Shown one piece after another: positions 1-64,000 of a DNA stretch of 64,000 nt; positions within the stretch are counted from its first letter, which is position 1, and every line of letters starts with the position of its first letter. The DNA is from a virus, in the IMG/VR virus record IMGVR_UViG_3300050821_014313, positions 1-64,000 of that record, one strand, 5' to 3'. The notes beneath the pieces were generated by a model. The model saw only the letters and a program-made list of their open reading frames with translations. It did no database searches and was not told the DNA's origin. The translations under genes and the position numbers were made by a program.

Positions 1-33
1 GCTCCGATCGAAAAATTCGAGATCGAAGAGCGG

Positions 34-1617
34 ATGACGAAGTTTCTTCCGTCGCAGCGCGCGTTCGTGTTCGCGCCAGAACGTTTCAGTGCGATCGCCG
101 GAGGATACGCCAGCGGTAAGACGCACGCCGGGGTTGCCAAAGGCCTCATTCTCTCCTCGGTTTATCCTGGCAACGTCGGGATGGTGCTTAGGTTCCGCGG
201 GACGGACTTAGAAGAGTCGACAATCCCGGTTTTCTTCGAAGTTTGCCCTCCAAGTTGGATCAAAAGTTTCAACAAAAAGAGTCAGACCGTAGTTTTGCGC
301 AACGGCAGCGTGGTTATGTTCCGGCATCTTCATGATGCAAAGGCGCAGAGCAAGACACGAAGAGTCGGAGCGAACCTTGGGTGGTTTTTTATCGATCAGA
401 TGGAAGAGATTGAGCGCGAGCATTGGAACGCGATGATTAGCCGACTAAGACTGCCCAGAGTTCCGAAGAAGTTCGGGTTCGGGGCGCTCAATCCAGCCGG
501 TCATGACTGGAATTGGGAGGATTTCTTTCCGGCGTTCCAACCGTGGGAGAAAAACAAAAAAGGCGTAGCGTTGCCTCGAGACGGCAAGTACTACCAAGCG
601 ATTCGGCCGATCGAAGACGTGCTCGGGATCGCAGTGAACAGCGAGGAGAACAGGATCAGTAATGGAGGCTTCGTTGAAGACAAATACTACGACTCGCTCA
701 GGCAGTCGTACGGTGAAGAGTACGTCAACCGCTACGTCTACTGCACGTTCGACGACTTCCAGGGAAAAATCTACAAAGAGTTCGTCGCAGGGTTCAAGAA
801 CGAAGACTACAGCAGTGTGCACAACATCGAGCCCTTCCCAATCCCCAAACACTGGCCGCTTACGGTCGGTATTGACGTGGGAGGAGATTCGCCGTGGGCT
901 GTAATTCCAGAATACACTGACGATCACGGGAACCAAGTGGTAGTCGATGGATTCGTCAAGAGGACCGGTCACAGTGGTGAGATTGTTCGATGGATCAAGA
1001 CGCATCTGCCGTGGCAAGAGGACCGAACAACGTTCGTGATCGATTGGGAGAATCGGGTCGCGATGATGGATCTAGCCGAGGCAGGAATACACTGCAGCGT
1101 AGCGAGAAAGGACGTCAAGCCCGGAATCATCCGCACGCAAGGTTACTTTCACGTTAATCCTAGCCGACGGTTGCCTGAGTGGTATGAAGAAACTCAATCG
1201 CCGATCAGGTACAGACGTTTCCTTCCTGCTGGCTCGCCGCGAACCTTCGTGTTCAAGTCTTTTCTGCAGTTTAGGGTGGAGCACGAGAAGTATCACTGGG
1301 ACCAGAATAAAATGGAGACGCCGTTTAAGTCTGCGCTGGAGCGTTTCGATACGTGCGACGGACATAGATACGTAGTTATGACTAAACCTGAGCCTGGGAT
1401 GTGGGACGGCGAGGAAAAGGATTGGGTAGAGCTAAACAAGCGCGATCCGATGAGCGTACGCGAGATGCAGCAGCTCGATAAGAGGATTAAGGAACGTCAG
1501 TGGCGGAGGATGGGTGGGGCGGCGCTACGCGAGGCCGACATGGATGAGATTCCGGAAGGACCAGCTAAGCTGCGGGGCGATGAGAAGTTTGATTGGGCAG
1601 GCCAAGGAGAGTTGTGA
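34..1617 (+). CDS. terL: Terminase large subunit
   Basis: DNA-packaging motor ATPase and headful/end nuclease acting at the portal. Walker A is GGYASGKT (residues 23-30), Walker B is WFFIDQME (117-124, D121 and E124), and a coupling-type ALNPAGH follows at 151-157. The C-terminal RNase H-like nuclease shows acidic residues in VGIDVGG (D281) and TFVIDWEN (D337). The 527 aa length is usual for the family. The frame stays open upstream to the window edge and the site before ATG 34 is a weak ribosome binding site, so the true start may lie outside the window. The next gene begins inside the stop (TGATG). Confidence 0.93.
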   Translation: MTKFLPSQRAFVFAPERFSAIAGGYASGKTHAGVAKGLILSSVYPGNVGMVLRFRGTDLEESTIPVFFEVCPPSWIKSFNKKSQTVVLRNGSVVMFRHLHDAKAQSKTRRVGANLGWFFIDQMEEIEREHWNAMISRLRLPRVPKKFGFGALNPAGHDWNWEDFFPAFQPWEKNKKGVALPRDGKYYQAIRPIEDVLGIAVNSEENRISNGGFVEDKYYDSLRQSYGEEYVNRYVYCTFDDFQGKIYKEFVAGFKNEDYSSVHNIEPFPIPKHWPLTVGIDVGGDSPWAVIPEYTDDHGNQVVVDGFVKRTGHSGEIVRWIKTHLPWQEDRTTFVIDWENRVAMMDLAEAGIHCSVARKDVKPGIIRTQGYFHVNPSRRLPEWYEETQSPIRYRRFLPAGSPRTFVFKSFLQFRVEHEKYHWDQNKMETPFKSALERFDTCDGHRYVVMTKPEPGMWDGEEKDWVELNKRDPMSVREMQQLDKRIKERQWRRMGGAALREADMDEIPEGPAKLRGDEKFDWAGQGEL

Positions 1618-2051
1618 TGTTTGGATGGAGACTTGTGTCAGAAAAACACCACATTATTCTGACAAACGAGGAAGTACGACTTGCGGGTGAGTTAGCGGAT
1701 GCACGACAGCATGCGGTATTTGTTGAGTTGACTGAGGCAAAGAAAAAGATCGAGCAGACCGAGAAGCTGCTTGAGTGGACGCAGCGGAAGTACGAGGAAG
1801 CACTAGAGCGCGCTGATCGGCAGCTCGACGGAATACTCGCCCAGGCGGGACTACCCGAGGTTACGGCTACGACCAAACGCGAGTTCGTGGAGCGCGACAA
1901 AGCTTATGCCGAAGAGAACGAAAAGCGAAAGGTCGAGCTGGCGGAGATTTTTGCCGAAACAATTGGGCAGGTTGAGGAATTCGATCATCTTGGTTTGCCT
2001 GACGAGCTCAAGGCTGAAGCTGATAAGATGATTGCTGGGGCGAAGAAATAG
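1617..2051 (+). CDS. Small coiled-coil protein between terminase and portal
   Basis: 144 aa, function unknown. ATG 1617 is chosen because it overlaps the terminase stop and is preceded by AAGGAGAG; a longer frame from 1593 lies inside terminase. The protein is charged and helical with a predicted coiled coil over about residues 28-75 (many E/K/A heptad-like positions). It lies in the packaging operon 3 nt before the portal gene, so a role in head assembly or packaging is likely by position only. No family recognised. Confidence 0.75.
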   Translation: MFGWRLVSEKHHIILTNEEVRLAGELADARQHAVFVELTEAKKKIEQTEKLLEWTQRKYEEALERADRQLDGILAQAGLPEVTATTKREFVERDKAYAEENEKRKVELAEIFAETIGQVEEFDHLGLPDELKAEADKMIAGAKK

Positions 2052-2054
2052 CGC

Positions 2055-4421
2055 ATGGCACAAAGCTCGAGCGACATACAGAATCCGAACCTCACGAACC
2101 CCGAGGACAAAGAAATCGACGGAGACCAGCTCGCGGATCCGTACGAGGACGTAGCAGCGATTAGCGCGAGGATCGATCGAGCATTGAGCATCGATCGGTT
2201 TCAGCGATCCTTGTTCGAGCGAGAGTGGTTTAGGAACGTCCTCTTCCTTGCTGGTCAGCAATGGGTGGTTTATGAGCGTGGCCGGTGGCGTCCGCGAGCG
2301 CTTCCTGCGTGGTTTCCCCGAGCGCAGACTAACAAGTTCATGGAGAAGTACAACGACATCATGTCGCAGCTTATCCAGGGACACAGAATACCGATAACTG
2401 GTCTGCCGGCGACAGACAGCGCCGAAGACGAAGCTACAGCCCTAGTCTTCGATCGCATGCGGGATGTGATTTATACGGAAGCTCGGATCGACGACAAAGA
2501 AGAAGAAATCGCAAGCTGGTTAGTAGCTACTGGGAATGCGTTTTTGCTGCCGTCGTACTCGATGGACAAAGAAACTGGCACTACGTTCATTCAGCACCAA
2601 GACTGCATGGATTGTGGGAACCGACTAACTCCTGAGGATCTCGCGGTCGCGAACGGCAAGTGCCCGACGTGCTTAGCAGCCGGCTTGCCAGGAGATCAAC
2701 TGACGCCGGCCGTAGACGAGTCGGGCGAGCCAGTTGGCGAAGACTATCCGATCGGCGCGATCAACGCGGAGCCAGCAAGTCCGTTCGAGATCAGGCTCGA
2801 TCATAGAATCGTAAACTGGCGCGATCAACGTAGATTTATTCGCCAGCACCGGTACGATGTCGACTTTGCTAAGGAGCAGTGGGACGATTTTGAAGAAGTT
2901 ATCAAACCTGATTGGGGCAATGACCTCAGCCAATACTACCTCGACGTGCTCGCGCATGTTACGTCGAGTTTTTCTGCTTCTGGCGGTTTTATCGGAGGAG
3001 GTCCAGCAGCGCCGAAAAATCCCAAGGTCACAGCTTACGAATTCTTCGAGTTACCTACAAAGAAGTTTCCAAAAGGACTGAGAGCGACGAGGCTAGGCGC
3101 GAACTCGCAGGCGGTAGTCGAAGCAGCGCCGCTCGCGACGAGGTTTGGCGCAGGAGTGCGGAAGGGACAATACTTTTTGCCTGGAATACATTTCGGGTTC
3201 GCGAGGATTCCTGGAAGGTTTTGGAGAAAGACTCCGCTCGACGACGCAGTGCCACTACAGATATTCCGCAACACCGTCGAGGCGAACCTTCGGCTGTCCT
3301 CTCAGCGTATGGGCAACGCGATTTGGCTCAATCCTAAAGGCTCCGGCGTAGGCGTGATCACTGGCGAGCCCGGGTTGAAGATGGACTACAATCCAGTTTC
3401 TCTGGGCGGCTCGCAGTTCGCAAAGCCCGAGCGGATCCCGGCCGAGCTCGAGAACGTCCAGCCATTGATCATGCTGATGAACAAGATCGACGACTCGATT
3501 GAGCGAGTAGTAGGCACGTTCTTCTTGCAAGGTGGGAACGCACCGCCAGGAGTTACGGCAGCGAGCGCACTCGCATACTTAGGAGAACAGAGCCAGAAGG
3601 CAATGTCTACGCTCATGACGAGCTATGCTAAAGCGTGGCGAGACTTCGAGGTTATTGCGATCGAGATTGCGCGCGAGAACTGGGACGATTCTCGGATGCG
3701 TGTGGTCGCGGGCAAGAACCGCAAGTTCCAGGTCGCGAAGTTTAGTAAAGCTGATCTTCAAGGCGCGATTAACTTACAAATCGACTACAACGGGATGTTT
3801 CCCAAGAGCAATGCGACCGAGCGCGCAACCATCGCGCAGCTGGTGCAGTTGCAGATTATTTCGCCGGCTGAGCCCGAGGTTCAGTGGGCGATTCTTAAGG
3901 CGTTCGGAGAAACGAATCTTAAGGGCTCGCAAGATATCGATGTCGAGGATGCGGCGAAGGAAGAGGATCAGTTTATGACAGACAGCACGTTCATTCCTCA
4001 GATCCGGCCGTTCGTGGACAACAGCACGATACATTTGTCGTCGCATACCGATCTTGCGAAGACTGATGAGTTCAGAGAGCTTCCGCCCGACAGACAAGCG
4101 ATCTGGATAGAGCACATCAAGAATACGGTCGCCGACATTGTTGCTCGTCGCGTAGCGTTGACTCAGGTTGGGCTCGATCCCGATGTTCCGGCGACAGCCG
4201 AGATTGCCTCGGGCGATGCTGGATTAGCTGCGCAGGTAGCAGCGAGCGCGCAAGGCGGTCAGCAAGCGCCGCCGGCTGACGGCAGCGAGCCGCTCCCGCC
4301 TGGGCAGTCGCCGCCGAACGGTCCTCCACAAACGCCAGACATAGCAGCTGGCGCAGGTATGCCAATGCCTCAGGAGCCCGCGGCTCCTCGCCAGATCCCA
4401 GGAGTTGGGGGTGGTCAGTGA
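2055..4421 (+). CDS. Portal protein with zinc-ribbon-like insertion
   Basis: 788 aa dodecameric connector through which DNA is packaged and ejected; located directly after terminase as in most tailed phages. The N-terminal helical region (residues 35-150) and the middle wing/stem sequence look like podovirus-type portals. An unusual insert carries C184-x2-C187 and C203-x2-C206, a zinc-ribbon-like four-cysteine pair. The last 80 residues are Pro/Gly/Ala/Gln-rich and probably disordered. The following gene starts on the GTGA overlap at 4418. Identification rests on position, size and general sequence character. Confidence 0.85.
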   Translation: MAQSSSDIQNPNLTNPEDKEIDGDQLADPYEDVAAISARIDRALSIDRFQRSLFEREWFRNVLFLAGQQWVVYERGRWRPRALPAWFPRAQTNKFMEKYNDIMSQLIQGHRIPITGLPATDSAEDEATALVFDRMRDVIYTEARIDDKEEEIASWLVATGNAFLLPSYSMDKETGTTFIQHQDCMDCGNRLTPEDLAVANGKCPTCLAAGLPGDQLTPAVDESGEPVGEDYPIGAINAEPASPFEIRLDHRIVNWRDQRRFIRQHRYDVDFAKEQWDDFEEVIKPDWGNDLSQYYLDVLAHVTSSFSASGGFIGGGPAAPKNPKVTAYEFFELPTKKFPKGLRATRLGANSQAVVEAAPLATRFGAGVRKGQYFLPGIHFGFARIPGRFWRKTPLDDAVPLQIFRNTVEANLRLSSQRMGNAIWLNPKGSGVGVITGEPGLKMDYNPVSLGGSQFAKPERIPAELENVQPLIMLMNKIDDSIERVVGTFFLQGGNAPPGVTAASALAYLGEQSQKAMSTLMTSYAKAWRDFEVIAIEIARENWDDSRMRVVAGKNRKFQVAKFSKADLQGAINLQIDYNGMFPKSNATERATIAQLVQLQIISPAEPEVQWAILKAFGETNLKGSQDIDVEDAAKEEDQFMTDSTFIPQIRPFVDNSTIHLSSHTDLAKTDEFRELPPDRQAIWIEHIKNTVADIVARRVALTQVGLDPDVPATAEIASGDAGLAAQVAASAQGGQQAPPADGSEPLPPGQSPPNGPPQTPDIAAGAGMPMPQEPAAPRQIPGVGGGQ

Positions 4422-4675
4422 GCGACAAAAAGTTTAGTCTTCCAGCGGATCATGTACCAGCGATTCGCGTGCCACGTGGCGGCAGCAGCTGTAGTAGTTG
4501 TGAGTATCTTGGACCCGACGGCAAGCATTGCAGCAATGAGTATTTTCGCGCGTGGCACGGGAGCAACGTGCTGCCGCTGCCGGCGGACGAATACTGCAGC
4601 GACTGGTACGAACCTAAAAAAGGCGCGATCAAGGCGGCTGCGCATCCGTTGCTCAGCGTGATTAAGAAAAATTAG
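4418..4675 (+). CDS. Four-cysteine small protein next to portal
   Basis: 85 aa, GTG start overlapping the portal stop (GTGA), so translation is probably coupled. C25-x2-C28, C38 and C60 in an aromatic, Pro-rich context (EYCSDWYEP at the end) suggest binding of a metal or Fe-S centre. Small Cys-rich genes in this position occur in other podovirus-like phages, but no function is known to me. Could be a minor head protein. Confidence 0.75.
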   Translation: MSDKKFSLPADHVPAIRVPRGGSSCSSCEYLGPDGKHCSNEYFRAWHGSNVLPLPADEYCSDWYEPKKGAIKAAAHPLLSVIKKN

Positions 4676-4700
4676 GTTAGAATCTCTCAAGGAGTCATTT

Positions 4701-4964
4701 ATGGCAGACGTAACGAATCACGGCACCGCTTGGCCGTTCGACAAGAGCCCAGCCGGAGCCAAAAGCAATTTCAGGGGGTCAGGTGTGAAGCAAAATAAGA
4801 AAGGCAATCCGAATAGTTCTCCGTGGACCGGCGGAGCCGATCGCGGCGCGGACTACACGAGAACATCCTCGAACAAAGCTGGGCTCGGGCCGAAGAAGCC
4901 TAGCGACGCTCGTCCAGGCAATCCACTGTACGCTGGCAACCGTGATCGGTCTGGAAAGATCTAA
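4701..4964 (+). CDS. Small Gly/Asn/Lys-rich protein
   Basis: 87 aa, preceded by AAGGAGTCATTT before ATG. The protein is polar and rich in G, N, S, K and P, with no hydrophobic core, so it is probably disordered. It ends on a TAATG overlap with the next gene, in the same rightward head operon. Function not recognised. Confidence 0.7.
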   Translation: MADVTNHGTAWPFDKSPAGAKSNFRGSGVKQNKKGNPNSSPWTGGADRGADYTRTSSNKAGLGPKKPSDARPGNPLYAGNRDRSGKI

Positions 4965-5176
4965 TGGCAAAGCTGTCCATGGCGCAGCGGAGAAAGCTAC
5001 CGCTATCAAAGTTTGCGGTGCCTAGCAAAGCCCCAGGCCCAGGTAGCTATCCGATTCCGGATCAGGAACACGCGAACGTAGCCGCAGGGCTAGCCGGCAT
5101 GCACAACGGACCCAAAGCCGCAGTTCACAAAAAGGCGAGCGCTCTGGGCTTCGCCGGAGTAAAGGACAAATCATGA
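4964..5176 (+). CDS. Small basic phage protein with SYPIPD motif
   Basis: 70 aa, starting on the TAATG overlap. The layout is: short basic N-terminus with RRKLPLSKFAVP, then GPGSYPIPDQEHA, then an Ala/Gly/Lys tail. This pattern (LPxSxFAxP...SYPIPDxxHA) is common in small phage proteins near the capsid genes. Molecular role unknown. Its stop overlaps the next micro-ORF (ATGA at 5173). Confidence 0.75.
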   Translation: MAKLSMAQRRKLPLSKFAVPSKAPGPGSYPIPDQEHANVAAGLAGMHNGPKAAVHKKASALGFAGVKDKS

Positions 5177-5328
5177 CGTACTACATCTCGCCGACTCGCG
5201 GCAACGACAACAACACCGGAAAGACTACTGGCAGTCCTTGGCAGCATTATCCGTGCTGCCCGGGAGCGATCGGTAACGCTGCTGCGCATACTCCAGTCGC
5301 TGGCGACGTCTACCACATCCTCTCGTAG
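5173..5328 (+). CDS. 51-aa fragment resembling the start of a beta-helix protein
   Basis: ATG 5173 overlaps the preceding stop. The 51-aa product begins MTYYISPTRGNDNNTGK, then GSPWQHY, which matches the typical N-terminus of DUF1565-type parallel beta-helix proteins (YYVSPxGxDxNxG...PW). A complete member would be several hundred residues, and here a TAG stops it after one repeat. It is either a remnant of a former structural gene or a retained micro-protein. Confidence 0.5.
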   Translation: MTYYISPTRGNDNNTGKTTGSPWQHYPCCPGAIGNAAAHTPVAGDVYHILS

Positions 5329-5385
5329 TCTTCGTTTTCTCTCTGAGCGAACAAAAAGCGTTATGTGGTACGCTCTTCTTAGTAT

Positions 5386-5405
5386 CCGAGCGACGTGATG
5401 CTCGG
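5386..5405 (+). other. Hairpin before the 5431 gene
   Basis: CCGAGC (5386-5391) pairs with GCTCGG (5400-5405) around an 8-nt loop in the 102-nt space between genes. There is no U-tract, so it is not a classical terminator; RNA processing or stability is possible. Confidence 0.35.
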
Positions 5406-5430
5406 GGGAAACTATCTGAGGAAAATAATC

Positions 5431-5952
5431 ATGGGAATACGAATCAAAAACACCGCAGAGTACGACGAGACTCTGCTTAACCGCGCGAACCCGCTCGCAG
5501 TCGCGACTGGCGTAACGCAGGTTATGGTGCCCGCAAACGGCTATATCAAAGCGATCCTCGCCGAAATCGGAACTCCAGGCACCGACGGCACTGGCGCACC
5601 AACTCAAGATCTTCGCGTCGACATCAAACGCGTACCGATCGCGACCGGAGTTGCAGCGAGTATTTTCGTTTCCGCGACCCCATACATCGCTTGGGCGCAC
5701 GCACGATTTATTGGTGGAACGATTCCGTTGCTACCGTCGACGTACGACGGCCAGATCTCGGCTCCTGGCGTGAGCGATCCAGCCGTGCAGGTGCTCAAAG
5801 GCGACATCATTCGTGTCGACGTCCTGCAGATTCTGAACGGCACTTCGCCGACGCAGCCGAGCGATCTAAACATTTTGCTTGTGTTTTCGCGTGGCCAGCT
5901 GTGGGCTCCGGAAGGCACGCTGCTCGGTACGTTCTCCGAGCTCGATACTTAA
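5431..5952 (+). CDS. Probable head-decoration or minor structural protein
   Basis: 173 aa. ATG 5431 is preferred over 5395 because TGAGGAAAA lies at the right distance. The sequence is beta-rich with Gly/Pro turns and a central VMVPANGYIKAILAEIG segment, as in small virion decoration proteins. It lies between portal and scaffold/capsid genes and is bracketed by RNA hairpins on both sides, which suggests separate control of its level. No specific family recognised. Confidence 0.6.
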   Translation: MGIRIKNTAEYDETLLNRANPLAVATGVTQVMVPANGYIKAILAEIGTPGTDGTGAPTQDLRVDIKRVPIATGVAASIFVSATPYIAWAHARFIGGTIPLLPSTYDGQISAPGVSDPAVQVLKGDIIRVDVLQILNGTSPTQPSDLNILLVFSRGQLWAPEGTLLGTFSELDT

Positions 5953-5957
5953 GGTTC

Positions 5958-5987
5958 AGGAGGAAGCAGCGAGTCTGCGATCCTCCT
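5958..5987 (+). other. Strong hairpin downstream of the 5431 gene
   Basis: AGGAGGA (5958-5964) pairs perfectly with TCCTCCT (5981-5987), with an inner GCAG/CTGC (5966-5969/5975-5978) capped by CGAGT. No U-run follows. It begins 6 nt after a stop codon and contains a Shine-Dalgarno-like AGGAGG locked in the stem; probably a 3' end or processing signal. Confidence 0.5.
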
Positions 5988-6031
5988 AATCTAACGCCCG
6001 GGCTAATCCTTGGGCAGAAAGTTGTACCGCA

Positions 6032-7030
6032 ATGCCGCAAGAAATCGATGAACAGGATAATACTGGACTCGATGTCGAACAACTCAACGAAGACGGAAGT
6101 AATGACTCCGTTGGAGGCGATAACGACGAGGACTTTCTCGTTGTAAACGAACGAACCCGTTTCAAGAACGCAGACGATGCAATCAAGTCGTTCAATGAAG
6201 CTGGTCAGCGTATCGCTCAGTTATCTGGTTGGGAAAAGGAGATCAAGGAACGCTTTGGCGTTTCGGATCCCCAAACCGCCGCCGCACTACTGCAAGAGCT
6301 CGTAGATCGTAGAGCCGAAGCAGCCAATGCTGCGAAAGAAGCTGCGAAGGCCAAGGAGAAGCCAGCAACCGCTGCGACTACGACCTCGGCCGACGAAGTG
6401 TTGACGCAGGAAGACGCAGACGCACTAAAGTGGTTGAAAAAGCATGCTCCGAGACTAGGCTTCGTGCCTAAAGACGAGCTGACAGCCACGGTAGATGCTC
6501 TCAAGCAGCAGATTGAGGAGCTCCGAACAGGATCGACTCAGTCAGCCGAGATGGAGCAAGAGAGAGTCAAGTCTGAGCGTGTCGACGCTGGGCGTGAGGC
6601 AGTCAGAGGTTGGATGGCAGAGCAGAAGATCGCCGCTGATCCCGAAGGCGAAAAGCAACTCGTAATTGAGTCGTTGATTCGCGATTGGGTAAACAGCGAT
6701 AACGAACGAGTACGCAGATTCTATGAGTCTGGCTCGTCTGCGAAGCAGCTGATCAAAGAAGGCTTTGACAAGGCTGTCAAAGTTCTGGGGTGGGGAAAGA
6801 CCGCAGTCAATCCTAGCTCCGCGGCTTACGCACAAAGCAAGGGACAAGCGATGGCAAGAAACGGCAAGAAACTGCCTCAGAATGGACAAGCACGAAGAAC
6901 GAATGGTCAAAAGATCGATCAATCGAACGTTCGTCGCGATGCCAGCGGGAAGCGTGATTACATAGCCGAAGCGCATAATGCAGCTTTCGACTTGGCTAAC
7001 AAGCACTTCTCCGGTCATTCGTCTGAGTAA
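6032..7030 (+). CDS. Probable capsid scaffolding protein
   Basis: 332 aa, directly upstream of the major capsid gene, the usual place for a scaffold. It is highly acidic at the N-terminus (residues 1-40), then predicted helical and coiled-coil with an Ala/Lys/Glu-rich stretch (about 85-125), and basic at the C-terminus. This acidic-helical-basic layout fits scaffolds that bind coat protein through the C-terminus. The ribosome binding site before ATG 6032 is weak. Identification is by position and composition. Confidence 0.7.
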   Translation: MPQEIDEQDNTGLDVEQLNEDGSNDSVGGDNDEDFLVVNERTRFKNADDAIKSFNEAGQRIAQLSGWEKEIKERFGVSDPQTAAALLQELVDRRAEAANAAKEAAKAKEKPATAATTTSADEVLTQEDADALKWLKKHAPRLGFVPKDELTATVDALKQQIEELRTGSTQSAEMEQERVKSERVDAGREAVRGWMAEQKIAADPEGEKQLVIESLIRDWVNSDNERVRRFYESGSSAKQLIKEGFDKAVKVLGWGKTAVNPSSAAYAQSKGQAMARNGKKLPQNGQARRTNGQKIDQSNVRRDASGKRDYIAEAHNAAFDLANKHFSGHSSE

Positions 7031-7081
7031 GCAGTTGCAGCCTTGCTGAACGCCGGTTATCGCTTAAACGACATCGATTCA

Positions 7082-7100
7082 TTCGTTGTCGAAAAACGAA
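7082..7100 (+). other. Small hairpin just before the capsid SD
   Basis: TTCGTT (7082-7087) and AACGAA (7095-7100) form a 6-bp stem 4 nt before TAGGAGAG of the capsid gene. It may modulate initiation or protect the 5' end of a processed capsid mRNA. Confidence 0.3.
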
Positions 7101-7117
7101 ACTAGGAGAGAAGAATT

Positions 7118-8401
7118 ATGGCGCAGGATACTACTGTTTCGGGTTTCGATGCGGCGTTGAAAGACGTTTACGCGGGCCCGATTCGCAATCAGCTGAACGA
7201 GAAAACTCGTTTGCTCGATTTGTTCACCAAAGGTGACATCGAGCAGTACGAATGGGAAGGCCGACAGGTTGTACTCGCTCTGCGCAAGGCGCGCAACGCG
7301 GGAGTTAAGGCTACGCCCGAATCCGGTGGACTGCCAGTCGCCGGCAAACAAGGTTACGCGAACCTCAAGATTCCAATGAGGTTCATTCAGGGCAGAATTA
7401 CCCTGACTGCGCAGGTTATGAAGGCCTCGCGGTCTGACAAGGGCAGCTTTGCTCGCGCGATGGACAGCGAACAAAAAGGTCTGGTCGACGACTTGGCGAG
7501 GCAGCGTAATCGTATGATTGCGAGCTTCGGTCAGGGCACGTTGGCTACGATCTCGGCCGGTGCAGCTTCGGCTACGCAAGGTCTGGCGAACCCCGGCGGA
7601 GTGACCGGAACTGTCAACGCGACCCGATTCACTAAGGTCGGAATGATGGTTGCGTTTACCGACCCGACCGGAGTTACGATCCGTGGCGTGCAAACAATTC
7701 TGACGGTTGCTGAACCGAACATTACCCTGGACGCATCGGTCACCACGACCACTGCGGACTTGGTTTCGCTCGGTACGAACTCGTTGGGTTCGAACGAAGG
7801 AAGCTTTGGCGTTGAGCCGATGGGGATTCTTGGGATTGTGGACAGCACGACTTACGTGTCTGTGCTCTTTTCTCTGGATCGCTCGCAGGCGGTCAATGCG
7901 TTCTTCCGCTCGACTGTGATGCCGGCGATCGGGACAGTTATTCCCGACGTCCTGCAGCGCGGGATTGACAACGCGGAAGAAGTTTCGGGCGAGGTCATCG
8001 ATCAGTTTCTCTGCCACGTTAGCGTGCGGAGAGAGATCCTTAAGCTCACCGAAGCCGATCGACGCTACATGGGCAGCTCGTCTGCGCAGAACTTCGACGG
8101 CGGGACCAAGGCCGGCGCGTTCAAGTCTGAGTACACTTTCAACGATATCCCGGTGAAGGTTGATAAGGACTTCGCGTACGCGACCCTGGTTGGCGCGAAC
8201 AAAGCGCATCTGTTCTGGATCCCTGAGGTCGAGGGTGAATGGGCAGACGACGACGGTACGGTGCTGTTCCGTGTGCCGAACCAAGACAATTACGAGGCTC
8301 GCTATCGCGTGTACGAGAACTTCTTCTCGGACAAAGGCGATGCGCACGTACGGTTCGACGGGATCACAGCAACTGTGACGTCTGGCGTTTACGCAGACTG
8401 A
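7118..8401 (+). CDS. Major capsid protein
   Basis: 427 aa coat protein, HK97-fold type by length, position and sequence style. It starts MAQDTTVSGFDAALKDVY, followed by a YEWEGRQVVLALRKARN strand (N-arm/E-loop region), a QGRITLT strand and a helical spine segment around residues 120-140. AGGAGAG gives a strong ribosome binding site. A small hairpin before the gene and a perfect 13-bp stem immediately after it suggest a capsid message that accumulates separately. Confidence 0.88.
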   Translation: MAQDTTVSGFDAALKDVYAGPIRNQLNEKTRLLDLFTKGDIEQYEWEGRQVVLALRKARNAGVKATPESGGLPVAGKQGYANLKIPMRFIQGRITLTAQVMKASRSDKGSFARAMDSEQKGLVDDLARQRNRMIASFGQGTLATISAGAASATQGLANPGGVTGTVNATRFTKVGMMVAFTDPTGVTIRGVQTILTVAEPNITLDASVTTTTADLVSLGTNSLGSNEGSFGVEPMGILGIVDSTTYVSVLFSLDRSQAVNAFFRSTVMPAIGTVIPDVLQRGIDNAEEVSGEVIDQFLCHVSVRREILKLTEADRRYMGSSSAQNFDGGTKAGAFKSEYTFNDIPVKVDKDFAYATLVGANKAHLFWIPEVEGEWADDDGTVLFRVPNQDNYEARYRVYENFFSDKGDAHVRFDGITATVTSGVYAD

Positions 8402-8414
8402 CGACTTGATGTAA

Positions 8415-8449
8415 TCGAACGGCGACAACTGCAAAATGTCGCCGTTCGA
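8415..8449 (+). terminator. 13-bp hairpin after the capsid gene
   Basis: TCGAACGGCGACA (8415-8427) pairs perfectly with TGTCGCCGTTCGA (8437-8449) around a 9-nt loop, 13 nt after the capsid stop. Only CAACTTT follows, so termination would be partial; a stability or processing element at the capsid mRNA 3' end is equally possible. Confidence 0.7.
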
Positions 8450-8558
8450 CAACTTTAACCGAGCCTCCACAGCGGCTGCTGCGCGCTCATAACTAACGCA
8501 AGGGTAGGTAAGCCGCCGCGGCCTCTGCCTCTCGTCCTTGAGTTTCAGGAGAAGCGTC

Positions 8559-9095
8559 ATGCAGATAGAAACAACGCAGGTAAGGCTACGACTAGTCGGC
8601 GAGAAGGACGTCTTTCCCGACGGCAGCGAAGGCCGAGAAGTCCTGAACGAAATCAAGAAGCGAAACAAGAAAGAACACATCTGGCTGAACGACGAGATCG
8701 GGAAGTACATCTCGATCATGTACGATGCGCACGAGTTTAGGTTCCGGCCGGGGAAGGCAATAACCGTTGGCAAGGTTGTTGCGAATGCGCTCAGACGGTC
8801 GTCCGCGCTGATGATCGGTCCGGACTACCTTAACGGACCTATCCTCCCTATGATCGTGGTTGACAAGGAGTTTACGTTGGGCGAGGAGCTCGTCGACGGC
8901 TCAAAGCCGATGACACAGACTACCTGCTCGGTTTGCTTTGTCGATCAGCTGACGCTGCCCAAGCTCATGCGGCATCTTGAGAAGCACCGTAGCGATCATC
9001 CTGAGCTCTTTGAGGAGCCCGATGCGCTGCCGTGGGACGGCGAAGGCGAGATTGCTAACCCGTTGGTTGAGGCTGACGGAGCCGACGGAGAATAG
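8559..9095 (+). CDS. Virion-region protein with a C2H2 zinc finger
   Basis: 178 aa. ATG 8559 follows CAGGAGAAG and is preferred over 8538. Residues 1-115 form an unrecognised mixed alpha/beta region. Then C123-x2-C126-x12-H139-x3-H143 exactly fits the classical C2H2 zinc-finger spacing, followed by an acidic tail. It lies just after the capsid gene among head genes, so it may be a head-completion or DNA-associated virion protein, or an expression regulator. Function not established. Confidence 0.7.
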   Translation: MQIETTQVRLRLVGEKDVFPDGSEGREVLNEIKKRNKKEHIWLNDEIGKYISIMYDAHEFRFRPGKAITVGKVVANALRRSSALMIGPDYLNGPILPMIVVDKEFTLGEELVDGSKPMTQTTCSVCFVDQLTLPKLMRHLEKHRSDHPELFEEPDALPWDGEGEIANPLVEADGADGE

Positions 9096-9097
9096 CA

Positions 9098-9358
9098 ATG
9101 ATCACATCAATAGTGGTTATTGGCGAAAGCAAGGCAGCACGCCCTCAACCTACTTTGAATCGTCTTGTCATGCCAACACGGCTTCCTCACTATACTGATC
9201 ATATTGGGGCTGCGCATGATCGGGCATGGCGTGCTGCGAGGATACGTTGGTTCGGAGGATACCTTCCGTCGCTTCGGTTGTGGAAGAAAGCTCGATTTCT
9301 TATTCGCGGCTTCGCAACCACGATCGCAGCTCTAAACGATGATTGGAGATTTAACTAA
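9098..9358 (+). CDS. Small basic Trp/Arg-rich protein
   Basis: 86 aa, starting 2 nt after the previous stop and ending on a TAATG overlap with the next gene, which supports it as a real operon member. It is basic with many W, R, H and A residues (for example HDRAWRAARIRWFGGY). No family or motif recognised. Confidence 0.6.
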   Translation: MITSIVVIGESKAARPQPTLNRLVMPTRLPHYTDHIGAAHDRAWRAARIRWFGGYLPSLRLWKKARFLIRGFATTIAALNDDWRFN

Positions 9359-9933
9359 TGCCAACTGCTCCGGAGTGGTTTGAACGGTCGCTTAAGTTGT
9401 ACGACGCCGATTTAGCTGTTCGGTGGGGCGAGAAAATCGGCCAGTGGTGTATCGAGCGGACCGCCGTAATCACCCCGGACGAGATCGGTTACATGCGCAA
9501 GCGTAAGCTGCGCACGAAAGCGTTCGTAAACTCTCCCCCTCGGACTGCATCGCCAGCGAGTATTGCGCAGCATCTACGTCTCTGGCTACAGCTATCGGAG
9601 GAGCTTGCGGCTGCTCGGTTGAACCGAAGAATAATTGTCTTCGTGCGAGAGCTCGCTCCTCCGGTGTTTGATTTGCTCGCGGCGGCGGACATCAAGCGTT
9701 ACGGCGGTTACGCTCGCTTCGCGGACGAGCTCGAGAAAGCCGAAGCGCGCAAGGAGTCTGACGCCGAGCGTATCCTCGCGAACAAACGCAACGCGTACAA
9801 CAAAGAAATCTGGGGAATGCTCGATCATATCTGGAGGAAGAAAGAAGACAAGTTGCTTAACGGCGAGCGCTCGATGCCTAAGCTCCTTGGGCTGCGTGAG
9901 GACGAACCAATCATTCAGCTAACCGATGTATAA
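9358..9933 (+). CDS. Hypothetical protein in head-tail region
   Basis: 191 aa, mostly helical and rich in Arg, Lys, Leu and Ala, with a charged stretch at about 120-150. It starts on a TAATG overlap and is followed after 20 nt by the head-tail adaptor gene, so a connector role is possible from position. The TATAAT at its end (about 9928) has no good -35 and is probably coding chance. No recognised domain. Confidence 0.65.
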   Translation: MPTAPEWFERSLKLYDADLAVRWGEKIGQWCIERTAVITPDEIGYMRKRKLRTKAFVNSPPRTASPASIAQHLRLWLQLSEELAAARLNRRIIVFVRELAPPVFDLLAAADIKRYGGYARFADELEKAEARKESDAERILANKRNAYNKEIWGMLDHIWRKKEDKLLNGERSMPKLLGLREDEPIIQLTDV

Positions 9934-9953
9934 TCAGGCAGGAGAGTGCGTTT

Positions 9954-10694
9954 ATGCCTGGACCCGGATTCCTAACTGGCCAAGATCTGATCGACGGGGC
10001 GAACTCGCGCCTTGCTGGTTACCAAAACGCGATCGATTCCGATGGATTACTTAGCTTCTTAAACGAAGCTAAGGACGAAGTCTGGGCCGCGCTCAAGAAC
10101 CTGCACACCGAGTACTTCGAGCAGTCCACACAAAACACCGACTCGACTCAATTAAACTTCTTCCCGCTCGATCAAAACGGCAACATTCTCCCAGGAAACT
10201 CGCTCCAGACCAATCTTCGTCAATACACTCTGCCGGCCGATTTTCGCGAGATCAAGTTCATCGAGGTTACTCTCCAAGGGTACGAGCAAACGGTGTTTAC
10301 GTACCGGCCGATCGACAGCGAGGATTTTCGTACCGCTCGACGCTCCGCGAACGTCGATCCAACACTATCGCCGACTGTCGAGTACTTCTACACGATCAGC
10401 GGAAAGAACCAATTGGTTCTCGCGCAGTTTCCCGAAGTGAACTTCACCGCGACTCTGTGGTACATCCGCGATCTGATAGACTTCACCGCGACCGATACGA
10501 TTGATCAGATTCTCTTCCCATACAGCAAGAAGATGGAGACTTACGCGGTCAAGATGGCGATGCTTAGCTTGCAGGATCCTGGGCAGATCACTGCGTGGCA
10601 GCAACAATGGAGAGAGTCGCTGCATACGATTGAGACTAGCGCGAGTCCGCGGAATCAAGCCGACGCCGAGTACGTTGAAGATTTCTTAGGTTAG
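9954..10694 (+). CDS. Probable head-tail adaptor (tail tubular A-like)
   Basis: 246 aa, ribosome binding site CAGGAGAG. The helical N-terminus (LLSFLNEAKDEVWAALKNL), a beta-rich middle with FREIKFIEV, and a helical C-terminus (ILFPYSKKMETYAVKMAML) match the general pattern of podovirus adaptor proteins that bind under the portal. The large beta-rich nozzle-like protein follows 9 nt later, as in T7-type and P22-type tails. Confidence 0.7.
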   Translation: MPGPGFLTGQDLIDGANSRLAGYQNAIDSDGLLSFLNEAKDEVWAALKNLHTEYFEQSTQNTDSTQLNFFPLDQNGNILPGNSLQTNLRQYTLPADFREIKFIEVTLQGYEQTVFTYRPIDSEDFRTARRSANVDPTLSPTVEYFYTISGKNQLVLAQFPEVNFTATLWYIRDLIDFTATDTIDQILFPYSKKMETYAVKMAMLSLQDPGQITAWQQQWRESLHTIETSASPRNQADAEYVEDFLG

Positions 10695-10703
10695 TTTTAA
10701 GCT

Positions 10704-12956
10704 ATGGGCGCAGCAGAGAAAGTATCCCGTTACAATCTTATAACTGGCGAGGACACTTACGCCTCCCAAACCTCGCAGAACCCTGCGACCGCACGTAAGC
10801 TCGCTTCGTGGATTCCCGCGGACGACGGCCAGCTCACTCGCGAGTTACTAGACGTAAAATTTAACACCACGCAGTTGTCTGGGCCAGTAGTTGGACTTTA
10901 CGAGTACGACTGGAACGATCTGACTGGTACGGTCAACCGAACGTACTTCGCCGCTGCTCGCACCGACTTCAACCCCGGGACGCAAACCTGCAACTTATAC
11001 TTCTTCACCACTGCTGGGCCGTTCGTCCAAGTCGCGTCGAACCAAACCACAATCAATCCTCTTGCTGGAGTCCCAGCGTGCGTGACCATCAACAATCTTT
11101 TCCACGTCACCGACGGCTCGTACTCGTACGTCTACGACGGCCCAAACAACGTCTGGTACATCGAGGGGTACTTCACTACGACTGAGTTCGGTTCAATCGA
11201 CACGCAGTCCGCAGGCAGCTTAACTCTTGCGATCGGACGTTACTACTGGATCGGCTACGCCGATCACACTCACAATCATGAGTCGGATGCGATTACGTTC
11301 TTTCCTTTGGGCTCGGTGAACACTCTATTCACCGGTCCGATCACAAGTAAAGAAGTCAAAGTCTATCCGTTTACTGGACTAGCCTCGTGCTCGCCTGGAT
11401 CAGGTATAGTTACTCGCTCGTCTTCGGGCGATAATCCAGGTCCGTCTGCGGCTCAAGCCACGCTACTCATTCAACCTGGATTTTACGATCCTAGTCGGAT
11501 TCGTTTTGGTGTATGGATAAACGGGACACAGCTGACAGACAGTTTTGGAAATCCAGTCTACGTCGTAAACAATACTCCGGTGAATCTTGTTCTCAACGCG
11601 CATCCGACGCAGACGATTACAAACGGTCGCGCTGTGTTAGCTCCGTTGAAAACTACTCACTGGCATTTGTATGCTAGCGAGGTCGACGGCTCGCAGGTTG
11701 GACAACAGCTCGGAGAGATACCGTTAACGCAAAACTTATCCACAACTCCGTTTATCGATCAGGATCCGGGGATTAGTTCACCTTCTTCGTTGTTTCTTCC
11801 GATTTTTCGTCCAGTACGCAACGACGAGCCGCCGCCGAGCAAGATTCTCGAGGTGCACAAGTACCGTCAGTGGAGAGTACGTAAGAATCGACCGACGTTC
11901 TTCTCGTTCTCGGCGAACGAAGAAGTAACTTCGGGCGCGAATGGCTCTCCGCAAGAATCGTGGCCAGGGACCGATACGATCTACGGAACGTTCTCGGACA
12001 TCGTAAACGAGTACCCTTATCCTGATCAGTCGAACAACATCCGTGCGCTGATTAGTCACGCGGACGCGTTGTATATCTTCTCGGAGAAACAAGGACTGCC
12101 GCTGTATGGAGAATCGCTAGACGACTTTGCGCTCTCGCAGGTCACTGCGTTCGCAGTTGGCATTGCTGGACAATTCGCCGGAACAAGCACCCCAAGCGGG
12201 CTCGCGTTTCTCTCGTACGACCGTATGCTCTTTCTCTACCCGACAAGCAATTATCCCTGGGCATACGTGCCAAAAGACGTCAACGTCACCGACTCGTTAA
12301 TCGACATCGGCAAGCCGCAACGTAAGTCTTGGGAGCAGATTCAGTTCGCCGATATGAATAAAACCTGGGTCCGTAACTACCGTTTCGGCCGAAGAAACTG
12401 GTTGGTAGTCTCGGCAGTGCTCAACTCGACTTCTTGGCAGACTCTAGTCTACGACTTCAACACAAAAGGCTGGTTCCATCTCCAGCAAGGGTTTCAGTCG
12501 CTTGCGACGTTCGAGGTTAGCAATGGAGCGAAGATTCTGGTTGGCGGAGGCAGCGATGGGTTTGTTTACGTCGCTGACGATATCTCGGGAACTTATGTTT
12601 CTACTGGCCCGCATCCGAATGCGGTATGGCGACCAGCGTTGATCGACTTTGGCGCGCCCGATGACAAGCATGTGTTTATGTACGTTGAGTTGGAGTTTTC
12701 GTCGCCGGCTCTTGAAGCCGACACTCGAATCAACTACTACCTCGATCCTCCCGACGTCGACAACCCCGGGACTCCACGAACGCTCATCTTACAAAAAGTT
12801 AAGAACGTTGGGGCTAATCTTTATCGTGGCTGGGCGACTGGTGGGAACGCTTGTCATCGTTTGCTTCTCGAAGTCAATACTGCCGCGAGCACGAACGTAG
12901 GATCGATCCGATCGGCTAAGCTCGTTGCTTGCAAGATCGTAGGGTTGGTGAACTAA
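10704..12956 (+). CDS. Probable tail nozzle (tail tubular B-like) protein
   Basis: 750 aa, beta-rich with many aromatic residues and NTT/GT-type turns, no coiled coil. Size, position after the adaptor and composition fit the podovirus nozzle that forms the short tail tube and carries the spikes. N-terminal residues 10-60 (MGAAEKVSRYNLITGEDTY onward) suggest a decoration of multiple beta-propeller-like strands. The next gene starts within its stop (TAATG). No catalytic motif seen. Confidence 0.65.
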   Translation: MGAAEKVSRYNLITGEDTYASQTSQNPATARKLASWIPADDGQLTRELLDVKFNTTQLSGPVVGLYEYDWNDLTGTVNRTYFAAARTDFNPGTQTCNLYFFTTAGPFVQVASNQTTINPLAGVPACVTINNLFHVTDGSYSYVYDGPNNVWYIEGYFTTTEFGSIDTQSAGSLTLAIGRYYWIGYADHTHNHESDAITFFPLGSVNTLFTGPITSKEVKVYPFTGLASCSPGSGIVTRSSSGDNPGPSAAQATLLIQPGFYDPSRIRFGVWINGTQLTDSFGNPVYVVNNTPVNLVLNAHPTQTITNGRAVLAPLKTTHWHLYASEVDGSQVGQQLGEIPLTQNLSTTPFIDQDPGISSPSSLFLPIFRPVRNDEPPPSKILEVHKYRQWRVRKNRPTFFSFSANEEVTSGANGSPQESWPGTDTIYGTFSDIVNEYPYPDQSNNIRALISHADALYIFSEKQGLPLYGESLDDFALSQVTAFAVGIAGQFAGTSTPSGLAFLSYDRMLFLYPTSNYPWAYVPKDVNVTDSLIDIGKPQRKSWEQIQFADMNKTWVRNYRFGRRNWLVVSAVLNSTSWQTLVYDFNTKGWFHLQQGFQSLATFEVSNGAKILVGGGSDGFVYVADDISGTYVSTGPHPNAVWRPALIDFGAPDDKHVFMYVELEFSSPALEADTRINYYLDPPDVDNPGTPRTLILQKVKNVGANLYRGWATGGNACHRLLLEVNTAASTNVGSIRSAKLVACKIVGLVN

Positions 12957-13519
12957 TGGCCGGAAGATACACTCGAGTCAATCGTGCGTTGCCTACAATC
13001 ACAAACGTTGGCCAACTCCAGCAATACATGGCGACGTGGAAGAACACAATTACTCGCGCGTTGAAGCGACCAGCTCCTCCGCCGCCACCGCAAAACTTCA
13101 CCGCAACCAACTCACGAGGTGGGATCGTGCTTACGTGGACCCCTGGAAGCTTAGTCGGCACGCACAACGCCGGAGTGATCTCGGCTCCTGGCACGCCCGA
13201 CGGATACGAGATCGTAAAATCGCCTTCGGGTAACTTCATGAGTGACCTGACGATTATTCCGATTCGCGATCCTGCTGCAACAACTTACTTCGACTCGGTC
13301 GGCGGGCACCCGCAAACAGCAAGCTACCGCATACGCACTACCGCAGGTACTCCGACCAGCTCGTACGCTCAACACGGTCCCGAGTCTGGCGTGGTCACTC
13401 ACACCAGCATCGACAGCAGCGATACTTCGACCACGCCTACGAGCAAACGCGACAACTACACAAGCGATAAGGTTCGCGCGACAGCCTCGCGCGGTCGTTA
13501 TGGAGCGTTTCTACAATGA
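12956..13519 (+). CDS. Fibronectin III-like tail protein
   Basis: 187 aa. ATG 12956 overlaps the previous stop and is preferred over 12929. A short helical N-terminus (1-45), a PPPPPP linker, then an FN3-like domain: QNFTATNSRGGIVLTWTPGS with the typical W, DGYEIVKS, and ASYRIRTTAG strands. The tail is Ser/Thr-rich. FN3 domains in tail proteins commonly mediate weak binding to cell-surface sugars. Confidence 0.7.
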   Translation: MAGRYTRVNRALPTITNVGQLQQYMATWKNTITRALKRPAPPPPPQNFTATNSRGGIVLTWTPGSLVGTHNAGVISAPGTPDGYEIVKSPSGNFMSDLTIIPIRDPAATTYFDSVGGHPQTASYRIRTTAGTPTSSYAQHGPESGVVTHTSIDSSDTSTTPTSKRDNYTSDKVRATASRGRYGAFLQ

Positions 13520-14040
13520 GAATGAAAAACATAAACACTCGACCGGTGCGCGGCAGCGATCTAGCTGCGCTTGAGCGTTGGCGCAAAGCTTATTGGGAAG
13601 GGGATCTCGAGATTCCATTCGGGTACGAGCGTGCCGATGGAACAGTTACGACTGCTGTTGGAACAAAGGACGGAAAGATCCTCAACGCGCTGACTGGCAA
13701 GCGTGCGATTGTGTGCGACCCGTTGATTGTCAATCCAGACGCCGATCACGTAGATGTAGTTGCCGCGCTGTACTTACTTGAGCGTAATCTAACTTATGAA
13801 GCTCAACGCTACGGCGCGGTCGAGAGCTATATTGCCGTCCCGAATCAGCTGGAGAAGTACCATCGGATTGTCGAGAACGCCGGCTACGTTCGAACGGTCG
13901 AGAATTGCACGGTTTTCCGGCGGGCGCTAGCCGATGAGACTGTGCCGTTGCTTGGGCCCGAACGCGATGAGCTGCTGCGTGCGATGGAGGGCGAAGAACC
14001 TACGAAAGAGGTAGAATTAGTCGAGGAGACCACAAAGTGA
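13516..14040 (+). CDS. Possible GNAT-like protein in tail module
   Basis: 174 aa, starting on an ATGA overlap with the FN3 gene. The pattern of an N-terminal TRPVRGSDLAALERW helix, a central strand, DVVAALYLLERN helix and C-terminal VENAGYVRTVENCTVFRR resembles GNAT acetyltransferase folds, including the R-x2-D start and late G-[YF] motif. A clear acetyl-CoA loop (Q/RxxGxG/A) is not evident, so it may be a degenerate or structural relative. Similar GNAT-like genes are found in phage tail operons. Confidence 0.45.
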   Translation: MRMKNINTRPVRGSDLAALERWRKAYWEGDLEIPFGYERADGTVTTAVGTKDGKILNALTGKRAIVCDPLIVNPDADHVDVVAALYLLERNLTYEAQRYGAVESYIAVPNQLEKYHRIVENAGYVRTVENCTVFRRALADETVPLLGPERDELLRAMEGEEPTKEVELVEETTK

Positions 14041-14663
14041 TTCAATCCAGCCGGATGAGCCCAAGAGAGTTTATCGTATTCGTTTTGTCGCATCCGGTCA
14101 GCGGAGCCAAAAAAGGCCGGTCCGCCGCGAACACCGCAACAACGGGATTGAACAACGTTGGGTCGACCGCAGCTGGTCTAGCCGGGACCGACACAGGACT
14201 ACAAACCTCGGCTCGCAACACCGCGGCTCCGTTCGCTGCTAGCCTAATTCCTAAGGCCGGAGGCGGTCTTTCGCCCTACGCTGCCTCGCAGTTTGGTCAG
14301 GAAAAACAAGAAATCGGCAAGACGTACAACGACCTAAGTCAGGTCGGGATCAAGCAGTTAGGTAATCGCGGGTTGGCTGCTCCGGGCGCGAGCGCAAGCA
14401 TCGTCAACTCCGACAATCGAGCAGCGGGCGACGCGACGACCGCAGCGTACAACCAAGCTTTGCAGTCCTCGCTTGGCCAAGGACTCGCCGGTATCGGTTA
14501 CCAACAAGGCCAACAGCAAATCTACAACCCGAACCAACCGCTGCAAACCGCGACCGGGGCTTACAACGGAGCGGTCAGCGGAGGCAAGGCGATCAATTCT
14601 ATGGGCTCGACTCTAGGCGATATTGGAGCTGGGTTGAGCGGTATTGCTGGTTTAGCTGTCTAA
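14037..14663 (+). CDS. Gly/Ala-rich internal virion protein candidate
   Basis: 208 aa, GTG start on a GTGA overlap. It is rich in G, A, S, Q and T, with small-residue amphipathic stretches (AGLAGTDTGLQTSARNTAA; IGAGLSGIAGLAV at the end) typical of proteins ejected into or across the host envelope. It is the first of four adjacent genes of this kind, similar in layout to T7 gp14-gp16 or P22 gp7/20/16, but no homology can be claimed. Confidence 0.55.
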   Translation: MIQSSRMSPREFIVFVLSHPVSGAKKGRSAANTATTGLNNVGSTAAGLAGTDTGLQTSARNTAAPFAASLIPKAGGGLSPYAASQFGQEKQEIGKTYNDLSQVGIKQLGNRGLAAPGASASIVNSDNRAAGDATTAAYNQALQSSLGQGLAGIGYQQGQQQIYNPNQPLQTATGAYNGAVSGGKAINSMGSTLGDIGAGLSGIAGLAV

Positions 14664-14675
14664 GGAGCACTCTTC

Positions 14676-16541
14676 GTGGCAGGATCCGATAACACAGACG
14701 CGGTTAATGCGGTCGCGAGCGGAAACGATCCGTTTCAACTAGGCACGACCTCGCTTAAAAAGGGCAGGAGCTCGTTGTTTCCGGCTCCGGCCGGCGACGC
14801 CTCGACTCAGCCACCCTTGCCTTTTGGTCCTCAGCAAGACGCAGCAGTAGTCGCCTCGCAAAGCAACAGCGACGGCAGCTCTACGCATCTCGTGCATGTT
14901 CCTCCAGCGATTCACGCAGCAGTGAAAGCACAGAATTCAGCAGTTAAGCCCGAAGCAGATTCGACAGCGATGAAGGTTGCGCCAGAAGCAGGCTTGTCGG
15001 GTCAGCAAGGAGCAGCAGCTGACGGCACTGGCAATGGCTCTGGGCAGAGCTCAACTACTCCTGTTGGCGGTCGAGCCGCGCGCCCTACTACCGAAGCCGC
15101 CTCAACAACTCCAGCTGCTGCTGGCAACCCTGGCGAGCCCGATGTTTCGTCGATTCAAGCCGGAGGTCAGGACGAAGCCGCGAAAGCTGTTGCTCAGCAA
15201 GACAATACTGCGCTACCTACGCTCAAGCCTCAAGGAGGTTCGTCTGCGATTGCTCGCTTTCTTTCCCGCTTTAGTGGTACTGCTGGGCCAACTCCCGACC
15301 CTGGGGAAAAGTATACGGGCCCGACGAACCCGACAGAGTTAGCGGCTAGCGAGAAAGCCTCGCCGTTGGGCAAGCTTGCGTCGATTGCTGGTCGTGTTGG
15401 CAACGCCGCGATGGCCGTAGGCGGCACGCCCGAACAAAAACAAATCGCCGAGCAACGCGCAGAGTTCGTGCCGAAGACTCAGCTTGAGTTACAGGCACTA
15501 AAGAACGAACAAGCGTTTCATGGCGCGATGGCAACAGCTGCTTTGCAACGAGCGTCGACTGGCGAAGAAAAAGCGCAAGAGATAAAATCGAAAGACACTG
15601 CCGCGATGCGCGCCAAAGGCTACGTTCCAGACGAGAGCGGTGTGGGTTATCGTGCGATGACTCCAGACGAAATCATGAACGACCAGACTCTTCGTCAGAA
15701 GCAGGATCTCGCGACGGCCGCAATCAGCCTAAAGTCCGCGCAGGCTCAAGCTCAGCGTGCGACTGCTGACTTCAACACGAACCCCGATAACGCCCGACTC
15801 AAGCAAATGCACGAAGAAGCAATGAGCAGGCTCGCGATCGCTCAATCCAACATGCACATCGCGCAGGGTCGCTTGGGCTTAGAAGCTCAGAACCAAGCGA
15901 TGCACGGACAAGAAGACTTGCTTAACCTTGGCCGGAATCCTTTGACTGGCGAGATTGCTGGCCAGGGTCCGACGAAGCTCCCGCCAACCATGATGGCTGA
16001 TGCGCAGAACAATCCTGTGCCTTACAAAGGCCAGTCGATTTACGCACCAACTCAAACCATGAAGAACGCATCGGCTCAGGCACAGATTGTTAAGGCTGAG
16101 CTCGATCCAACAATCGCAATGCTGCAAGCGCAGCGTGACGAGATCGGACCGGTTATTGGTCGATGGAACGCTTGGACGCAAGGCCAGCTTGGTGTCGATA
16201 ATCCTTCGTTCGCGGCGTTGCAAGGCAACCAAACTATGATGGCGACGGCGCTCGCGCTGATGCATGCTCGCGGTCGCTTACCCGACAACCTCCGTATCGA
16301 ATTCGACAAGATGATCAAAGCGCCACAGCAATCGCCCGACAACCTAATCGCGACGCTGAACGCGGTTGCGCCTTGGGTCGACGATATGGTGAAGCAAGGA
16401 AAGATTCCTGAGTACGGAGAGACTCCAGCCGGCGCGAAAAGTCCAATACATAAGGCTGCGGCGGCCGGCGGCGGCAGCTCCTCGGGCTCTTCGCGCAAGC
16501 TCTCTCCCGAAGAATGGGATAAGCTCCACGGAGGTCGCTAA
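14676..16541 (+). CDS. Large low-complexity ejection-type protein
   Basis: 621 aa, GTG start after AAGGAGCACTCTTC. The N-terminal 250 residues are Ala/Gly/Ser/Gln/Pro-rich and probably disordered. The middle (about 255-420) is predicted long helix with KTQLELQALKNEQAFHGAM and many A/Q/K heptads, and the C-terminal part is helical with a Gly/Ser tail. Location in the internal protein block suggests packaging in the head and release with the DNA. No enzymatic motif recognised. Confidence 0.6.
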   Translation: MAGSDNTDAVNAVASGNDPFQLGTTSLKKGRSSLFPAPAGDASTQPPLPFGPQQDAAVVASQSNSDGSSTHLVHVPPAIHAAVKAQNSAVKPEADSTAMKVAPEAGLSGQQGAAADGTGNGSGQSSTTPVGGRAARPTTEAASTTPAAAGNPGEPDVSSIQAGGQDEAAKAVAQQDNTALPTLKPQGGSSAIARFLSRFSGTAGPTPDPGEKYTGPTNPTELAASEKASPLGKLASIAGRVGNAAMAVGGTPEQKQIAEQRAEFVPKTQLELQALKNEQAFHGAMATAALQRASTGEEKAQEIKSKDTAAMRAKGYVPDESGVGYRAMTPDEIMNDQTLRQKQDLATAAISLKSAQAQAQRATADFNTNPDNARLKQMHEEAMSRLAIAQSNMHIAQGRLGLEAQNQAMHGQEDLLNLGRNPLTGEIAGQGPTKLPPTMMADAQNNPVPYKGQSIYAPTQTMKNASAQAQIVKAELDPTIAMLQAQRDEIGPVIGRWNAWTQGQLGVDNPSFAALQGNQTMMATALALMHARGRLPDNLRIEFDKMIKAPQQSPDNLIATLNAVAPWVDDMVKQGKIPEYGETPAGAKSPIHKAAAAGGGSSSGSSRKLSPEEWDKLHGGR

Positions 16542-17947
16542 TGGCCGAAGACAACAGCGATCTGACACAAAATCCAACTTTTCAGTCTTGGCCTAGCGAG
16601 AAGCAGCACGCGTACTTGCTGGATCAGTCTCCTGCTTACGCGGGGTTTCCCGCCGACAAGCAGAACGCGTACCTAAGCTATCTGAACGGCAAGCCGACGT
16701 ACGGTCCGCACCAAGCAGCAGCTGCACCCAAGCCTACTCCTACCTCGCAAGCTGATATTTCTCGCGGTCTGAGCAAGCTTCCTCCGGTTGAGTTCAACGA
16801 TCTAAGCTCCTACGGCAACGCAACTATTTCTGGGCTCGACTCGGTTGGTCGTGGAGTGGCTGGAGCAGCGTCTGCTCTTGGTAGTGCTATTGCTCATCCT
16901 TGGGACACAATTCGCGGGATCAAGAATGCGGTTACTTCGGCCCCGGACACGCTCTCACAGATTCCAGCAGCTGTTAGCGACATAAACTCCTCGGCAGATC
17001 CGATCAGTGCTTACGGCAAGGTTGCGCAGGAAACTGCTGGCCAAGGTGCGGGTCAAGCAGCAGTCGCTGCCGCAACTATGGGTTTACCTAAGCTCGCTGG
17101 AGCTGGAGCTCGCGCTCTAAGCAGCGGAACTGGTATTCCTGGAACGGCTTCGCGAGTGCTCCAAACTGGCCTAAAAACTGCCGAGAACTTTGACGTGACG
17201 AAGCCGGGGAAATCTATTGGTGCGATCGGTGATACATACGAGTCTACGTCTCAGCCTGGGCGATTACTCTCAGCGACGAACAAAGCAGTCGAGCAAGGCC
17301 GCGCGAATCCAGTGAAAACTGTCATTCCTACAGACGCTGAGCAAGCGATCAGCGAAGGCCGTGCGAATCCATTACCAACAAAACTCAAGCCACAGCCTAC
17401 ACCAGCTGAAGCCGCAATTAAATCAGGTAAGGCTTCGCCTCTGCGCACTCGCATACCAGCTTCAGTTCTGCGCGAGCAACCTCCGACTCCGCCGGAAGAA
17501 ATCGCTCGTGCCGCTGCGCTCGACAAAGTACTCAAATCGACCCCTGGCAACCTCGCGAACGTTCCAACGCCTCCTGGCAATGCGGCAGTTCTAGGCGACC
17601 TTGGTCCTTCTGCGCCTCCACAAGCTGAAGAGCTTGCTCGCAGACCTCTTCCTGCTGCCGAGCCGGCCGCTCGCCGCGCGTTTGAGCAATCTACTCCCGG
17701 GGCGCTCGGAGGCATTCGTCCGCCCGCCGACACACCAGCTGCCGCGATCCCACGGTCTTCTATTCCTGATGTCTCGCTTGTTCCTGAGCCTCGCTCTCTC
17801 TTCCCTGGCGAGCAACCAAACTACATGGCGAACGTTCCGCGCGAGGAGCTACCGGGACTCGCCGACATCGCTAAGCCTGGGGCTGGTCAGCAGCTACAGC
17901 AGCTTGGTAAACGCGTGATTTATATTCCTCGGGAGGCGCTGAAGTAG
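16541..17947 (+). CDS. Ejection-type protein with short internal repeats
   Basis: 468 aa, starting on a TAATG overlap. The N-terminus has two copies of a W/F-P-x2-KQ-x-AYL unit (SWPSEKQHAYLL, GFPADKQNAYLS). Three related units with a G(R/K)A(N/S)P core occur at about residues 245-305. An Ala/Gly-rich, weakly hydrophobic region at about 100-200 could interact with membrane. The rest is Pro/Ala-rich. Probably an internal virion protein delivered with DNA; not assignable to a known family. Confidence 0.6.
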   Translation: MAEDNSDLTQNPTFQSWPSEKQHAYLLDQSPAYAGFPADKQNAYLSYLNGKPTYGPHQAAAAPKPTPTSQADISRGLSKLPPVEFNDLSSYGNATISGLDSVGRGVAGAASALGSAIAHPWDTIRGIKNAVTSAPDTLSQIPAAVSDINSSADPISAYGKVAQETAGQGAGQAAVAAATMGLPKLAGAGARALSSGTGIPGTASRVLQTGLKTAENFDVTKPGKSIGAIGDTYESTSQPGRLLSATNKAVEQGRANPVKTVIPTDAEQAISEGRANPLPTKLKPQPTPAEAAIKSGKASPLRTRIPASVLREQPPTPPEEIARAAALDKVLKSTPGNLANVPTPPGNAAVLGDLGPSAPPQAEELARRPLPAAEPAARRAFEQSTPGALGGIRPPADTPAAAIPRSSIPDVSLVPEPRSLFPGEQPNYMANVPREELPGLADIAKPGAGQQLQQLGKRVIYIPREALK

Positions 17948-19705
17948 ATGTCTACTCCAAATCTTATCCCGCAACCTGCGGTCCCGCCCGAAGCTTATGT
18001 AAAAGGCCAACCGATAGGTAATTCCGTTACCCGCGAAGGTGCGCCCGACTTTGATCGTGAAGACCAGCTGCCGCTTCCGCCGTCGACCGACCCGATCTCA
18101 CAAGGCGCAGTCGCGTTCGGATCTCAGGTTGCCGAGAACGCCAAGACGTATCCCCAAAATCTCAAGGAGGCTTACGACAAGCGCAACCAACCGGTTAAGG
18201 ACCAACTAAAAGACGCAGTAAACAACAACACGCAACCAACTTACTACAGCCGTACTCCTCTTGGCGGTGCGGCTTCACCAATCAACACTGGTGAGAGTCT
18301 CGCTGATGTGTTTTTGCCTCCACAGCACACGCTGGCTGGCGAGCATCCGCACGTAGCCGCCGCGGCTCTCGACGAGCACACAAAAAACTCTTTCTCGGTT
18401 TTCGATCCGCGGACCGGCGAGAGCTTAGCCGGAGCACGTAAGTGGGCGGTGCCCGTAGCTCCCGAAGCCTCGCAGATCTCGATCAAACCGCCAAGCGTGG
18501 ACGACTACTCGAACTTCGTCGCTACTCACCGAGACTTATTCGACCGCAACCCGAACGCCGCCGTCGGCACGCACACCGATCCGTTAACCGGACTGCATCA
18601 CCTGAATATCGTTGGCACGACGTCCTCGAAGAACGCAGCTCTTCAGGCTGCTGACCAGCTTGGTGAGCCTGGAGCGATGCATCTCGGCCGAACCGAATTC
18701 GCACCTAGCAGCGGCAACCCCCGTCCCGACTTCATCGGCCAACCAATCGATACTCGGCTTAATCAAATGCGCTTGGCCGATCCTCCTTCCGAGCCGTTCG
18801 CCGGTACGCACTACTCCGACACCAAAATGGATTTCATCGACGGCTCACGTCGCGGCCAACCGCAAGAGCCCAAGCTTAAGGGTCCGAACGCTCCTCCGCC
18901 CGCGCCAGCTGGAGCTGAATCCGCGCGAGTTCGCCTGGGCTCGGCAAACGGAGTGCCTGACGCTGACGCTCCACCGGGATTCTACGTCTACAAGTCCGGA
19001 TCGCTTCCGGACCCGTCGATCGCTAACCGCCGCTTCGCGCATTCTGTGCAAGGAAACTTCAGCTTCGCTAATATCAAGACTGAGCCTGCGTGGCAGGAGG
19101 GGCTAAAAGATGGTCTGGCGAAAGCGACCGCAGCCGGAGCGGACCCACAGACAGCCTCTGGCATTGCGCTCAACTCCGCGGAACACTCTCTTCGTGACGC
19201 TGGTTTTGACGGCTACTACAATCCTGACCACCCTAATTCGCGTTTCATCTTCGATTCGCATCCGACTGCTCCTTTGGGCGCTCGAACGCAAACGCCAACG
19301 ACTGGCGGCAAGCTCGCGGCCGAAGCAGTAACAACACGAGTCGCCGAGCAGAAGAAGGCTACCGAAGCTGCACAAAAACAATCTATGGCTGCTTCTTCTG
19401 CTGCACAAAACCCCTCGAAAAAGGGGGTTTCAGCAAACAGTGAAACACCCTCTCCGACTGAAACTGCTCCTGGGCTAACCACCGACTCCGAGACGGTCCC
19501 AGCCTCGCTTGCCACCGCTCCTGCCGCCAACAACAGTTACATCCACGCGATGGATTTGGCCGCGAAGAACCGAGACGACGCAACGTATTTTGGACGCAAA
19601 ACTGCGGCTCCGGCTCCCGACGCGCACCTTCGCCCCGACGGCGATCCAGCGGGTCTCCTCGAGCCTGGGGAACTCGTACGAAATCGTTTAGCTGCTATGA
19701 GGTAA
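17948..19705 (+). CDS. Predicted ejected protein with ADP-ribosyltransferase-like domain
   Basis: 585 aa, starting immediately after the previous stop. The N-terminal 180 residues are low-complexity. Residues 180-255 hold an ordered block (DDYSNFVATHRDLF ... LHHLNIVGTT). Residues 285-440 resemble ART-like domains of phage polyvalent proteins: GTHYS (286-290), GAESARVR (322-329), FYVYKSGS, and AGFDGYY (418-424). The C-terminus is Ala/Glu/Thr-rich. If active it would modify a host target after ejection. The enzyme assignment is inference from motif order; the catalytic glutamate cannot be fixed by eye. Confidence 0.5.
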   Translation: MSTPNLIPQPAVPPEAYVKGQPIGNSVTREGAPDFDREDQLPLPPSTDPISQGAVAFGSQVAENAKTYPQNLKEAYDKRNQPVKDQLKDAVNNNTQPTYYSRTPLGGAASPINTGESLADVFLPPQHTLAGEHPHVAAAALDEHTKNSFSVFDPRTGESLAGARKWAVPVAPEASQISIKPPSVDDYSNFVATHRDLFDRNPNAAVGTHTDPLTGLHHLNIVGTTSSKNAALQAADQLGEPGAMHLGRTEFAPSSGNPRPDFIGQPIDTRLNQMRLADPPSEPFAGTHYSDTKMDFIDGSRRGQPQEPKLKGPNAPPPAPAGAESARVRLGSANGVPDADAPPGFYVYKSGSLPDPSIANRRFAHSVQGNFSFANIKTEPAWQEGLKDGLAKATAAGADPQTASGIALNSAEHSLRDAGFDGYYNPDHPNSRFIFDSHPTAPLGARTQTPTTGGKLAAEAVTTRVAEQKKATEAAQKQSMAASSAAQNPSKKGVSANSETPSPTETAPGLTTDSETVPASLATAPAANNSYIHAMDLAAKNRDDATYFGRKTAAPAPDAHLRPDGDPAGLLEPGELVRNRLAAMR

Positions 19706-19746
19706 ACTAGTTAAGCGATGAAAAAGCGAACTCAAGGAGAACACTT

Positions 19747-20256
19747 GTGAAGGAGATCAAGCTAAATAAAGGGTATGTTGCTTTGGTCGACGACGAAGAC
19801 TACGAACGCGTTTCCAAATTCAACTGGCGTGTGTCTCTGCACAAGAAAAAGAAAACACCTTATGCAGTCGCGATCGTGAAACTGCATCGTTTGGTGATGA
19901 ACGCAGATGCTTCTTCGCCTTCGGTCGATCACAAGAATCGTTATGGCTTAGATTGCCAGAAATCGAATCTTCGTTTTGCTACACGATCGCAAAACGCAGC
20001 GAACCAAAAAAGCCACCGCGCGAGTTTCAGCAAGTACAAAGGAGTCCAGTGGCACAAAGCGTCCAAGAGCTGGATGAGTCGGATTATGCGAGAAGGAAAA
20101 GTCTGGACTAGCTATCATGCAACCGAGCTCGAAGCAGCTCTAGCTTACGATTCGATTTCGCGTGCGTTGGATCGAGAGTTCGCGAACCCGAATTTTCAAC
20201 TTTGTCCGTTAACAATTAAGAAAGAGAGCTATACATATGTTCGCCATGATGCGTAA
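19747..20256 (+). CDS. HNH homing-type endonuclease with AP2 domain
   Basis: 169 aa, GTG start after AAGGAGAACACTT. The HNH core is LHRLVM (46-51) ... VDHKNRYGLDCQKSNLRFAT, with D61, H62, N64 and N74-L-R. A C-terminal AP2-like DNA-binding segment follows (YKGVQWHKASKSWMSRI). Free-standing HNH-AP2 genes are mobile in phage genomes and cut intron-less or empty alleles. It sits between ejection and tail-spike genes, and its last 20 nt overlap the spike gene start. Confidence 0.9.
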   Translation: MKEIKLNKGYVALVDDEDYERVSKFNWRVSLHKKKKTPYAVAIVKLHRLVMNADASSPSVDHKNRYGLDCQKSNLRFATRSQNAANQKSHRASFSKYKGVQWHKASKSWMSRIMREGKVWTSYHATELEAALAYDSISRALDREFANPNFQLCPLTIKKESYTYVRHDA

Positions 20257-22372
20257 GCTTACTCTTCTTACGCTCTTGTTTTTGAGCGTATGCTCGCTCG
20301 CTCAAACCGTTGCGGTCTCGGGAACTCTCCAAACTATGGGCCCGAGCGGCCCGAACCCTGGCTCAAACAACGACTTCGTAGTCTTTCGTCTAAAAAACTG
20401 GCAAGGTGACCTTCCTCGAGTTATTGGGGTTGGTCCGATTGACCCTCTAAGCTACACCATCACTCCCGACTCCAGCGGCAACTTCTCGACGACGTTTTAC
20501 GGCAACGACCAAATTACTCCACTGCATACGTATTATGTTTTTGAGCAATGGCACGACGGCAAGATCCAGTCGTCTGCGAACTACCAGTTCTGCGTCAACG
20601 CGAACTGCACTCAAGGTCTCGCCGCCAAGTGCCCATGCAACATAAACACACAACCGCCGCTAGCGGCCTCGCCTAACCAAGCGCTCAACGTCGCTCCTCT
20701 CCTCACCCTAAACAACATCTGGACCGGAACAAACACGTTCAACGGCCCAACGATCTTCAACTCCTCGATCGTCTTCAACTCGCTAATAAACACTTGCGAT
20801 TTGAACGGTGCGCTTATTGTCAGCGCGGGATGCTACTCGACTCCTCAGCTCGCGATCAATGCTTTGCCTGGGTCGGGTGGAACAGTCCTCGTTGCTCCTG
20901 GCACGTACTCTGGCCCAACTTCAATCCCCAACAGCAATACCTCGATTGAATGCGCGACTTGGCTCGGGTGCACGTTTACCTACACTACGAACCTTGCGCT
21001 CGGCAACGGCACCTCGATTCTTCGCAATATAAAGTTGGACGGGATTATTTTCGACTTCGGCGGAACCGCTCATGGGATCATCATGACCAGCTTGCAGTAC
21101 AGCGAGTTTCGGATCCAAGTCCAAAACAGCTCGGCAGTCTTTCCTGCAGCTGCGTTATTGCTTACTGCCACCAATACCGCGGGTTCGTTTTACGAGAACA
21201 AGTTCGATTGGTTAAGTATTCAGACCGGCGGCGGAAGCTTAGGCACTGGACTGATCCTGAACGGCGACCAAAACATCTCGGGCTGCGGCGGAACGCAGGT
21301 TGGAGCTGGGGCGGTTTTCTATAATCAGTTTCATTTTCTTACGATTGGTGGGCAAGCTAGTGGACCGTCGGCCGATGCGATCGACTTTACTTCCGGCGCG
21401 GACTCGAACGACTTTGGGCTTGTTTCAGTTATTCTTGGAACCGGAAACACTACCGGCCACGCGGTGAACTTCGGCACTCGCTGCCCATCGAGCTACGGCG
21501 ATATTGTTTTTGAGCATTTCTTTACGCTTTCGGCCAACGCAATCCAGGCGGGCTACACCGGACCGTTTATTCAGTACGGAGACTCCGAGGGAGCGATCGA
21601 TAACTACGTCTGCGGGACGAACTGCAGCGGAAGCGCGTTCCAGGGATTCGATCCAACCGCTCTCGCTGCCGGCCTAATCAACTGGAACGTCCAAGACATT
21701 GGAGGGAACATATACTCGTTGGTTAATCCTGTTTGGGACATGAACAACGCAGCACTACACAACGAGTTGCTGATGATCCCGCTGCCGGTCGCAACCGCTT
21801 CCAACAATTATTCCTGTCCGGTGATCAAGCTAAACTCCGCGCAGTGGACTGGAAGCGCTAACACGTACTCTGACTGGGCGTTGTCGTGCACTCTAGCTGC
21901 CTCGGGCGTGCCTACGTTCGAGAACCTAAACCTAACCTACCAAGGTCCGTCGAGCAACGTGAACTTTATCCTTGGGACGAACATTAAGCTGGCGCTTTCG
22001 GGTGGCGGATTCAACGCATTCTTCTCCGGCAACTCGAGCATGACCGCCTCAGTCACTCTAACCACACCGCTAAAAACCGGGACGTTAGTCGATGGCAGTA
22101 GCTCGTTTGGGTTTATGCAAGCGGCGAGCGCATCGGGGGTAGCGACGACAGGCGGAGCCGCCTGGACCGGCGCAAGCAGCTCGCCAGTTTCGTGGCCAAC
22201 TCCTTTCACCGGAGCCTACAACGCAGTTTGTACCGGCGACGGAGTAGCCTCGGGCGTACCAATCTACCAAGGTACGACTGGCCAAGTCGCAGGAGGAATC
22301 ACGGTCATAACGCAGCAAGCGACTGCTGCGACCGCAAGTTTCAGCACTGTTGAGTGTATCGGTTACCAATAG
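20237..22372 (+). CDS. Beta-helix tail spike 1 with signal peptide
   Basis: 711 aa. Three ATGs (20237, 20246, 20249) are possible; MRKLTLLTLLFLSVCSLAQT from 20249 is a textbook Sec signal peptide. Residues 25-130 form a beta domain, followed by TGTNTFNGPTIFNSSIVFN repeats of phage fibre type. A right-handed beta helix starts around residue 190 with SGGTVLVAPGTYSGPTS, the usual polysaccharide-degrading spike architecture. The C-terminal 150 residues are a beta-rich trimerisation-like region. Cys pairs occur throughout (SGCGGT, CGTNCSG). Export of a spike would be unusual for an intracellularly assembled virion. Confidence 0.75.
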   Translation: MFAMMRKLTLLTLLFLSVCSLAQTVAVSGTLQTMGPSGPNPGSNNDFVVFRLKNWQGDLPRVIGVGPIDPLSYTITPDSSGNFSTTFYGNDQITPLHTYYVFEQWHDGKIQSSANYQFCVNANCTQGLAAKCPCNINTQPPLAASPNQALNVAPLLTLNNIWTGTNTFNGPTIFNSSIVFNSLINTCDLNGALIVSAGCYSTPQLAINALPGSGGTVLVAPGTYSGPTSIPNSNTSIECATWLGCTFTYTTNLALGNGTSILRNIKLDGIIFDFGGTAHGIIMTSLQYSEFRIQVQNSSAVFPAAALLLTATNTAGSFYENKFDWLSIQTGGGSLGTGLILNGDQNISGCGGTQVGAGAVFYNQFHFLTIGGQASGPSADAIDFTSGADSNDFGLVSVILGTGNTTGHAVNFGTRCPSSYGDIVFEHFFTLSANAIQAGYTGPFIQYGDSEGAIDNYVCGTNCSGSAFQGFDPTALAAGLINWNVQDIGGNIYSLVNPVWDMNNAALHNELLMIPLPVATASNNYSCPVIKLNSAQWTGSANTYSDWALSCTLAASGVPTFENLNLTYQGPSSNVNFILGTNIKLALSGGGFNAFFSGNSSMTASVTLTTPLKTGTLVDGSSSFGFMQAASASGVATTGGAAWTGASSSPVSWPTPFTGAYNAVCTGDGVASGVPIYQGTTGQVAGGITVITQQATAATASFSTVECIGYQ

Positions 22373-22382
22373 GAAGATTCTT

Positions 22383-22640
22383 ATGCCCACGCGAAAAGAA
22401 GAAATCGAACTCGCAGTAAGGTTAGCCAAAATCGACGACGGTCAGGCAGCTCTGATTGCCAAAATCGACGCCAACCATCACAGCCTAACACTACAACTTG
22501 CTCCGTTGCTCGAGCTCAAGCAAACCGTAAAAGAACACGAGCACGCGATATCTATGTGGCGCGGAGTGAACGCAGCGATCGGATTCGTACTCACTCTTAT
22601 CGTCGCACTTTACGGCAAGCTGAAGTTGTTTCACCCGTAG
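22383..22640 (+). CDS. Small coiled-coil/TM protein, holin-like (XhlA type)
   Basis: 85 aa; ATG 22383 after TAGGAAG. Residues 1-55 are a charged coiled coil ending LLELKQTVKEHEHAI, followed by one transmembrane helix (VNAAIGFVLTLIVALYGKLKLF). This coil-plus-C-terminal-TM layout matches XhlA-like hemolysin/holin accessory proteins. It lies between the two spike genes, 4.5 kb before the endolysin, so it may contribute to lysis or anchor spikes at the membrane. Confidence 0.6.
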   Translation: MPTRKEEIELAVRLAKIDDGQAALIAKIDANHHSLTLQLAPLLELKQTVKEHEHAISMWRGVNAAIGFVLTLIVALYGKLKLFHP

Positions 22641-22664
22641 TAGAATTGCAGAAGGAGTCACTTT

Positions 22665-23090
22665 ATGCCTTTAGCCACCGGCCCGAGCCAAAGCTTAATC
22701 ACCTACGATCGCGGATCGCAGGCGGTAATTATCCCTGGCGCAGCCGCCAACGTCGCTCAAGTTGGTAACGCTCAACCGGCTGGAACGACTGGCTACGGCG
22801 TCGTCGCAGCGTTGTCGCGCGCGATGCAACCGCCTAACCTGATGATGCAGATCGATGTTCAAGGAACCGGCGCGCTGACTTCAGCGACCGTCAATCTTCT
22901 AGGCAGCTTGGACGGTATAGCCTGGGGAGTGATTGGATCGGTAGTGATCGGCGCAGGCAACCTAGCCGCTGGCTCTACCCAAATGGCTCCGTTTGGCGGC
23001 AACGCAATGATGCGTTACGTCTGTGCTTCGATCAGTAATCTTGTAGTCGCGTCGGGCGCACCGTTAGTCAAAGTTTCGTTCTCGATGTAA
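22665..23090 (+). CDS. Small beta-rich virion protein candidate
   Basis: 141 aa, ribosome binding site AAGGAGTCAC. It is Gly/Ala/Ser/Val-rich with alternating strand pattern (TVNLLGSLDGIAWGVIGSVV) and no signal peptide, in contrast to its neighbours. Position between spikes suggests a spike accessory or decoration protein. No family recognised. Confidence 0.6.
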   Translation: MPLATGPSQSLITYDRGSQAVIIPGAAANVAQVGNAQPAGTTGYGVVAALSRAMQPPNLMMQIDVQGTGALTSATVNLLGSLDGIAWGVIGSVVIGAGNLAAGSTQMAPFGGNAMMRYVCASISNLVVASGAPLVKVSFSM

Positions 23091-23106
23091 AGGAGAGTTT
23101 TCGGTC

Positions 23107-26100
23107 GTGATCAAGAATCTTATTCGCATCGCGTTACTTCTCTCGATCCTTCCGATCTTTTCTGTCTTCTCGTCCGCTCAAGCCAACTACAACTTCAACG
23201 TCGGAGGACTCGGGTTCAACTCTGGACCGGCAGTTCCTGCGTCGTGCGCCCAAGACGGTTATAAGTTCTGGCTAAACACTGGATCGATCGCTTGGTACAC
23301 GTGCAAGGCTGGGACGTACGTGGTCGACGGCAGCGGGACCGGCGGCGGCACAGTGACCGGTGTAACCTGCGGAGCCGGTCTCAGCGGCGGTACTTTTACG
23401 ACCTCGGGCACCTGCGCGATCGCGACCGGTGGAGTAACTTTCGCGATGCTCGCCGCGGCCACAAACTTCGTTACGATCGCCGGAACAAGCGTGAGCTTAG
23501 GCACAGCAACGAGCAGTCTACCTTCGCCAGGAGCGATCGGTTCCGGCACGCCAAGCACCGGTACGTTCACAACTCTTCAAGCCAACACTCAGATCAACGC
23601 CGGAACAGCAGGAGTGCTTGCTCCGATTATCTTCGGTAACGCGACCAGCGGACTGATTACGCTACAGCCTGGGCCCGGGGCGATTACCTCTTACACTCTC
23701 GATTTGCCAATCGCGCAACCAACCGTAGGAAACACCTTCTTAAGCTGTACCGCAGCCAACCCGTCGGTCTGTACGTTCACTGCTGGCGGCGCGCTGCCGG
23801 CTGGCTCAGCTCCCCAAATCCTAATCAACCAAGGCGGCACAACCTACACTCCGAACTCTGTCTCGGGCGATTCGACTCTGGCCTCGAACGGCGCAATGGC
23901 TAACATCGGGTTGACGTTCTCGGGCGCGGTCGATATTCCGCTCGGCGCTGCTCCAGGCACAGGTAACTGCCTCGGCTACAACGGGACAAACATCATCGGA
24001 CTAACCTGTGGCGGTAGCGGTAGCTTACCAACCGGTATCCAAGGTGCCGACGCTCTCAATCTTTCTGGCTCCTCAACGTACTTCGCGAGCTCTTCCGCGC
24101 GCATCGATGCGACATCGTTTTGCGCGACAGTCAACGGCGCTTCGACGTTCGCGAATGGTTACTGCACTGCCGGCGTCGACATGTGGCAGGCGATTACTGC
24201 TGCGATCGCAGCCTCAACAACCTCTACTCGATCGGTGCTGATTGACGCTCGAGGCTTCTACGGCACGCACGTTATTCCTGCGTCCTCGCTCACTCAAGCT
24301 CTTCTTGGCAACCTCTCGGGCCCGAACTCCCCCGGCGGTGAGATCTGGCTCGGTAACGTCCGGATGTACATCGACGGTCCGGTGCTCAGCAAGACCTCAA
24401 CTACCAGTTTCTCGTTCAACGACGGCACCGGGAACAACGGAACTTACCCCGGGACGCCAGCATTGCTTCTGCCTGAGCGCGTCGCTCTGGTTGGCATTGG
24501 CTTCCGGCCGCTTGGCGGAACCGGCGCAGTCTTCGATATTTGTACCGGCGCAGGCACGCCGAACGGCAGCTGCACCAAGCCGTTCCCGCAACGCTCGTGG
24601 CCAATCAACTCGACCAGCTGTACCAACCATGTTTGCACAATCTTAATCGACGTCACGGCTGGCAATGCTTTTGGCTGCGGCGGAACAGCTGCTTCTTGCG
24701 ACCCAACCGCAATAACCTCGATCTCACCTGACGATCAATCCGACGCGATGCCAGTTTGGATTACCAACACTGGCTCGGGCTTGTGCACTCCGCTCTCGTG
24801 CAAGATGTACGCAGGAGGCGTGACGAGCACGGTCGCGCGCGTTGGCAACCAAGCGACGATCGTCGTAACTGCTGCGGTCCCAGACATCATTCCTGACTCC
24901 GCTATGACTTGTGCTTCTTCGTGCGGTACGCTCAACGCACCAACGCCAATGATCGGGCTAGCCAACGGCGATATTTCTTCTGGTACTTGTCAAGCCTTCC
25001 CGACCCTAGGCAACGGTGGAACGTCTCCCTGCGCATACACCGATCTTTCGCACGGCACTGGCGCGAACAAAGTCTGTTACGGTTGCTATCTCCGCCAGAT
25101 TGGTTTACAAGGCGAGTCGTACGAAGGCTCGATTGGATTCGAAGACAAAAACGGCCAGGAACGTAGCGGAGCAGACCATGTTGGCTTCGCGAACCTCGCT
25201 TGGGCATACATTATTCGTTCCGTCCATGCGCAGAACGGCGGACCGTGGGCTGACTTCGAAATGGACGCTGGATCGGTCTGGACCGATTGCGAAGGCCACG
25301 GCATGGGATGGATCCAGGCTGGCGCGAGCATTCGCGGTATCTGGCACGCAACCTACAACATCGGCGGAGGCTGCAACAACGGGGTAGTAGGGTACGTAGT
25401 TGACGGCGGCCGCGAAAACCTCGACACGCTGTACACTGCGGGATCGCAAGTCGGAATCTTGCTTGGCTCTCAGTCTGCGACCTCGGGCCTAAACATTCTC
25501 AACGGCGGCTGCGGCGCAACCGGCCAAAACCTCCAGTGCCGTCAAAACGGAATCGAGTTCAGTAACCTCGAGGGAGGCGTAACCGACACGACGGTTCTCG
25601 GTTACACCATGATCGAGCAGGCTCAATTCACTCCAGCGAACACTCTCGCGACGGTCACCTTCGCCGCCAACACCGTCACTCTTACCTGCGTCAACACTGA
25701 CGGTCACTGCACGGGCGGCACGAACTTCCCCGCAGCTTACACTCTGGGCTCGTTCATCAACGTCACCGCGTGCACCAACCCAAGCAACAACACGTTGCCG
25801 GGAATCGCAACCTGGATCACCGCTGGCGGAGCAGGATCGACAACGCTCAGCTACACCAACACCGCCGGAGTAACTGGTGGAACCTGCACTGTCAATCCCG
25901 CAACCTGGGTGACCGCTCTGCTTAACAACGGCTCTGGGCACTCGACCGGCGCAGACAACCAAATCGGTCTCTACACCTACGATAAAAACGGCAACATCAT
26001 TCGCGAGATCTCGACGAGCACAAACTTCCCGTCGACCGACGGTAGCGCGTACAACTTGATGATTGCTGCAGGTACGACGCTCGCGACTGCTACCTGTACC

Positions 26101-26499
26101 GGCTCGACTGCGGTCCCGGGCATGGCGTGGCCAATGCTAGCGAACAAAAACTACCGCCTGAGCTGCGATCTTCCTCTTGTGCTTACTGGCGCTGCGACTG
26201 CCGCGGTCTGTCTAAACGGTCCCGCCGGTCCGATCTCGTACAACCTCGATCTCTTCGGTGCGCTCGGGGCGGCCGGCGCTTGGCAGGAAAACTCGTTGTT
26301 CAACCAAACATCGTACTTAGTGCACACTCCTGCGTCGGCTGCGTTCGCTGGCACACAAATGTCGCACGTCGCGGCTGAGATTCAAAACGGCTCAACCGCG
26401 TCGAGCACGAACCTAACCCTGCAAATCTCGAACGTCGCAGCGTCCGGAACGGTTCAGGTCGGCGCGAACGCCGCTTGCACCTTCCAACAGATGAACTAG
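23107..26499 (+). CDS. Large beta-helix tail spike 2 with signal peptide
   Basis: 1130 aa, GTG start after AAGGAGAG. The N-terminus MIKNLIRIALLLSILPIF...SSAQA is a clear Sec signal peptide. Residues 75-330 contain fibre-type repeats (GTGTVTGV-like, SLGTATSSLPSPGAIGSG, STGTFTTLQANTQINAG). From about 340 a pectin-lyase-like right-handed beta helix follows, with Asn/Gly ladders to about 900, then a beta-rich C-terminal domain. Many paired cysteines suggest disulfides formed outside the cytoplasm. Probable host-surface depolymerase or adhesin. Confidence 0.75.
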   Translation: MIKNLIRIALLLSILPIFSVFSSAQANYNFNVGGLGFNSGPAVPASCAQDGYKFWLNTGSIAWYTCKAGTYVVDGSGTGGGTVTGVTCGAGLSGGTFTTSGTCAIATGGVTFAMLAAATNFVTIAGTSVSLGTATSSLPSPGAIGSGTPSTGTFTTLQANTQINAGTAGVLAPIIFGNATSGLITLQPGPGAITSYTLDLPIAQPTVGNTFLSCTAANPSVCTFTAGGALPAGSAPQILINQGGTTYTPNSVSGDSTLASNGAMANIGLTFSGAVDIPLGAAPGTGNCLGYNGTNIIGLTCGGSGSLPTGIQGADALNLSGSSTYFASSSARIDATSFCATVNGASTFANGYCTAGVDMWQAITAAIAASTTSTRSVLIDARGFYGTHVIPASSLTQALLGNLSGPNSPGGEIWLGNVRMYIDGPVLSKTSTTSFSFNDGTGNNGTYPGTPALLLPERVALVGIGFRPLGGTGAVFDICTGAGTPNGSCTKPFPQRSWPINSTSCTNHVCTILIDVTAGNAFGCGGTAASCDPTAITSISPDDQSDAMPVWITNTGSGLCTPLSCKMYAGGVTSTVARVGNQATIVVTAAVPDIIPDSAMTCASSCGTLNAPTPMIGLANGDISSGTCQAFPTLGNGGTSPCAYTDLSHGTGANKVCYGCYLRQIGLQGESYEGSIGFEDKNGQERSGADHVGFANLAWAYIIRSVHAQNGGPWADFEMDAGSVWTDCEGHGMGWIQAGASIRGIWHATYNIGGGCNNGVVGYVVDGGRENLDTLYTAGSQVGILLGSQSATSGLNILNGGCGATGQNLQCRQNGIEFSNLEGGVTDTTVLGYTMIEQAQFTPANTLATVTFAANTVTLTCVNTDGHCTGGTNFPAAYTLGSFINVTACTNPSNNTLPGIATWITAGGAGSTTLSYTNTAGVTGGTCTVNPATWVTALLNNGSGHSTGADNQIGLYTYDKNGNIIREISTSTNFPSTDGSAYNLMIAAGTTLATATCTGSTAVPGMAWPMLANKNYRLSCDLPLVLTGAATAAVCLNGPAGPISYNLDLFGALGAAGAWQENSLFNQTSYLVHTPASAAFAGTQMSHVAAEIQNGSTASSTNLTLQISNVAASGTVQVGANAACTFQQMN

Positions 26500-26511
26500 G
26501 AGGAAGAATCT

Positions 26512-26820
26512 ATGCGCAAGATCTTGGTTGCGTTAACAATCCTATACGCAATATCGATGTCTGCGACGCAGAACGTCGCGTTCAGCTGGACGCTGAGCGT
26601 TACTCCTGGCGTAACTGGACAACGCATGTATTGCGGTTCGGTCTCGGGAGGTCCGTATACGCAAAAATGGCCAGCGGTCGGCACCTGGGCGAACTCAACC
26701 GTTCGCACACATACAATCGGGTTTGGTATGATCGAGACGCACTACTGCGTGTTTACGACACTCGGTCCAACAGGTGAGTCTGGGCCGTCGAACGAAGTAG
26801 TATTTACAACCGTTTCTTAG
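26512..26820 (+). CDS. Exported single FN3-domain protein A
   Basis: 102 aa. Ribosome binding site AGGAGGAAG; signal peptide MRKILVALTILYAISMSATQ. The mature part is one fibronectin III domain: AFSWTLS, GQRMYCGSVSGGPY, THYCVFTTLG and ESGPSNEV, with two cysteines placed to pair. It forms an operon with the spikes and a second FN3 protein (11 nt gap). It may be a surface-binding accessory protein or a secreted decoy. Confidence 0.7.
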   Translation: MRKILVALTILYAISMSATQNVAFSWTLSVTPGVTGQRMYCGSVSGGPYTQKWPAVGTWANSTVRTHTIGFGMIETHYCVFTTLGPTGESGPSNEVVFTTVS

Positions 26821-26829
26821 GAGGATTTT

Positions 26830-27201
26830 ATGAAAAAGATTCTTGCGGTTCTCGCTTTGCTTGTGTTCGCTGCTACGCTCTACGCGATTGGTCCTGCGTT
26901 TCCGTATTCGGTCGCGCTCGGCTGGACCGACAGCACAACGCCAAACACTACTGGACAGAACGTTTATCGTGCGCCGTACGCGAGCGGTAGCTGTGGCACG
27001 TATGCCGTCCTTACTGCCGGCGCAAACATCGCACCAACCCTGACTACCTTTACCGATACTACGGTTGTTCCTGGCGCAAGTTATTGCTATGCGACTTCGG
27101 CGCTCGAAGGCACAGCTGAGTCGGCTCTCGCGATCAGCTCGTCCAACCCCGTGCTCATCCCTCCCGCGCCTCAAACCGGCGTGACGGCCGTGGTGCAGTA
27201 A
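26830..27201 (+). CDS. Exported single FN3-domain protein B
   Basis: 123 aa, AGGAGGATTTT before ATG. Signal peptide MKKILAVLALLVFAATLYA, then an FN3-like domain (SVALGWTDSTTPNTTGQNVY ... ASYCYATSALEGTAES) and a short Pro-rich tail. It is clearly related in design to the preceding gene and probably arose by duplication with divergence. The endolysin gene begins 3 nt after its stop. Confidence 0.7.
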   Translation: MKKILAVLALLVFAATLYAIGPAFPYSVALGWTDSTTPNTTGQNVYRAPYASGSCGTYAVLTAGANIAPTLTTFTDTTVVPGASYCYATSALEGTAESALAISSSNPVLIPPAPQTGVTAVVQ

Positions 27202-27204
27202 GCC

Positions 27205-27726
27205 GTGGCAGACTTTGCCTATGCTATTGCGAAGGTTCTAGCGAACGAAGGAGCTTACGAGGCTCCTTCGCCGCTGGATCCTGGCGGCGAGACATATTGC
27301 GGGGTGAGTAGAAGGTTTTGGCCGAACTGGCCAGGGTGGGCGATAATCGACACTTACAAGGGCCAGGAAAGCTTTCCAAAGAATCTTGCTGCTGCTCCGG
27401 GCTTAGACGACATGGTCAAGTCGTTCTATCTAAAGAACTTCTGGCACTTCGACGGGATAGTTGACCGTGACGTTGCGGAAAAACTCCTGGACCTCTGGGT
27501 CAACCTGCCTCCCGATCGCGCCGCCAAGGTCATCCAGGCAGCGGCACGAGGGCTTGGAGAGCAGGTTGTCCTAGACGGCAGCTATGGACCGGCTACAGAA
27601 ACTGCTCTGAATCGCTGCTCCCCCACGACGTTGCTTCTCGAGCTCCGGGCTCAGCAGGCGTATCATTATGCGACAACGGCAAAGCCCCAACTTCTCCTCG
27701 GTCTACTGCGGCGCGCAGTGAAGTAA
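27205..27726 (+). CDS. GH108 endolysin
   Basis: 173 aa muramidase-type lysis enzyme. GTG start. N-terminal GH108 signature NEGAYEAPSPLDPGGETYCG with the catalytic Glu at residue 13, then the typical KNFWHFDGI segment; C-terminal PG_binding_3-like part (GLGEQVVLDGSYGPATETALN). No signal peptide, so a holin or the 22383 membrane protein would be needed for release. Its last 134 nt overlap, tail to tail, the leftward gene ending at 27593. Confidence 0.88.
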   Translation: MADFAYAIAKVLANEGAYEAPSPLDPGGETYCGVSRRFWPNWPGWAIIDTYKGQESFPKNLAAAPGLDDMVKSFYLKNFWHFDGIVDRDVAEKLLDLWVNLPPDRAAKVIQAAARGLGEQVVLDGSYGPATETALNRCSPTTLLLELRAQQAYHYATTAKPQLLLGLLRRAVK

Positions 27727-28141
27727 GTCCTTGAGTAACCTCTTTCTCCGTCGATAGTCCTGTGTGCTTCAACCACTCATACAAGTATCCACGGAGGTTA
27801 AAGATCGCCCCGTTGATCGAATCCTCCATCGAGACTTGGTTACCTTTTTCGTCGAACGCTTTGTAGCCGCGATGGATCTTCCAGGCGTGCACGAAGTGGC
27901 GGAACGCGCTCTTCATGTAGACGATCCTCGGGATCCCCTTTTGCCAGTTATCGCTGTCGCGCAAGGATCCATCCTGCATTGTCCGGTGCTTGTGCAAGTA
28001 CTTCGCAAAGCTATCAAACGTTAGGGGCTCGTAAAACCCCTCGTAGTCAAGCTTGCCTGCGTCGGTGTCGCGCTTGGCTCCGGTCTCGAAGACTCGAGTC
28101 GGAACAGGATCAGTTACGATTTCTCTAAGTATTCTCGCCAT
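27593..28141 (-). CDS. dATP/dGTP diphosphohydrolase N-terminal family protein
   Basis: 182 aa. Residues 18-115 match the family once called DUF5664: FETGAKRDTDAGKLDYEGF, KYLHKHRTMQDGSLRDSDNW, QKGIPRIVYMKSAFRHF. Related MazZ proteins of Z-genome phages remove phosphates from (d)GTP; here the substrate is unknown. ATG 28141 is preferred to 28150 because GGGAGA is better spaced. The C-terminal tail overlaps the endolysin on the other strand. Last gene of the leftward nucleotide-metabolism operon. Confidence 0.8.
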   Translation of the reverse strand: MARILREIVTDPVPTRVFETGAKRDTDAGKLDYEGFYEPLTFDSFAKYLHKHRTMQDGSLRDSDNWQKGIPRIVYMKSAFRHFVHAWKIHRGYKAFDEKGNQVSMEDSINGAIFNLRGYLYEWLKHTGLSTEKEVTQGLTSLRAAVDRGEVGALPLSHNDTPAEPGAREATSWGSSDSEQFL

Positions 28142-28397
28142 ATTTTTCATTCTCCCTCTCGCTTAAGTTGTAAACCTGGGTCTCGCTTAGGCCGGCGAGC
28201 TCGCCCAACCTAAGCAACTGCGTGCATTGCAAACACGCGCGTCTTGTGCGCTTACGGCTACAGCTGGTCAACCACCGCTGTGCATGCAGTTGCAGTATCC
28301 GCGATTGCTGAATTTTTCCGCTCGCTTCGTCCTGCGCCCGCTCGATTAACTTTAACCAAAACCCGCGGTCGTACCGACCGTCGTCAGTCTCCGGCAC
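28125..28397 (-). CDS. Small basic Cys-containing protein
   Basis: 90 aa, GTG start after GGAGCGTCCTC, 17 nt overlap with the next gene. The middle is basic with CSRKRTRRACLQC; the end is Glu/Asn-rich. No family recognised; operon position suggests a minor partner of the nucleotide enzymes. Confidence 0.55.
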   Translation of the reverse strand: MPETDDGRYDRGFWLKLIERAQDEASGKIQQSRILQLHAQRWLTSCSRKRTRRACLQCTQLLRLGELAGLSETQVYNLSERENEKYGENT

Positions 28398-28407
28398 GAG
28401 GACGCTC

Positions 28408-28812
28408 CTAGGCGATGCTTATCAGATACTTCTTGGCTTCTTCCCACGTATCAAACTGCGCGACAAACGGGAGCGAGTGAAAGATGTTCTCGCGCGGACC
28501 GACAATAGTTATTGGCTTTCCTAGTCCTTCCGCGTACCCTGTTTCCCAATGCCGCCCGCCTCGCCGATGACACGGTCCGTTGTTCGGGTCAACCGTAAAT
28601 AACACGAAGACAGTACACGCCTGAATGTCCTCTTTGTCCATCTGCGCGGTCGCGCGAAGAAAGCTCTCGTCGAAGTCGCCTAGTTTGCTGTTTGGCGGCG
28701 CAGTCTCTTCGAGCCATCGGCTTGTTACTGCGATTCCTGCTGCGCGCAGTTCTTCGGCTTGCTTATTCCGCTCGTCCTTGCTACTGAACCAAGAAGCTAA
28801 ATAAACCTTCAT
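28408..28812 (-). CDS. Nucleoside 2-deoxyribosyltransferase-like protein
   Basis: 134 aa. Starts MKVYLASWFSSKDERN, then AAGIAVTSRWLE, DKEDIQACTVFVLFT and GGRHWETGYAEGLGKPITIVG with the candidate catalytic Glu90. This order matches the nucleoside deoxyribosyltransferase/2-deoxynucleoside 5'-monophosphate N-hydrolase group, which transfers or removes bases from deoxynucleotides. Next to pyrophosphohydrolase genes, it probably reshapes the dNTP pool. Confidence 0.82.
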   Translation of the reverse strand: MKVYLASWFSSKDERNKQAEELRAAGIAVTSRWLEETAPPNSKLGDFDESFLRATAQMDKEDIQACTVFVLFTVDPNNGPCHRRGGRHWETGYAEGLGKPITIVGPRENIFHSLPFVAQFDTWEEAKKYLISIA

Positions 28813-28820
28813 CTATCCTC

Positions 28821-29435
28821 CTAAACCTCGGCGATCTTGAATCCGTTCGGAAAACTCTTGTTGAACTCTACCTTCCAAATCGATGCGTTCGGGAACTCGT
28901 CCTTATCCACGGGAATCGGCTTAGCTTTGTCGCCCAACGCATGCTTCAACGCGAGCAAGTTCCGGCTGTGCGTGGACGCGATCAATGCTTTGTCTGGGTT
29001 CGCTTCGACGTACGCTCGCATTTTTGCGACCGTCGGATAAAACCTGCCCTCCGTATAATCGTTGAAGCTTTCGCCTCCCGGCGTTGGTCTGTCTGGGTTG
29101 TCTTGGAACTGCTGCAGCTTTGCTTGATTCTCTTTGTCGTTTGGTTTGCCCGCGATCTCTCCGTAGTTCCATGGCAGCAACCCATGTGTGGTTGTGATTG
29201 CTGCGCCGGTCGCCCTGGCAAGTATCGTCGCGTTCTGCGTAGCTCGCTGCAGCGGCGACGTATAGATATGTGCGATCGGCTGTCCCTTGAGCTTCTTCGC
29301 TTCTTCTTCTCCCTGCTTGAGCCCTTTGGGATCGAGTTTCTGATCCTGCCACCCAGGCAGAATATTCTCCTTGTTGTCAACGATCTCAGGATGCCTTACG
29401 AAGAATATCGTTGGATTGCTTAGCGTCTTCTGCAT
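28821..29435 (-). CDS. Histidine phosphatase family protein
   Basis: 204 aa. ATG 29435 overlaps the previous stop (TAATG) and is preferred over 29453. RH signature IFFVRHPEIV (R14, H15), SPLQRATQNA, PGGESFNDY and the second catalytic His in ASTHSRNLL are all present, giving the phosphoglycerate-mutase-like fold. Substrate unknown; in this operon a nucleoside monophosphate is plausible. Confidence 0.85.
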   Translation of the reverse strand: MQKTLSNPTIFFVRHPEIVDNKENILPGWQDQKLDPKGLKQGEEEAKKLKGQPIAHIYTSPLQRATQNATILARATGAAITTTHGLLPWNYGEIAGKPNDKENQAKLQQFQDNPDRPTPGGESFNDYTEGRFYPTVAKMRAYVEANPDKALIASTHSRNLLALKHALGDKAKPIPVDKDEFPNASIWKVEFNKSFPNGFKIAEV

Positions 29436-29608
29436 TAGCTTAGCCTCTCCCAATGCGGCTCAGGCTCGTACCAGAACCTCTCGAACCGGCTGCAGTTCGT
29501 GCAGTACCGCTCAGCCTTATGCTCGTCTCTAGCCCCAGGCTTGTGGTCGGGGTTCCCGCGGTACAGCCAGCTATGCAGTCCGAAGAAACACTTGACGTTG
29601 TCGATCAC
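29435..29608 (-). CDS. 57-aa zinc-ribbon-like protein
   Basis: GTG 29608 forms a GTGA overlap with the upstream phosphoesterase stop and the gene ends on a TAATG overlap with the phosphatase. The sequence has KCFFGLHSW near the start and YCTNCSRFERFW later, a C-x-H/C-x2-C arrangement typical of small zinc ribbons. Function unknown. It is too short for routine ORF calling but both junctions are coupled. Confidence 0.7.
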   Translation of the reverse strand: MIDNVKCFFGLHSWLYRGNPDHKPGARDEHKAERYCTNCSRFERFWYEPEPHWERLS

Positions 29609-30477
29609 AGCCGGCGACCTCTCGCGTGCAAGCTTACATCGATTCGACCGTCAGGCTGTAACGTAACCGCAGTCAGTCCTCGATTCCCCGGAGCCATACG
29701 TTTCTTCGCTGCGTACCCACCAAAGTACTTCACGTAGCTCGGCGAGATGATCACGACGGCATTCCTCTCGAACGCTAGTCCCGTCGCCTGATCGTGATCG
29801 ATCTGATAAACCACGTCGGCCATCGGCTGATGCAAGTGTCCAGTCCAGAAAATATCGAAGTGCGCCCACGGCATATCCTTCCTCGCGGCGTTTCGCTGCG
29901 CGCCTGGAGTCTGCGCCGCCCCGGACCCATGATGTGCGAGTAACCTAAAGTTCTGTCCTCGCCAGCGAATCGTTACGAATGCGTAGTCAGGGTAGTACGG
30001 AACTCGAAGAAATTCTGCCAGCGTCTGCGCTCCGTCCATCCCGCTTACGTTGAACGTCCGGTCCTCGTGGTTGCCCGGGATCGCAAAAAGCATCTTATGC
30101 TGAATATCTGCTAAGTCTGTTGCCGCTGCGTACAACTGCTCGTTCGGAGTGCCTTTCTGAACCATCACGCTCGCCCCAGGACTGCTTGGGTTGGCGTTCT
30201 CCACCATATCGCCGCCGTTAAACCACAACACGTTCGGTTTCTTTTTTATCCATTCGTGATGCTTGTCGAAGAGTTCGCTGTCGTGCTCGCCCGAGCCCTT
30301 GTGCACATCGTACAGCGGCGCGAGCTCTATGCTATCCCACTCATCAGGAGCCGTCACGATCAGCTCGGGAAAATCGCTGTTGATTACCGGTTGGAGCTTC
30401 GCGATCCGCGGCGCAAACTGTTCCTGCAATCGTTGGATCTTGGACTTGAATTCCTCACTAATAAACGCTTGACGCAT
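29605..30477 (-). CDS. Calcineurin-like metallophosphoesterase
   Basis: 290 aa. ATG 30477 follows CAGGAGCAAGCT and overlaps the previous stop; a longer frame from 30507 is unnecessary. Metal-binding motifs in order: YDVH (D57, H59), FNGGD (D90), PGNHED (135-140), LLAHHGSG and WTGHLHQP. These define a DNA/nucleotide phosphoesterase of the MPE superfamily. Likely roles are end processing or nucleotide dephosphorylation during phage DNA metabolism. Confidence 0.88.
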   Translation of the reverse strand: MRQAFISEEFKSKIQRLQEQFAPRIAKLQPVINSDFPELIVTAPDEWDSIELAPLYDVHKGSGEHDSELFDKHHEWIKKKPNVLWFNGGDMVENANPSSPGASVMVQKGTPNEQLYAAATDLADIQHKMLFAIPGNHEDRTFNVSGMDGAQTLAEFLRVPYYPDYAFVTIRWRGQNFRLLAHHGSGAAQTPGAQRNAARKDMPWAHFDIFWTGHLHQPMADVVYQIDHDQATGLAFERNAVVIISPSYVKYFGGYAAKKRMAPGNRGLTAVTLQPDGRIDVSLHARGRRL

Positions 30478-30728
30478 TAGCTTGCTCCTGTGATTCGTCT
30501 GACCCACGCTCTAGGAAACCACCGAAACGACTTCTCTAACCGCTGCAGTTCACGCCTTCGGTCGCTCGACCTGTATCTTGCGTACGCAGGATTCTTCGAG
30601 CTCTTGCAACTCCCGCACCGACGTTGACGCGAGCTTACGTACCCACTGCGATTGCATCGACGGCCAGGGTGAAACTTGCAAGCGATGAACTCTCGGTCCC
30701 ATTTTTCGCCTCGTTCTTCCTTCGTCAT
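30477..30728 (-). CDS. Small Arg-rich Cys/His protein
   Basis: 83 aa, starting on an ATGA overlap with the 49-aa ORF upstream and ending on TAATG of the phosphoesterase. It contains CKFHPGRRCNRSGY and RRCGSCKSS, a possible zinc knuckle in a very basic protein, which suggests nucleic-acid binding. No family recognised. Confidence 0.6.
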   Translation of the reverse strand: MTKEERGEKWDREFIACKFHPGRRCNRSGYVSSRQRRCGSCKSSKNPAYARYRSSDRRRELQRLEKSFRWFPRAWVRRITGAS

Positions 30729-30874
30729 GGAAGCCTAATTATACGAGACTGCAGCTGCTTCTGTCTAACTTTTCGTCGTTCCTGAATCTCTTCCGGCAGC
30801 AGCGCAGAGTCGTCTACATCCCGATGGTACTGATCGTGCAACACCGCAAAAACATCGCGAATCGGGGAGTTCAT
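30725..30874 (-). CDS. 49-aa charged protein
   Basis: ATG 30874 after GAGAGGTAACC-like purine stretch; ends ATGA into the next gene. Sequence is polar and charged (LLPEEIQERRKVRQKQLQ) and probably a single helix. Function unknown. The TATAAT at about 30736-30741 lies inside this frame. Confidence 0.5.
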   Translation of the reverse strand: MNSPIRDVFAVLHDQYHRDVDDSALLPEEIQERRKVRQKQLQSRIIRLP

Positions 30875-30893
30875 AAGGAAGGTTACCTCTTCC

Positions 30894-31268
30894 CTATTTT
30901 ACTAGCCCTGCCTCGTCCCGCGATCCTGCTGAATCGATTACATCTAGAATAGTTCGCATCGCCATGGCAGCTAGCTGTATGAGCTCGACTCGGGCGGCCG
31001 GCCGCCGGTCCCTACCCTTCGTTAGATTGTGCGCGTAGACTTCGTCCTTGAACTCGTCGAACTCTTCTTGCACGATTCCTAGAGCCTCGTGCAACGAGTG
31101 ATGCGGAGGGAACAACTGCCGCGCTCTTGCTACCTCGTTCGCAATCTCGTACGCAAGATCGAGCGTCTTTGTGTTGTCTCCAGGCACTACGCTCTCGACC
31201 TCGTTACTTGCGTCCTCGAGATTTCCCCGACCGACCTTGACTGACATGTAATCTTCGCTGTGCATCAT
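30894..31268 (-). CDS. MazG-like nucleotide pyrophosphohydrolase
   Basis: 124 aa. After GAGGAGAGAAG, start ATG 31268. Residues 40-112 form the all-alpha NTP-PPase core: EIANEVARARQLFP, QEEFDEFKDEVY with the EExxE metal motif (E68, E69, E72), and RVELIQLAAMAMRTI with E95. Converts (d)NTPs to monophosphates. The upstream gene overlaps its start by 65 nt. Confidence 0.8.
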   Translation of the reverse strand: MMHSEDYMSVKVGRGNLEDASNEVESVVPGDNTKTLDLAYEIANEVARARQLFPPHHSLHEALGIVQEEFDEFKDEVYAHNLTKGRDRRPAARVELIQLAAMAMRTILDVIDSAGSRDEAGLVK

Positions 31269-31464
31269 CCGCTTCTCTCCTCTGCTTAATTATTGCTTCA
31301 ATCTGATCTGTTACGTCAAACTTTTCGCCCGTAACTTCGACTAGATACCTCTCTGGCTGGTCAGGAGACTGCTCTGTTGCCTTCCACGCGCGTGTCACGT
31401 AGTACCGCGGAGAACTAGTCAAGTTACTCGTGAGAATCAGTGGATGCTTGCGTTTGCGCGTCAT
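31204..31464 (-). CDS. Hypothetical protein downstream of DNA polymerase
   Basis: 86 aa, starting on an ATGA overlap with the polymerase stop. Basic ends and a beta-rich middle (YYVTRAWKATEQSPDQPERY, LVEVTGEKF) of unknown family. The C-terminal 21 residues are read from the same DNA as the MazG-like start in another frame. Confidence 0.6.
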   Translation of the reverse strand: MTRKRKHPLILTSNLTSSPRYYVTRAWKATEQSPDQPERYLVEVTGEKFDVTDQIEAIIKQRREADDAQRRLHVSQGRSGKSRGRK

Positions 31465-33512
31465 GCTTTTTGCTCCTTTGTCTGGTCCCGCCAGTTCGGC
31501 CCGTAGCTACCTTCGGTCGGAATCACGAACCCAGGCATCTCGGGGGTCTCGACCTCCATATCGCCTTTCAACCACCCCATAGCTTCGGCCGGCGGAATCT
31601 CATTCCTCGTATAGCCAATCAACTCATCGTGTACCTGTAGCACCGGTCGCTGCGGTCGACCTTTCTTAAACTTCCGCCAGTTATTAAGCAACGCGATCTT
31701 GCTTATGTGTGCGATCGGCTGAGAACCCCAGACAGCCAGACCAGTCTTTATCCTGTCCTCGTCAGTCCCGTAACTAATTAAGTAGTACCCGTGCGGAGGT
31801 CTTACGTATCCTTGCTCGATCTGCGCAGCGATCTTCTTTTGTAACTCACGTATCTTAGGGAACGTTCCATCAATATATCTACTAACAATCGCATTCGCCT
31901 TAGCCCTGTTGTCAAGGCTAGCTTTTCCAAACGCTCGACGCGCGAGGTTAGTTCCTGTAATCGTAACGATCTTTCCTCGGAACTTCCAGTCGGCGAATAC
32001 AATTCGAGCTCCTGCGTCGATCTCAGATCGAATTTTCTTGGACCGCAACTCATAAGGCTCCTTAAGCTGCAGACCCTCAAAGTAGTCCGCGGCGTGCGTA
32101 ACCGACTTGCTCGCGTCTCGCGCCGAGCCCAGCTTGATACTAAACTCGTCCGTTTCCTTCAATCCGATGTTTGTGACCATCCAGCCATGCAGATCTCCCT
32201 TTGGCTGCTCGTACCCTGAGAGATATAGAAAATTACGATTCTCTGCGTTGCTATAATCGGCTCGAACGATGTAAAAACCTTCTGGTGCTGCGATTGCTCG
32301 ACGAATCTTCTTACCGACAAATTCTCCACTGAAACCTCTGCATGCGCAACCAAGCACCAAGCATCGATCGGCTGCGTGCTCACCTTTGCTGTGCCCGCAT
32401 CCGCAAACCTTACGACTACGTCTCCGCTTGGCGACGTTTTGGAAGTTTGGGTCGGAACACATAAGTCGCGCACTGCTAGTATAGTAAGCGAGGCGAGGAT
32501 GGACGAAGCCAAAGCTATCCAGATAACCCTCGATGTAACCGGTTTTTTCGCTCCGGTACTGCTCTTTGAACCACCTGTCTGGGCCATTGCCAAGCTCCTT
32601 ATAGTCAAGCAAATCGACTAACTCATCTGGTGCGAATTCCTCTCCCCCAAGCTTCTCGATCATCGCACGAATAGTTTCTTCTTGGGCGTTCTCGAGCAAC
32701 AGCTGCCTATCGCCTGGACCAACCAGACGCTTGGCTCCTTTGTCGTTGAAGTACGCGAGCACTTGCTGCGTGCTCTTAGGATTAAACGGCAACTCGCTCC
32801 CGGCTTCTTCTTTCTCCGCGAGAAACTCTGCTCGCAGCTTCTCTACGTACGGCCGGTCAATAAACACTCCGTATTCCCTGATCTCGGCTAGCGCCAGAGC
32901 AAGTTCGCGATGCATCGGATAGAGTTTCTCCAGTCCGCGAAACGCCATTGTTCGCTTGAGCTGTGGCAACGCGACCACAGGCGCTGCAGCATCAAGCCCG
33001 TTATAACCGTAAGGATCGTGCTGAGGACAAGGTCCGCTACAGTACGGCTCGCGACAGTCTTTCCAATGAGCAAAGTCAGTATACAGACTAGCCATAGTCC
33101 AGAGATTATTAAACCCCCGACCTCTTTTCTCACCAGCGTCCTCCTCGAGCGCGGCTTTGCCTCCGCCCTTGCTCAAATGCATGTTCACCAGCCAGTGCCG
33201 TATTATAGAATCCTCGATTTGCTCCAGCGGGATCTTTATCCCGTCTTTCTCCAAGACTTGTAAGTCAGCTCCAACGAAATTGTGTCCGCACCAAACTGTT
33301 CTCGGATATCTTCGAATAATCTCGAGAAGACTCGCACGTCCTGCGGAGTACGGCACCGAAATATGAGTTGTGCCGTCACTGAGTCCAAGGATGGTTGGTT
33401 TTTGGTCGTTGTCAAATTCGAGGTCGAGACCGAGCGGAGATTTTCCATAAAGCTTCCTTATGTCGTCCGGATTACGAGAGACCTTAGGCCACTCGGGAAG
33501 AAACTTATACAC
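31461..33512 (-). CDS. DNA polymerase family A with inserted Cys/His cluster
   Basis: 683 aa replicative polymerase. 3'-5' exonuclease: GLDLEFDN (D30, E32), GHNFVGADL (N78, D83), YNGLDAA (Y170, D174). Polymerase: motif A VRADYSNAE (D419, E424), O-helix R-x3-K-x3-H-x3-Y at 465-477, motif C VLQVHDEL (H628, D629, E630). Between DPNFQN (354-359) and RRAI (404-407) sits an insert with C370, C372, H374, H379, C384, C389, C391, a probable zinc site. A second unusual stretch follows the O-helix (481-525). No 5'-nuclease domain. Exonuclease and polymerase residues look intact. Confidence 0.93.
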   Translation of the reverse strand: MYKFLPEWPKVSRNPDDIRKLYGKSPLGLDLEFDNDQKPTILGLSDGTTHISVPYSAGRASLLEIIRRYPRTVWCGHNFVGADLQVLEKDGIKIPLEQIEDSIIRHWLVNMHLSKGGGKAALEEDAGEKRGRGFNNLWTMASLYTDFAHWKDCREPYCSGPCPQHDPYGYNGLDAAAPVVALPQLKRTMAFRGLEKLYPMHRELALALAEIREYGVFIDRPYVEKLRAEFLAEKEEAGSELPFNPKSTQQVLAYFNDKGAKRLVGPGDRQLLLENAQEETIRAMIEKLGGEEFAPDELVDLLDYKELGNGPDRWFKEQYRSEKTGYIEGYLDSFGFVHPRLAYYTSSARLMCSDPNFQNVAKRRRSRKVCGCGHSKGEHAADRCLVLGCACRGFSGEFVGKKIRRAIAAPEGFYIVRADYSNAENRNFLYLSGYEQPKGDLHGWMVTNIGLKETDEFSIKLGSARDASKSVTHAADYFEGLQLKEPYELRSKKIRSEIDAGARIVFADWKFRGKIVTITGTNLARRAFGKASLDNRAKANAIVSRYIDGTFPKIRELQKKIAAQIEQGYVRPPHGYYLISYGTDEDRIKTGLAVWGSQPIAHISKIALLNNWRKFKKGRPQRPVLQVHDELIGYTRNEIPPAEAMGWLKGDMEVETPEMPGFVIPTEGSYGPNWRDQTKEQKA

Positions 33513-33515
33513 AAA

Positions 33516-33707
33516 CTACCTCTCGTAAACTGGAATCGCACAGAAACTCAGAGTCGAGTACGCCGGCAACGGCCACCCGTACCTAGTCGCATAAACCAAC
33601 CACTCGCGATACTCTTCGCGATCTATCCACAACTTGGTCGGCCGGTAACCGTACCGCTGCTCGAACTCGTTCAACCACTGAATCGCCTTGCTTGTGTCTC
33701 GCTTCAT
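33516..33707 (-). CDS. Small aromatic-rich protein upstream of DNA polymerase
   Basis: 63 aa, starts on an ATGA overlap and ends 3 nt before the polymerase start. Rich in W, Y and R (LWIDREEYREWLVYATRYGW). No known family; strict co-transcription with the polymerase suggests a replication accessory. Confidence 0.6.
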   Translation of the reverse strand: MKRDTSKAIQWLNEFEQRYGYRPTKLWIDREEYREWLVYATRYGWPLPAYSTLSFCAIPVYER

Positions 33708-33907
33708 CGAAACAGCCTCAAGAAGCTACTCGTGTTCTCGAGTTGCTGCTTGATCGCCGGCGCATAAACCTCAAGCAACGCGCGATCCAACTCGACCCTC
33801 TGCTGCAGATCCAACCACTGCTGCCTGGGCATACGAGTAAGATACTGCGCGATCCTAGTTGTTGCGATCCGTTTAGTTCTCGGCCGGCTCGGTTTTCGTT
33901 TCTTCAT
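33704..33907 (-). CDS. Small basic helical protein
   Basis: 67 aa; ATG 33907 chosen from a longer open frame because the upstream part lies under the preceding gene. It begins MKKRKPSRPRTKR, then a helix (QWLDLQQRVELDRALLEVY). The basic N-terminus suggests nucleic-acid contact. Ends on an ATGA overlap. Weak ribosome binding site. Confidence 0.55.
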   Translation of the reverse strand: MKKRKPSRPRTKRIATTRIAQYLTRMPRQQWLDLQQRVELDRALLEVYAPAIKQQLENTSSFLRLFR

Positions 33908-34127
33908 GGCTTGTCCAGGGCTTGCGCATCTGTGAGGCGAACTGCGAAAGTATGTCAGGCAACGCAGTCTCGTCCGCGATGTTATGCACGACCGAAAGAT
34001 GCTCAGGCTTACGCGCAACAATAACAACCACTGTCACGTCGTCGAACTTGTCAGCCGCTTGCATCAACGAGTCAACGTACGATTGAATGCTTAAGTCGTC
34101 AGGCTTCTTTAGATCCGCGAGCTTCAT
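33873..34127 (-). CDS. Hypothetical small alpha/beta protein
   Basis: 84 aa; ATG 34127 overlaps the HAD stop (TGATG) and follows GAAGGAGATTTC. Contains a strand DDVTVVVIVAR and helices; C-terminus polar. No family recognised. Overlaps the next gene by 35 nt. Confidence 0.6.
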   Translation of the reverse strand: MKLADLKKPDDLSIQSYVDSLMQAADKFDDVTVVVIVARKPEHLSVVHNIADETALPDILSQFASQMRKPWTSHEETKTEPAEN

Positions 34128-34588
34128 CAGAAATCTCCTTCGGCAACCTGCAGCGCTCTCACTCCGCGCGCCCGCCACATATCGACTACGCTTCTGCGGT
34201 CCTCGAACGCTCCACCAACCACCGATACATGCGAAGGATCACCAGCGTCCGCGCGTTCTTTCAGCAACCGATCAAGCAACTCACTCTTTACGACTGTATC
34301 CGGTCGATGATCGCCTTCCTTGCGCATCAGCAAGTCGTTGAACGGCATGCGAAAGAGATTCATCCAGCGCTCGGTAATCTCGCGAATCTCGTCGCTGCGT
34401 CCTGTAATCACGCTGATCCGGTGATGCTGCTTGTCGAGAGCCTGGGCGATCGCGATCATCGGATAGACCGGAGAATCTGCTGCCGCGGCCTTGAAGAAGC
34501 TCGTCCAGTCAATCGGATGCGTCTGCAGATAATGCAGTCTGTGCGTTGCATCGCTGATCGTTCCATCGATGTCGAAAATATAAATCAT
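34127..34588 (-). CDS. HAD-type 3'-phosphatase (PNKP/PseT phosphatase-like)
   Basis: 153 aa; ATG 34588 after GGAGGAAGAGC. HAD motif I DIDGT (D6, D8), motif II SVITGR, late FEDRRSVVDMWRARG and terminal QVAEGDF reproduce the phosphatase half of T4-type polynucleotide kinase, without the kinase domain. It likely removes 3'-phosphates from DNA/RNA ends or dephosphorylates nucleotides. Lies among replication and repair genes. Confidence 0.82.
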   Translation of the reverse strand: MIYIFDIDGTISDATHRLHYLQTHPIDWTSFFKAAAADSPVYPMIAIAQALDKQHHRISVITGRSDEIREITERWMNLFRMPFNDLLMRKEGDHRPDTVVKSELLDRLLKERADAGDPSHVSVVGGAFEDRRSVVDMWRARGVRALQVAEGDF

Positions 34589-34758
34589 GCTCTTCCTCCA
34601 CAATACGGACAGTAGTTGGGCTCGTTGCCTTGAGCGTAAGCCGCTGTTCGTGTGTGCTCAGGATCGAATGGATCTACTCGCCCAATCCTTACCTGCGCCC
34701 CACACTCCGAGCACTTAAACTCATTGATAACTGCACCCTGAACATACGCTAGTGTCAT
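34585..34758 (-). CDS. 57-aa zinc-ribbon protein
   Basis: ATG 34758 overlaps the glycosylase stop (ATGA) and the gene ends ATGA into the HAD gene. CSECGAQVRIG and NYCPYCGG give two CxxC knuckles about 33 residues apart, a zinc ribbon. Possibly DNA- or protein-binding adaptor; function unknown. Too short for routine ORF calls but tightly coupled both sides. Confidence 0.72.
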   Translation of the reverse strand: MTLAYVQGAVINEFKCSECGAQVRIGRVDPFDPEHTRTAAYAQGNEPNYCPYCGGRA

Positions 34759-35765
34759 GGCTTATTCTTTTCCTCGAACCTATCCCAACACGGCGCGCAA
34801 CCGCATCTCGGCGCACGCTTCCCTAAGTACCGCTTGTAGGATTTGCACGCCTCCACCGCGAGTTCACTAGGCCGAGCGTGTCGTGCAGCACGTCTGACTC
34901 GGGTCTCGAGGCTGCTTGGGAAGAACTCGTCGTCGCTTTCTTCCTTCTTTTTCTTCCCTGCTTTAGCCTTCGCGATGAATCGTTCTTTGTACTTCTTGAC
35001 CCACTCCGGTCCCACGTTAACGTAGTGACCGCGCCACTTGGTGACGTTAGCGCCAAAACGGGCAAAGGCTTGGACGGCTTTCCCACCAAGCAAACCGATA
35101 ACCCTGCGCCCTTGCGTAGCAAAATCTCTGATCTTTTCCATGTCCTTGACTTGTAGTGGAAGCGGAGTAATTTCACGCAACAACCCTGCGGGGTGAAGTG
35201 AGAACACGAGGGTATCGGGCCGAAACTCGTCCAATCGATCGTATTGTCGGCAGCATAGCTCGGCGGACGTTTTGATTGCTCCAGTAGGATAAGCGGCTCC
35301 TTGCTTGCTTTTGGGCGGTAAGCATCGGATTGTGTTATCAAGAAATACTTCGCTTCGGCTGATCCCGCTTTTTGGCCACGCCTGATACTGCAACTGAGAC
35401 CCCGATGGGCCAACCACAGGCGCGCCTGATTCGATGAACTTGGGATCCATTTCTGGATAAGCTCTTCGTCGCTCATTACGTTCCTCATTTACCTCTTTCT
35501 CCGTTGCAAAGAAAGCTCGGTCTTTAACCGCTCGCAAAGCGAAGCTAGTCTCTTCCCGCCCGGGAGCTTCCAAGATAAACGCGTAGCGAGCGTTTCGTGG
35601 CGAGCCTGTTCCGAGCACAAATCCCTTAGATAACGACTCGAAAGTATGCTGGCCATCGGGGCAAGCCGATGCCTCTTTGTGATCTTCAAGCTTCTCCTTA
35701 CAATGCCGACAAGTCACCGCCAGCAAACAGCCAGAGGCATAACAGCTTTCTGGCTTGTCTTTCAC
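34755..35765 (-). CDS. Uracil-DNA glycosylase superfamily protein (Fe-S type)
   Basis: 336 aa. GTG 35765 (GTGA overlap) is preferred to 35822. The core has YAFILEAPGREE, GAPVVGPSGSQLQYQAW, SRSEVFLDNTIRCLPP and a late VFSLHPAGL, the order of family 4/5 UDGs. Cysteines at the N-terminus (CRHC) plus NTIRC and ELCC could ligate a 4Fe-4S cluster. A Lys-rich linker and CGCAPC tail are extra. Probable base-excision or dU-discriminating enzyme acting with the polymerase. Confidence 0.78.
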   Translation of the reverse strand: MKDKPESCYASGCLLAVTCRHCKEKLEDHKEASACPDGQHTFESLSKGFVLGTGSPRNARYAFILEAPGREETSFALRAVKDRAFFATEKEVNEERNERRRAYPEMDPKFIESGAPVVGPSGSQLQYQAWPKSGISRSEVFLDNTIRCLPPKSKQGAAYPTGAIKTSAELCCRQYDRLDEFRPDTLVFSLHPAGLLREITPLPLQVKDMEKIRDFATQGRRVIGLLGGKAVQAFARFGANVTKWRGHYVNVGPEWVKKYKERFIAKAKAGKKKKEESDDEFFPSSLETRVRRAARHARPSELAVEACKSYKRYLGKRAPRCGCAPCWDRFEEKNKP

Positions 35766-35998
35766 TCTGCGTATCCATCGGCTTGCGTCTGCGCGACCGT
35801 ACTCTCGTGCGTTTCCTGGCACTCGCTGCAGCCCACGCGCTTATGCTCCAAACAAGAGCTCAGACCGATAAACGTCGCGTCCAGCAACTCTCGAGTAGCG
35901 ATTGCGATCGTGCGATAAATCGTCGTATCGTCCGCGCCCGTTGTTGCTTTGAGCTCAGCATAGATGTTGTTGATGCTTTCTTCGGCGTTGAATTTCAT
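35762..35998 (-). CDS. Small helical protein with CxxC
   Basis: 78 aa, AGGAGAGCCGC before ATG. Helical N-terminal half (IYAELKATTGADDTTIYRTI) and a SSCLEHKRVGCSECQETH segment with C-x2-H-like and CxxC residues that may bind zinc. Overlaps the glycosylase start by GTGA. No family known. Confidence 0.65.
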   Translation of the reverse strand: MKFNAEESINNIYAELKATTGADDTTIYRTIAIATRELLDATFIGLSSCLEHKRVGCSECQETHESTVAQTQADGYAE

Positions 35999-36007
35999 GC
36001 GGCTCTC

Positions 36008-37492
36008 CTATTCTTCGATATAAATAAGCTCGTTCATCGCACGAGTTTTTGCGACGTACTTCAAGTTTCCTTCTTGATCCGGCACCCCGGGCTTCGACCA
36101 CTTCCCAATCAACCCGTACTTAAGAATGAAGACTCGGTTCCACTCCTTACCCTTAGCTTTATGAATAGTGCTGAGTACGATTTTGTTTGGATTCGCGTCG
36201 TCATCGAAAAGATTCAAGATTCGCGCAAGCAACGCGTCGACCGACTGCGATCGCATCTGACGAGTAAACACTCGAATAGTATCGACGCGATCTTGTAGAC
36301 TGTTGACCTTCCATGACTTGCCTTCGCGTAGCAACCGAGACCGCTCAGACTCAAGATGTGCTGCGAGCTTTGACTCGAGCTCAAGCACCGTCGCTGCGTG
36401 CATCTTCTTGACTAGTGAGATCAGACCCTTGCCGATGTCGCGTCCGAGCACTCTGCACGGAATGTCTTTGGCGATTAACTTGAACGCGTGCTCGACTAAC
36501 GGAGCGTTTAACCGGCAGAGAATAACGTCCTCTTTCGCGTAATCCTCAGGCTCGTAGCTGTAGCTGTGCTCGACTCGTCCGTCAGGCGCGCCGGCTCGTG
36601 GCTGCAACCACTCAACTTGCTCGTTCGCGTCCTCAACAATCAGCCGTGCGCACCGATAGCTCACGCTGAGCGGCAGCTCCTCGGCGGCAAACTCCTGCTT
36701 AAGCAACTCCATCGAGTCTGTGCCAGCTCCGCGGAAACCATAAATCGCTTGGTTAGGATCCCCAATCGCAATCAGCCGGCCGTCCTTAACCAACGATCGT
36801 CTGATGATCTCTCTCTGAATCTCGTTTACGTCCTGAGCCTCGTCGACAAACAAATACTCGTACCGTTTGAACGGAGCGTCCGCAACCACCGGCATGTATA
36901 GCTGATCGTTGAAATCGATCACTTGACCGCTCATTGCGATAGACTCGACGAGCACGCGCCTTGCGGTCGCTATCGCTCGGTGCCTAGCTACCTTCCCAAA
37001 ATCGAGATCGAACTCCTCGGCTAGGTCGAGCCAGTTGTAGTCGCTGTCCTCGACGAGACCTTTCAGGTGCGCGGTCTCAGCCGCCCTCGGCACGAGCCCA
37101 ACTCCTTTCGCGAGAGCTACGAGCTTCGTCACGTCCTCACGAAACTCGCTATTGTAGCTGTCGGGCTGCGCACGAACCAACGCGCTCACCTTAAACTTAT
37201 CGAGCTTGGCGTATTGTCCGTTATGCATGTACCACGCAGAGTTGCCCAGGCTGTTGAAGGTCTTCGCTTTGTCCTTCCCGAGCTTACCCTCGAGCACCAG
37301 CTGTATGTCCTTGTTGAACGCCAGGAACTTCGCGGAGCTGTGCTTCATCACGCGCTTGAACCCTACGACTCCGGTCGTAGTCTTCCCGGCTCCTGCTCCA
37401 GCCTTAACAATCAAGCTTCGGTCGTCGTTCTCAAGGAAGTCGAATATTGCTTCCTGCTCGGGCGAGAAAACTCTTTCGTCTACTGCGTTCAT
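36008..37492 (-). CDS. UvrD/Rep-type superfamily 1 helicase
   Basis: 494 aa; ATG 37492 forms an ATGA overlap with the preceding 58-aa gene. Motif I AGAGAGKT (31-38), Ia FLAFNKDIQ, II YLFVDEAQD, III AIGDPNQAIYGFRGA, IV SYRCAR, V STIHKAKGKEWNRVFIL, VI VAKTRAMNELIY. Shorter than UvrD (about 720 aa), with small 1B and 2B insertions. DNA-unwinding motor for replication or recombination. Conserved residues look intact. Confidence 0.93.
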   Translation of the reverse strand: MNAVDERVFSPEQEAIFDFLENDDRSLIVKAGAGAGKTTTGVVGFKRVMKHSSAKFLAFNKDIQLVLEGKLGKDKAKTFNSLGNSAWYMHNGQYAKLDKFKVSALVRAQPDSYNSEFREDVTKLVALAKGVGLVPRAAETAHLKGLVEDSDYNWLDLAEEFDLDFGKVARHRAIATARRVLVESIAMSGQVIDFNDQLYMPVVADAPFKRYEYLFVDEAQDVNEIQREIIRRSLVKDGRLIAIGDPNQAIYGFRGAGTDSMELLKQEFAAEELPLSVSYRCARLIVEDANEQVEWLQPRAGAPDGRVEHSYSYEPEDYAKEDVILCRLNAPLVEHAFKLIAKDIPCRVLGRDIGKGLISLVKKMHAATVLELESKLAAHLESERSRLLREGKSWKVNSLQDRVDTIRVFTRQMRSQSVDALLARILNLFDDDANPNKIVLSTIHKAKGKEWNRVFILKYGLIGKWSKPGVPDQEGNLKYVAKTRAMNELIYIEE

Positions 37493-37665
37493 CGTACCCT
37501 CGATCGAATAAGAAAAATCAGTGCGTCGGCTTGCGCCTGCGTAAGATTCACTCCGGCGAGCTGCCGCCATATTGAGCTTACCCAAGGAGAGATTTTCTCC
37601 CCTGTCTCCCTAAATACTCCACTCCGCCTAAGCATCTCGTCTAGCGAGTTTCTAGTCTTCTTCAT
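37489..37665 (-). CDS. 58-aa leader gene of the helicase operon
   Basis: Starts at ATG 37665 in an AACCAGATG context without a clear SD, ends ATGA into the helicase. The product is charged with a W-rich centre (ISPWVSSIWRQLAG) and a basic end. No family recognised. It is preceded by a long structured leader and a hairpin ending in TTTT, so its translation may be controlled by RNA folding. Confidence 0.62.
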   Translation of the reverse strand: MKKTRNSLDEMLRRSGVFRETGEKISPWVSSIWRQLAGVNLTQAQADALIFLIRSRVR

Positions 37666-37853
37666 CTGGTTGAAAACGAGGACGACTCAAAGGGGTTATG
37701 TGATTTCCTCTGTCCGTCCTCGTGCTCCAGGCTAGCCCCTGGCGGCAACGGATGCAGGCCTACGACCGTCCTGCGTCTGATCCGTCTCAGTCGATGAGGT
37801 AGCTTATATCCCGCTTAAACCCATCCTCTGCGGTGCAACGTTGCGTGTACTAA
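37666..37853 (-). promoter_or_regulatory. Long structured leader before the helicase operon
   Basis: About 190 nt without a gene. On the RNA strand ACGAGGACG (37723-37715) pairs perfectly with CGTCCTCGT (37684-37676), followed by TTTTC and then the AACCAG start context. A second stem, CCAGG/CCTGG, lies at about 37727-37743. This looks like an attenuator or cis-acting RNA element; no known riboswitch class is recognised. Confidence 0.45.
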
Positions 37854-37891
37854 GTTAGATATTAGTTCACTGCAAAAGGTTGCAAAATTAT
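37854..37891 (-). promoter_or_regulatory. Repeat element R6, putative promoter
   Basis: On the minus strand TTTGCAACC and TATCTAACTTAG are separated so that TTGCAA and TCTAAC are 20 nt apart, the same geometry as five other intergenic elements. It lies between the terminator of the upstream gene and the long leader, as expected for the helicase-operon promoter. Confidence 0.5.
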
Positions 37892-37913
37892 GGGGAGCCC
37901 TCTCAGACTCCCC
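37892..37913 (-). terminator. Rho-independent-type terminator after the 37965 gene
   Basis: GGGGAG/CTCCCC stem (37892-37897 with 37908-37913), 10-nt loop. On the minus strand ATAATTTT follows; on the plus strand TTTT follows, so it could stop transcription in both directions. It lies 51 nt past the stop of the leftward gene. Confidence 0.6.
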
Positions 37914-37964
37914 TTTTCTCGTAGTCGAAGGGTGATCAGCTCCTAAACACTACGAAAATTGTTG

Positions 37965-38570
37965 TTACTGCTCGAACAACTTGATGTACCCGCCCTTTTT
38001 GAAGGCCTTAGGAGCTGCCGCGTCTTCCCGCTTCATAATCCCCTTAACCTCCAACCGCTTCGCGAACCGTGGCTCGGCTTTCTTGTTCACGTTCCGATAG
38101 AACGCGATCTCCAGGCCGGTCAGCAGCAGTGCGTAGTTATTCACTACTTCCTCGATCGTCGTGGGCTTCTTAGTGAGCCCTTCGACGGTCCGGGGAGTGC
38201 GACCAAGATCCCTCGCGATTCCTCGGAGCTGTTCGAGAAACGCATCGCCGTCGGCGTTCGCAATGCCGATGCGGTACGACATTTGTGCCGACTCAGGCAG
38301 AGTCGAAGCATCAACATCGACGTTCTCGTAGTACCCCCGTGGCAGAATCATCTTGTACTCGAATTCGCCAGTCGGGACGTTCTCGCTCCGGAGCTTGATC
38401 ACGAACTGCGCCGGCCAGTCTTCGTTCTCGGTCGGGTTCAAATACACGGCCTCAATCGTCCCAAAGTGCACATCCGGCACTGCGGGCGGCGTCGGTAGAT
38501 CCGACGTAGTGAAAAAATCTGCGTCCGGATCCTGCGCTCCTGTTCCAACCTCAACTTCGACTTCACTCAT
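37965..38570 (-). CDS. Abundant-looking early protein, possible ssDNA-binding role
   Basis: 201 aa; very strong SD AAGGAGGAAGCACA. Acidic flexible N-terminus (1-30), a beta-rich core (HFGTIEAVYLN, QFVIKLRSENV, FEYKMILPRGYY) and a basic Lys-rich C-terminus ending in YIKLFEQ. Placement between a Sak4-like ATPase and replication genes, the strong ribosome site and its own terminator fit an SSB-like or recombination accessory protein, but no family is certain. Confidence 0.62.
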   Translation of the reverse strand: MSEVEVEVGTGAQDPDADFFTTSDLPTPPAVPDVHFGTIEAVYLNPTENEDWPAQFVIKLRSENVPTGEFEYKMILPRGYYENVDVDASTLPESAQMSYRIGIANADGDAFLEQLRGIARDLGRTPRTVEGLTKKPTTIEEVVNNYALLLTGLEIAFYRNVNKKAEPRFAKRLEVKGIMKREDAAAPKAFKKGGYIKLFEQ

Positions 38571-38589
38571 TGTGCTTCCTCCTTAAGGA

Positions 38590-38770
38590 TTACTGCGTTT
38601 GTGGACCGATTACGTGTGTACCGCTGCCCCACATCGGTCCAAGGGCCAAGACTAGAGTACGAAAGCTGCTTTCGCTCACGTTTACCCGCTAGCCTCGTGC
38701 GGTTTCCCTTCTAGCTCGGTGCTCACCAGATTACGAGCTCGGCGAGGATGTCCTCACCGGAGGAAGGCAT
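38590..38770 (-). other. Micro-ORF chain between two early genes
   Basis: The 217-nt space holds three short frames: 38723-38770 (15 aa), 38682-38726 (14 aa, GTG on a GTGA overlap) and 38590-38679 (29 aa, GTG). The same stretch contains the inverted repeats TGGACCGAT/ATCGGTCCA (38602-38610, 38633-38641) and CGAAAG/CTTTCG (38660-38674). Either coupled leader peptides or structured RNA; not resolvable by eye. Confidence 0.35.
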
Positions 38771-38787
38771 TACCTCCAACCTCCGAG

Positions 38788-39051
38788 CTAAGGTCGATAG
38801 TTCGTTCGTGCGTATTCTGCAAGAGGTCTGCCGGCTTTGCCTCGCTGCCAAGGCTGCTGCGGCGTGCCGTCCTTACGCTTACGTCTGTTGCGATTCGCGA
38901 TTCTCCGCTTTTCCCCGCAGTCCGTACAGACTCTCTTAAACGGCGAGTCGCCTCGGTCGCGTGCGCACCAAATGCACTTGCCTGCCCGCCAGACCCGGAT
39001 CTGCCAGATAGTCTGCCGGGAATACTTACGCTTTTGTTTCTTCTCGCTCAC
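38788..39051 (-). CDS. Basic zinc-finger protein
   Basis: 87 aa, GTG start overlapping the ATPase stop (GTGA). CIWCARDRGDSPFKRVCTDC gives C-x2-C-x13-C-x2-C flanked by Lys/Arg-rich helices, a zinc-binding, probably nucleic-acid-binding, module. Similar CxxC...CxxC basic proteins occur in HNH and recombination contexts but the HNH residues are absent. Confidence 0.7.
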   Translation of the reverse strand: MSEKKQKRKYSRQTIWQIRVWRAGKCIWCARDRGDSPFKRVCTDCGEKRRIANRNRRKRKDGTPQQPWQRGKAGRPLAEYARTNYRP

Positions 39052-40112
39052 GGTTGTTTAGGCAGACTGCTCTTCGCCGCCTTGATCCTCTCCCAAACCG
39101 CCCTGAGCTCCATCGCTTCCTCGAGCTTGACCACCTTCTTATCAACCGGCAGAAGCTCGAGAGCTAGTGGCAGCTTACGCTTGGCAAAGATCTCACGAAT
39201 GAACGTCTCGGGCTTACCTTTCTGATTCAGCTTTGAGTACTGCAAGCTGCTCCGCGACGTGATCATCTTCCACTTCCGCGGGTCGAGATAAAACACGTAC
39301 TCCATCTCGGCGGTGAGCAAGTTGCTGATGCCGCTGCTTAGCGCAGGAACTATCGTCTCGCGGTTCTCGGCCCCGTACGCAGTGACTTTACTCAGTCCAA
39401 TAAATATCGTATGCATCGGCTTGCGCTTGAGCGAGTTAAGAATCTCGCGAAACGCGACATTGCTGTTGCCGTAGATCTTGCGGCCGTCGCGGAGCTCCTT
39501 GCCTTCGTCGTCCGTCCGGTTGTCGTCGACAATCAACTCCGCGCCTTCCGTTGTGTCGTCGATGATCAGCGTACGCTCGGCGCTCTTCTCCCAGGCCAGC
39601 AGATTCGCTCGCTCGGTCTCGTTCAGTCCTGGCGCATCGTAAACCCACTTCGCCGCCGCCTCGGGATTCTGCAACGCCCACAGCAGTCCATCCGCACTGT
39701 CAACTTGCACAAACGGGTAACCTTCGTCGCGCACCGGCATCAGCTGTTCTTTACCACGCGTAAGCACGAAGAAGGTATTCTTCGGTCCACTGAACGCCGA
39801 CGCAGTAGTAGTCTTCCTTGTGTCCGTCTCTCCGTACAGCAACAAATGCATGAACCCGGACTCGATCTCCCGGGAGCTGCCTCTTTTGACTCCCGCTGGC
39901 GGCGCAACTCTACTGCCTACGCTCGCGTTGACCGTAGCAGCTACTGTTGGCTTCGGCGCTTGCAACGGCAGCTGTTTAGGCTGAACTACGACGGCAGACT
40001 TTACTCCGACCGTCGCAGCGGGCGAGACAGCGCCAGCTAACGGCGTACCCGCCGTCGTCATCTCTGTCTTCGCTTCTCCGACTACTGGACCCGAATCGGT
40101 CAAGCTATTCAT
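39048..40112 (-). CDS. RecA-like ATPase, Sak4/AAA_24-type
   Basis: 354 aa. The first 85 residues are Ala/Pro/Val-rich and disordered. Walker A is LLYGETDTRKTT (G94-K100-T101), lacking the usual glycine before Lys; Walker B RTLIIDD (D185, D186). The layout matches phage nucleotide-binding proteins used in single-strand annealing recombination. Its own promoter (TTGCGC-N18-TATAAT) and AGGAGA precede it. The neighbouring nuclease and zinc-finger genes fit a recombination module. Confidence 0.75.
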   Translation of the reverse strand: MNSLTDSGPVVGEAKTEMTTAGTPLAGAVSPAATVGVKSAVVVQPKQLPLQAPKPTVAATVNASVGSRVAPPAGVKRGSSREIESGFMHLLLYGETDTRKTTTASAFSGPKNTFFVLTRGKEQLMPVRDEGYPFVQVDSADGLLWALQNPEAAAKWVYDAPGLNETERANLLAWEKSAERTLIIDDTTEGAELIVDDNRTDDEGKELRDGRKIYGNSNVAFREILNSLKRKPMHTIFIGLSKVTAYGAENRETIVPALSSGISNLLTAEMEYVFYLDPRKWKMITSRSSLQYSKLNQKGKPETFIREIFAKRKLPLALELLPVDKKVVKLEEAMELRAVWERIKAAKSSLPKQP

Positions 40113-40131
40113 GTTTTCTCCTGATAAAGTA

Positions 40132-40161
40132 ATTATACCACTGCAAACCTTAATCGCGCAA
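40132..40161 (-). promoter_or_regulatory. Promoter of the Sak4-like operon
   Basis: Minus-strand TTGCGC (40156-40161), 18-nt spacer, TATAAT (40132-40137) with the extended TGG before it. The ATG is 19 nt downstream with AGGAGA between. It shares the TGTGGTATAAT-type core (here CAGTGGTATAAT) with three other leftward promoters. Confidence 0.75.
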
Positions 40162-40452
40162 CTTTAGCACCGCGTTGACTAGGGCGGTCTGAGAGTACAA
40201 ATCGATTGCGGCTTTCATTGCTGTGTCTAGGCCTTCGGTTTGGTCGGCGTGCTCGGCCGCGATTCTCCATCGCACGTACTTTCTTCCTACTGCCGGTACA
40301 ACAACCGTCGCTGCAGCTACCGGCACGCTCATCGCGATGTGCAGCGGCGTGCGCCAGACTGCCCTTTTCCAGTCCCGTTGAAACGCAGGACACGGAATAG
40401 TCTGCGCCGCCGCGGCCGCCGTCAGTACTAACCAAACCGCGAGCTGTTTCAC
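40150..40452 (-). CDS. Small exported protein
   Basis: 100 aa; GTG 40452 overlaps the previous stop. N-terminus MKQLAVWLVLTAAAAAQT is a Sec signal peptide, followed by one Cys and a region with another weakly hydrophobic stretch (HIAMSVPVAAATVVVPAVG). Could be a spanin-like or periplasmic accessory protein. Its end overlaps the ATPase promoter. Confidence 0.62.
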   Translation of the reverse strand: MKQLAVWLVLTAAAAAQTIPCPAFQRDWKRAVWRTPLHIAMSVPVAAATVVVPAVGRKYVRWRIAAEHADQTEGLDTAMKAAIDLYSQTALVNAVLKLRD

Positions 40453-40745
40453 CGCAGACCCTCAGCAAGCAGTGCTTCGCTCCCGCCGGCACGCTCTAAC
40501 GCTCGTACTGCTATTGCTGCTATCTTTACGATCTGTTTTAGACTCGGCCGGTTGTCTCCCGCGACATTCCAATCGACCATCGCTTTGTCGACGTAGATCT
40601 GGAGCAGTACAAGATGGCTCGTTACGTCTTTGTCGCGATCCGCGCGAGTTCGGCCGCTCGATAATTCCTCGTTTGGGTTGTACGTGCGATCCTGATACGC
40701 ACGCTCGATATTTACAATGCCTATCGCTTGTTCTCTCGTCATCAT
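40449..40745 (-). CDS. Small all-helical protein
   Basis: 98 aa, start ATG 40745 on an ATGA overlap, AGGAGAAGAC upstream. ERAYQDRTYN, LLQIYVDKAMVDW and IVKIAAIAVRALERAG resemble a recurrent phage helical family whose members look like shortened MazG-type proteins; the EExxE motif is not present, so catalysis is unlikely or different. Confidence 0.62.
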   Translation of the reverse strand: MMTREQAIGIVNIERAYQDRTYNPNEELSSGRTRADRDKDVTSHLVLLQIYVDKAMVDWNVAGDNRPSLKQIVKIAAIAVRALERAGGSEALLAEGLR

Positions 40746-41725
40746 TTTGTCTTCTCCTGTTGCTCTTCCTTGATCATCCGGTAGAACTCGCTATAACCAG
40801 CATGAGCTACTGTGCCGACGTGCATTCCTGCGACCGAGTTAGACTCTTCGTTGTCTTTCTCAGACATAGATCCGGAGACGATTCTGTGCAGTTCTAAACA
40901 CTGACTCGCCATGTCGTAGCTGCTCGCGGAGAGCACGACTAGATTAGGATTGTCGAACCGATCTGGATCGATATGCGGGACCGCAAGGACCGTCGCTGGA
41001 TCACTTTCGTCGAACAGCAACTGCTTGTCCTCGCCCTCGAGCACCGTTGGCGGCTCATGCTTCGAGCAAAACTTATCGAGCATGCTGCATGTTCGGTTGA
41101 ACGGAAAGCATTGCTTCCCCGGCAACTGAAAAGGCACTATCCCGGCTTTTCTCGCGCACCTTATTTGCTCAGCTTTGGCAAGGAATCCGTTCCTAATACT
41201 TTGGAGCGCGTTGCTGTCGAAGCTGTAGACTCCGGTGTCTTCGCTTGGCCAGAACCTAACGGGGTTGCTTTTGACGGCGGCTCGGACACGAACACGAGAA
41301 TTCGCGGTTGGCTCGTTCGCAAAACTGAAATGCTCACCACTCCGGTCGTAGAAATCAGCTCCCGCAATTGCTGCAGCATACAATCCCACTTGGGATCCAG
41401 TGGAAATCTCTCGTAACCAGACTTCTTCGTTCCACCAACTACTATCCCTTCCGCGGGAATCTTTTCTCGGTTCTTTGACGTTTTTCCACTCATTCCCAAA
41501 AACTCCCTTCGCGTCGCGCATGATTACATCCTGCACGCCGATCGCAAGCGTGTTCTGGTCAAGCTCAAGCACAAACCCACACTCGACTGCCACAATCTCG
41601 TACTGACTGTCTTCGTCGTAGAACTCCTTCGCCCATTCGTCGACTAAGTTTGCCCCGGTCTCAAGCGCCAGCGGCGGCAGACCCGTCGCCATAATCGCTG
41701 CGTTGATTCTGTCAGGATCGATCAT
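40742..41725 (-). CDS. RecB/Cas4-like nuclease with permuted motif order
   Basis: 327 aa. PD-(D/E)XK core is near the N-terminus: E48, GVQD (D66), EWK (E79-x-K81) and Q112-x3-Y116. C206, C213 and C220 follow. The segment that begins ordinary RecB/Cas4 nucleases, S-x-S...C...G-x2-H, is instead at the C-terminus (LSASSYDMASQC 265-276, GTVAH 304-308). The Fe-S ligands would then be C276 plus C206/C213/C220. Likely end-resection exonuclease partner of the Sak4-like ATPase. Confidence 0.75.
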   Translation of the reverse strand: MIDPDRINAAIMATGLPPLALETGANLVDEWAKEFYDEDSQYEIVAVECGFVLELDQNTLAIGVQDVIMRDAKGVFGNEWKNVKEPRKDSRGRDSSWWNEEVWLREISTGSQVGLYAAAIAGADFYDRSGEHFSFANEPTANSRVRVRAAVKSNPVRFWPSEDTGVYSFDSNALQSIRNGFLAKAEQIRCARKAGIVPFQLPGKQCFPFNRTCSMLDKFCSKHEPPTVLEGEDKQLLFDESDPATVLAVPHIDPDRFDNPNLVVLSASSYDMASQCLELHRIVSGSMSEKDNEESNSVAGMHVGTVAHAGYSEFYRMIKEEQQEKTK

Positions 41726-41903
41726 CTTCTTCCTCAGTCTTCGCTGCCAACTTGTACTCGCCCAACGACATCACCGCACAGATAAGCGCGCCGCTGCCGT
41801 CGTAGACCGCAATAGAGTCTCCGAACTCAATCAGCTTCGCCTCTATTGCGATCGTCGCGGTCTCGCCGGTTCGCTTGTTCGTGAACACGTACTCTTGCTT
41901 CAC
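41712..41903 (-). CDS. 63-aa small protein
   Basis: GTG start after AGGAGAGCCTGC. Beta-rich (EYVFTNKRTGETATIAIEAK) with an acidic C-terminus; overlaps the nuclease start by 14 nt. Function unknown. Confidence 0.6.
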   Translation of the reverse strand: MKQEYVFTNKRTGETATIAIEAKLIEFGDSIAVYDGSGALICAVMSLGEYKLAAKTEEEDDRS

Positions 41904-41913
41904 GCAGGCTCTC

Positions 41914-42327
41914 CTACTTTTTTGTTGGGGCAGTTGCGGCCGGTGCTGCTGCTGGCGCTTTGGCTTTGAGCAAAAACTTAAACCCCGCTGTGTCGGCTTC
42001 GTACTGATCCTTGCTCAAACCGCTTTCTTTCCACGAGGCTTCGATCGCCGCATCAAGCAGCTTCTGGCTGTTCTTCTCGTCGTTGTCGGCGTCGGCTTTC
42101 GCCTTGCTCAGCCGCTCGCTCAGTCTCTGCGCCTCGATTTGCAGCTCCTGCAGCCCGCCTTGAGCTTCCATCTGAGCCTTAACCGCTTTATCATGCGCGA
42201 CCTCGGCTTTGAGAATCTGAGTCTCTGCTGCCTGCGACATTGGAACTTCTTTCTTTGGAGCGTCGTCAGCAAGTAGACCAACCACGCACGCCAATAACAT
42301 CACTCCGGCAAAACCTACTTTATTCAT
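41914..42327 (-). CDS. Exported coiled-coil protein
   Basis: 137 aa, ATGA overlap at the start. Signal-peptide-like N-terminus MNKVGFAGVMLLACVVGLLA, then a long charged coiled coil (about residues 33-105) and an Ala/Pro tail. The Cys in the hydrophobic core (LLAC) suggests a possible lipobox. It could span the periplasm, for example as a spanin-type or envelope-targeting protein. Confidence 0.65.
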   Translation of the reverse strand: MNKVGFAGVMLLACVVGLLADDAPKKEVPMSQAAETQILKAEVAHDKAVKAQMEAQGGLQELQIEAQRLSERLSKAKADADNDEKNSQKLLDAAIEASWKESGLSKDQYEADTAGFKFLLKAKAPAAAPAATAPTKK

Positions 42328-42776
42328 TTCCTTTTCTTCTCCTTAGGTAATTTCGCTTCTTCTGCCCGCATCCACTGCGTGCAAATTTTTGTCGCTTTCT
42401 CGAGCTTCTCGGCTCGACCAAGGTTCTCGATACTGGCTGTTGGACAAATCGGCTGCGAGATTCCTTCGTACTTCGCGCATCCCTCGGGCCAGTTCTCCTT
42501 CCAACCGATTACTACGTAATCTGGTCGAACGTTCGCGCCTGTTTGCTGCGTAACCTTGCACCCGATTTTTGGCGGTTGCGCAGCCGGCGCGGTCGTGTCT
42601 GTGCAGTGCGCAAAGACCGCCGCTAGCACTACCAGTCCCACGAGCATCGCTGTTGCAGTCCACCCGGGCCCGAGCTCAAGGAGAATTCTGCGCTTGGGCT
42701 GCGGCGGCTCCTCGCACTCGCACTGAATGCGCTTTCTCCACGCTTTGTTCGAATCGCGTTGTTGTTCCTCGTTCAT
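42324..42776 (-). CDS. Single-pass membrane protein with Cys-rich outer part
   Basis: 150 aa; ATG 42776 on an ATGA overlap. N-terminal cytoplasmic part with CECEEPP, one TM helix (WTATAMLVGLVVLAAVFAHC, about 48-67), then an outer domain with four further Cys (IGCKV, EGCAKY, ICPT, KICTQ). Possible disulfide-stabilised envelope protein. Function unknown. Confidence 0.65.
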   Translation of the reverse strand: MNEEQQRDSNKAWRKRIQCECEEPPQPKRRILLELGPGWTATAMLVGLVVLAAVFAHCTDTTAPAAQPPKIGCKVTQQTGANVRPDYVVIGWKENWPEGCAKYEGISQPICPTASIENLGRAEKLEKATKICTQWMRAEEAKLPKEKKRK

Positions 42777-42967
42777 GGCACTTGCCTCAACACTTCCCAC
42801 TGCTCCGAAGGAATAAACAATAACAACTGATTATCCATGCTCAGCGTAACCGCTCCCGAGCTATCGCGCACAAACTTCACACGCTTGATCGTTGTTCCTG
42901 AGTCGTCGCGAAAGCTCACCGGCCATTCAAAGACGATGTTTTCGAAGTTTGGTTTTACGTCGTTCAT
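42773..42967 (-). CDS. 64-aa beta-rich protein
   Basis: ATG 42967 on an ATGA overlap is chosen; the longer frame upstream lies under the previous gene. Alternating strand pattern (FENIVFEWPVSFRDD, RVKFVRDSSGAV). No family recognised. Confidence 0.6.
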   Translation of the reverse strand: MNDVKPNFENIVFEWPVSFRDDSGTTIKRVKFVRDSSGAVTLSMDNQLLLFIPSEQWEVLRQVP

Positions 42968-43383
42968 TCGCTGTCCGTTAGTACAATCTTTCCGGCGTTC
43001 TTCGGCACGAGCAACCCGGACTTTTCCGCCTTCTCTCCGGTCATCGCTGCAGCTGCTTCTGCGTACTGCTGCATCGCGTTTTCGATCCGGATTCGCGCAG
43101 CAGTTAGCCCTACTCCGATCTCTTCGAGCAGTGCGCGTTTTTCGGCTGTCTCCGCACAAATCACTGCGGTCTGTTTATCCTCGTGCTCCAGTCCTTTGGC
43201 TTCGTTTTCCTCGCATGTCTTTGCGATACTGCGTACGCACATCAGCAGCACGTCGGACGGAAACATCCTGACTGCTACCCCGAGCCTCGCCGCAGCCTCG
43301 ATAATCTGCTGGTAAGTCTGCGGAGAGATTGTCTGCGGAGCAGCCTTCTTCTCTTCCTCGTGCTTATTCTGATGTTTGTTCAT
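42964..43383 (-). CDS. Cytoplasmic helical protein
   Basis: 139 aa, AACCCAGATGAAC start context. Polar N-terminus (MNKHQNKHEEEKKA), helical middle with three cysteines, and Ala/Glu-rich helices (ENAMQQYAEAAAAMTGEKAE). No motif recognised. Follows the exported 43414 gene and may share its promoter. Confidence 0.6.
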   Translation of the reverse strand: MNKHQNKHEEEKKAAPQTISPQTYQQIIEAAARLGVAVRMFPSDVLLMCVRSIAKTCEENEAKGLEHEDKQTAVICAETAEKRALLEEIGVGLTAARIRIENAMQQYAEAAAAMTGEKAEKSGLLVPKNAGKIVLTDSE

Positions 43384-43413
43384 CTGGGTTGGGCCGCTCT
43401 CGCGACCCTACAG

Positions 43414-43860
43414 CTAAAACAACTGTCCCGAAACGTTCACTGCTGCGCTAGCTGCCGCTGGCAACGTCCCGCTCCACAATACGCATACGTACTGTGGATT
43501 CGAAACTGTCAACGACGACGTTCCTAAGTAAACCTCAAAATGAGCCAACGGCACTGTCGCAGTGGTTGCGAGAAACCCTGCCCACAAAAGATTCTCGCCC
43601 GTCGTACACGTCGAGTTACTCCCTTCCTCCACAACTACCGCTTGCCCTCCCGACGCCCCATTGTAAAACAACGACCCCGAAATCGCTTGCAACTGAAACG
43701 AGCATCCGTTCGTATCCGCATTGATATACAGCGCGGGCTTTACTCCTGCGCCCGGAGAGCTACTTCCCGAAATCGGTCCGGTAGCCACGCAAGACCCAAA
43801 CGCAGCCGTAGCCGCCACGCTCATCAACAACGCAACAACAATTGTTCGAAGTGTTTTCAT
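43414..43860 (-). CDS. Exported Ser/Gly-rich protein
   Basis: 148 aa with SD CAGGAGAAAA. Signal peptide MKTLRTIVVALLMSVAATAA. The mature protein is beta-rich with paired Cys (GSCVATG, NGCSF, STCTTG, YVCVLWSG), typical of a small extracellular or surface module resembling phage fibre tips. It has its own extended -10 promoter. Function unknown. Confidence 0.65.
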   Translation of the reverse strand: MKTLRTIVVALLMSVAATAAFGSCVATGPISGSSSPGAGVKPALYINADTNGCSFQLQAISGSLFYNGASGGQAVVVEEGSNSTCTTGENLLWAGFLATTATVPLAHFEVYLGTSSLTVSNPQYVCVLWSGTLPAAASAAVNVSGQLF

Positions 43861-43882
43861 TCTTTTTCTCCTGATGAATGCA

Positions 43883-43891
43883 ATTATACCA
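43883..43891 (-). promoter_or_regulatory. Extended -10 promoter of the 43860 gene
   Basis: Minus-strand TGTGGTATAAT, -10 at 43883-43888, 22 nt before the ATG with AGGAGA between. No convincing -35; the TGG extension probably compensates. Confidence 0.65.
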
Positions 43892-43899
43892 CAGAAAGA

Positions 43900-44145
43900 C
43901 TAGCCCATGCTTTTCGTCCACATCGGCTCGTCCAGGGCTGCGAACTCGATCCGGTGCGAGTTAGTCTTCCCGTAGTCTTTGACTATCGCCGCGAGCTTAT
44001 CGTACTTCTCGACCCTCGCATGATACCAACCGTGCCCAGAGTTGTAACGAACTGTTGCCCCGACCGGGAAACGAGCTTCTGTCCTCTCGCGTAATCCTTG
44101 TAACTCCTTCTCCTGCTTCAGTTTCTCTTCTTTTTTCTTGTTCAT
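43900..44145 (-). CDS. Small KOW/SH3-like basic protein
   Basis: 81 aa, AACCCAGATGAAC start. N-terminus is a Lys/Glu helix (NKKKEEKLKQEKELQG). Residues 26-70 (FPVGATVRYNSGHGWYHARV) resemble a small SH3/KOW-type beta barrel, common in nucleic-acid or RNA-binding proteins. The -10 is 11 nt before the ATG. Uncertain family. Confidence 0.6.
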   Translation of the reverse strand: MNKKKEEKLKQEKELQGLRERTEARFPVGATVRYNSGHGWYHARVEKYDKLAAIVKDYGKTNSHRIEFAALDEPMWTKSMG

Positions 44146-44156
44146 CTGGGTTCCTG

Positions 44157-44165
44157 ATTATACCA
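44157..44165 (-). promoter_or_regulatory. Extended -10 promoter of the 44145 gene
   Basis: Minus-strand TGTGGTATAAT with -10 at 44157-44162. The ATG is 11 nt downstream, so the transcript would have a leader of only about 4-5 nt. No clear -35. Confidence 0.62.
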
Positions 44166-44219
44166 CAACAATTACTTCTCTGGTTGCCGTTGCAGCTGCT
44201 GCCGTGCTACTCTGTGGTG

Positions 44220-44302
44220 TTGCTCGGGTGAGGTTCTAGGCTCCTGTCCTTCTTCCTCTGCGAACCTTCCTCAGTTTCTCTTCGCACCCTCACCCCGAGC
44301 AA
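44220..44302 (-). terminator. Long inverted repeat past the 44307 gene
   Basis: TTGCTCGGGTGAGG (44220-44233) pairs with CCTCACCCCGAGCAA (44288-44302), one bulged base, 54-nt loop. It starts 5 nt after the stop of the leftward gene at 44307 and is followed by a fresh promoter, so a 3'-end or insulation role is likely. No U-tract. Confidence 0.5.
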
Positions 44303-44306
44303 ACAC

Positions 44307-44510
44307 TTACTTAGTACACGTAACCTCTCCACGACCCTTCTTAGTCTCCTCACACATGTAGTACTTTCCTGGCGGTCGACTGCTCGGAAAAATACAACTG
44401 TGTTTCCAAACTTTCGGGTCGGGAGATTTCACGCACCGGCACGACGGAGACATTGTTACTCCGTCGTGCCGAACAAACACAAGCATCGCGAGCGCTAACG
44501 CGATCTTCAT
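44307..44510 (-). CDS. Small Cys-rich, possibly exported protein
   Basis: 67 aa; ATG 44510 overlaps the metalloprotease stop (ATGA). N-terminus MKIALALAMLVFV is a short signal-like stretch. Five cysteines follow (SCRC, HSC, MCE, TCT). Coupled translation with the protease suggests a secreted partner or inhibitor. No family known. Confidence 0.6.
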   Translation of the reverse strand: MKIALALAMLVFVRHDGVTMSPSCRCVKSPDPKVWKHSCIFPSSRPPGKYYMCEETKKGRGEVTCTK

Positions 44511-46312
44511 GGCAGGTAAAACTTTCCCCACTTAGCCGCGTCGCACGACGTCGGTCCTTGTGGTTGAGTTCCCGGGCCAATCTCCGCACCAAACCCACCA
44601 TCAAGCAGTCCTGCTAAGTTGCTGCTTGGCTGTGGACCCATCACGCTCAACGCAACCCCGCCGTGACTAGCTGGACACCCCTGACCCAACCCAAACATTG
44701 TTTCGAGCTGCATCGGACAATCCTCGAACCCCTCGAAATGCCCGTTCTCATGCGCAGCCAATCCCTTGTAATTCGTCGCAGGGGTAAGCGTCTTTCGCAT
44801 ATACGTATCCACGTGATAGATACTTCCGTAGATCCACGGGAAGTCTCGGTTGAAAAACATCACCGAGTGCGTTCCCGTGCATCCAGCTGTCGGCTCGCAT
44901 CCAGTCACGAATACATACGGTTGTTGTGGCCGTACTGGCGGACCAATCGTACTTACGCATCCGTAGGCTTTTCCGTCAACTGCCTCCCACGACTGAAAAC
45001 CCGCACAGATGTTTTGCTCTGCAACCGATCCGTTCGCCCAATAACCCGAGTCAATATACACCGTGACTATCCCTGGCTCCCAATACTTCTGATTGAACGG
45101 CGGATAGTACGGGCACGGGCCGGTTGGATCCAACATTGAAACCACGGTTGCAATCGTCCCGGCGGCTGCGCAGGTAACCTGAGCTGCTGTGCTGTGTGTA
45201 CCGCACTTAGTGCTTGGTGCTCCTGGCGCAAACTGCACATCACACGCCGACATGAAATCCTGTACCAACCCCGTATCGAGCGTGGCCGGGAGGTAGCTTT
45301 GTTGGGAGTTTTTGTGTTCGGTTGGACAAGAATCCACATCGAACGTTGCAACCGCCAGCGCTTGCAAGTACGTTTGGTCGGGCGCACACGGCGGTGGCAA
45401 GGTCGATCCTGCAAACGTCGCTTGTGAGTTCACAAACGGTTCCATGAAGTTAAAATGAAACGCGTTGCCGCTTGCTGACTGCACCGCAAACAACTCAGCC
45501 TTGCTCACCGCGAGCGTAGTCGCAGTGTCCTGCACCTGCACCCAACAAGTGGTGCACATTGTTGCGTCGCTAGTTGATCCTGCCCAATAACTCACCGCAT
45601 GCGCGTTGCTGACAATCGCGACCATGGTGTCGGTTGCGACGATCTCTTGAGCTGCTCCGCCCGGGCTGTTGCATCCTGCCGGCACGAATCCAGCCGAGAA
45701 CGCACAGTACTCCGGAGTGAACCCACCGGTCACTGCGTTCGCCAGCAACCAAACTCCGAACCGGCTAACCACTGCCAGCTGTCCTGTGTTGATCCCTTGA
45801 TTCGCCAGCAAGTACAACCCTGTGTCGGTAAACAACGTCGACCCAGAGTAAGCGCACAGCAGATGATAATCTCCGTTGTGGATCCCGCAGATAGACCCGT
45901 CCAACTGACTCGCCGCGATGCTACGAAAAGTCGTCGTTGTTCCGAACGGATTCGTCCAGCTAGTCCCATCGTACATCGAGATCACTCCCGACGCGCCCAA
46001 CACATAAACCTGCGTGAAACTCACCACTGCAACTTCCGCTGCTCCGCTCGACAACTCCACCCAGGTGTTGGTCTCCCAATGCCAAAGATTAGCCGAGGTA
46101 TCGATTGCCCACGCATCGCCGTCGCCGCCGTAAGCATGCCGCTTAAAGTTCGACCCAATGCCAGTACGAGGAATCGCGTTCAAACACCCATGCGTCTTGC
46201 AATACTGATGCTGCGCTTGATAGTTGAAAGTGGTTACAGCCGAATACGTGTCTGCGCCAAACATCGGCAGAGACAGCAGACAGAAAACGATCAGTTTACA
46301 CCAACTCTTCAT
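44507..46312 (-). CDS. Secreted zinc metalloprotease with propeller-like domain
   Basis: 601 aa; ATG 46312 after GGAGAAGAAGCG is preferred to 46405. Signal peptide MKSWCKLIVFCLLSLPMFGA. Residues 40-330 contain tectonin-like repeats (GGDGDAWAIDTSANLWHWE, YVLGASGVISMYDGTSW) consistent with a beta-propeller carbohydrate/protein binder. The peptidase part has HENGH at 521-525 (HExxH, catalytic E522). Ten or more cysteines occur late. Secreted peptidases are rare in phages; it may act on host surface proteins or competing cells. It is a probable moron. Confidence 0.75.
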   Translation of the reverse strand: MKSWCKLIVFCLLSLPMFGADTYSAVTTFNYQAQHQYCKTHGCLNAIPRTGIGSNFKRHAYGGDGDAWAIDTSANLWHWETNTWVELSSGAAEVAVVSFTQVYVLGASGVISMYDGTSWTNPFGTTTTFRSIAASQLDGSICGIHNGDYHLLCAYSGSTLFTDTGLYLLANQGINTGQLAVVSRFGVWLLANAVTGGFTPEYCAFSAGFVPAGCNSPGGAAQEIVATDTMVAIVSNAHAVSYWAGSTSDATMCTTCWVQVQDTATTLAVSKAELFAVQSASGNAFHFNFMEPFVNSQATFAGSTLPPPCAPDQTYLQALAVATFDVDSCPTEHKNSQQSYLPATLDTGLVQDFMSACDVQFAPGAPSTKCGTHSTAAQVTCAAAGTIATVVSMLDPTGPCPYYPPFNQKYWEPGIVTVYIDSGYWANGSVAEQNICAGFQSWEAVDGKAYGCVSTIGPPVRPQQPYVFVTGCEPTAGCTGTHSVMFFNRDFPWIYGSIYHVDTYMRKTLTPATNYKGLAAHENGHFEGFEDCPMQLETMFGLGQGCPASHGGVALSVMGPQPSSNLAGLLDGGFGAEIGPGTQPQGPTSCDAAKWGKFYLP

Positions 46313-46388
46313 TCGCTTCTTCTCCAGAGGATAGATTTTCCTGATACCGATTGGATGCAGCGGCAGCGAGCAAGGATGCAGTGAATTC

Positions 46389-46397
46389 TGATATAAT
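46389..46397 (+). promoter_or_regulatory. Extended -10 promoter, leaderless 46407 gene
   Basis: TGATATAAT: TATAAT at 46392-46397 preceded by TGA, 9 nt before ATG 46407. No SD lies between, so the start would be at or within about 2 nt of the 5' end. The same DNA reads AATTATATC on the other strand and may carry the divergent promoter of the protease. Confidence 0.65.
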
Positions 46398-46406
46398 TGC
46401 TGCACG

Positions 46407-47342
46407 ATGATCCCCGAAAACCTAGAAGATTCGGCCTCTGCTTATGTCTTCCCGTCCTTCGAATACCTCATCGACGAGCTGCTGCCGACGCAGGAGATTC
46501 ATCTTATTGGCGGACCAACCGGCGCAGGCAAAACTACTTGGCTGCTGCGGCTGCTCGACCAGTGGCGCAGAGGCGAACGAATCTTTGGCTTCGCCTCGCA
46601 TCCGGCGGAGTTCCTCTACGTCTCGCTTGACCGCTCGCGCAACGGCATGCTCCGGATCCTCCAACGCATGCGGCTAGATCCACGCAACTTCAACCTGATC
46701 TTTCCCTCCCTCGCCGACCGCAAGTTAGGTATTCCTTTGTATCTGCAAAAGCTCGTTGCAGCTTACCCTGCCGCGCGTTTGATTGTTGTCGAGGGCTTCC
46801 AAACGGGCGTCGAAAACATCAACGACCAAAAAGAGGTAACTAGCTATCTCGCCAACGTCCAAACGCTGTGCGTTCGCACAAACATCACGGTCCTGGGCGT
46901 CGTGCACACCTCGAAAGCCAAGCAAAACGCTAAGTACGAGAACCCTCGCGAGCGTATTGCTGGCTGCGGTCAGTGGGGAGGATGGAGCGAGACCGTAATC
47001 ATGGTCGAGCCGCAAACCGACCCAAGCGGAGCCGAAGCCGACCTACGCAACCTCCAGGTGCTGCCGCGCAACGGCAAGCATATTCACTTCGTGCTGGAGT
47101 TCCGCGACGGACTGCTAGTCGAGCGAACCAAAGCCCTCACTAACGAACAAAAAATCATCGAGTACTGCCTGACTCACCCTGAGCCGTTCTACCACCGAGA
47201 TACTTTCCGTGCGGTCACAGGCTTGCCAGATTCTTCTCTCACTCGCTTACTTAATACTCTTATAGACTTAGGCCGTCTCTCGCGCATCGAGGCCGGTAAT
47301 GGAACCTACCGTTTCCACGCTCCCAAGCAACCTAGTAACTAA
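46407..47342 (+). CDS. RecA-like (RepA/AAA_25-type) ATPase with C-terminal winged helix
   Basis: 311 aa, the only rightward gene between 27.7 and 63.3 kb. Walker A GGPTGAGKTT (35-44), Walker B-like ARLIVVEG with E129 in place of Asp, sensor-like VLGVVHTSK. Residues about 245-300 (KIIEYCLTHPEPFYHRD ... SSLTRLLNTLIDLGRL) form a winged-helix DNA-binding domain. This combination is seen in RepA-like hexameric helicases and replication initiators. Probably replication helicase/initiator or a regulator; leaderless mRNA predicted. Confidence 0.78.
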   Translation: MIPENLEDSASAYVFPSFEYLIDELLPTQEIHLIGGPTGAGKTTWLLRLLDQWRRGERIFGFASHPAEFLYVSLDRSRNGMLRILQRMRLDPRNFNLIFPSLADRKLGIPLYLQKLVAAYPAARLIVVEGFQTGVENINDQKEVTSYLANVQTLCVRTNITVLGVVHTSKAKQNAKYENPRERIAGCGQWGGWSETVIMVEPQTDPSGAEADLRNLQVLPRNGKHIHFVLEFRDGLLVERTKALTNEQKIIEYCLTHPEPFYHRDTFRAVTGLPDSSLTRLLNTLIDLGRLSRIEAGNGTYRFHAPKQPSN

Positions 47343-47636
47343 CTCGCCACGGGGGGTGTGTGTGTGTGTATTTGGATGAGCTTCCCCGTATCTCTCTGAT
47401 TCCTATATATATACGCTTAAATTATGGGTGCTCTTCGGCATCGAGAAAGAGTATGCTTTCGCCTAAGTATATGATTCTTATAAGAATCGCTCCTGAGCAT
47501 GATTAGAATCAGTGGCTTAAGCCGAAACGTACTCAGGGCGTTTTCTGCTTGAATACAGGCTAACTCGAGTGTTTGCACTCGCTTGCGCGCGAGCTTGCTC
47601 ACTTTTATACCACACTATAGGAAAACGCAGTAGCTG
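47343..47636. other. Non-coding convergent region with palindrome and hairpins
   Basis: 294 bp between convergent genes. It contains a (GT)n run (47358-47370), TATATATATA near 47403, a perfect 16-bp palindrome GATTCTTATAAGAATC (47473-47488), the hairpin CGAGTG-TTTG-CACTCG (47566-47581) and GC-rich CGCGCGAGC. A minus-strand TGGTATAAA (47604-47612) could start an RNA running against the ATPase gene. No convincing ORF. Confidence 0.55.
47604..47612 (-). promoter_or_regulatory. Putative antisense promoter
   Basis: Minus-strand GTGTGGTATAAA, the same class as the promoters at 40.1, 43.9 and 44.2 kb. It has no gene with SD directly downstream and points towards the 3' end of the 46407 gene; it may make a small or antisense RNA. 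Confidence 0.45.
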
Positions 47637-47825
47637 CTAACGTGGTCCCGCGAAGCCGGCGACGGTGCGCACCCGCAGGTCGTCGCCTAGCTTAGGTATC
47701 TGCTTAAGCTCCATGGCGATCTCCCACAAAGCTAGCGCGATCTCTTTGGCGAAAACCGCTGTTTGGCTGTGCGCTGCCATACCGTCGACGTACTCTATTC
47801 GCTTCTCGATGTCTCCTTGTCTCAT
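47637..47825 (-). CDS. 62-aa helical protein
   Basis: ATG 47825 on an ATGA overlap is chosen from a longer frame. Helical MRQGDIEKRIEYVDGMAAHS then LALWEIAMELKQI, basic end. Last gene of the early accessory operon. Unknown function. Confidence 0.6.
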   Translation of the reverse strand: MRQGDIEKRIEYVDGMAAHSQTAVFAKEIALALWEIAMELKQIPKLGDDLRVRTVAGFAGPR

Positions 47826-48061
47826 TTGCCGGCCTCCGCTTCGGCTGGGCACGTCCATTGCATTCCGTAAGCATTGAATCCGCTCGCAAAGAATGCAAAT
47901 ACTGACGCGACAGGCCCAAATATAAGGCCATATCCAAGGCTCATACCCATTGCTTCGCGGCAGTCGCCTGGATCGATGTGCTGCAAATCGGCCAGCATTG
48001 TAGGGTAGGTATAGAGTGAGCACGATAACCAGAGGACAACAGCCAAGATTGACTGTCTCAT
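47822..48061 (-). CDS. Small membrane protein, possibly exported
   Basis: 79 aa, ATGA overlap. Hydrophobic N-terminus MRQSILAVVLWLSCSLYTY and a second hydrophobic segment (LGYGLIFGPVASVFAFFAS) with two Cys. Two-pass membrane protein or signal peptide plus TM. Unknown function. Confidence 0.6.
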   Translation of the reverse strand: MRQSILAVVLWLSCSLYTYPTMLADLQHIDPGDCREAMGMSLGYGLIFGPVASVFAFFASGFNAYGMQWTCPAEAEAGK

Positions 48062-48294
48062 TTGCCGACCTCCGCCTTGAGTGATTCGGCCACGTTAACC
48101 GCTAATCGGTCAATATGATTGCGCCTAGCCGACTTGTCCATCTTGCAAGAACTAAACAAGCAGGTCCAATCATGAGTTTTCTCAATCGCTAGCCTCATCG
48201 CCCGCTCAAGCACCACGGCCACTATGTCCGTTGATGGAAAGCTCCACCACTCTTGGGCTAGTTGTTCGGCAATCGCTCGCAGACCTTCGCTCAC
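48058..48294 (-). CDS. Small helical protein
   Basis: 78 aa, GTG start on a GTGA overlap. Helices EGLRAIAEQLAQEW and IVAVVLERAMRLAIE, then a C-x5-C-like TCLFSSCK and a basic stretch. No family recognised. Confidence 0.6.
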   Translation of the reverse strand: MSEGLRAIAEQLAQEWWSFPSTDIVAVVLERAMRLAIEKTHDWTCLFSSCKMDKSARRNHIDRLAVNVAESLKAEVGK

Positions 48295-48629
48295 AAAAAC
48301 TCCTTCCTAAGCTGCACCCAGATCTCTTGCTCGAGGCAAGCCAACTCGTGCTCGCGGTCGCGCTCGGCTCGCGTAAGCTCCAACCCGGACTCAAAGTCGC
48401 CTGCGATGTTCGTGGACTCGAGGGCGTTGGCTAGGCTTGCTAACTCGTGCTGCAGCCGCGCGTGCCGCTGCACAGAGGCTCTCAGCTGCACGATCCCCGG
48501 GGTGACGTACCTCGGCATGCCTAGGTTTATGTCCTCGTGCACCGGTCCGTAGTAATGCTCGCTACGTAAGTCCTTAGCAGGCTTAGTCTTGTGCTCGTTC
48601 TCCCACGCTGTTCCGTCAGCTAAGCTCAT
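48291..48629 (-). CDS. Charged helical protein
   Basis: 112 aa, SD AAAAGGAGAAAA. Polar N-terminal 40 residues, then long helix (RHARLQHELASLANALE ... RAERDREHELACLEQEIW). Possibly coiled-coil. Unknown function. Confidence 0.62.
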   Translation of the reverse strand: MSLADGTAWENEHKTKPAKDLRSEHYYGPVHEDINLGMPRYVTPGIVQLRASVQRHARLQHELASLANALESTNIAGDFESGLELTRAERDREHELACLEQEIWVQLRKEFL

Positions 48630-48641
48630 AATTTTCTCCTT

Positions 48642-48944
48642 TTACTCGTGTTCCGCCCTTTCGCGTAGGTTCGCTAGCTGCGACTGCAGTTGCTGTCCTT
48701 GGTTGTCAAGATATTCTATTGCTTCCTCCGGTAGTTCGTGCGACCACGCTCGGTCAAGCTGGAACTCGCGAGAGACGATCGGTGGCAGCAGCCTGAGCAT
48801 CTCGTCGCACGCAGAGTAATCGTCTAGCCGCAGGGTCTCGTGCTGCTGCACATCAAGATGTTTCATCGCGCTCATCAGCTTGTGCATCCCAAGCAACCAC
48901 TGCGCAGCAGTCAAAGCTTTCTGCGGTACTCGTTCTCCGCTCAT
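48642..48944 (-). CDS. Helical protein of unknown function
   Basis: 100 aa; ATG 48944 after GGAGGTTGAATCG overlaps the previous stop and is preferred over 49064. Helical with acidic end (AIEYLDNQGQQLQSQLANL). No motif recognised. Confidence 0.62.
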   Translation of the reverse strand: MSGERVPQKALTAAQWLLGMHKLMSAMKHLDVQQHETLRLDDYSACDEMLRLLPPIVSREFQLDRAWSHELPEEAIEYLDNQGQQLQSQLANLRERAEHE

Positions 48945-49096
48945 CGATTCAACCTCCAGTATCCCAACCACTTCGCGGGAAAGTATTTGTGCATTCTCTG
49001 TGAGAGCAGCCTCCCGAACCACGTCCGATGAAACTCTATCCAGTCCTTCGCATCGTAGAACCACGCGGCGCGCAGCTGCTGTTCGTCGGCGCGCAT
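48941..49096 (-). CDS. 51-aa Trp/Arg-rich protein
   Basis: ATG 49096 is 2 nt after the upstream stop; the gene ends ATGA into the next. Unusually rich in W, R, F and Y (WFYDAKDWIEFHRTWFGRL). Possibly membrane- or nucleic-acid-associated. Missed by length cut-offs. Confidence 0.55.
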   Translation of the reverse strand: MRADEQQLRAAWFYDAKDWIEFHRTWFGRLLSQRMHKYFPAKWLGYWRLNR

Positions 49097-49098
49097 CT

Positions 49099-49632
49099 TT
49101 AGTTCCCTTGCTTCAACCAAGTGTTCGCTTTGGCGAGCTCAGCCGAGTTCCGCGCCAGATCGATCTCTTGCTGCGCGTGTTGGTCGTCAGCGGCTTGCTT
49201 AAGCCTGCGCAAGCTCTCGATCTGAATCTGCTGAGACTCCAGCTGAATCGACGCCATTGCGTTGTTTAGCCTATGCCCCGCGATCAGCGTCTCGCTGAGC
49301 TCGACTTGCTTAAGATTAAACGCGTCTATTGTCCGTTGCACCTTGACCCCGACGGTCGCGCGCTCGTACGTAATAAGCATCGCGTTCGCGACCGCAACCA
49401 CAACTAAAATCCTCGTTACGAACTGAAAGAACTCTGTTGGCTGTCCGTAGTCGACCCAGACTAGCGTCGCCGCGACCCAAAAGCTAAAGCAATACTGACA
49501 ACCCAAGAAGTAGTTAAGCACTGTGGTTGAGAATTTCTTGCGTAGTCCCGCGAAGATCTGTTCCTGCGTGACTGTTCTTGCGATCACCGCGGTCATCGCT
49601 CCGAGCGTGGCTAGTTCTGCGTACTGATTCAT
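49099..49632 (-). CDS. Membrane protein with DUF1360-like segment
   Basis: 177 aa; ATG 49632 on an ATGA overlap, AAGGAGACC upstream. Two to three TM helices, with YFLGCQYCFSFWVAATLVWV (C45, C48) matching the CxxC-FW pattern of DUF1360 membrane proteins, then ILVVVAVANAMLI. The C-terminal 90 residues form a coiled coil (QLESQQIQIESLRRLKQAAD). Could be envelope-located early protein, for example superinfection exclusion. Confidence 0.65.
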   Translation of the reverse strand: MNQYAELATLGAMTAVIARTVTQEQIFAGLRKKFSTTVLNYFLGCQYCFSFWVAATLVWVDYGQPTEFFQFVTRILVVVAVANAMLITYERATVGVKVQRTIDAFNLKQVELSETLIAGHRLNNAMASIQLESQQIQIESLRRLKQAADDQHAQQEIDLARNSAELAKANTWLKQGN

Positions 49633-49895
49633 GCGTTTGTGGTCTCCTTTTTCTGGTGTAATCCTCTGCGTTCTTCCATCCCTAAGCTCATCAGCTTCGC
49701 GCACTCATGACAGTAGTGCCGGATTGTCGCTTCGCTCTGCGGCACGATTCTGCCGGCCAGATGCGTTACGCTGCCTTCTCCCCCGCTCACGCTGATCCAT
49801 CGCTCTGGCCAAGCCTCACCAAAGCTCTCTGCCACGCAGTTGTCGCAGACAAAGCTAAGAATCGTTCGCACGACTCGTTCGGTTACCTTCATCAT
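49629..49895 (-). CDS. Small zinc-type protein
   Basis: 88 aa; ATG 49895 after AAGGAGCCAGC on an ATGA overlap. LSFVCDNCVAES and IRHYCHECAKL give two CxxC sites about 45 residues apart. Probably zinc ribbon; unknown role. Confidence 0.65.
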   Translation of the reverse strand: MMKVTERVVRTILSFVCDNCVAESFGEAWPERWISVSGGEGSVTHLAGRIVPQSEATIRHYCHECAKLMSLGMEERRGLHQKKETTNA

Positions 49896-50179
49896 GCAGC
49901 TGGCTCCTTGTAAACTGGTCGCACACTCATCACTACGTATCCTCGGGTGATCGCGACCGGACTGACCGCGCAGTGCGAGTCCGTCCCTAAGATATACGGC
50001 ACTTCGACAAGAGTTCTCCGTCCGGTGTATTCCTTGGTCTGCTCGTCCCACTCGCGAAGCAGCAACTGGTCGCCAACTCGATAGTCTCGATCGTTGATCC
50101 TCAACTCGAAAGTTTTTCGTCCAGCTATAACCTCCTCGAAGAATCTTGGCCAGGACTTAAGCACGTGCGTTCGTCTCAT
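49892..50179 (-). CDS. DUF3850/ASCH-like (PUA-fold) protein
   Basis: 95 aa; ATG 50179 on an ATGA overlap, preferred to 50278. Sequence THVLKSWPRFFEEVIAGRKT, FELRINDRDYRVGDQLLLRE and TRGYVVMSV follows the DUF3850 pattern, a small ASCH/PUA-like beta barrel thought to bind RNA. Function in phages unknown. Confidence 0.78.
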   Translation of the reverse strand: MRRTHVLKSWPRFFEEVIAGRKTFELRINDRDYRVGDQLLLREWDEQTKEYTGRRTLVEVPYILGTDSHCAVSPVAITRGYVVMSVRPVYKEPAA

Positions 50180-50382
50180 AATGCTTCCTCTTGACGCAGA
50201 TAACGACTCAGGTTCCATCGGCGAACGATCTGCTTGACCGAGAAGCTGCGGTCGCCAACCCGTACCTTGACATCCCACAAGCCACGATCAGCGTAGCTAA
50301 GCACGAGCCGGATGATCGTCCCGGTCTCGCTGCTGCCGGTGTGTTCCTCTGCGGTTTCGACCTCACTGACTAGTCTGATCAT
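50176..50382 (-). CDS. 68-aa beta-rich protein
   Basis: ATGA overlaps at both ends. Strands TIIRLVLSYADRGLWDVKVR and VGDRSFSVKQIVRRW. Unknown family. Confidence 0.6.
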   Translation of the reverse strand: MIRLVSEVETAEEHTGSSETGTIIRLVLSYADRGLWDVKVRVGDRSFSVKQIVRRWNLSRYLRQEEAL

Positions 50383-50564
50383 GATTTGATGCTCCTTCGC
50401 TCTCGCTCGAAAGCCTCAAACAAAGCTATTCCTTCGTTAGTCAGCACGCGAAAGCTGCCATGGCATTCCTTGCAATTTTCGTGGTCGAGGTCGGTCCCGC
50501 GAGTCTTGTTGCATCGCTGAACAAAAACCTCGAGTACTTCGGTTGGACTCAAGCTTATATCCAT
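50379..50564 (-). CDS. 61-aa CxxC protein
   Basis: ATG 50564 on a TAATG overlap is preferred to 50792. NKTRGTDLDHENCKECHGSF holds H, C-x2-C and H residues that could bind zinc; helical ends. Unknown role. Confidence 0.62.
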   Translation of the reverse strand: MDISLSPTEVLEVFVQRCNKTRGTDLDHENCKECHGSFRVLTNEGIALFEAFERERRSIKS

Positions 50565-51046
50565 TAGAACGGAATCTCCTTCGGGTCGAGGATCCCGGCC
50601 TCGGCCGAAGCAGCCGCAGCCGCAGCCGCAGCCTCCGCTGCCCCGCAGTTCGGGTCGACTAGGACGAACTTTGTTCGCTTCTCGATCCTCGCCGGCACCT
50701 CGACTTCCTCTTCTTCGGTTGTGAACGCACACGGCGGAGCGGACTCGCGGACAACTACTAGCACTCCCCGGAGCTCCGCTGCGTGCACCCAAACTCCTTC
50801 GTCGAACTCGCGGCTAAACTTCTCCCCGGTCTTTTCCTGCATCTCCGAGATCAGCTTCTTCACTGCCTCTCCCTGGTTTTCGCCAAAGTACAACGTGATC
50901 GAGGGTTGGCCGTAGTAGCTCCAGCTGGCAGCGAACTCCGTCTCATACAACCCAAGCTCTAACGCGATCTCCCTAAGCACCGCAAGCTTGCCTAGAATCT
51001 CCGCATGAAACGCCGTATCCCGCACGAACTCCTGGCTCAAAGACAT
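50564..51046 (-). CDS. Hypothetical protein with Ala tract
   Basis: 160 aa, SD AGGAGAAGC. An ordered alpha/beta N-terminal domain (1-100; ITLYFGENQGEAVKKLI, VLVVVRES) is followed by an acidic patch, a Cys-containing strand and a run of alanines (about 137-148) encoded by gca/gcc codons, then DPKEIPF. No family recognised. First gene after a small intergenic gap. Confidence 0.62.
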   Translation of the reverse strand: MSLSQEFVRDTAFHAEILGKLAVLREIALELGLYETEFAASWSYYGQPSITLYFGENQGEAVKKLISEMQEKTGEKFSREFDEGVWVHAAELRGVLVVVRESAPPCAFTTEEEEVEVPARIEKRTKFVLVDPNCGAAEAAAAAAAASAEAGILDPKEIPF

Positions 51047-51148
51047 AGTTGCTTCTCCTGTAGTTTTGATCTGGTTCGAGGCTGCAGCTTACAACAGCTA
51101 GGTTTTATGTTCTTGGGACTACCCTAGCCTTCTCGGTTACAGCCTCGG
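51047..51148 (-). promoter_or_regulatory. Short intergenic space
   Basis: About 100 bp. An AACCAGATC sequence resembling the common start context lies 25 nt before the 51046 start, and CTAGG/CCTAG (about 51105-51135) can pair. No TATAAT or R-type element found. Possible operon boundary. Confidence 0.3.
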
Positions 51149-51400
51149 TTACTTTCCTTCTGGTCGATCTCTCCGGCCCTCGAGCAACCCGCGGATCCTG
51201 CGCTGCGCTTTTATCCACTCCTGCTGCAGCTGCATCCAGTACGGCCTCGCTCCAACCGCCTTATACATCCCCATGCACACATGACAGAACCCGATGCCTC
51301 TGAGCTGCCCAAGCGTAAGCAACTTACAGTCCTCGCAGCGGCAGTTTAGATCGATCTCGGCTGTGCAGTGCCTGCAGCGGTTCTTCTCGGCGTCGCTCAC
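51149..51400 (-). CDS. Cys-rich zinc-type protein
   Basis: 83 aa, GTG start. NRCRHCTAEI, NCRCEDC and FCHVC give three CxxC-like knuckles, so one or two zinc sites; the C-terminus is basic (RRIRGLLEGRRDR). Possible nucleic-acid binder. 9 nt after the previous gene. Confidence 0.68.
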   Translation of the reverse strand: MSDAEKNRCRHCTAEIDLNCRCEDCKLLTLGQLRGIGFCHVCMGMYKAVGARPYWMQLQQEWIKAQRRIRGLLEGRRDRPEGK

Positions 51401-51409
51401 GACGCTATT

Positions 51410-51748
51410 CTACTCCGCCGGAGGTCCGACCAGCTTAAACTTCCTCGGAAGCCTCTGACGCAACCAATCGATCTCTGCGGCCTCGGGATTCTTCCTCGCT
51501 TTATCGAACTTCTCCACGAACTCCCATAACCGTTCGCTATCGTCAGCCCGAAAAAGCGTATTCTTATCGAAGTCTGATCCGACCCTCACATGACTTCCCG
51601 CGCAGCTAAAGAAGTCCGCACCGAACTCCTCGAGCGCCGCTTGTCCAATCAAGCAGTACCGGTTGTTGTGGTAGCCTTTGTGCGCGAGCGCTCGATCGAG
51701 ATGCTCTTGGGTTACTTCGAGGATTCGTTCTTGACCCGTTGTATCCAT
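51410..51748 (-). CDS. Hypothetical protein
   Basis: 112 aa, SD GAAGGCGG. Helical N-terminus (VTQEHLDRALAHKGYHNNRY), a central YCLIGQAALEEFG and an acidic helical C-terminus. No family recognised. Confidence 0.62.
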   Translation of the reverse strand: MDTTGQERILEVTQEHLDRALAHKGYHNNRYCLIGQAALEEFGADFFSCAGSHVRVGSDFDKNTLFRADDSERLWEFVEKFDKARKNPEAAEIDWLRQRLPRKFKLVGPPAE

Positions 51749-51873
51749 TCCGCCTTCTTTCCGGCAGCGACTCTTCGCGCTGCTCTGCGTTGCCTGCTGC
51801 TTCCGCTGGTTCGACCGGTGATCTTGCCTGCTGCTACTCTGTGCTCGCGAATTACTTTTTCTTTTGCTGTCAC
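51712..51873 (-). CDS. 53-aa basic protein
   Basis: GTG 51873 (GTGA overlap, AGGAGG 7 nt upstream) is preferred to ATG 51882, which is too close to the SD. Product is Lys/Arg-rich (RTSGSSRQRRAARRVAAGKK). Overlaps the next gene by 37 nt. Possible nucleic-acid binder. Confidence 0.5.
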   Translation of the reverse strand: MTAKEKVIREHRVAAGKITGRTSGSSRQRRAARRVAAGKKAEWIQRVKNESSK

Positions 51874-52103
51874 TCTGTGCATCCTCCTGGCGAGCGCACC
51901 GCAGCTTCCGCGCACTCGAGTTTTAGTGCTTGCTTAAGCACTCGGTTCTCGAACTCCAGCCGATCCACCTTTTGCAGCAACGAGAACACGCGATTCTGCG
52001 TACGCTCGTTGACTACTGTCCCGTGTCGCATGCCGTTCGCGTAAATCTTCGTACACTCGGCGCAGAAAATCGTGTCGTGTTTGTGCTTAAATGGATTCTT
52101 CAT
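51870..52103 (-). CDS. CxxC and coiled-coil protein
   Basis: 77 aa; ATG 52103 on an ATGA overlap, preferred to 52253. N-terminal KHKHDTIFCAECTKIY has H and CxxC; C-terminal coil RVFSLLQKVDRLEFENRVLK. Two-part layout like small transcription or adaptor factors. Unknown role. Confidence 0.62.
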   Translation of the reverse strand: MKNPFKHKHDTIFCAECTKIYANGMRHGTVVNERTQNRVFSLLQKVDRLEFENRVLKQALKLECAEAAVRSPGGCTE

Positions 52104-52327
52104 CGCTTTTGTCCTAACCAGTTGCTCATACTCTTTAGAGCGCAGCTGTCGCTGCAAAGATGCAAAACTTCTTCGTCGTGCGACAACGTTGCGTCGCTTG
52201 CGTAGCTCCAGGGGTACAAATGAAACGCTGCTGCGGCTCGCGCTTTCAACCAACCGTTCTGCCCAGGAAAATCAGTATGCTGCAAGCAGTTCGCTTCGTT
52301 GCACCAATACGTAATCTTTGTGGTCAT
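52100..52327 (-). CDS. Small zinc-type protein
   Basis: 75 aa, ATGA overlaps at both ends. CNEANCLQH, NGWLKARAAAAF and EVLHLCSDSCALK resemble a recurrent phage zinc-binding family with a C-x4-C ... HLC-x3-C layout. Unknown role. Confidence 0.66.
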   Translation of the reverse strand: MTTKITYWCNEANCLQHTDFPGQNGWLKARAAAAFHLYPWSYASDATLSHDEEVLHLCSDSCALKSMSNWLGQKR

Positions 52328-52644
52328 TTGTGAATTATCCTCACGATCTCCGCAATTTGTTCGTTGTTGAACTTTCGTCTGAGCTCGGTCGCCATCCCAA
52401 GATATCTACTAGGCTCGGCAATGTTTGCGGTTGTCCCGCTTGGCCCAAACTGATAGTTAAAATCGCAGTCCCGATGGTTGCACAACGCCGCGTGCAACTC
52501 GATCGACAACACGAACTCTGGCGACCATTTCTTACGCTTTTCTTCCTCCGCAACTAACTCGTTGAGCTCAACCGACGTGCGGCTGATTCTCGTTTTCAAC
52601 TGCTCAGACGTAAGCAAGTACGGTGCGATGTCGGTTGTGGTCAT
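52324..52644 (-). CDS. Hypothetical protein
   Basis: 106 aa; ATG 52644 on a TAATG overlap. Helical (LLTSEQLKTRISRTSVELNE), a C-x4-C-like LCNHRDCDFNYQFG and a terminal helix. Unknown role. Confidence 0.62.
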   Translation of the reverse strand: MTTTDIAPYLLTSEQLKTRISRTSVELNELVAEEEKRKKWSPEFVLSIELHAALCNHRDCDFNYQFGPSGTTANIAEPSRYLGMATELRRKFNNEQIAEIVRIIHK

Positions 52645-52799
52645 TAGCTTTCCCTCACTGCGGTGAAGTCGTCGCCGGTCCTCGGCAGGACGAAAGTCGT
52701 TACTCCGTCCAACGGATCCGACTCGACAATCCACGCAGTAGCTGTCGCGTAGATCTTTAGGTAAATCGACTTAAACACAAGCTTTTTCTGCTCACTCAT
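52644..52799 (-). CDS. 51-aa beta-rich protein
   Basis: ATG 52799 in a CCCAGATGAGC context, preferred to 52946. Strands LVFKSIYLKIYATATAWIVE and GVTTFVLPR. Unknown role. Confidence 0.58.
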   Translation of the reverse strand: MSEQKKLVFKSIYLKIYATATAWIVESDPLDGVTTFVLPRTGDDFTAVRES

Positions 52800-53187
52800 C
52801 TGGGCACACTTTCTGATCCTCTTTGTAGCTTTCGGTGTGATAAAAGTACTCTCCGTCTCCGTCTCGTCGTTTGAGAAACAACCTCGCGTTGCTGTTTGCG
52901 CACTCAACCTGCAGCTGGATCGTCTCGCCTTCTTCGAGCTCGGCACAGTTTATGTTGATGCACTCTAGGTGCAGTACTAGTCCTCCTTGTCTCCCGCCCT
53001 GGCGAACCTGCACGTACTCGCCTTTCTCATGCGTCTGCTCAACCACGTAGTCTCGAGTATCGATCGGAACTGCGGTTGTTGCTCCGTCCGTCGCAGCACT
53101 CAACTCTAATCCAACCTTCGTCGCTGCGATCATTACGAGCAACGCCAGTCCACCCATCACGTACAACCAAGCTACTCGCTTGTTCAT
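52792..53187 (-). CDS. Single-pass membrane protein
   Basis: 131 aa; ATG 53187 on an ATGA overlap, preferred to 53274. TM/signal anchor RVAWLYVMGGLALLVMIAAT, then a soluble beta-rich part with Cys (LECININCAELE, QVECAN, KVCPDE). Probably envelope-anchored with an outer domain. Confidence 0.64.
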   Translation of the reverse strand: MNKRVAWLYVMGGLALLVMIAATKVGLELSAATDGATTAVPIDTRDYVVEQTHEKGEYVQVRQGGRQGGLVLHLECININCAELEEGETIQLQVECANSNARLFLKRRDGDGEYFYHTESYKEDQKVCPDE

Positions 53188-53657
53188 ATTCGTTCGAACT
53201 CCTGCACCGGAATGAGGTATTGCAAGTCCGCAAACTCTTTCCTCGTCTTGCTGTTGTGTTCGTGCACCGACCAATCAGCAGGCTGAGCCTTCGCGAGGTC
53301 TAGCCTCGTCATCTCGCCGTCCTGCCACGACACAACTAAATACACCGGCACGCGTCGGATCTTCACTGCGTCCCTCAACCAATCGATCTTCTTCATGTCG
53401 ATGTTTAGGTACTCGATTTGCGTACGAACGAGCTTGCGCTCCTTAACCTCGATGAGCTCGCGAAGCGTGCCCGCGTTGCCAAAAATCTGCGCGTCGTAGC
53501 GACTGCCTATTCCGCCCTGCCAGTACCCCGTTGCCTCAGTCTTCTCGCAATACACCTGAATCAACTGCCTCTCGCGTTCTTGCCTCTCTGGCGTATCGTG
53601 CGTCTTCCATTGGTCGGGAAACTGGTCCTGCTTCTTATCTGGTTTCGTCTTACCCAT
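53184..53657 (-). CDS. PD-(D/E)XK-type nuclease candidate
   Basis: 157 aa. GGIGSRYDAQIFGNAG with D55, then ELIEVKERK with E70-x-K72 and VYLVVSWQDG strand reproduce the core of PD-(D/E)XK nucleases (Holliday resolvase/VRR-like size class). A helical N-terminus precedes. Possible role in host DNA cleavage or recombination. Start overlaps the 53650 gene by 8 nt. Confidence 0.65.
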   Translation of the reverse strand: MGKTKPDKKQDQFPDQWKTHDTPERQERERQLIQVYCEKTEATGYWQGGIGSRYDAQIFGNAGTLRELIEVKERKLVRTQIEYLNIDMKKIDWLRDAVKIRRVPVYLVVSWQDGEMTRLDLAKAQPADWSVHEHNSKTRKEFADLQYLIPVQEFERI

Positions 53658-53820
53658 ACCACTTCACCATCCTTTCGTAAACATCGCATCCTTTGCCGTA
53701 CCCCAGCTCACGCAACACCGCGACTAACAACTCGTCGGCGTCGCTATGCGCGCCCTCGCGATCCTTGCTGCTTTGCGACTGAATAAACTGCATCCTGGTT
53801 GCGAAGTCGGTTGGGCTCAT
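53650..53820 (-). CDS. 56-aa acidic helical protein
   Basis: ATG 53820 on an ATGA overlap; the stop overlaps the nuclease start. KDREGAHSDADELLVAVLRE and LGYGKGCDVYERMVKWY follow a pattern seen in many small phage proteins (HxxxDxLLxxxLxxLGY...KWY). Function unknown. Confidence 0.66.
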   Translation of the reverse strand: MSPTDFATRMQFIQSQSSKDREGAHSDADELLVAVLRELGYGKGCDVYERMVKWYG

Positions 53821-54002
53821 TTGTACCCTAGCCTTTCTAACGCTGCCTCGATCTCAACTACCTTCGCATGCCTGTCGGCGACGCTCGCCTTAAAACTCTC
53901 GACTTCTGTTGAGGCTTTCTTGAGCTCGCGCACCGCCCACTCGTACAACTCCGTTTGCTTCTTCAACGCTTCTCTCAACTGCTCCTCGACAATCATGCTC
54001 AT
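53817..54002 (-). CDS. 61-aa coiled-coil protein
   Basis: Almost entirely a charged coiled coil (EEQLREALKKQTELYEWAV ... AKVVEIEAALERL). ATGA overlaps at both ends. Unknown role. Confidence 0.62.
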   Translation of the reverse strand: MSMIVEEQLREALKKQTELYEWAVRELKKASTEVESFKASVADRHAKVVEIEAALERLGYK

Positions 54003-54193
54003 CGCTGTCTCCTAAAATTCCATTCTAGATGCTTGTCGCGAAAATGCTTTTTAAACTCTTCTTCGCTCGATAATCTCTCTGGGCACGCTGGACAACAAAA
54101 TTCCTTCGCGGACTTGCCTTCGCTTCGCCTTCGCTCGCGTGCGCGTGTTCGGTGAAAGCTTGGGCTGCGTTGTCTGTATCCTCGCCTACTCAA
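53999..54193 (-). CDS. C2H2-type zinc-finger protein
   Basis: 64 aa with TTG start 6 nt after GGAG. Basic N-terminus, then FCCPACPERL ... FKKHFRDKHLEW, a C-x2-C ... H-x4-H finger. Probably DNA- or RNA-binding. Overlaps the HTH gene end by 8 nt. Confidence 0.6.
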   Translation of the reverse strand: MSRRGYRQRSPSFHRTRARERRRSEGKSAKEFCCPACPERLSSEEEFKKHFRDKHLEWNFRRQR

Positions 54194-54488
54194 ACAACTC
54201 TCCTTGAGGCTCGACGTAAGCTGATCCAGTAACTACCTCGGCTCGCTCTAGGCTGTTCATGATTCTTGTCCACGCCACAGCGACTCGAACCCTGTTCGCG
54301 GTCTTGCCCAACCCAAAATATCTGGTCAACCAAGCTAGTCGTTGCTTGACGTTCGTCGAATTCACTCGCATGCGCTTCGCGATCTCTGCTGTGCTCAACC
54401 CTTGCCTCAGCCCTTCGAGTACCTCATAGTCTCGCTTGGTCGGATGAGAGTCTGGTCCTCGTCGATCGAACGTGCGCTTGGCTCTCAC
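54186..54488 (-). CDS. LuxR/GerE-type HTH regulator
   Basis: 100 aa. Residues 20-62 give the four-helix HTH: DYEVLEGLRQGLSTAEIAKR, then MRVNSTNVKQRLAWLTRYFG and NRVRVAV. No sensor domain, so a stand-alone DNA-binding regulator. GTG start on a GTGA overlap. Candidate controller of the repeated intergenic elements in this block. Confidence 0.78.
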   Translation of the reverse strand: MRAKRTFDRRGPDSHPTKRDYEVLEGLRQGLSTAEIAKRMRVNSTNVKQRLAWLTRYFGLGKTANRVRVAVAWTRIMNSLERAEVVTGSAYVEPQGELFE

Positions 54489-54700
54489 TCGGTCGTAATC
54501 CTAAACTTCTTTAACCACGCTTTATCGGTTGCGCTGAACTGCGGCTCGCTAGTCGCGCTAGCTTTTGGCCGATCGAACCATGCATATGCGCGCAAGTACG
54601 CTCTAGCTCGCTCGCATTGCTTGCACGGCAATGGCAGCTCATGCAACTCGCATTGCTGCTGCCACTGCTCGTGCTCGACAATGTCGTCTTGTAGACTCAT
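54485..54700 (-). CDS. Small zinc-type protein
   Basis: 71 aa. EHEQWQQQCELHELPLPCKQC contains C, H and CxxC, then a helical ERARAYLRAYAWF. Unknown role. Confidence 0.62.
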   Translation of the reverse strand: MSLQDDIVEHEQWQQQCELHELPLPCKQCERARAYLRAYAWFDRPKASATSEPQFSATDKAWLKKFRITTE

Positions 54701-54713
54701 GTCGTCGTTGCTT

Positions 54714-55115
54714 CTACCGGCAGTCGTCGAAAGCTTTTTCGGCTTCGGCGATCTCGGATGCGGTCGCTTGCTTGGACAGGTTCACGCCTGTCGTCGGTGA
54801 ATTAGCTGCAGCTGCCCTGGCTTTGCCGGCTGCGTAGTTTTCTTTGCGAGCCTTGTCGACCCCGACGTCGTTCGGACTGACCCCGACGCTCTTCGCAAGC
54901 TCTTCGATAAAAATCAAGCTGACTTCCGTGACCAGTTGCGGAAACAACTCCTTGGCCACTGCGAAGTTGAGCGCCCCGACTGCGGCTAACGAACTCAGCT
55001 GAACCTTAACGATTCGCTGCGCTGCATTGAGAATGCCCGTTCCGATCAAATTGACTGCTTTGTCGCTTGCTGCTCCTACTGCTCCGGCTGCTCCTGCTAT
55101 TCCTGCTGTACTCAT
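54714..55115 (-). CDS. Ala-rich, weakly hydrophobic protein
   Basis: 133 aa; ATG 55115 after AGGAGCAGGAAAA is preferred to 55133. AGIAGAAGAVGAASDKAVNL and VKVQLSSLAAVGALNFAVA could associate with membrane; the C-terminus is polar and helical. Unknown role. Confidence 0.6.
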   Translation of the reverse strand: MSTAGIAGAAGAVGAASDKAVNLIGTGILNAAQRIVKVQLSSLAAVGALNFAVAKELFPQLVTEVSLIFIEELAKSVGVSPNDVGVDKARKENYAAGKARAAAANSPTTGVNLSKQATASEIAEAEKAFDDCR

Positions 55116-55150
55116 GTTTTCCTGCTCCTTCATGGTTGAATTAACTACAT

Positions 55151-55381
55151 CTACTCTTGCAGTGCTTGCAATTCTGCAAGAATATTTTCGCGTGCTTCTG
55201 CGTTTAGCTCGGCGCTGCCAATCCTACAGTCTCTGCACAATGTTCGTGCGATCCAGCTTGGGCTAAAAGCAGGCTCTAGACGTGCTCCCGCGCCTCGTGC
55301 CCCGCACATCTCACAGTGCTTAAGCAACTGCAGTGATTCCAGCGGTCCTAGTTTCTTGGTCTCGTTCTTAGTCTCGTTCAT
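55151..55381 (-). CDS. Zinc-ribbon-type protein
   Basis: 76 aa; ATG 55381 in an AACCAGATGAAC context after GGAAGGACT, preferred to 55450. HCEMCGARGAG and RTLCRDCRIG give two CxxC sites about 24 residues apart. Helical end. Unknown role. Confidence 0.64.
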   Translation of the reverse strand: MNETKNETKKLGPLESLQLLKHCEMCGARGAGARLEPAFSPSWIARTLCRDCRIGSAELNAEARENILAELQALQE

Positions 55382-55810
55382 CTGGTTTAGTCCTTCCTGT
55401 ATTGCCTTCATCCTTGCGGGACTACTGCGTCGCCACTCAAGGCCGTACAAGCTAGCTCGCTTTAGGCTCCCACCGTAGGAACTCAGAACTTAAACCTCTG
55501 CAGAGAGCTATCACCTACTCGCTCGCGGCCACACGAAACGAGCTTGACCGCTCCCTGCATTGTTCGCTAGCGTCTGTCCAACCGAATCGCTTGTACTTCG
55601 CTTTCGGCTGCGGAGTCTTGTGCGTTCCTCCGCCTGCGCGCATTAACGCTTCCCGCTAGAGCTTATAGGAACTCAGCCGAGCAGGACACTAGGCCTGACA
55701 TATCCTGCTCGTGCTTTGCAGTTGCTCTGCCGCCAATTCAGCCTTCGCATGGTGCGGGCCACGCACCCCACGGAGTTTTCTCCGCACACAGAGCCATTAC
55801 CGCCGATTGA
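55382..55810 (-). other. 429-bp structured intergenic region
   Basis: No convincing gene. Successive inverted repeats: CGAGCAGGA/TCCTGCTCG (55678-55686, 55703-55711), GGTGCG/CGCACC (about 55751-55767) and CGGAG-TTTT-CTCCG (55771-55784). The decamer AGGAACTCAG occurs twice (about 55477 and 55667). A 42-aa frame at 55515-55643 (minus, GGGAAGCG upstream) is possible. Candidates: structured ncRNA, long leader or origin-type region. Confidence 0.45.
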
Positions 55811-56098
55811 CTACAACTTTACTAGTTCGTACTTCACCGGCACCTGCGCGACCTCGGTTAGCTTGCCGACCAGTACCTTGTATCCTTGGACACTGTACGG
55901 CTTCGCTTCCCATTGATTCTTCGCCTGGATTGCGGCTTCGACTGCCTCGTGCTTGGTCGCGCCAACGAAACTTGCCCAATCACCATTGCTGCGTTCGCTT
56001 TCGATCGTGCCCGCTCGATCCTTATAAACCACCGCGACGAACTGCGGCTTAGGCTGCACCGGTCCGGTTGGAACCTTAGTCTTTCTCTTGTACCCCAT
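55811..56098 (-). CDS. Hypothetical small protein
   Basis: 95 aa; ATG 56098 after AAAGGAGAGTC is preferred to 56155. Lys/Pro-rich N-terminus then an alpha/beta region (FVAVVYKDRAGTIES, GATKHEAVEAAIQAKNQWEA), the sort of small WGR/DUF fold that often carries a phage early protein. Promoter element R4 lies 105 nt upstream. Confidence 0.62.
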   Translation of the reverse strand: MGYKRKTKVPTGPVQPKPQFVAVVYKDRAGTIESERSNGDWASFVGATKHEAVEAAIQAKNQWEAKPYSVQGYKVLVGKLTEVAQVPVKYELVKL

Positions 56099-56202
56099 TG
56101 CTTGACTCTCCTTTAGTTTTTGTGCGGGCTTTTTGGTTACGCAACGAGTTTTCACCCCGTACCCGCTTGTGCGTTGTGCCGGTCTCTCTCTCCAGCTTGC
56201 AC

Positions 56203-56241
56203 TTAATTAGATGACTGACTAGCTACTCGGATTCACAAATC
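56203..56241 (-). promoter_or_regulatory. Repeat element R4, putative promoter
   Basis: Minus-strand TTTGTGAATCC and CATCTAATTAAG with 19 nt between GTGAAT and TCTAAT. It overlaps the end of the 56464 gene and precedes a 105-nt leader of the 56098 gene. Confidence 0.5.
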
Positions 56242-56464
56242 TTTCTGCTTGTGCTCTTTGTGCTCTTCGTTCGTTCTCTCGCTTTACGATGTAGCAGGTT
56301 AAGCACGTCTTGCTGGAGTTCTCCCGGTGCTTCCTACAGCTAAACCTCTGCTGTTTGTACTCGACCTTGCCTCCATGCACTCCGCAGAAACTCATTCCTG
56401 GCCGCGCCGCCCGACTACACTGCACGCTGTTAGCTGTAACTGCTTTGCACCGACGCTCGCTCAT
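56219..56464 (-). CDS. Basic Cys/His-rich zinc protein
   Basis: 81 aa; ATG 56464 on an ATGA overlap, preferred to the 171-aa frame. RRCKAVTANSVQCSRAARPG, MSFCGVHGG, SCRKHREN and TCLTC supply six or more Cys plus His in a basic protein (C-x8-9-C ... C-x2-H pattern of small phage/plasmid zinc proteins). Unknown role. Confidence 0.68.
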   Translation of the reverse strand: MSERRCKAVTANSVQCSRAARPGMSFCGVHGGKVEYKQQRFSCRKHRENSSKTCLTCYIVKRENERRAQRAQAERFVNPSS

Positions 56465-56664
56465 GCGATTCGCTTTCTGCTGCGAACTTTTACTGTTACT
56501 GGCCCGTCGACACTGCGACCGCTTTTGTTGCTCGCGGCTTTGATCGCCATTGCTCGCAAGCCTTGAAGATCTACGCTGTAGTCGTAGTAAATCTCCTCGA
56601 CCTGGGGCACAGTTAATCTGGTCCCGTCTTCCGCTCTCATCGTCTTGCGCAATGCGTAATCCAT
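56461..56664 (-). CDS. 67-aa basic protein
   Basis: ATG 56664 after GGAGGCTAGAC, preferred to 56685. Polar with a TVKVRSRKRIA basic end. The 130-bp space upstream to the DUF932 gene has only weak inverted repeats (GGTG/CACC near 56715). Unknown role. Confidence 0.58.
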   Translation of the reverse strand: MDYALRKTMRAEDGTRLTVPQVEEIYYDYSVDLQGLRAMAIKAASNKSGRSVDGPVTVKVRSRKRIA

Positions 56665-56794
56665 TTTGTCTAGCCTCCGGCACAAGACAGAGAAAGGGAG
56701 CTAGAGACGGTTCATGGTGCGCGCCACCCAGCAAGTCTCAGCGGTTCCTCTGCCTTGTGCAGGAGACTAGCGAACAGCCGCTCCTGCTTACTGC

Positions 56795-57691
56795 TTACTC
56801 GACTACCTTGCCCTCAAGCATCTTGGGCTCGATGCCGACTCCCATCGTCTTGAGTTCTGCCATCGCTTCGGCTCGCGTCCACAACGCTCGATTAAGCTTC
56901 ACGTCTTGACCGATGCCCGTAACCTCTCTTGTGCTCATCCTGCGTCCGCGAACGTAGCCGTGCTCTGCCGTGTTCGAGCTCGCTGTCCGTCCTCGCAGTC
57001 CACCCTTGATCACGTTTTCTTGAATCCTGTTAAACACACTCCAAAGATCGTCGCGGTTGTCTTGCATTCTCCGGACGTTTAGCAACTGCGTAGGTTGAAT
57101 TGCCGTCGCGATCTTGCCCTCGCTCGACTCAAACCGCAGTCGGTGCGCGGACGTCGCGAACGCAACCTGCTCGTCGTAGCTGAGCTGAATGCTTTTCCAC
57201 TGCTTGATCGTTTCGAGCACGGTGCCCGACTGCTCCGCGATGCGCAAACTAGCCTGGATAACCTCCGCCACCACATCGCCTCTGTGCATCACGCTGATAC
57301 TCGCGAGAGTCGAGTCCGCAACCAGCAACCCGTTCGCGCACGCAAACCTAAACACCCCGGCGTTCAGCTTGTATCGGGTCGTTCCATCGTGCCCGTTCAC
57401 CATTACGATCTCAGGGACGAGTTCGCCAACCACTGCCGCCCGCGCCATATCTTCCTCGCGCCGAAACCGAATCATATGCTTGGTGAAGTCTCTACGTCCT
57501 TCATCTCGGCAGCTGCTTTGCGTCGCTGCGTACGCCTCGAACCCTGCCTTTTGCATTCCCTCGATAACCGTCGAAGTCGGTATGTAGCAGTAACGTTCGC
57601 TTCGGCTCTCGTGCGCCGCTGTAGCTGTTGCGCTCGGCGCTAGCTCCGCGATCTCTTCCATGCTCAACTTATGCTTGCTTGCGTTCATCAT
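56795..57691 (-). CDS. DUF932 domain protein
   Basis: 298 aa; start ATG 57691 (or adjacent ATG 57688) in an AACCAGATG context after AAGGAGAAG. RYCYIPTSTVIEGMQKAGFE, FRREEDMARAA, GELVPEIVMVNGHDGTT, YKLNAGVFRFACANGLLVAD follow the DUF932 pattern of phage and plasmid proteins (often linked to anti-defence or DNA recombination genes). The largest protein of the early accessory block. Function unknown. Confidence 0.85.
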   Translation of the reverse strand: MMNASKHKLSMEEIAELAPSATATAAHESRSERYCYIPTSTVIEGMQKAGFEAYAATQSSCRDEGRRDFTKHMIRFRREEDMARAAVVGELVPEIVMVNGHDGTTRYKLNAGVFRFACANGLLVADSTLASISVMHRGDVVAEVIQASLRIAEQSGTVLETIKQWKSIQLSYDEQVAFATSAHRLRFESSEGKIATAIQPTQLLNVRRMQDNRDDLWSVFNRIQENVIKGGLRGRTASSNTAEHGYVRGRRMSTREVTGIGQDVKLNRALWTRAEAMAELKTMGVGIEPKMLEGKVVE

Positions 57692-57695
57692 CTGG

Positions 57696-57872
57696 TTACT
57701 TCTCCTTGATTGGAATAACTCGCGCTGCGCGAGTCTCGGTGTCGAATTCGATCGTGATGTACTCATCGTACTCAATGAACTTATCGAGTACCTCGCGAAC
57801 CTCGGGCGGATCGTACACGCTTTCGGCTCGGCTGTAGTCTGGGTCTTTCATCGTGACTCTAAACTTCGCCAT
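57696..57872 (-). CDS. 58-aa acidic protein
   Basis: ATG 57872 after GGAGAGAAA; ends TAA five nt before the DUF932 start. DYSRAESVYDPPEVREVLDK and FIEYDEYITIEFDTETRAAR. Small alpha/beta. Element R1 lies just upstream. Short but well supported by SD and spacing. Confidence 0.66.
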   Translation of the reverse strand: MAKFRVTMKDPDYSRAESVYDPPEVREVLDKFIEYDEYITIEFDTETRAARVIPIKEK

Positions 57873-57895
57873 CTAGTTTTTCTCTCCTAACTGTT

Positions 57896-57928
57896 TAGAT
57901 TACTCTGGACTAATTACGATTCAAAATC
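57896..57928 (-). promoter_or_regulatory. Repeat element R1, putative promoter
   Basis: Minus-strand TTTTGAATC ... TTAGTCCAGAG ... TCTAAAC, 19 nt between TTGAAT and TCTAAA, 23 nt before the ATG of the 57872 gene. Same design as R2-R6. Confidence 0.52.
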
Positions 57929-57943
57929 TTCCTAGTAACCATC

Positions 57944-58153
57944 TCATCGGTGCGCCTCCGGTTTCCCGTCCCGGTAGAACACCGCCTTGTACCCGTCCCG
58001 CAAAGCCTCGGATTTGCATTCCCGCCGCGTCATCCAAGGGTAGTATTCGCCCCCGCCAATTGCCTCTGCGGAGTAGCCATCGCGCCAAGTGTACTTGGCC
58101 CCACGCTCGATACCTCCCCGAAAATGGTAGATTCTCTCCGGTCTATTCATCAT
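57944..58153 (-). CDS. Small aromatic protein
   Basis: 69 aa; start ATG 58153 (second ATG 58150). YHFRGGIERGAKYTWRDGYS, then GGGEYYPWMTRRECKSEALR. Gly/Tyr/Arg-rich, mixed alpha/beta. Unknown role. Confidence 0.62.
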   Translation of the reverse strand: MMNRPERIYHFRGGIERGAKYTWRDGYSAEAIGGGEYYPWMTRRECKSEALRDGYKAVFYRDGKPEAHR

Positions 58154-58157
58154 CTTC

Positions 58158-58358
58158 CTAGTACGGCTGCATGACTTCGTCTTTGTCTTGTTGTTCTTCG
58201 AAGTACAAGTTGTCGCGGCTGCGCTCCAGACTCGACACGAGAGTCTTAAGCGCTCCATCGCGACGATTCCAGTCCTGCTGGTTGTCTAGCCAGTACTTGA
58301 GCCTGCGCACTGCCTCGTCGTAGTTCAGCTTGTGGTTGACGTACAGGTTGTTGTTCAT
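58158..58358 (-). CDS. Helical small protein
   Basis: 66 aa; ATG 58358 on an ATGA overlap, preferred to 58403. NYDEAVRRLKYWLDNQQDW and ALKTLVSSLERSRDNLYF helices, acidic end. Unknown role. Confidence 0.62.
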   Translation of the reverse strand: MNNNLYVNHKLNYDEAVRRLKYWLDNQQDWNRRDGALKTLVSSLERSRDNLYFEEQQDKDEVMQPY

Positions 58359-58555
58359 GCTATCTGTCCTTTCCCGAGAACTTTCCTTGCGTCCTCTGCC
58401 CACTTGCTCATGAATGCGGTTAAGTCTCCGCCGCCGACCTCGTTGTTGTAGTACTCGCTTTGCGGGTCTAGCTGTGGGTAAGCAATGAGAATATCCTTGA
58501 CTAGCTTTTCCAGCTTTTCTTCTCTGGTTCGCTTTGGATGGTACATTTTCAGCAT
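58355..58555 (-). CDS. 66-aa helical protein
   Basis: AAAGGAGG and AACCAG precede ATG 58555. KRTREEKLEKLVKDILIAYP and a Trp-containing second helix. Unknown role. Confidence 0.62.
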   Translation of the reverse strand: MLKMYHPKRTREEKLEKLVKDILIAYPQLDPQSEYYNNEVGGGDLTAFMSKWAEDARKVLGKGQIA

Positions 58556-58569
58556 CTGGTTAGCCTCCT

Positions 58570-58863
58570 TTAGGCTTCTAGCTCTTCGGCAATCTGCTTA
58601 AACAACCTCGCGACGTCCTTACGCGTTCCTGCAAACTCGATCGGCGCGTGCTCGCCTCGCTGCTTGCTGTAGAAACTCACCCAGGTGATGGATTCGTTTC
58701 CAAAAATCTCTGCTTCGCGCAAGCTAAACCATCCGTTGCGTCCGCGCGCAACAATATCCTTTGGCACCGCGATTGAGTTTTCTTTTTGGTGGTCAAAACA
58801 AGGATGCCCAAGGTTTGCGCAGAACTTGCATTCCTCAGCTGGTACTAGTTTTTCGGTGTTCAT
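58570..58863 (-). CDS. Zinc-type small protein
   Basis: 97 aa, AAAGGAG and AACCAG before ATG 58863. ECKFCANLGHPCFDHQKE gives C-x2-C-x5-C-x2-H. The C-terminal part is alpha/beta (ITWVSFYSKQRGEHAPIEF). Preceded by element R2. Confidence 0.66.
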   Translation of the reverse strand: MNTEKLVPAEECKFCANLGHPCFDHQKENSIAVPKDIVARGRNGWFSLREAEIFGNESITWVSFYSKQRGEHAPIEFAGTRKDVARLFKQIAEELEA

Positions 58864-58889
58864 CTGGTTCGATCTCCTTTGGTCGTATG

Positions 58890-58927
58890 CTTATTAGATG
58901 CTCTGGACTAATCCCGGGATGCAAATT
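58890..58927 (-). promoter_or_regulatory. Repeat element R2, putative promoter
   Basis: Minus-strand TTTGCATCCCGGG, TTAGTCCAGAG and CATCTAATAAG, 20 nt between TTGCAT and TCTAAT. It overlaps the end of the 59123 gene and lies 25 nt before the ATG of the 58863 gene. Confidence 0.55.
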
Positions 58928-59123
58928 TATTTTTGTAGTACCCTGGCGTGCACAACTTGCACGTGTGCCAGCCGTTCGCATCGTCGTCTCTGCCTACGTC
59001 TGGTCTGCCGTCGTGCTTGATCTTGCGCACGGCTCCGCAGCTGCAGTGCTCGTAATGGCCGCCACTATACAACTCGATTCCCCGGCTCGCGGTCTCGTGC
59101 GTATGCTGGTCGCGTTCGCTCAT
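58908..59123 (-). CDS. Zinc-type small protein
   Basis: 71 aa; ATG 59123 after GGAGGGAACC. HYEHCSCGAVRKI and WHTCKLCTPGYY supply CxC and CxxC knuckles about 30 residues apart, a zinc ribbon. Unknown role. Confidence 0.66.
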   Translation of the reverse strand: MSERDQHTHETASRGIELYSGGHYEHCSCGAVRKIKHDGRPDVGRDDDANGWHTCKLCTPGYYKNKFASRD

Positions 59124-59124
59124 T

Positions 59125-59445
59125 TTAGGTTCCCTCCACATCCCGGACACTGTAAGTTGTTCCCGGCCCGCACAGATACTTTCCGCTTTCCTTGGGCTCG
59201 CTCGCGGGCTGATTCATCTTGCCGAGCACTGCTCCTTGCTTCGCGCGCAAGCTTCGCTCGTCTGTCTGGTCTTCGTCCCACCGGTATAAGTGCCCGAGCT
59301 GGATCTTGGCCGGCGCGCCCTGGAGCACGTGAGTAATCCGTCCTCCCTTCAACTCGGGATAACTTCGTCTTGCTATCTGCGCGAGCTGCAGCGTGCTGCT
59401 AAAACACTGGTACGCGCCCTTCGCTGTGCGAAACATCGTGATCAT
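59125..59445 (-). CDS. Hypothetical protein
   Basis: 106 aa; ATG 59445 on an ATGA overlap after AGAGGACAGC. MFRTAKGAYQCFSSTLQLAQ ... a basic/aromatic middle and a DEDQTDERSLRAKQGA segment. No family recognised. Confidence 0.6.
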   Translation of the reverse strand: MITMFRTAKGAYQCFSSTLQLAQIARRSYPELKGGRITHVLQGAPAKIQLGHLYRWDEDQTDERSLRAKQGAVLGKMNQPASEPKESGKYLCGPGTTYSVRDVEGT

Positions 59446-59657
59446 GCTGTCCTCTTTTCTTTGTAGTCGTAGCACACGCAATGCCGCGTGTAGCCGTACC
59501 GCGCGAGATTGTTTAGATCCTCTGGCGTGCTCGCATCGTAATCCCGGTGAGTGCACGGATAGATAGTCAAGCTTACCCGCGTGTTTGGATTGTAGCTGGT
59601 TGCGGGCTCATGTTCGCTTCGGCTGTGCCCGCACTCGCATCTGGTTGTATCGTTCAT
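59442..59657 (-). CDS. Cys/His-rich small protein
   Basis: 71 aa; ATG 59657 on an ATGA overlap after GCGAGGACAGC. TRCECGHSRSEHEPA, PCTHRD and HCVCYDY: a CxC-x-H ... H plus C/H and CxC layout, like the cluster inserted in the DNA polymerase. Unknown role. Confidence 0.66.
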   Translation of the reverse strand: MNDTTRCECGHSRSEHEPATSYNPNTRVSLTIYPCTHRDYDASTPEDLNNLARYGYTRHCVCYDYKEKRTA

Positions 59658-59830
59658 GCTGTCCTCGCTTGAATTAGTTTGTTCACTTCGGCTTTGCGCT
59701 TCGCGATAACGCACTCTGCGTGCTCAGTGAATAGCTGTGTGTAATCGCTTGGCTTTCCGCCGAACTTTTGCGCGCGCTCGCTCGCACTAGGCGCGAGAGT
59801 AATCAGTTGTTTGCAAATTGTGCAATTCAT
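59654..59830 (-). CDS. 58-aa zinc-type protein
   Basis: ATG 59830 overlaps the GP88-like stop (ATGA), preceded by GGAAAGGCC. MNCTICKQL then TEHAECVIAK gives CxxC and H-x2-C. It ends in ARTA, encoded by the same GAGGACAGCATGA run that follows the next gene. Below routine length cut-offs. Confidence 0.66.
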   Translation of the reverse strand: MNCTICKQLITLAPSASERAQKFGGKPSDYTQLFTEHAECVIAKRKAEVNKLIQARTA

Positions 59831-60576
59831 GCGGCCTTTCCAATCTGTATGAGTTTTTGATGCGGTTGTACAAACCCGGATTCATCTTTTTTCGCCCTGC
59901 CCTTCGCGCGCAACCCGACAACCACTCCCTTGCGGTCCGCAAACCTCAGATCGCTTTCGTCTCCATCGATAACGCTGTAGCCATTCCACTGCTTAGGCAA
60001 TTCATGCCCGCGCTTCACAGCAAACACCACTGCAACGTTAATCTTGTGCGCGAGTGCGTCTAACGCGTCGCTTAGGTTTTCCTCGCTTAAGCTAAACGTT
60101 AGATCGTAGTTGCTCCTTGTGCGCTTCCACGGCTCAGGAATCTTTGTGTAGTCGTAAAACTGTACCTCTGGAAACCGCTTCGCTAGCTCTAAAGCGAGCT
60201 TAGGTTGGTCGGACGTCCCATTGAGTCGTACGCATGGGGTTAGGTCAAGCTTTTTGGCTTTGCGCACGAGAGCCGCTATTTCGCGCGCGAGTGTATCGCA
60301 AAACGATTTGTAGTCACTGACGTACGCGCGCGTGCGAGCGTTCCTCGCAAGATTAATCTTGGGGAAAATTCCTGCTCTGCCCGCAGTGTATAGACACGCT
60401 TTTTTGCATCCGGTTGTTGCGAACGGGCAGAGATTGACTTCGCTGCCGTTTGAGTGCCGTAATCCGCTTTCGTTCGCTGGCGACATGTAGCAGATTCCCG
60501 TGAGGAATCCTTTGCTTTCGCCTTTGACTGTCTTAGCATCGTTCGAGACGGACAGTAGCTTTGGTTGTCTGGTCAT
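59827..60576 (-). CDS. GP88-like conserved phage protein
   Basis: 249 aa. NLCPFATTGCKKACLYTAGR (C50, C57, C61) followed by ARNARTRAYVSDYKSFC, and later RLNGTSDQPKLALELAKRFP and YDYTKIPEPWKR, matches the phage GP88 family (conserved Cys cluster, possible radical or metal chemistry; function unknown). SD CAAGGAGCAAA. First gene of a transcription unit beginning at R3. Confidence 0.85.
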   Translation of the reverse strand: MTRQPKLLSVSNDAKTVKGESKGFLTGICYMSPANESGLRHSNGSEVNLCPFATTGCKKACLYTAGRAGIFPKINLARNARTRAYVSDYKSFCDTLAREIAALVRKAKKLDLTPCVRLNGTSDQPKLALELAKRFPEVQFYDYTKIPEPWKRTRSNYDLTFSLSEENLSDALDALAHKINVAVVFAVKRGHELPKQWNGYSVIDGDESDLRFADRKGVVVGLRAKGRAKKDESGFVQPHQKLIQIGKAA

Positions 60577-60604
60577 TTTGCTCCTTGAGTTACTTGGGCT
60601 CAGG

Positions 60605-60643
60605 TTATTAGAGTGTAATGGACTAATCTAGGATTCACAAAAT
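60605..60643 (-). promoter_or_regulatory. Repeat element R3, putative promoter
   Basis: Minus-strand TTTTGTGAATCCTAG, TTAGTCCA and CTCTAATAAC, 20 nt between GTGAAT and TCTAAT. It lies between a strong terminator and the GP88-like gene, so it must drive that operon unless readthrough occurs. Confidence 0.6.
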
Positions 60644-60700
60644 GAGACGGGAGAATTCTACCGGAGGGATTCTAGCTTGCGGTTGCTGGTCTGGTCGCAA

Positions 60701-60734
60701 TTAAAAAGGCCTACAGTTTGCGCTGTAGGCCTTT
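60701..60734 (-). terminator. Rho-independent terminator (leftward)
   Basis: AAAGGCCTACAG (60705-60716) pairs perfectly with CTGTAGGCCTTT (60723-60734), 6-nt loop. On the minus strand TTTTTAATT follows the stem, a canonical terminator for the tiny membrane-protein operon upstream. Confidence 0.9.
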
Positions 60735-60755
60735 GAGACGAACGAACGTAGCTTC

Positions 60756-60875
60756 TTACATCATACTGTCTGTCGGACCAAGTTTTTCGTTGTCTTGGTC
60801 TATCCTTCGGCTAGCAAGATAGAACCAAGCATAAAAGGCGAGAACAGTAGAAACTACAGTCGCGAGTGCTAGCAT
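60756..60875 (-). CDS. 39-aa membrane protein
   Basis: AGGAGGAGCA before ATG 60875, which overlaps the previous stop. One TM helix (LATVVSTVLAFYAWFYLAS) with an RRIDQDNEK cytoplasmic tail. Missed by length cut-offs; followed by the terminator. Confidence 0.7.
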   Translation of the reverse strand: MLALATVVSTVLAFYAWFYLASRRIDQDNEKLGPTDSMM

Positions 60876-61183
60876 TGCTCCTCCTTTTCGCTGCTGGTCG
60901 GTAGTGGAATAGCTCCGTTAACTTTCTTGCAACCGAGAGAATCGAGCAGCGTTGGAATGAGCGCATAGGTCCGACTGGTCAAGGTTCCAAAATGCTCTAA
61001 TGCGGCCACTACTTCCGCGAAACACGTATCGACTGGAAAGTCTTCCGCGCTGTTATCCTCAGGCGCATCGAACCGACCAGTTTGGATGCAGTAACCTTTT
61101 CCCCATGGGTTGCGTTTTGTCGGCAAGCCTAGACTATCTGCTAGGCTCATTGGGTCTTCTGATTTCTTGATGCGTGTTGTCAT
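60869..61183 (-). CDS. Hypothetical protein
   Basis: 104 aa; ATG 61183 after GAGGATTAAATAA, preferred to 61246. NPWGKGYCIQTGRFD, DTCFAEVVAALEHFGT and a Cys-containing C-terminus. No family recognised. Confidence 0.6.
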   Translation of the reverse strand: MTTRIKKSEDPMSLADSLGLPTKRNPWGKGYCIQTGRFDAPEDNSAEDFPVDTCFAEVVAALEHFGTLTSRTYALIPTLLDSLGCKKVNGAIPLPTSSEKEEQC

Positions 61184-61187
61184 GGCG

Positions 61188-61382
61188 TTATTTAATCCTC
61201 CGTACTGCTCGGTTAACGTTGTTGGCCCACTCGCTCTGACAATCACAATCGCTTTGTGCGCATTGCGGACAGAGCGTATCTTGCGAGCGTAGCTGTTTTT
61301 GTCTCCACTCGCTCATAAATTCGTTGTACGCGTGTTTGCTTCTGGTCATCTGGTCTTGGGGTCTGTTGTATGGTTCGTACAT
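61188..61382 (-). CDS. 64-aa zinc-type protein
   Basis: CAAGGAGAC before ATG 61382. RQKQLRSQDTLCPQCAQSD and CDCQ supply CxxC and CxC knuckles. Basic end. Unknown role. Confidence 0.63.
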   Translation of the reverse strand: MYEPYNRPQDQMTRSKHAYNEFMSEWRQKQLRSQDTLCPQCAQSDCDCQSEWANNVNRAVRRIK

Positions 61383-61417
61383 TTTGTTGTCTCCTTGGTT
61401 GTCTAGTGTGAATCGAT

Positions 61418-61437
61418 AGCAGGTCTGCGAACCTGCT
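61418..61437 (-). other. Intergenic hairpin
   Basis: AGCAGGT (61418-61424) and ACCTGCT (61431-61437), 7-bp stem, 6-nt loop, in the 66-bp space between genes. No U-tract; possible processing site. Confidence 0.35.
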
Positions 61438-61448
61438 AACGTCTCCCG

Positions 61449-61607
61449 CTAGAGTAAAGCGAGTGGCGAGACCTTCCTCCTTTGCTTCTTGTCCCATGCA
61501 TCGAAGATGCTTTCTGGCCTACGCTTGCGCTGCAGTTTCGCGCATCGTTTTTGAAACTGTAACCGGTTAGCTGCTAGCTTGGCGAATTTGGAGAATGGGT
61601 TTTTCAT
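61449..61607 (-). CDS. 52-aa basic protein
   Basis: ATG 61607 one nt after the previous stop, GGAGAGAGC upstream. Very basic (RLQFQKRCAKLQRKRRPE). Possible nucleic-acid binder. Confidence 0.56.
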   Translation of the reverse strand: MKNPFSKFAKLAANRLQFQKRCAKLQRKRRPESIFDAWDKKQRRKVSPLALL

Positions 61608-61608
61608 G

Positions 61609-61848
61609 CTAGCTCTCTCCTCCGCCAAACCAGCTAGCTGGAAACACACGGTCCGCACAAACATCTGTAAACACTTCGAAAGCTTTCTTGCAGACCACAA
61701 TTCCGGTTAACGTGTTCTCGTGAATGAGCACGCAAACCACGACAATGCCAACAAAAACTATCGTTCGCACAATTACTTTGTGTCGTGCGGCTAGTTGTTG
61801 GGCTCTGGTCTTGACAACAATAACTACTGGCGAAAGCTTTTTTCGCAT
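61609..61848 (-). CDS. Small membrane protein
   Basis: 79 aa, AAAGGAGCAACCG before ATG. TM helix VIVRTIVFVGIVVVCVLIH with basic N-terminal side. Unknown role; one of a cluster of early membrane proteins. Confidence 0.64.
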   Translation of the reverse strand: MRKKLSPVVIVVKTRAQQLAARHKVIVRTIVFVGIVVVCVLIHENTLTGIVVCKKAFEVFTDVCADRVFPASWFGGGES

Positions 61849-62093
61849 TTTCGGTTGCTCCTTTGGATTGGAATTGCGATTGTGACCTGAGGACGGTTAC
61901 TGAGTGTAACTGCTAGCTCCGCGCGTCTAAGCTTGCGGACGATGTACGGCGACGTTGTATCTTTGTGTTGTTGTGTATAGTCGGTTCGCGCGTCGAGTGG
62001 TTTGGTTCGTGCGTTCGCATCGATAATCATTCCGACCAGCAACGCGATTGCGAGTGCAAACCAGAAAGCTAGCTTGTGTTGCTGGTTTGTCAT
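61824..62093 (-). CDS. Small membrane protein
   Basis: 89 aa, ATGA overlap at start. N-terminal TM LAFWFALAIALLVGMII, then a basic soluble tail. Overlaps the next gene by 25 nt. Unknown role. Confidence 0.64.
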   Translation of the reverse strand: MTNQQHKLAFWFALAIALLVGMIIDANARTKPLDARTDYTQQHKDTTSPYIVRKLRRAELAVTLSNRPQVTIAIPIQRSNRKCEKSFRQ

Positions 62094-62185
62094 TTTGCTA
62101 CCCTCTGCAGTAGGTTGCTAAAAATCAGGAACCAAGACACTGCATTAACTGCAGACCAGAAGATATAGCTTCGAATGTTCGTCAT
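62090..62185 (-). CDS. 31-aa membrane micro-protein
   Basis: ATG 62185 and stop 62090 are ATGA overlaps with both neighbours. One TM stretch (YIFWSAVNAVSWFLIFSNLL). Tight coupling supports it as real despite the size. Confidence 0.6.
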   Translation of the reverse strand: MTNIRSYIFWSAVNAVSWFLIFSNLLQRVAK

Positions 62186-62292
62186 AACTCTTCGCGTCCT
62201 CCGTTTCGTTCGCTCAGTCCTTCAAAGTAGTCTGCAATCGAAAATGAGACCACCGCGAGAATTACTATTGCTAGTGCGCTCAGGAACGTCAT
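62182..62292 (-). CDS. 36-aa membrane micro-protein
   Basis: ATG 62292 after AAGGAGCGCATAGTT; ends ATGA. N-terminal TM FLSALAIVILAVVSFSIA, polar end. Unknown role. Confidence 0.62.
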   Translation of the reverse strand: MTFLSALAIVILAVVSFSIADYFEGLSERNGGREEL

Positions 62293-62294
62293 AA

Positions 62295-62573
62295 CTATGC
62301 GCTCCTTAGGAAAGCTTGCATTGAGAACCTTTGCTTTCCTCCGTCGAGGACGTTGTATGCGACCAGACCAGAATTGTGCAAGCTGAGGTACGCGCGTGCG
62401 TTCGTCTGGTCTTCTTCCGAGTTACGCTGAGGACGCGTGTGCGACGTCTCAACCGCGTGCGAGTTTCGGTACACTATTTTTGGCGAGAATCCTTTCGGCT
62501 CTTCGCTGGTCTCTTCGAAACTCGGTCCACCATCGTCTTGCCACATTGCGAGCATTTTTTCGAATTCTGTCAT
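62295..62573 (-). CDS. 92-aa acidic protein
   Basis: ATG 62573 after GGAGGAAAAC, preferred to 62864. Acidic N-terminus (MTEFEKMLAMWQDDGG), polar middle with SHTRPQRN, then YLSLHNSGLVAYNVLDGG. Unknown role. Confidence 0.63.
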   Translation of the reverse strand: MTEFEKMLAMWQDDGGPSFEETSEEPKGFSPKIVYRNSHAVETSHTRPQRNSEEDQTNARAYLSLHNSGLVAYNVLDGGKQRFSMQAFLRSA

Positions 62574-62626
62574 TTTGTTTTCCTCCGTTTGTTGTTCGTT
62601 TGTGCAGGATGCGCTGCAGCGCTGAA

Positions 62627-62761
62627 TTAGTAGGTTTGCAGATTGCTGATAGCGTTTATCGTGACCGTGACAATCGCGATTGATGCGTAGGCGAAAGCAC
62701 AGATTAGACCTAGTGCGACTACACCTAACAGACCAGTTACGAAAACATCGAATAACCACAT
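62627..62761 (-). CDS. 44-aa membrane protein
   Basis: AAGGAGAACAC before ATG 62761. One or two TM stretches (FVTGLLGVVALGLICAFAYA, then IAIVTVTINAI). First clear gene of the leftward early region. Below length cut-offs. Confidence 0.68.
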   Translation of the reverse strand: MWLFDVFVTGLLGVVALGLICAFAYASIAIVTVTINAISNLQTY

Positions 62762-62847
62762 TGTTGTGTTCTCCTTGGTTGCTGCGAATTAGTGTTGGTA
62801 CGCTGTATGACGTTGGCGCGGTTGCCTTGCGTTTTGTGGAAATCGCG

Positions 62848-62884
62848 ATTAGATGGCAGTTCAATTGCCTAGGATGTAATTTAT
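62848..62884 (-). promoter_or_regulatory. Repeat element R5, putative promoter
   Basis: Minus-strand TTACATCCTAGG and CATCTAATC, 20 nt between TTACAT and TCTAAT; 85 nt before the ATG of the 62761 gene. Same geometry as R1-R4 and R6. Confidence 0.5.
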
Positions 62885-62938
62885 TCTTGGTTCTGAGTGA
62901 GCTCGGTTGCGCGTGTGTGCTGGTCTTGCATCTTCTAT

Positions 62939-62983
62939 AACCATCTGGTTATATAACCGTCTGGTTGTGTATGTTAACCATCT
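62939..62983 (-). promoter_or_regulatory. Leftward early promoter with direct-repeat operator
   Basis: Minus-strand TTAACA (62972-62977), 16-nt spacer, TATATA (62950-62955). Three direct repeats AACC(A/G)TCT(GGTT) at 62939-62950, 62955-62966 and 62976-62983 overlap -10, spacer and -35, the usual place for an operator. The first repeat contains an AACCAGATG start (27-aa frame, 62861-62944). Confidence 0.62.
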
Positions 62984-63010
62984 CTCACCCGCGCGCGAAA
63001 AACTCTCACA

Positions 63011-63121
63011 GCTGCTCGCGCGGTTGCAGCTACAGCTACGCGCGAGCATAGTAGTATAGCTGCAAGTAGTATAGCGGTTGCGAGCAGTGTTTATGCGGGT
63101 AAGATGCATGCTAGCTGCTCG
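63011..63121. repeat. Iteron-like repeats in the divergent region
   Basis: AGTAGTATAGC twice (63050-63060, 63065-63075, period 15 bp), GCGGTTGC twice (63020-63027, 63074-63081), CTGCTCGC/GCGAGCAG inverted (63012-63019, 63080-63087) and a further GCTGCTCG at 63114-63121. Non-coding. Could be replication origin or operator array. Confidence 0.5.
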
Positions 63122-63310
63122 TGGTTCTCGCGCGTTTGTGCGCTGCAGTTCCTGCACCCTTGCGACTGAGAGACCCAGGGGAGGCTCAGAAGACCCCGGG
63201 GGTTTCTGGGCGCGCGACCTCACCGGCGCGAAAAGTGAAAATTCGCATATAAGTCCACTGACAAGACGAAGCCTCGAAGGGACAACAACTTACAGCGGCT
63301 AGGTTCGTCC
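63122..63310. other. Rest of the divergent non-coding region
   Basis: GC-rich part with nested CCCAG/CTGGG and GGGG/CCCC pairing around 63175-63220, then an AT-richer stretch. No gene with a ribosome binding site seen on either strand. Confidence 0.4.
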
Positions 63311-63339
63311 TAGTCAAGCCGACGCGACTCTGCTATAAT
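63311..63339 (+). promoter_or_regulatory. Rightward promoter, leaderless 63348 gene
   Basis: TAGTCA (63311-63316), 17-nt spacer, TATAAT (63334-63339) with extended TGC. ATG 63348 begins 8 nt after the -10 and no SD is present, so the mRNA is predicted leaderless. Probably begins the packaging/late operon leading to terminase beyond the right edge. Confidence 0.75.
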
Positions 63340-63347
63340 GTCAATTC

Positions 63348-63596
63348 ATGACCGAAGCATCACTCGTTCGCGTCGCAACCGCTCTAATCGCACTGGCCGT
63401 CGGGATGATTCTGGGTGATTGGTGGCAGCAGCCGACACTGAAAATCAGCCTCCAACCAGCCGTACTCATCCCCGAATACATCGAGCCACGGATGGTCGAT
63501 AGAGTTCGGCCGAAGCCCGCTCCTTACGAGGGCCGGTGCGTAATGCGCGTTACAACTTGGCATTGTCCCGAAGACGACGCCTGGATGGAGCAATAG
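63348..63596 (+). CDS. Small membrane-anchored protein
   Basis: 82 aa. N-terminal hydrophobic segment (VATALIALAVGMILGDWW) then a Pro-rich, outer-looking part with two Cys (GRCVMRV, WHCPEDD). Leaderless start. Unknown role. Confidence 0.65.
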   Translation: MTEASLVRVATALIALAVGMILGDWWQQPTLKISLQPAVLIPEYIEPRMVDRVRPKPAPYEGRCVMRVTTWHCPEDDAWMEQ

Positions 63597-63598
63597 CC

Positions 63599-63754
63599 GT
63601 GGGCGAGTTGATTGAGTTTTACGCACCAGCAAAGAACGCGAAGTGGGTGCCGCCGGAGAAGCGTGGCAAGGTGATACAGTTTCCTAGCTATCCCGAGAAG
63701 CGGTGGCACCAAGGGAAGAAGGTTGCGAAGGTAGTCAAGAAGGAGCCCAAATGA
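63599..63754 (+). CDS. 51-aa basic protein
   Basis: GTG 63599, 8 nt after GGAG, preferred to 63536 inside the previous gene. Aromatic start GELIEFYAPAKNAKWVPP and Lys-rich end. Overlaps the next gene by ATGA. Unknown role. Confidence 0.62.
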   Translation: MGELIEFYAPAKNAKWVPPEKRGKVIQFPSYPEKRWHQGKKVAKVVKKEPK

Positions 63755-63969
63755 GGTCGTGGGTAGAGTACGCGATCTTCGTGGCAGTCTCGCTCCTGGC
63801 GGTGGTTGGGGCAGCGATGGCTGGGCAGCGTGGCCCGGACGCAGACGATCATGGCGACTGGCGAAGGTTTAGCGAAGACGAGCCGCCAATACAGCCTGTC
63901 GATCCCTGGGGAGACTTTCTCGATCCGGACGAGCTCACCGAAGAAGAACAGGAGCTCGAGTACGCGTGA
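63751..63969 (+). CDS. Small membrane protein with acidic tail
   Basis: 72 aa; ATG 63751 on an ATGA overlap. TM EYAIFVAVSLLAVVGAAMAG, then an acidic tail (DPDELTEEEQELE). Last complete gene in the window; the next 31 nt have no start that can be judged. Confidence 0.64.
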   Translation: MRSWVEYAIFVAVSLLAVVGAAMAGQRGPDADDHGDWRRFSEDEPPIQPVDPWGDFLDPDELTEEEQELEYA

Positions 63970-64000
63970 AATTATAAGAACGCTGATCTATCCGTTAGCA

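Follow-up and report, generated by a model that had tools for sequence, protein, structure and literature searches.

The stretch of DNA analysed here (the window, 64,000 bases) comes from a metagenomic virus contig, the IMG/VR record IMGVR_UViG_3300050821_014313 of 68,676 bases, whose matches to terminase, portal, and major head proteins point to a tailed phage. On its minus strand, at 40742..41725, lies a gene of 327 amino acids with an ATG start, which we describe as a permuted RecB/Cas4-type (PDDEXK_1) nuclease. The reading frame runs from 41725 down to 40742, and the plus strand of the same interval is interrupted by stops. A Shine-Dalgarno-like, purine-rich stretch (GAGGAAGAAG) is found upstream of the start, the GC periodicity is of the coding type, and the stop codon shares a four-base ATGA overlap with the start of the next gene, a 98-amino-acid ORF with no confident family (40449..40745, minus). 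The nuclease itself matched nothing in Pfam or NCBIfam, and no other PF12705 match was found in the record.

Reading from the N- to the C-terminus, the protein presents D66, E79-x-K81, Q112-x3-Y116, the cysteines C206, C213, and C220, and then, at 266–308, a block made of S-x-S, C276, and G-x3-H. All of these parts lie on the minus strand and their motif residues are invariant in this protein and its three full-length homologues (see below). The catalytic D66 sits in a G-V-Q-D motif (41528..41530) that aligns with the canonical G-x-x-D; it is followed by the catalytic E79-W80-K81 (41483..41491), in which K81 aligns with the lysine of the canonical D/E-x-K, and by Q112-x3-Y116 (41378..41392), equivalent to RecB motif III, whose Q and Y are also kept in the aligned canonical fragments. 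The same fragments conserve the cysteine triad C206, C213, and C220 (41066..41110), putative Fe-S ligands. The join that follows is a linker of approximately 45 residues (40931..41065), partly conserved among the four permuted proteins (FDxxDPA...(H)IDPD), and it leads to the displaced N-terminal block S266-A-S268, C276 (codon 40898-40900), and G304-x3-H308 (40802..40930). The sequence-only reading had placed D66, E79, K81, Q112, Y116, and the four cysteines exactly where we find them, and had given the last motif as G-x2-H, which has to be corrected to G-x3-H (GTVAH).

Relatives of the nuclease

Direct searches with the window nuclease or with its Sak4 gave no matches, nor did a search with an alignment of synthetic variants of the window protein, made to loosen the search patterns; a profile built from one tight canonical family missed the protein in its native and rotated forms alike. 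The relatives were reached through the capsid protein, and their records were then searched with the window nuclease. Three full-length homologues were obtained from other metagenome contigs, G061 and G059 (both 55% identical) and G060 (44%), each in one uninterrupted frame and with the same motif order. A motif pattern scan over viral and genome contigs returned only these same three relatives, the remaining weak matches being due to chance or antisense, and at the more than 100 loci reached by way of the helicase the nuclease was canonical or none was detected. Within the sensitivity of the tools, no further permuted members were found in IMG/VR, GTDB genomes, cultured phages, or plasmids. 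The literature gave no permuted RecB/Cas4 nuclease, although permutations elsewhere in the PD-(D/E)XK superfamily may be on record. The permuted proteins form one clade with a support of 100/100, located on a long branch, and the tree (unrooted, with long branches) shows one change of order, consistent with a single origin of the permutation. They appear to be an uncommon natural rearrangement within a very common enzyme family.

Canonical nucleases are nonetheless present in the same capsid lineage. The capsid protein of the podophage ctLwi270 is 43% identical to that of the window, and its nuclease (UOF78517.1) has the canonical order. This protein and those of two further phage contigs (G065 and G068) share the capsid lineage and the cysteine pattern of the permuted set, but they are canonical in order, 288–300 amino acids long, and of very low sequence identity to the permuted proteins.

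Order of the two halves

Since the window protein is too divergent to match Pfam, either native or rotated, the argument leans on its homologues. The three of them score 46.9, 39.6, and 38.7 bits against PF12705 (PDDEXK_1) in their native form, all above the curated Pfam cut-off of 22 bits. Two (L125 and L126) show two PF12705 stretches in reversed order, the N-terminal residues matching profile positions 89–225 and the C-terminal residues positions 2–62, while in the third (L127) only the N-terminal part was matched. When the halves were searched separately, as the sequence-only reading had proposed, they matched complementary parts of the profile, the N-terminal parts positions 91–226 and the C-terminal parts positions 2–56, the weakest case being L127 (E 0.08). 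Both halves are homologous to the PF12705 nucleases, and rotation turns the homologues into a single continuous match from 2 to 226, with higher scores of 51.7, 46.6, and 44.4 bits.

A similar picture was obtained with hhalign against five canonical phage nucleases, where the rotated family aligned in a single piece (74.7 over 240 columns) and the native one scored 60.6 across 170 columns, its C-terminal block aligning separately to template positions 11–65. Against only the three canonical proteins of the closest lineage there was no usable score, rotated or native. We also rotated the four proteins in steps of 6 residues and scored them against a profile built from 17 canonical sequences. 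The optimal cut fell at 234–246 in all four, with a plateau at about 240–264, that is, between C220 and S266. The gain was small in L127 (29.1 vs. 26.9) and amounted to 7–15 bits in the other three, and both native and rotated scores exceeded those of 200 composition shuffles of each protein. A two-block scan separated the permuted proteins from some 30 canonical ones by their order; its profiles contain the tested proteins, so it classifies order and is no proof of homology. The collinear domain order of PDDEXK_1, with the S-x-S/H block first, was found in none of the four, and as the order is exchanged in all of them we class them as a permuted variant and not as ordinary PDDEXK_1 members.

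Predicted structure

Folding by AlphaFold2 from the single sequence was of no use (pLDDT 32). With homologues as input, namely the four permuted proteins together with fragments of canonical cores, it reached a mean pLDDT of 75.6 and a pTM of 0.77; the C-terminal block was covered by the four permuted sequences only, and finer splitting of the canonical rows degraded the folding alignment. Confidence is good for the beta core and for the C-terminal helix 298–326, which carries H308 (helix pLDDT about 86–96), while the cysteine segments 199–236 and 270–284 and the linker have low confidence. The model has a core with the predicted fold of the RecB nuclease clan. Its Foldseek matches in the PDB are MGME1, EXO5, AdnAB, RecB, AddAB, RecE, and Cas4, mostly over part of the chain, as would be expected for a permutant, and it also matches phage PD-(D/E)XK models, again mostly over part of the chain. 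The best of the PDB matches, MGME1 (E 4e-3, probability 1.00), shares the DNA exonuclease core of the RecB clan, but is canonical in order and aligns with the model over some 160–197 columns.

A different pattern was found for two uncultured-phage proteins of BFVD, A0A6J5MFE0 and A0A6J5NSY1, whose alignments span almost the entire permuted chain and have the highest TM-scores (0.48 and 0.51, over 353 and 393 columns, most other BFVD matches spanning about 140–250). Judging from these model alignments, they may be further permuted nucleases. As for whether the C-terminal block belongs to the nuclease core, the confident helix and the match of the block to the N-terminal part of PF12705 speak for it, while the segment around C276 is of low confidence. 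Taken together, homologues, profile tests, and predicted structure bear out the permuted motif order, the RecB/Cas4 kinship, and the rearranged Fe-S cysteines that had first been noticed from the sequence.

Recombination operon

The nuclease belongs to a minus-strand block of replication and recombination genes. It had initially been placed beside a Sak4-like gene, and both do lie in the same operon, with two short ORFs in between. This gene (39048..40112, minus) encodes a Sak4-like AAA_24 ssDNA-annealing ATPase (phrog_124, 8e-9; PF13479, 1e-7). It is followed by an 87-amino-acid basic protein with a zinc-ribbon-like C-x2-C...C-x2-C pattern and no family match (38788-39051, minus) and by a conserved 201-amino-acid protein, also lacking a family match and present in the three relatives (37965..38570, minus). 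For the Sak4 of HK620, annealase activity with stimulation by its SSB has been described (PMC5928155), and the 201-amino-acid protein is accordingly a candidate for an SSB, though on position only. Further along the same strand are a UvrD-like SF1 helicase (36008..37585; phrog_1967, 6e-88; PF00580), a uracil-DNA-glycosylase-like protein conserved in the relatives (34755..35822; PF03167, just below the cut-off), and a family A DNA polymerase (31461..33512; phrog_17, PF00476), and the block additionally encodes a metallophosphoesterase-type repair exonuclease. PolA, the UDG-like protein, the 201-amino-acid protein, Sak4, and the nuclease are found together in all three relatives, and the helicase in two of them within the stretch compared. 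An exonuclease-type gene and an annealase gene share one operon in all four phages.

Some other features of these genomes deserve mention. The Sak4-like ATPases of the window and of L129, L130, and L131 have an altered P-loop, GET(D/S)xRKTTT (AETSAWKTTT in L131), in which R or W replaces the second glycine of Walker A. Elsewhere on the minus strand of the window, a 632-amino-acid protein (44507-46405) contains the HExxH-type motif HENGH and, from its translation only, is possibly a phage metallopeptidase, and a GP88 family protein is encoded at 59827-60576 (PF17338, 6e-42).

The pairing of a nuclease with Sak4 is also seen with canonical enzymes. In G065 and G068 a Sak4-type ATPase comes directly after the canonical nuclease, and several helicase-related phages pair the two as well. 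The RecB/Cas4-like phage exonucleases with a PF12705 domain (PHROG 69 and PHROG 1218) are likewise located near Sak4; both halves of the homologues match them, and they have in common with the permuted proteins the S-x-S..C..G-x3-H, G-x-x-D, D/E-x-K, and Q-x3-Y motifs and the three C-terminal cysteines, while in the permuted proteins the halves are exchanged, a new linker is present, and a new N-terminus precedes the pre-core helix. On the basis of the conserved synteny and of these canonical neighbors, a recombination exonuclease acting with Sak4 is plausible. The most likely function would be that of an Fe-S exonuclease resecting DNA ends for the neighboring annealase; such a metal-dependent enzyme would yield the single-stranded DNA used by Sak4 in phage replication and recombination, much like Red-alpha and Red-beta.

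Origin of the permuted chain

We consider it very likely that the window gene encodes a true circular permutant of a RecB/Cas4-type (PDDEXK_1) Fe-S nuclease and that the permutation arose once. Among the alternatives, a permuted protein that is non-nucleolytic or works in another way, e.g., a structural partner of Sak4 that binds DNA ends, or an endonuclease used in packaging or in the breakdown of host DNA, seems rather unlikely. PDDEXK proteins are functionally diverse, and the function proposed here comes from motifs and gene neighborhood; against such a role stand the invariance of all catalytic residues, the location in a replication and recombination operon, and the canonical counterparts, which adjoin Sak4 and match PHROG exonuclease families. 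It is also improbable that a nuclease lacking its N-terminus (inactive or minimal) has been fused to the opening segment of another, with no single domain rebuilt. An intermediate of this kind would occur on the way to a permutation by tandem duplication, and the join is a long linker modelled with low confidence; however, each half is present once only and both together cover the family once, the proteins form a single clade with one origin, and it is difficult to see why four diverged proteins would keep all active-site and cysteine positions in both halves unless these served a common function. Although the record is a metagenomic contig, an assembly or frameshift artefact can be practically dismissed, as the same order was seen in uninterrupted frames in four separately assembled contigs, the other three only 44–55% identical, and canonical homologues, which could have exposed a misread gene, are only distant while the nearest relatives are all permuted.

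The circular permutant that we favor would have arisen by tandem duplication of a canonical gene followed by loss of the outer parts. Its ancestor would have had the order S-x-S, C, G-x3-H, helix, and then the G-x-x-D core. Relative to that order, the chain is opened in the loop that follows the helix bearing the metal-ligand histidine, where the new ends now lie, and the linker connects the former C-terminus, past the third cysteine, with the former N-terminus. In Cas4 and AddB a single cluster is bound by one cysteine on the N-terminal side together with three on the C-terminal side, so that the canonical termini lie side by side, and joining such neighboring ends is geometrically natural. 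The permuted protein shares with Cas4, AddB, and EXO5 one cysteine associated with the S-x-S/H block and three more after the core, all taken to be cluster ligands. In those enzymes, however, the lone cysteine is N-terminal and the cluster ties the chain ends together, whereas here all four fall within 206–276. From their positions, C206, C213, C220, and C276 are putative ligands of a 4Fe-4S cluster, and the permutation would have made local (C206-C276) what had been a staple between the two ends of the chain. The permuted chain would presumably fold to the same active site and bind the cluster.

Significance of the rearrangement

Recombination, CRISPR adaptation, and mitochondrial DNA maintenance all depend on nucleases of the RecB/Cas4 type, and the order of their domains is presumed in profile searches. 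Proteins such as this one, without any Pfam or NCBIfam match, can be missed. A further possibility, which we put forward tentatively, is that a working natural permutant of a RecB/Cas4 Fe-S nuclease, joined at its cluster-stapled ends, replaced the canonical enzyme at its own locus beside Sak4 in a single phage lineage, and that A0A6J5MFE0 and A0A6J5NSY1 are perhaps members of the same group, which would make it a wider, unrecognised family. A permutant that keeps all functional residues is a clean natural test of which segments of the fold have to be contiguous. If the cluster served mainly to hold the chain ends together, a permutant should need it less, and yet the four cysteines have been kept.
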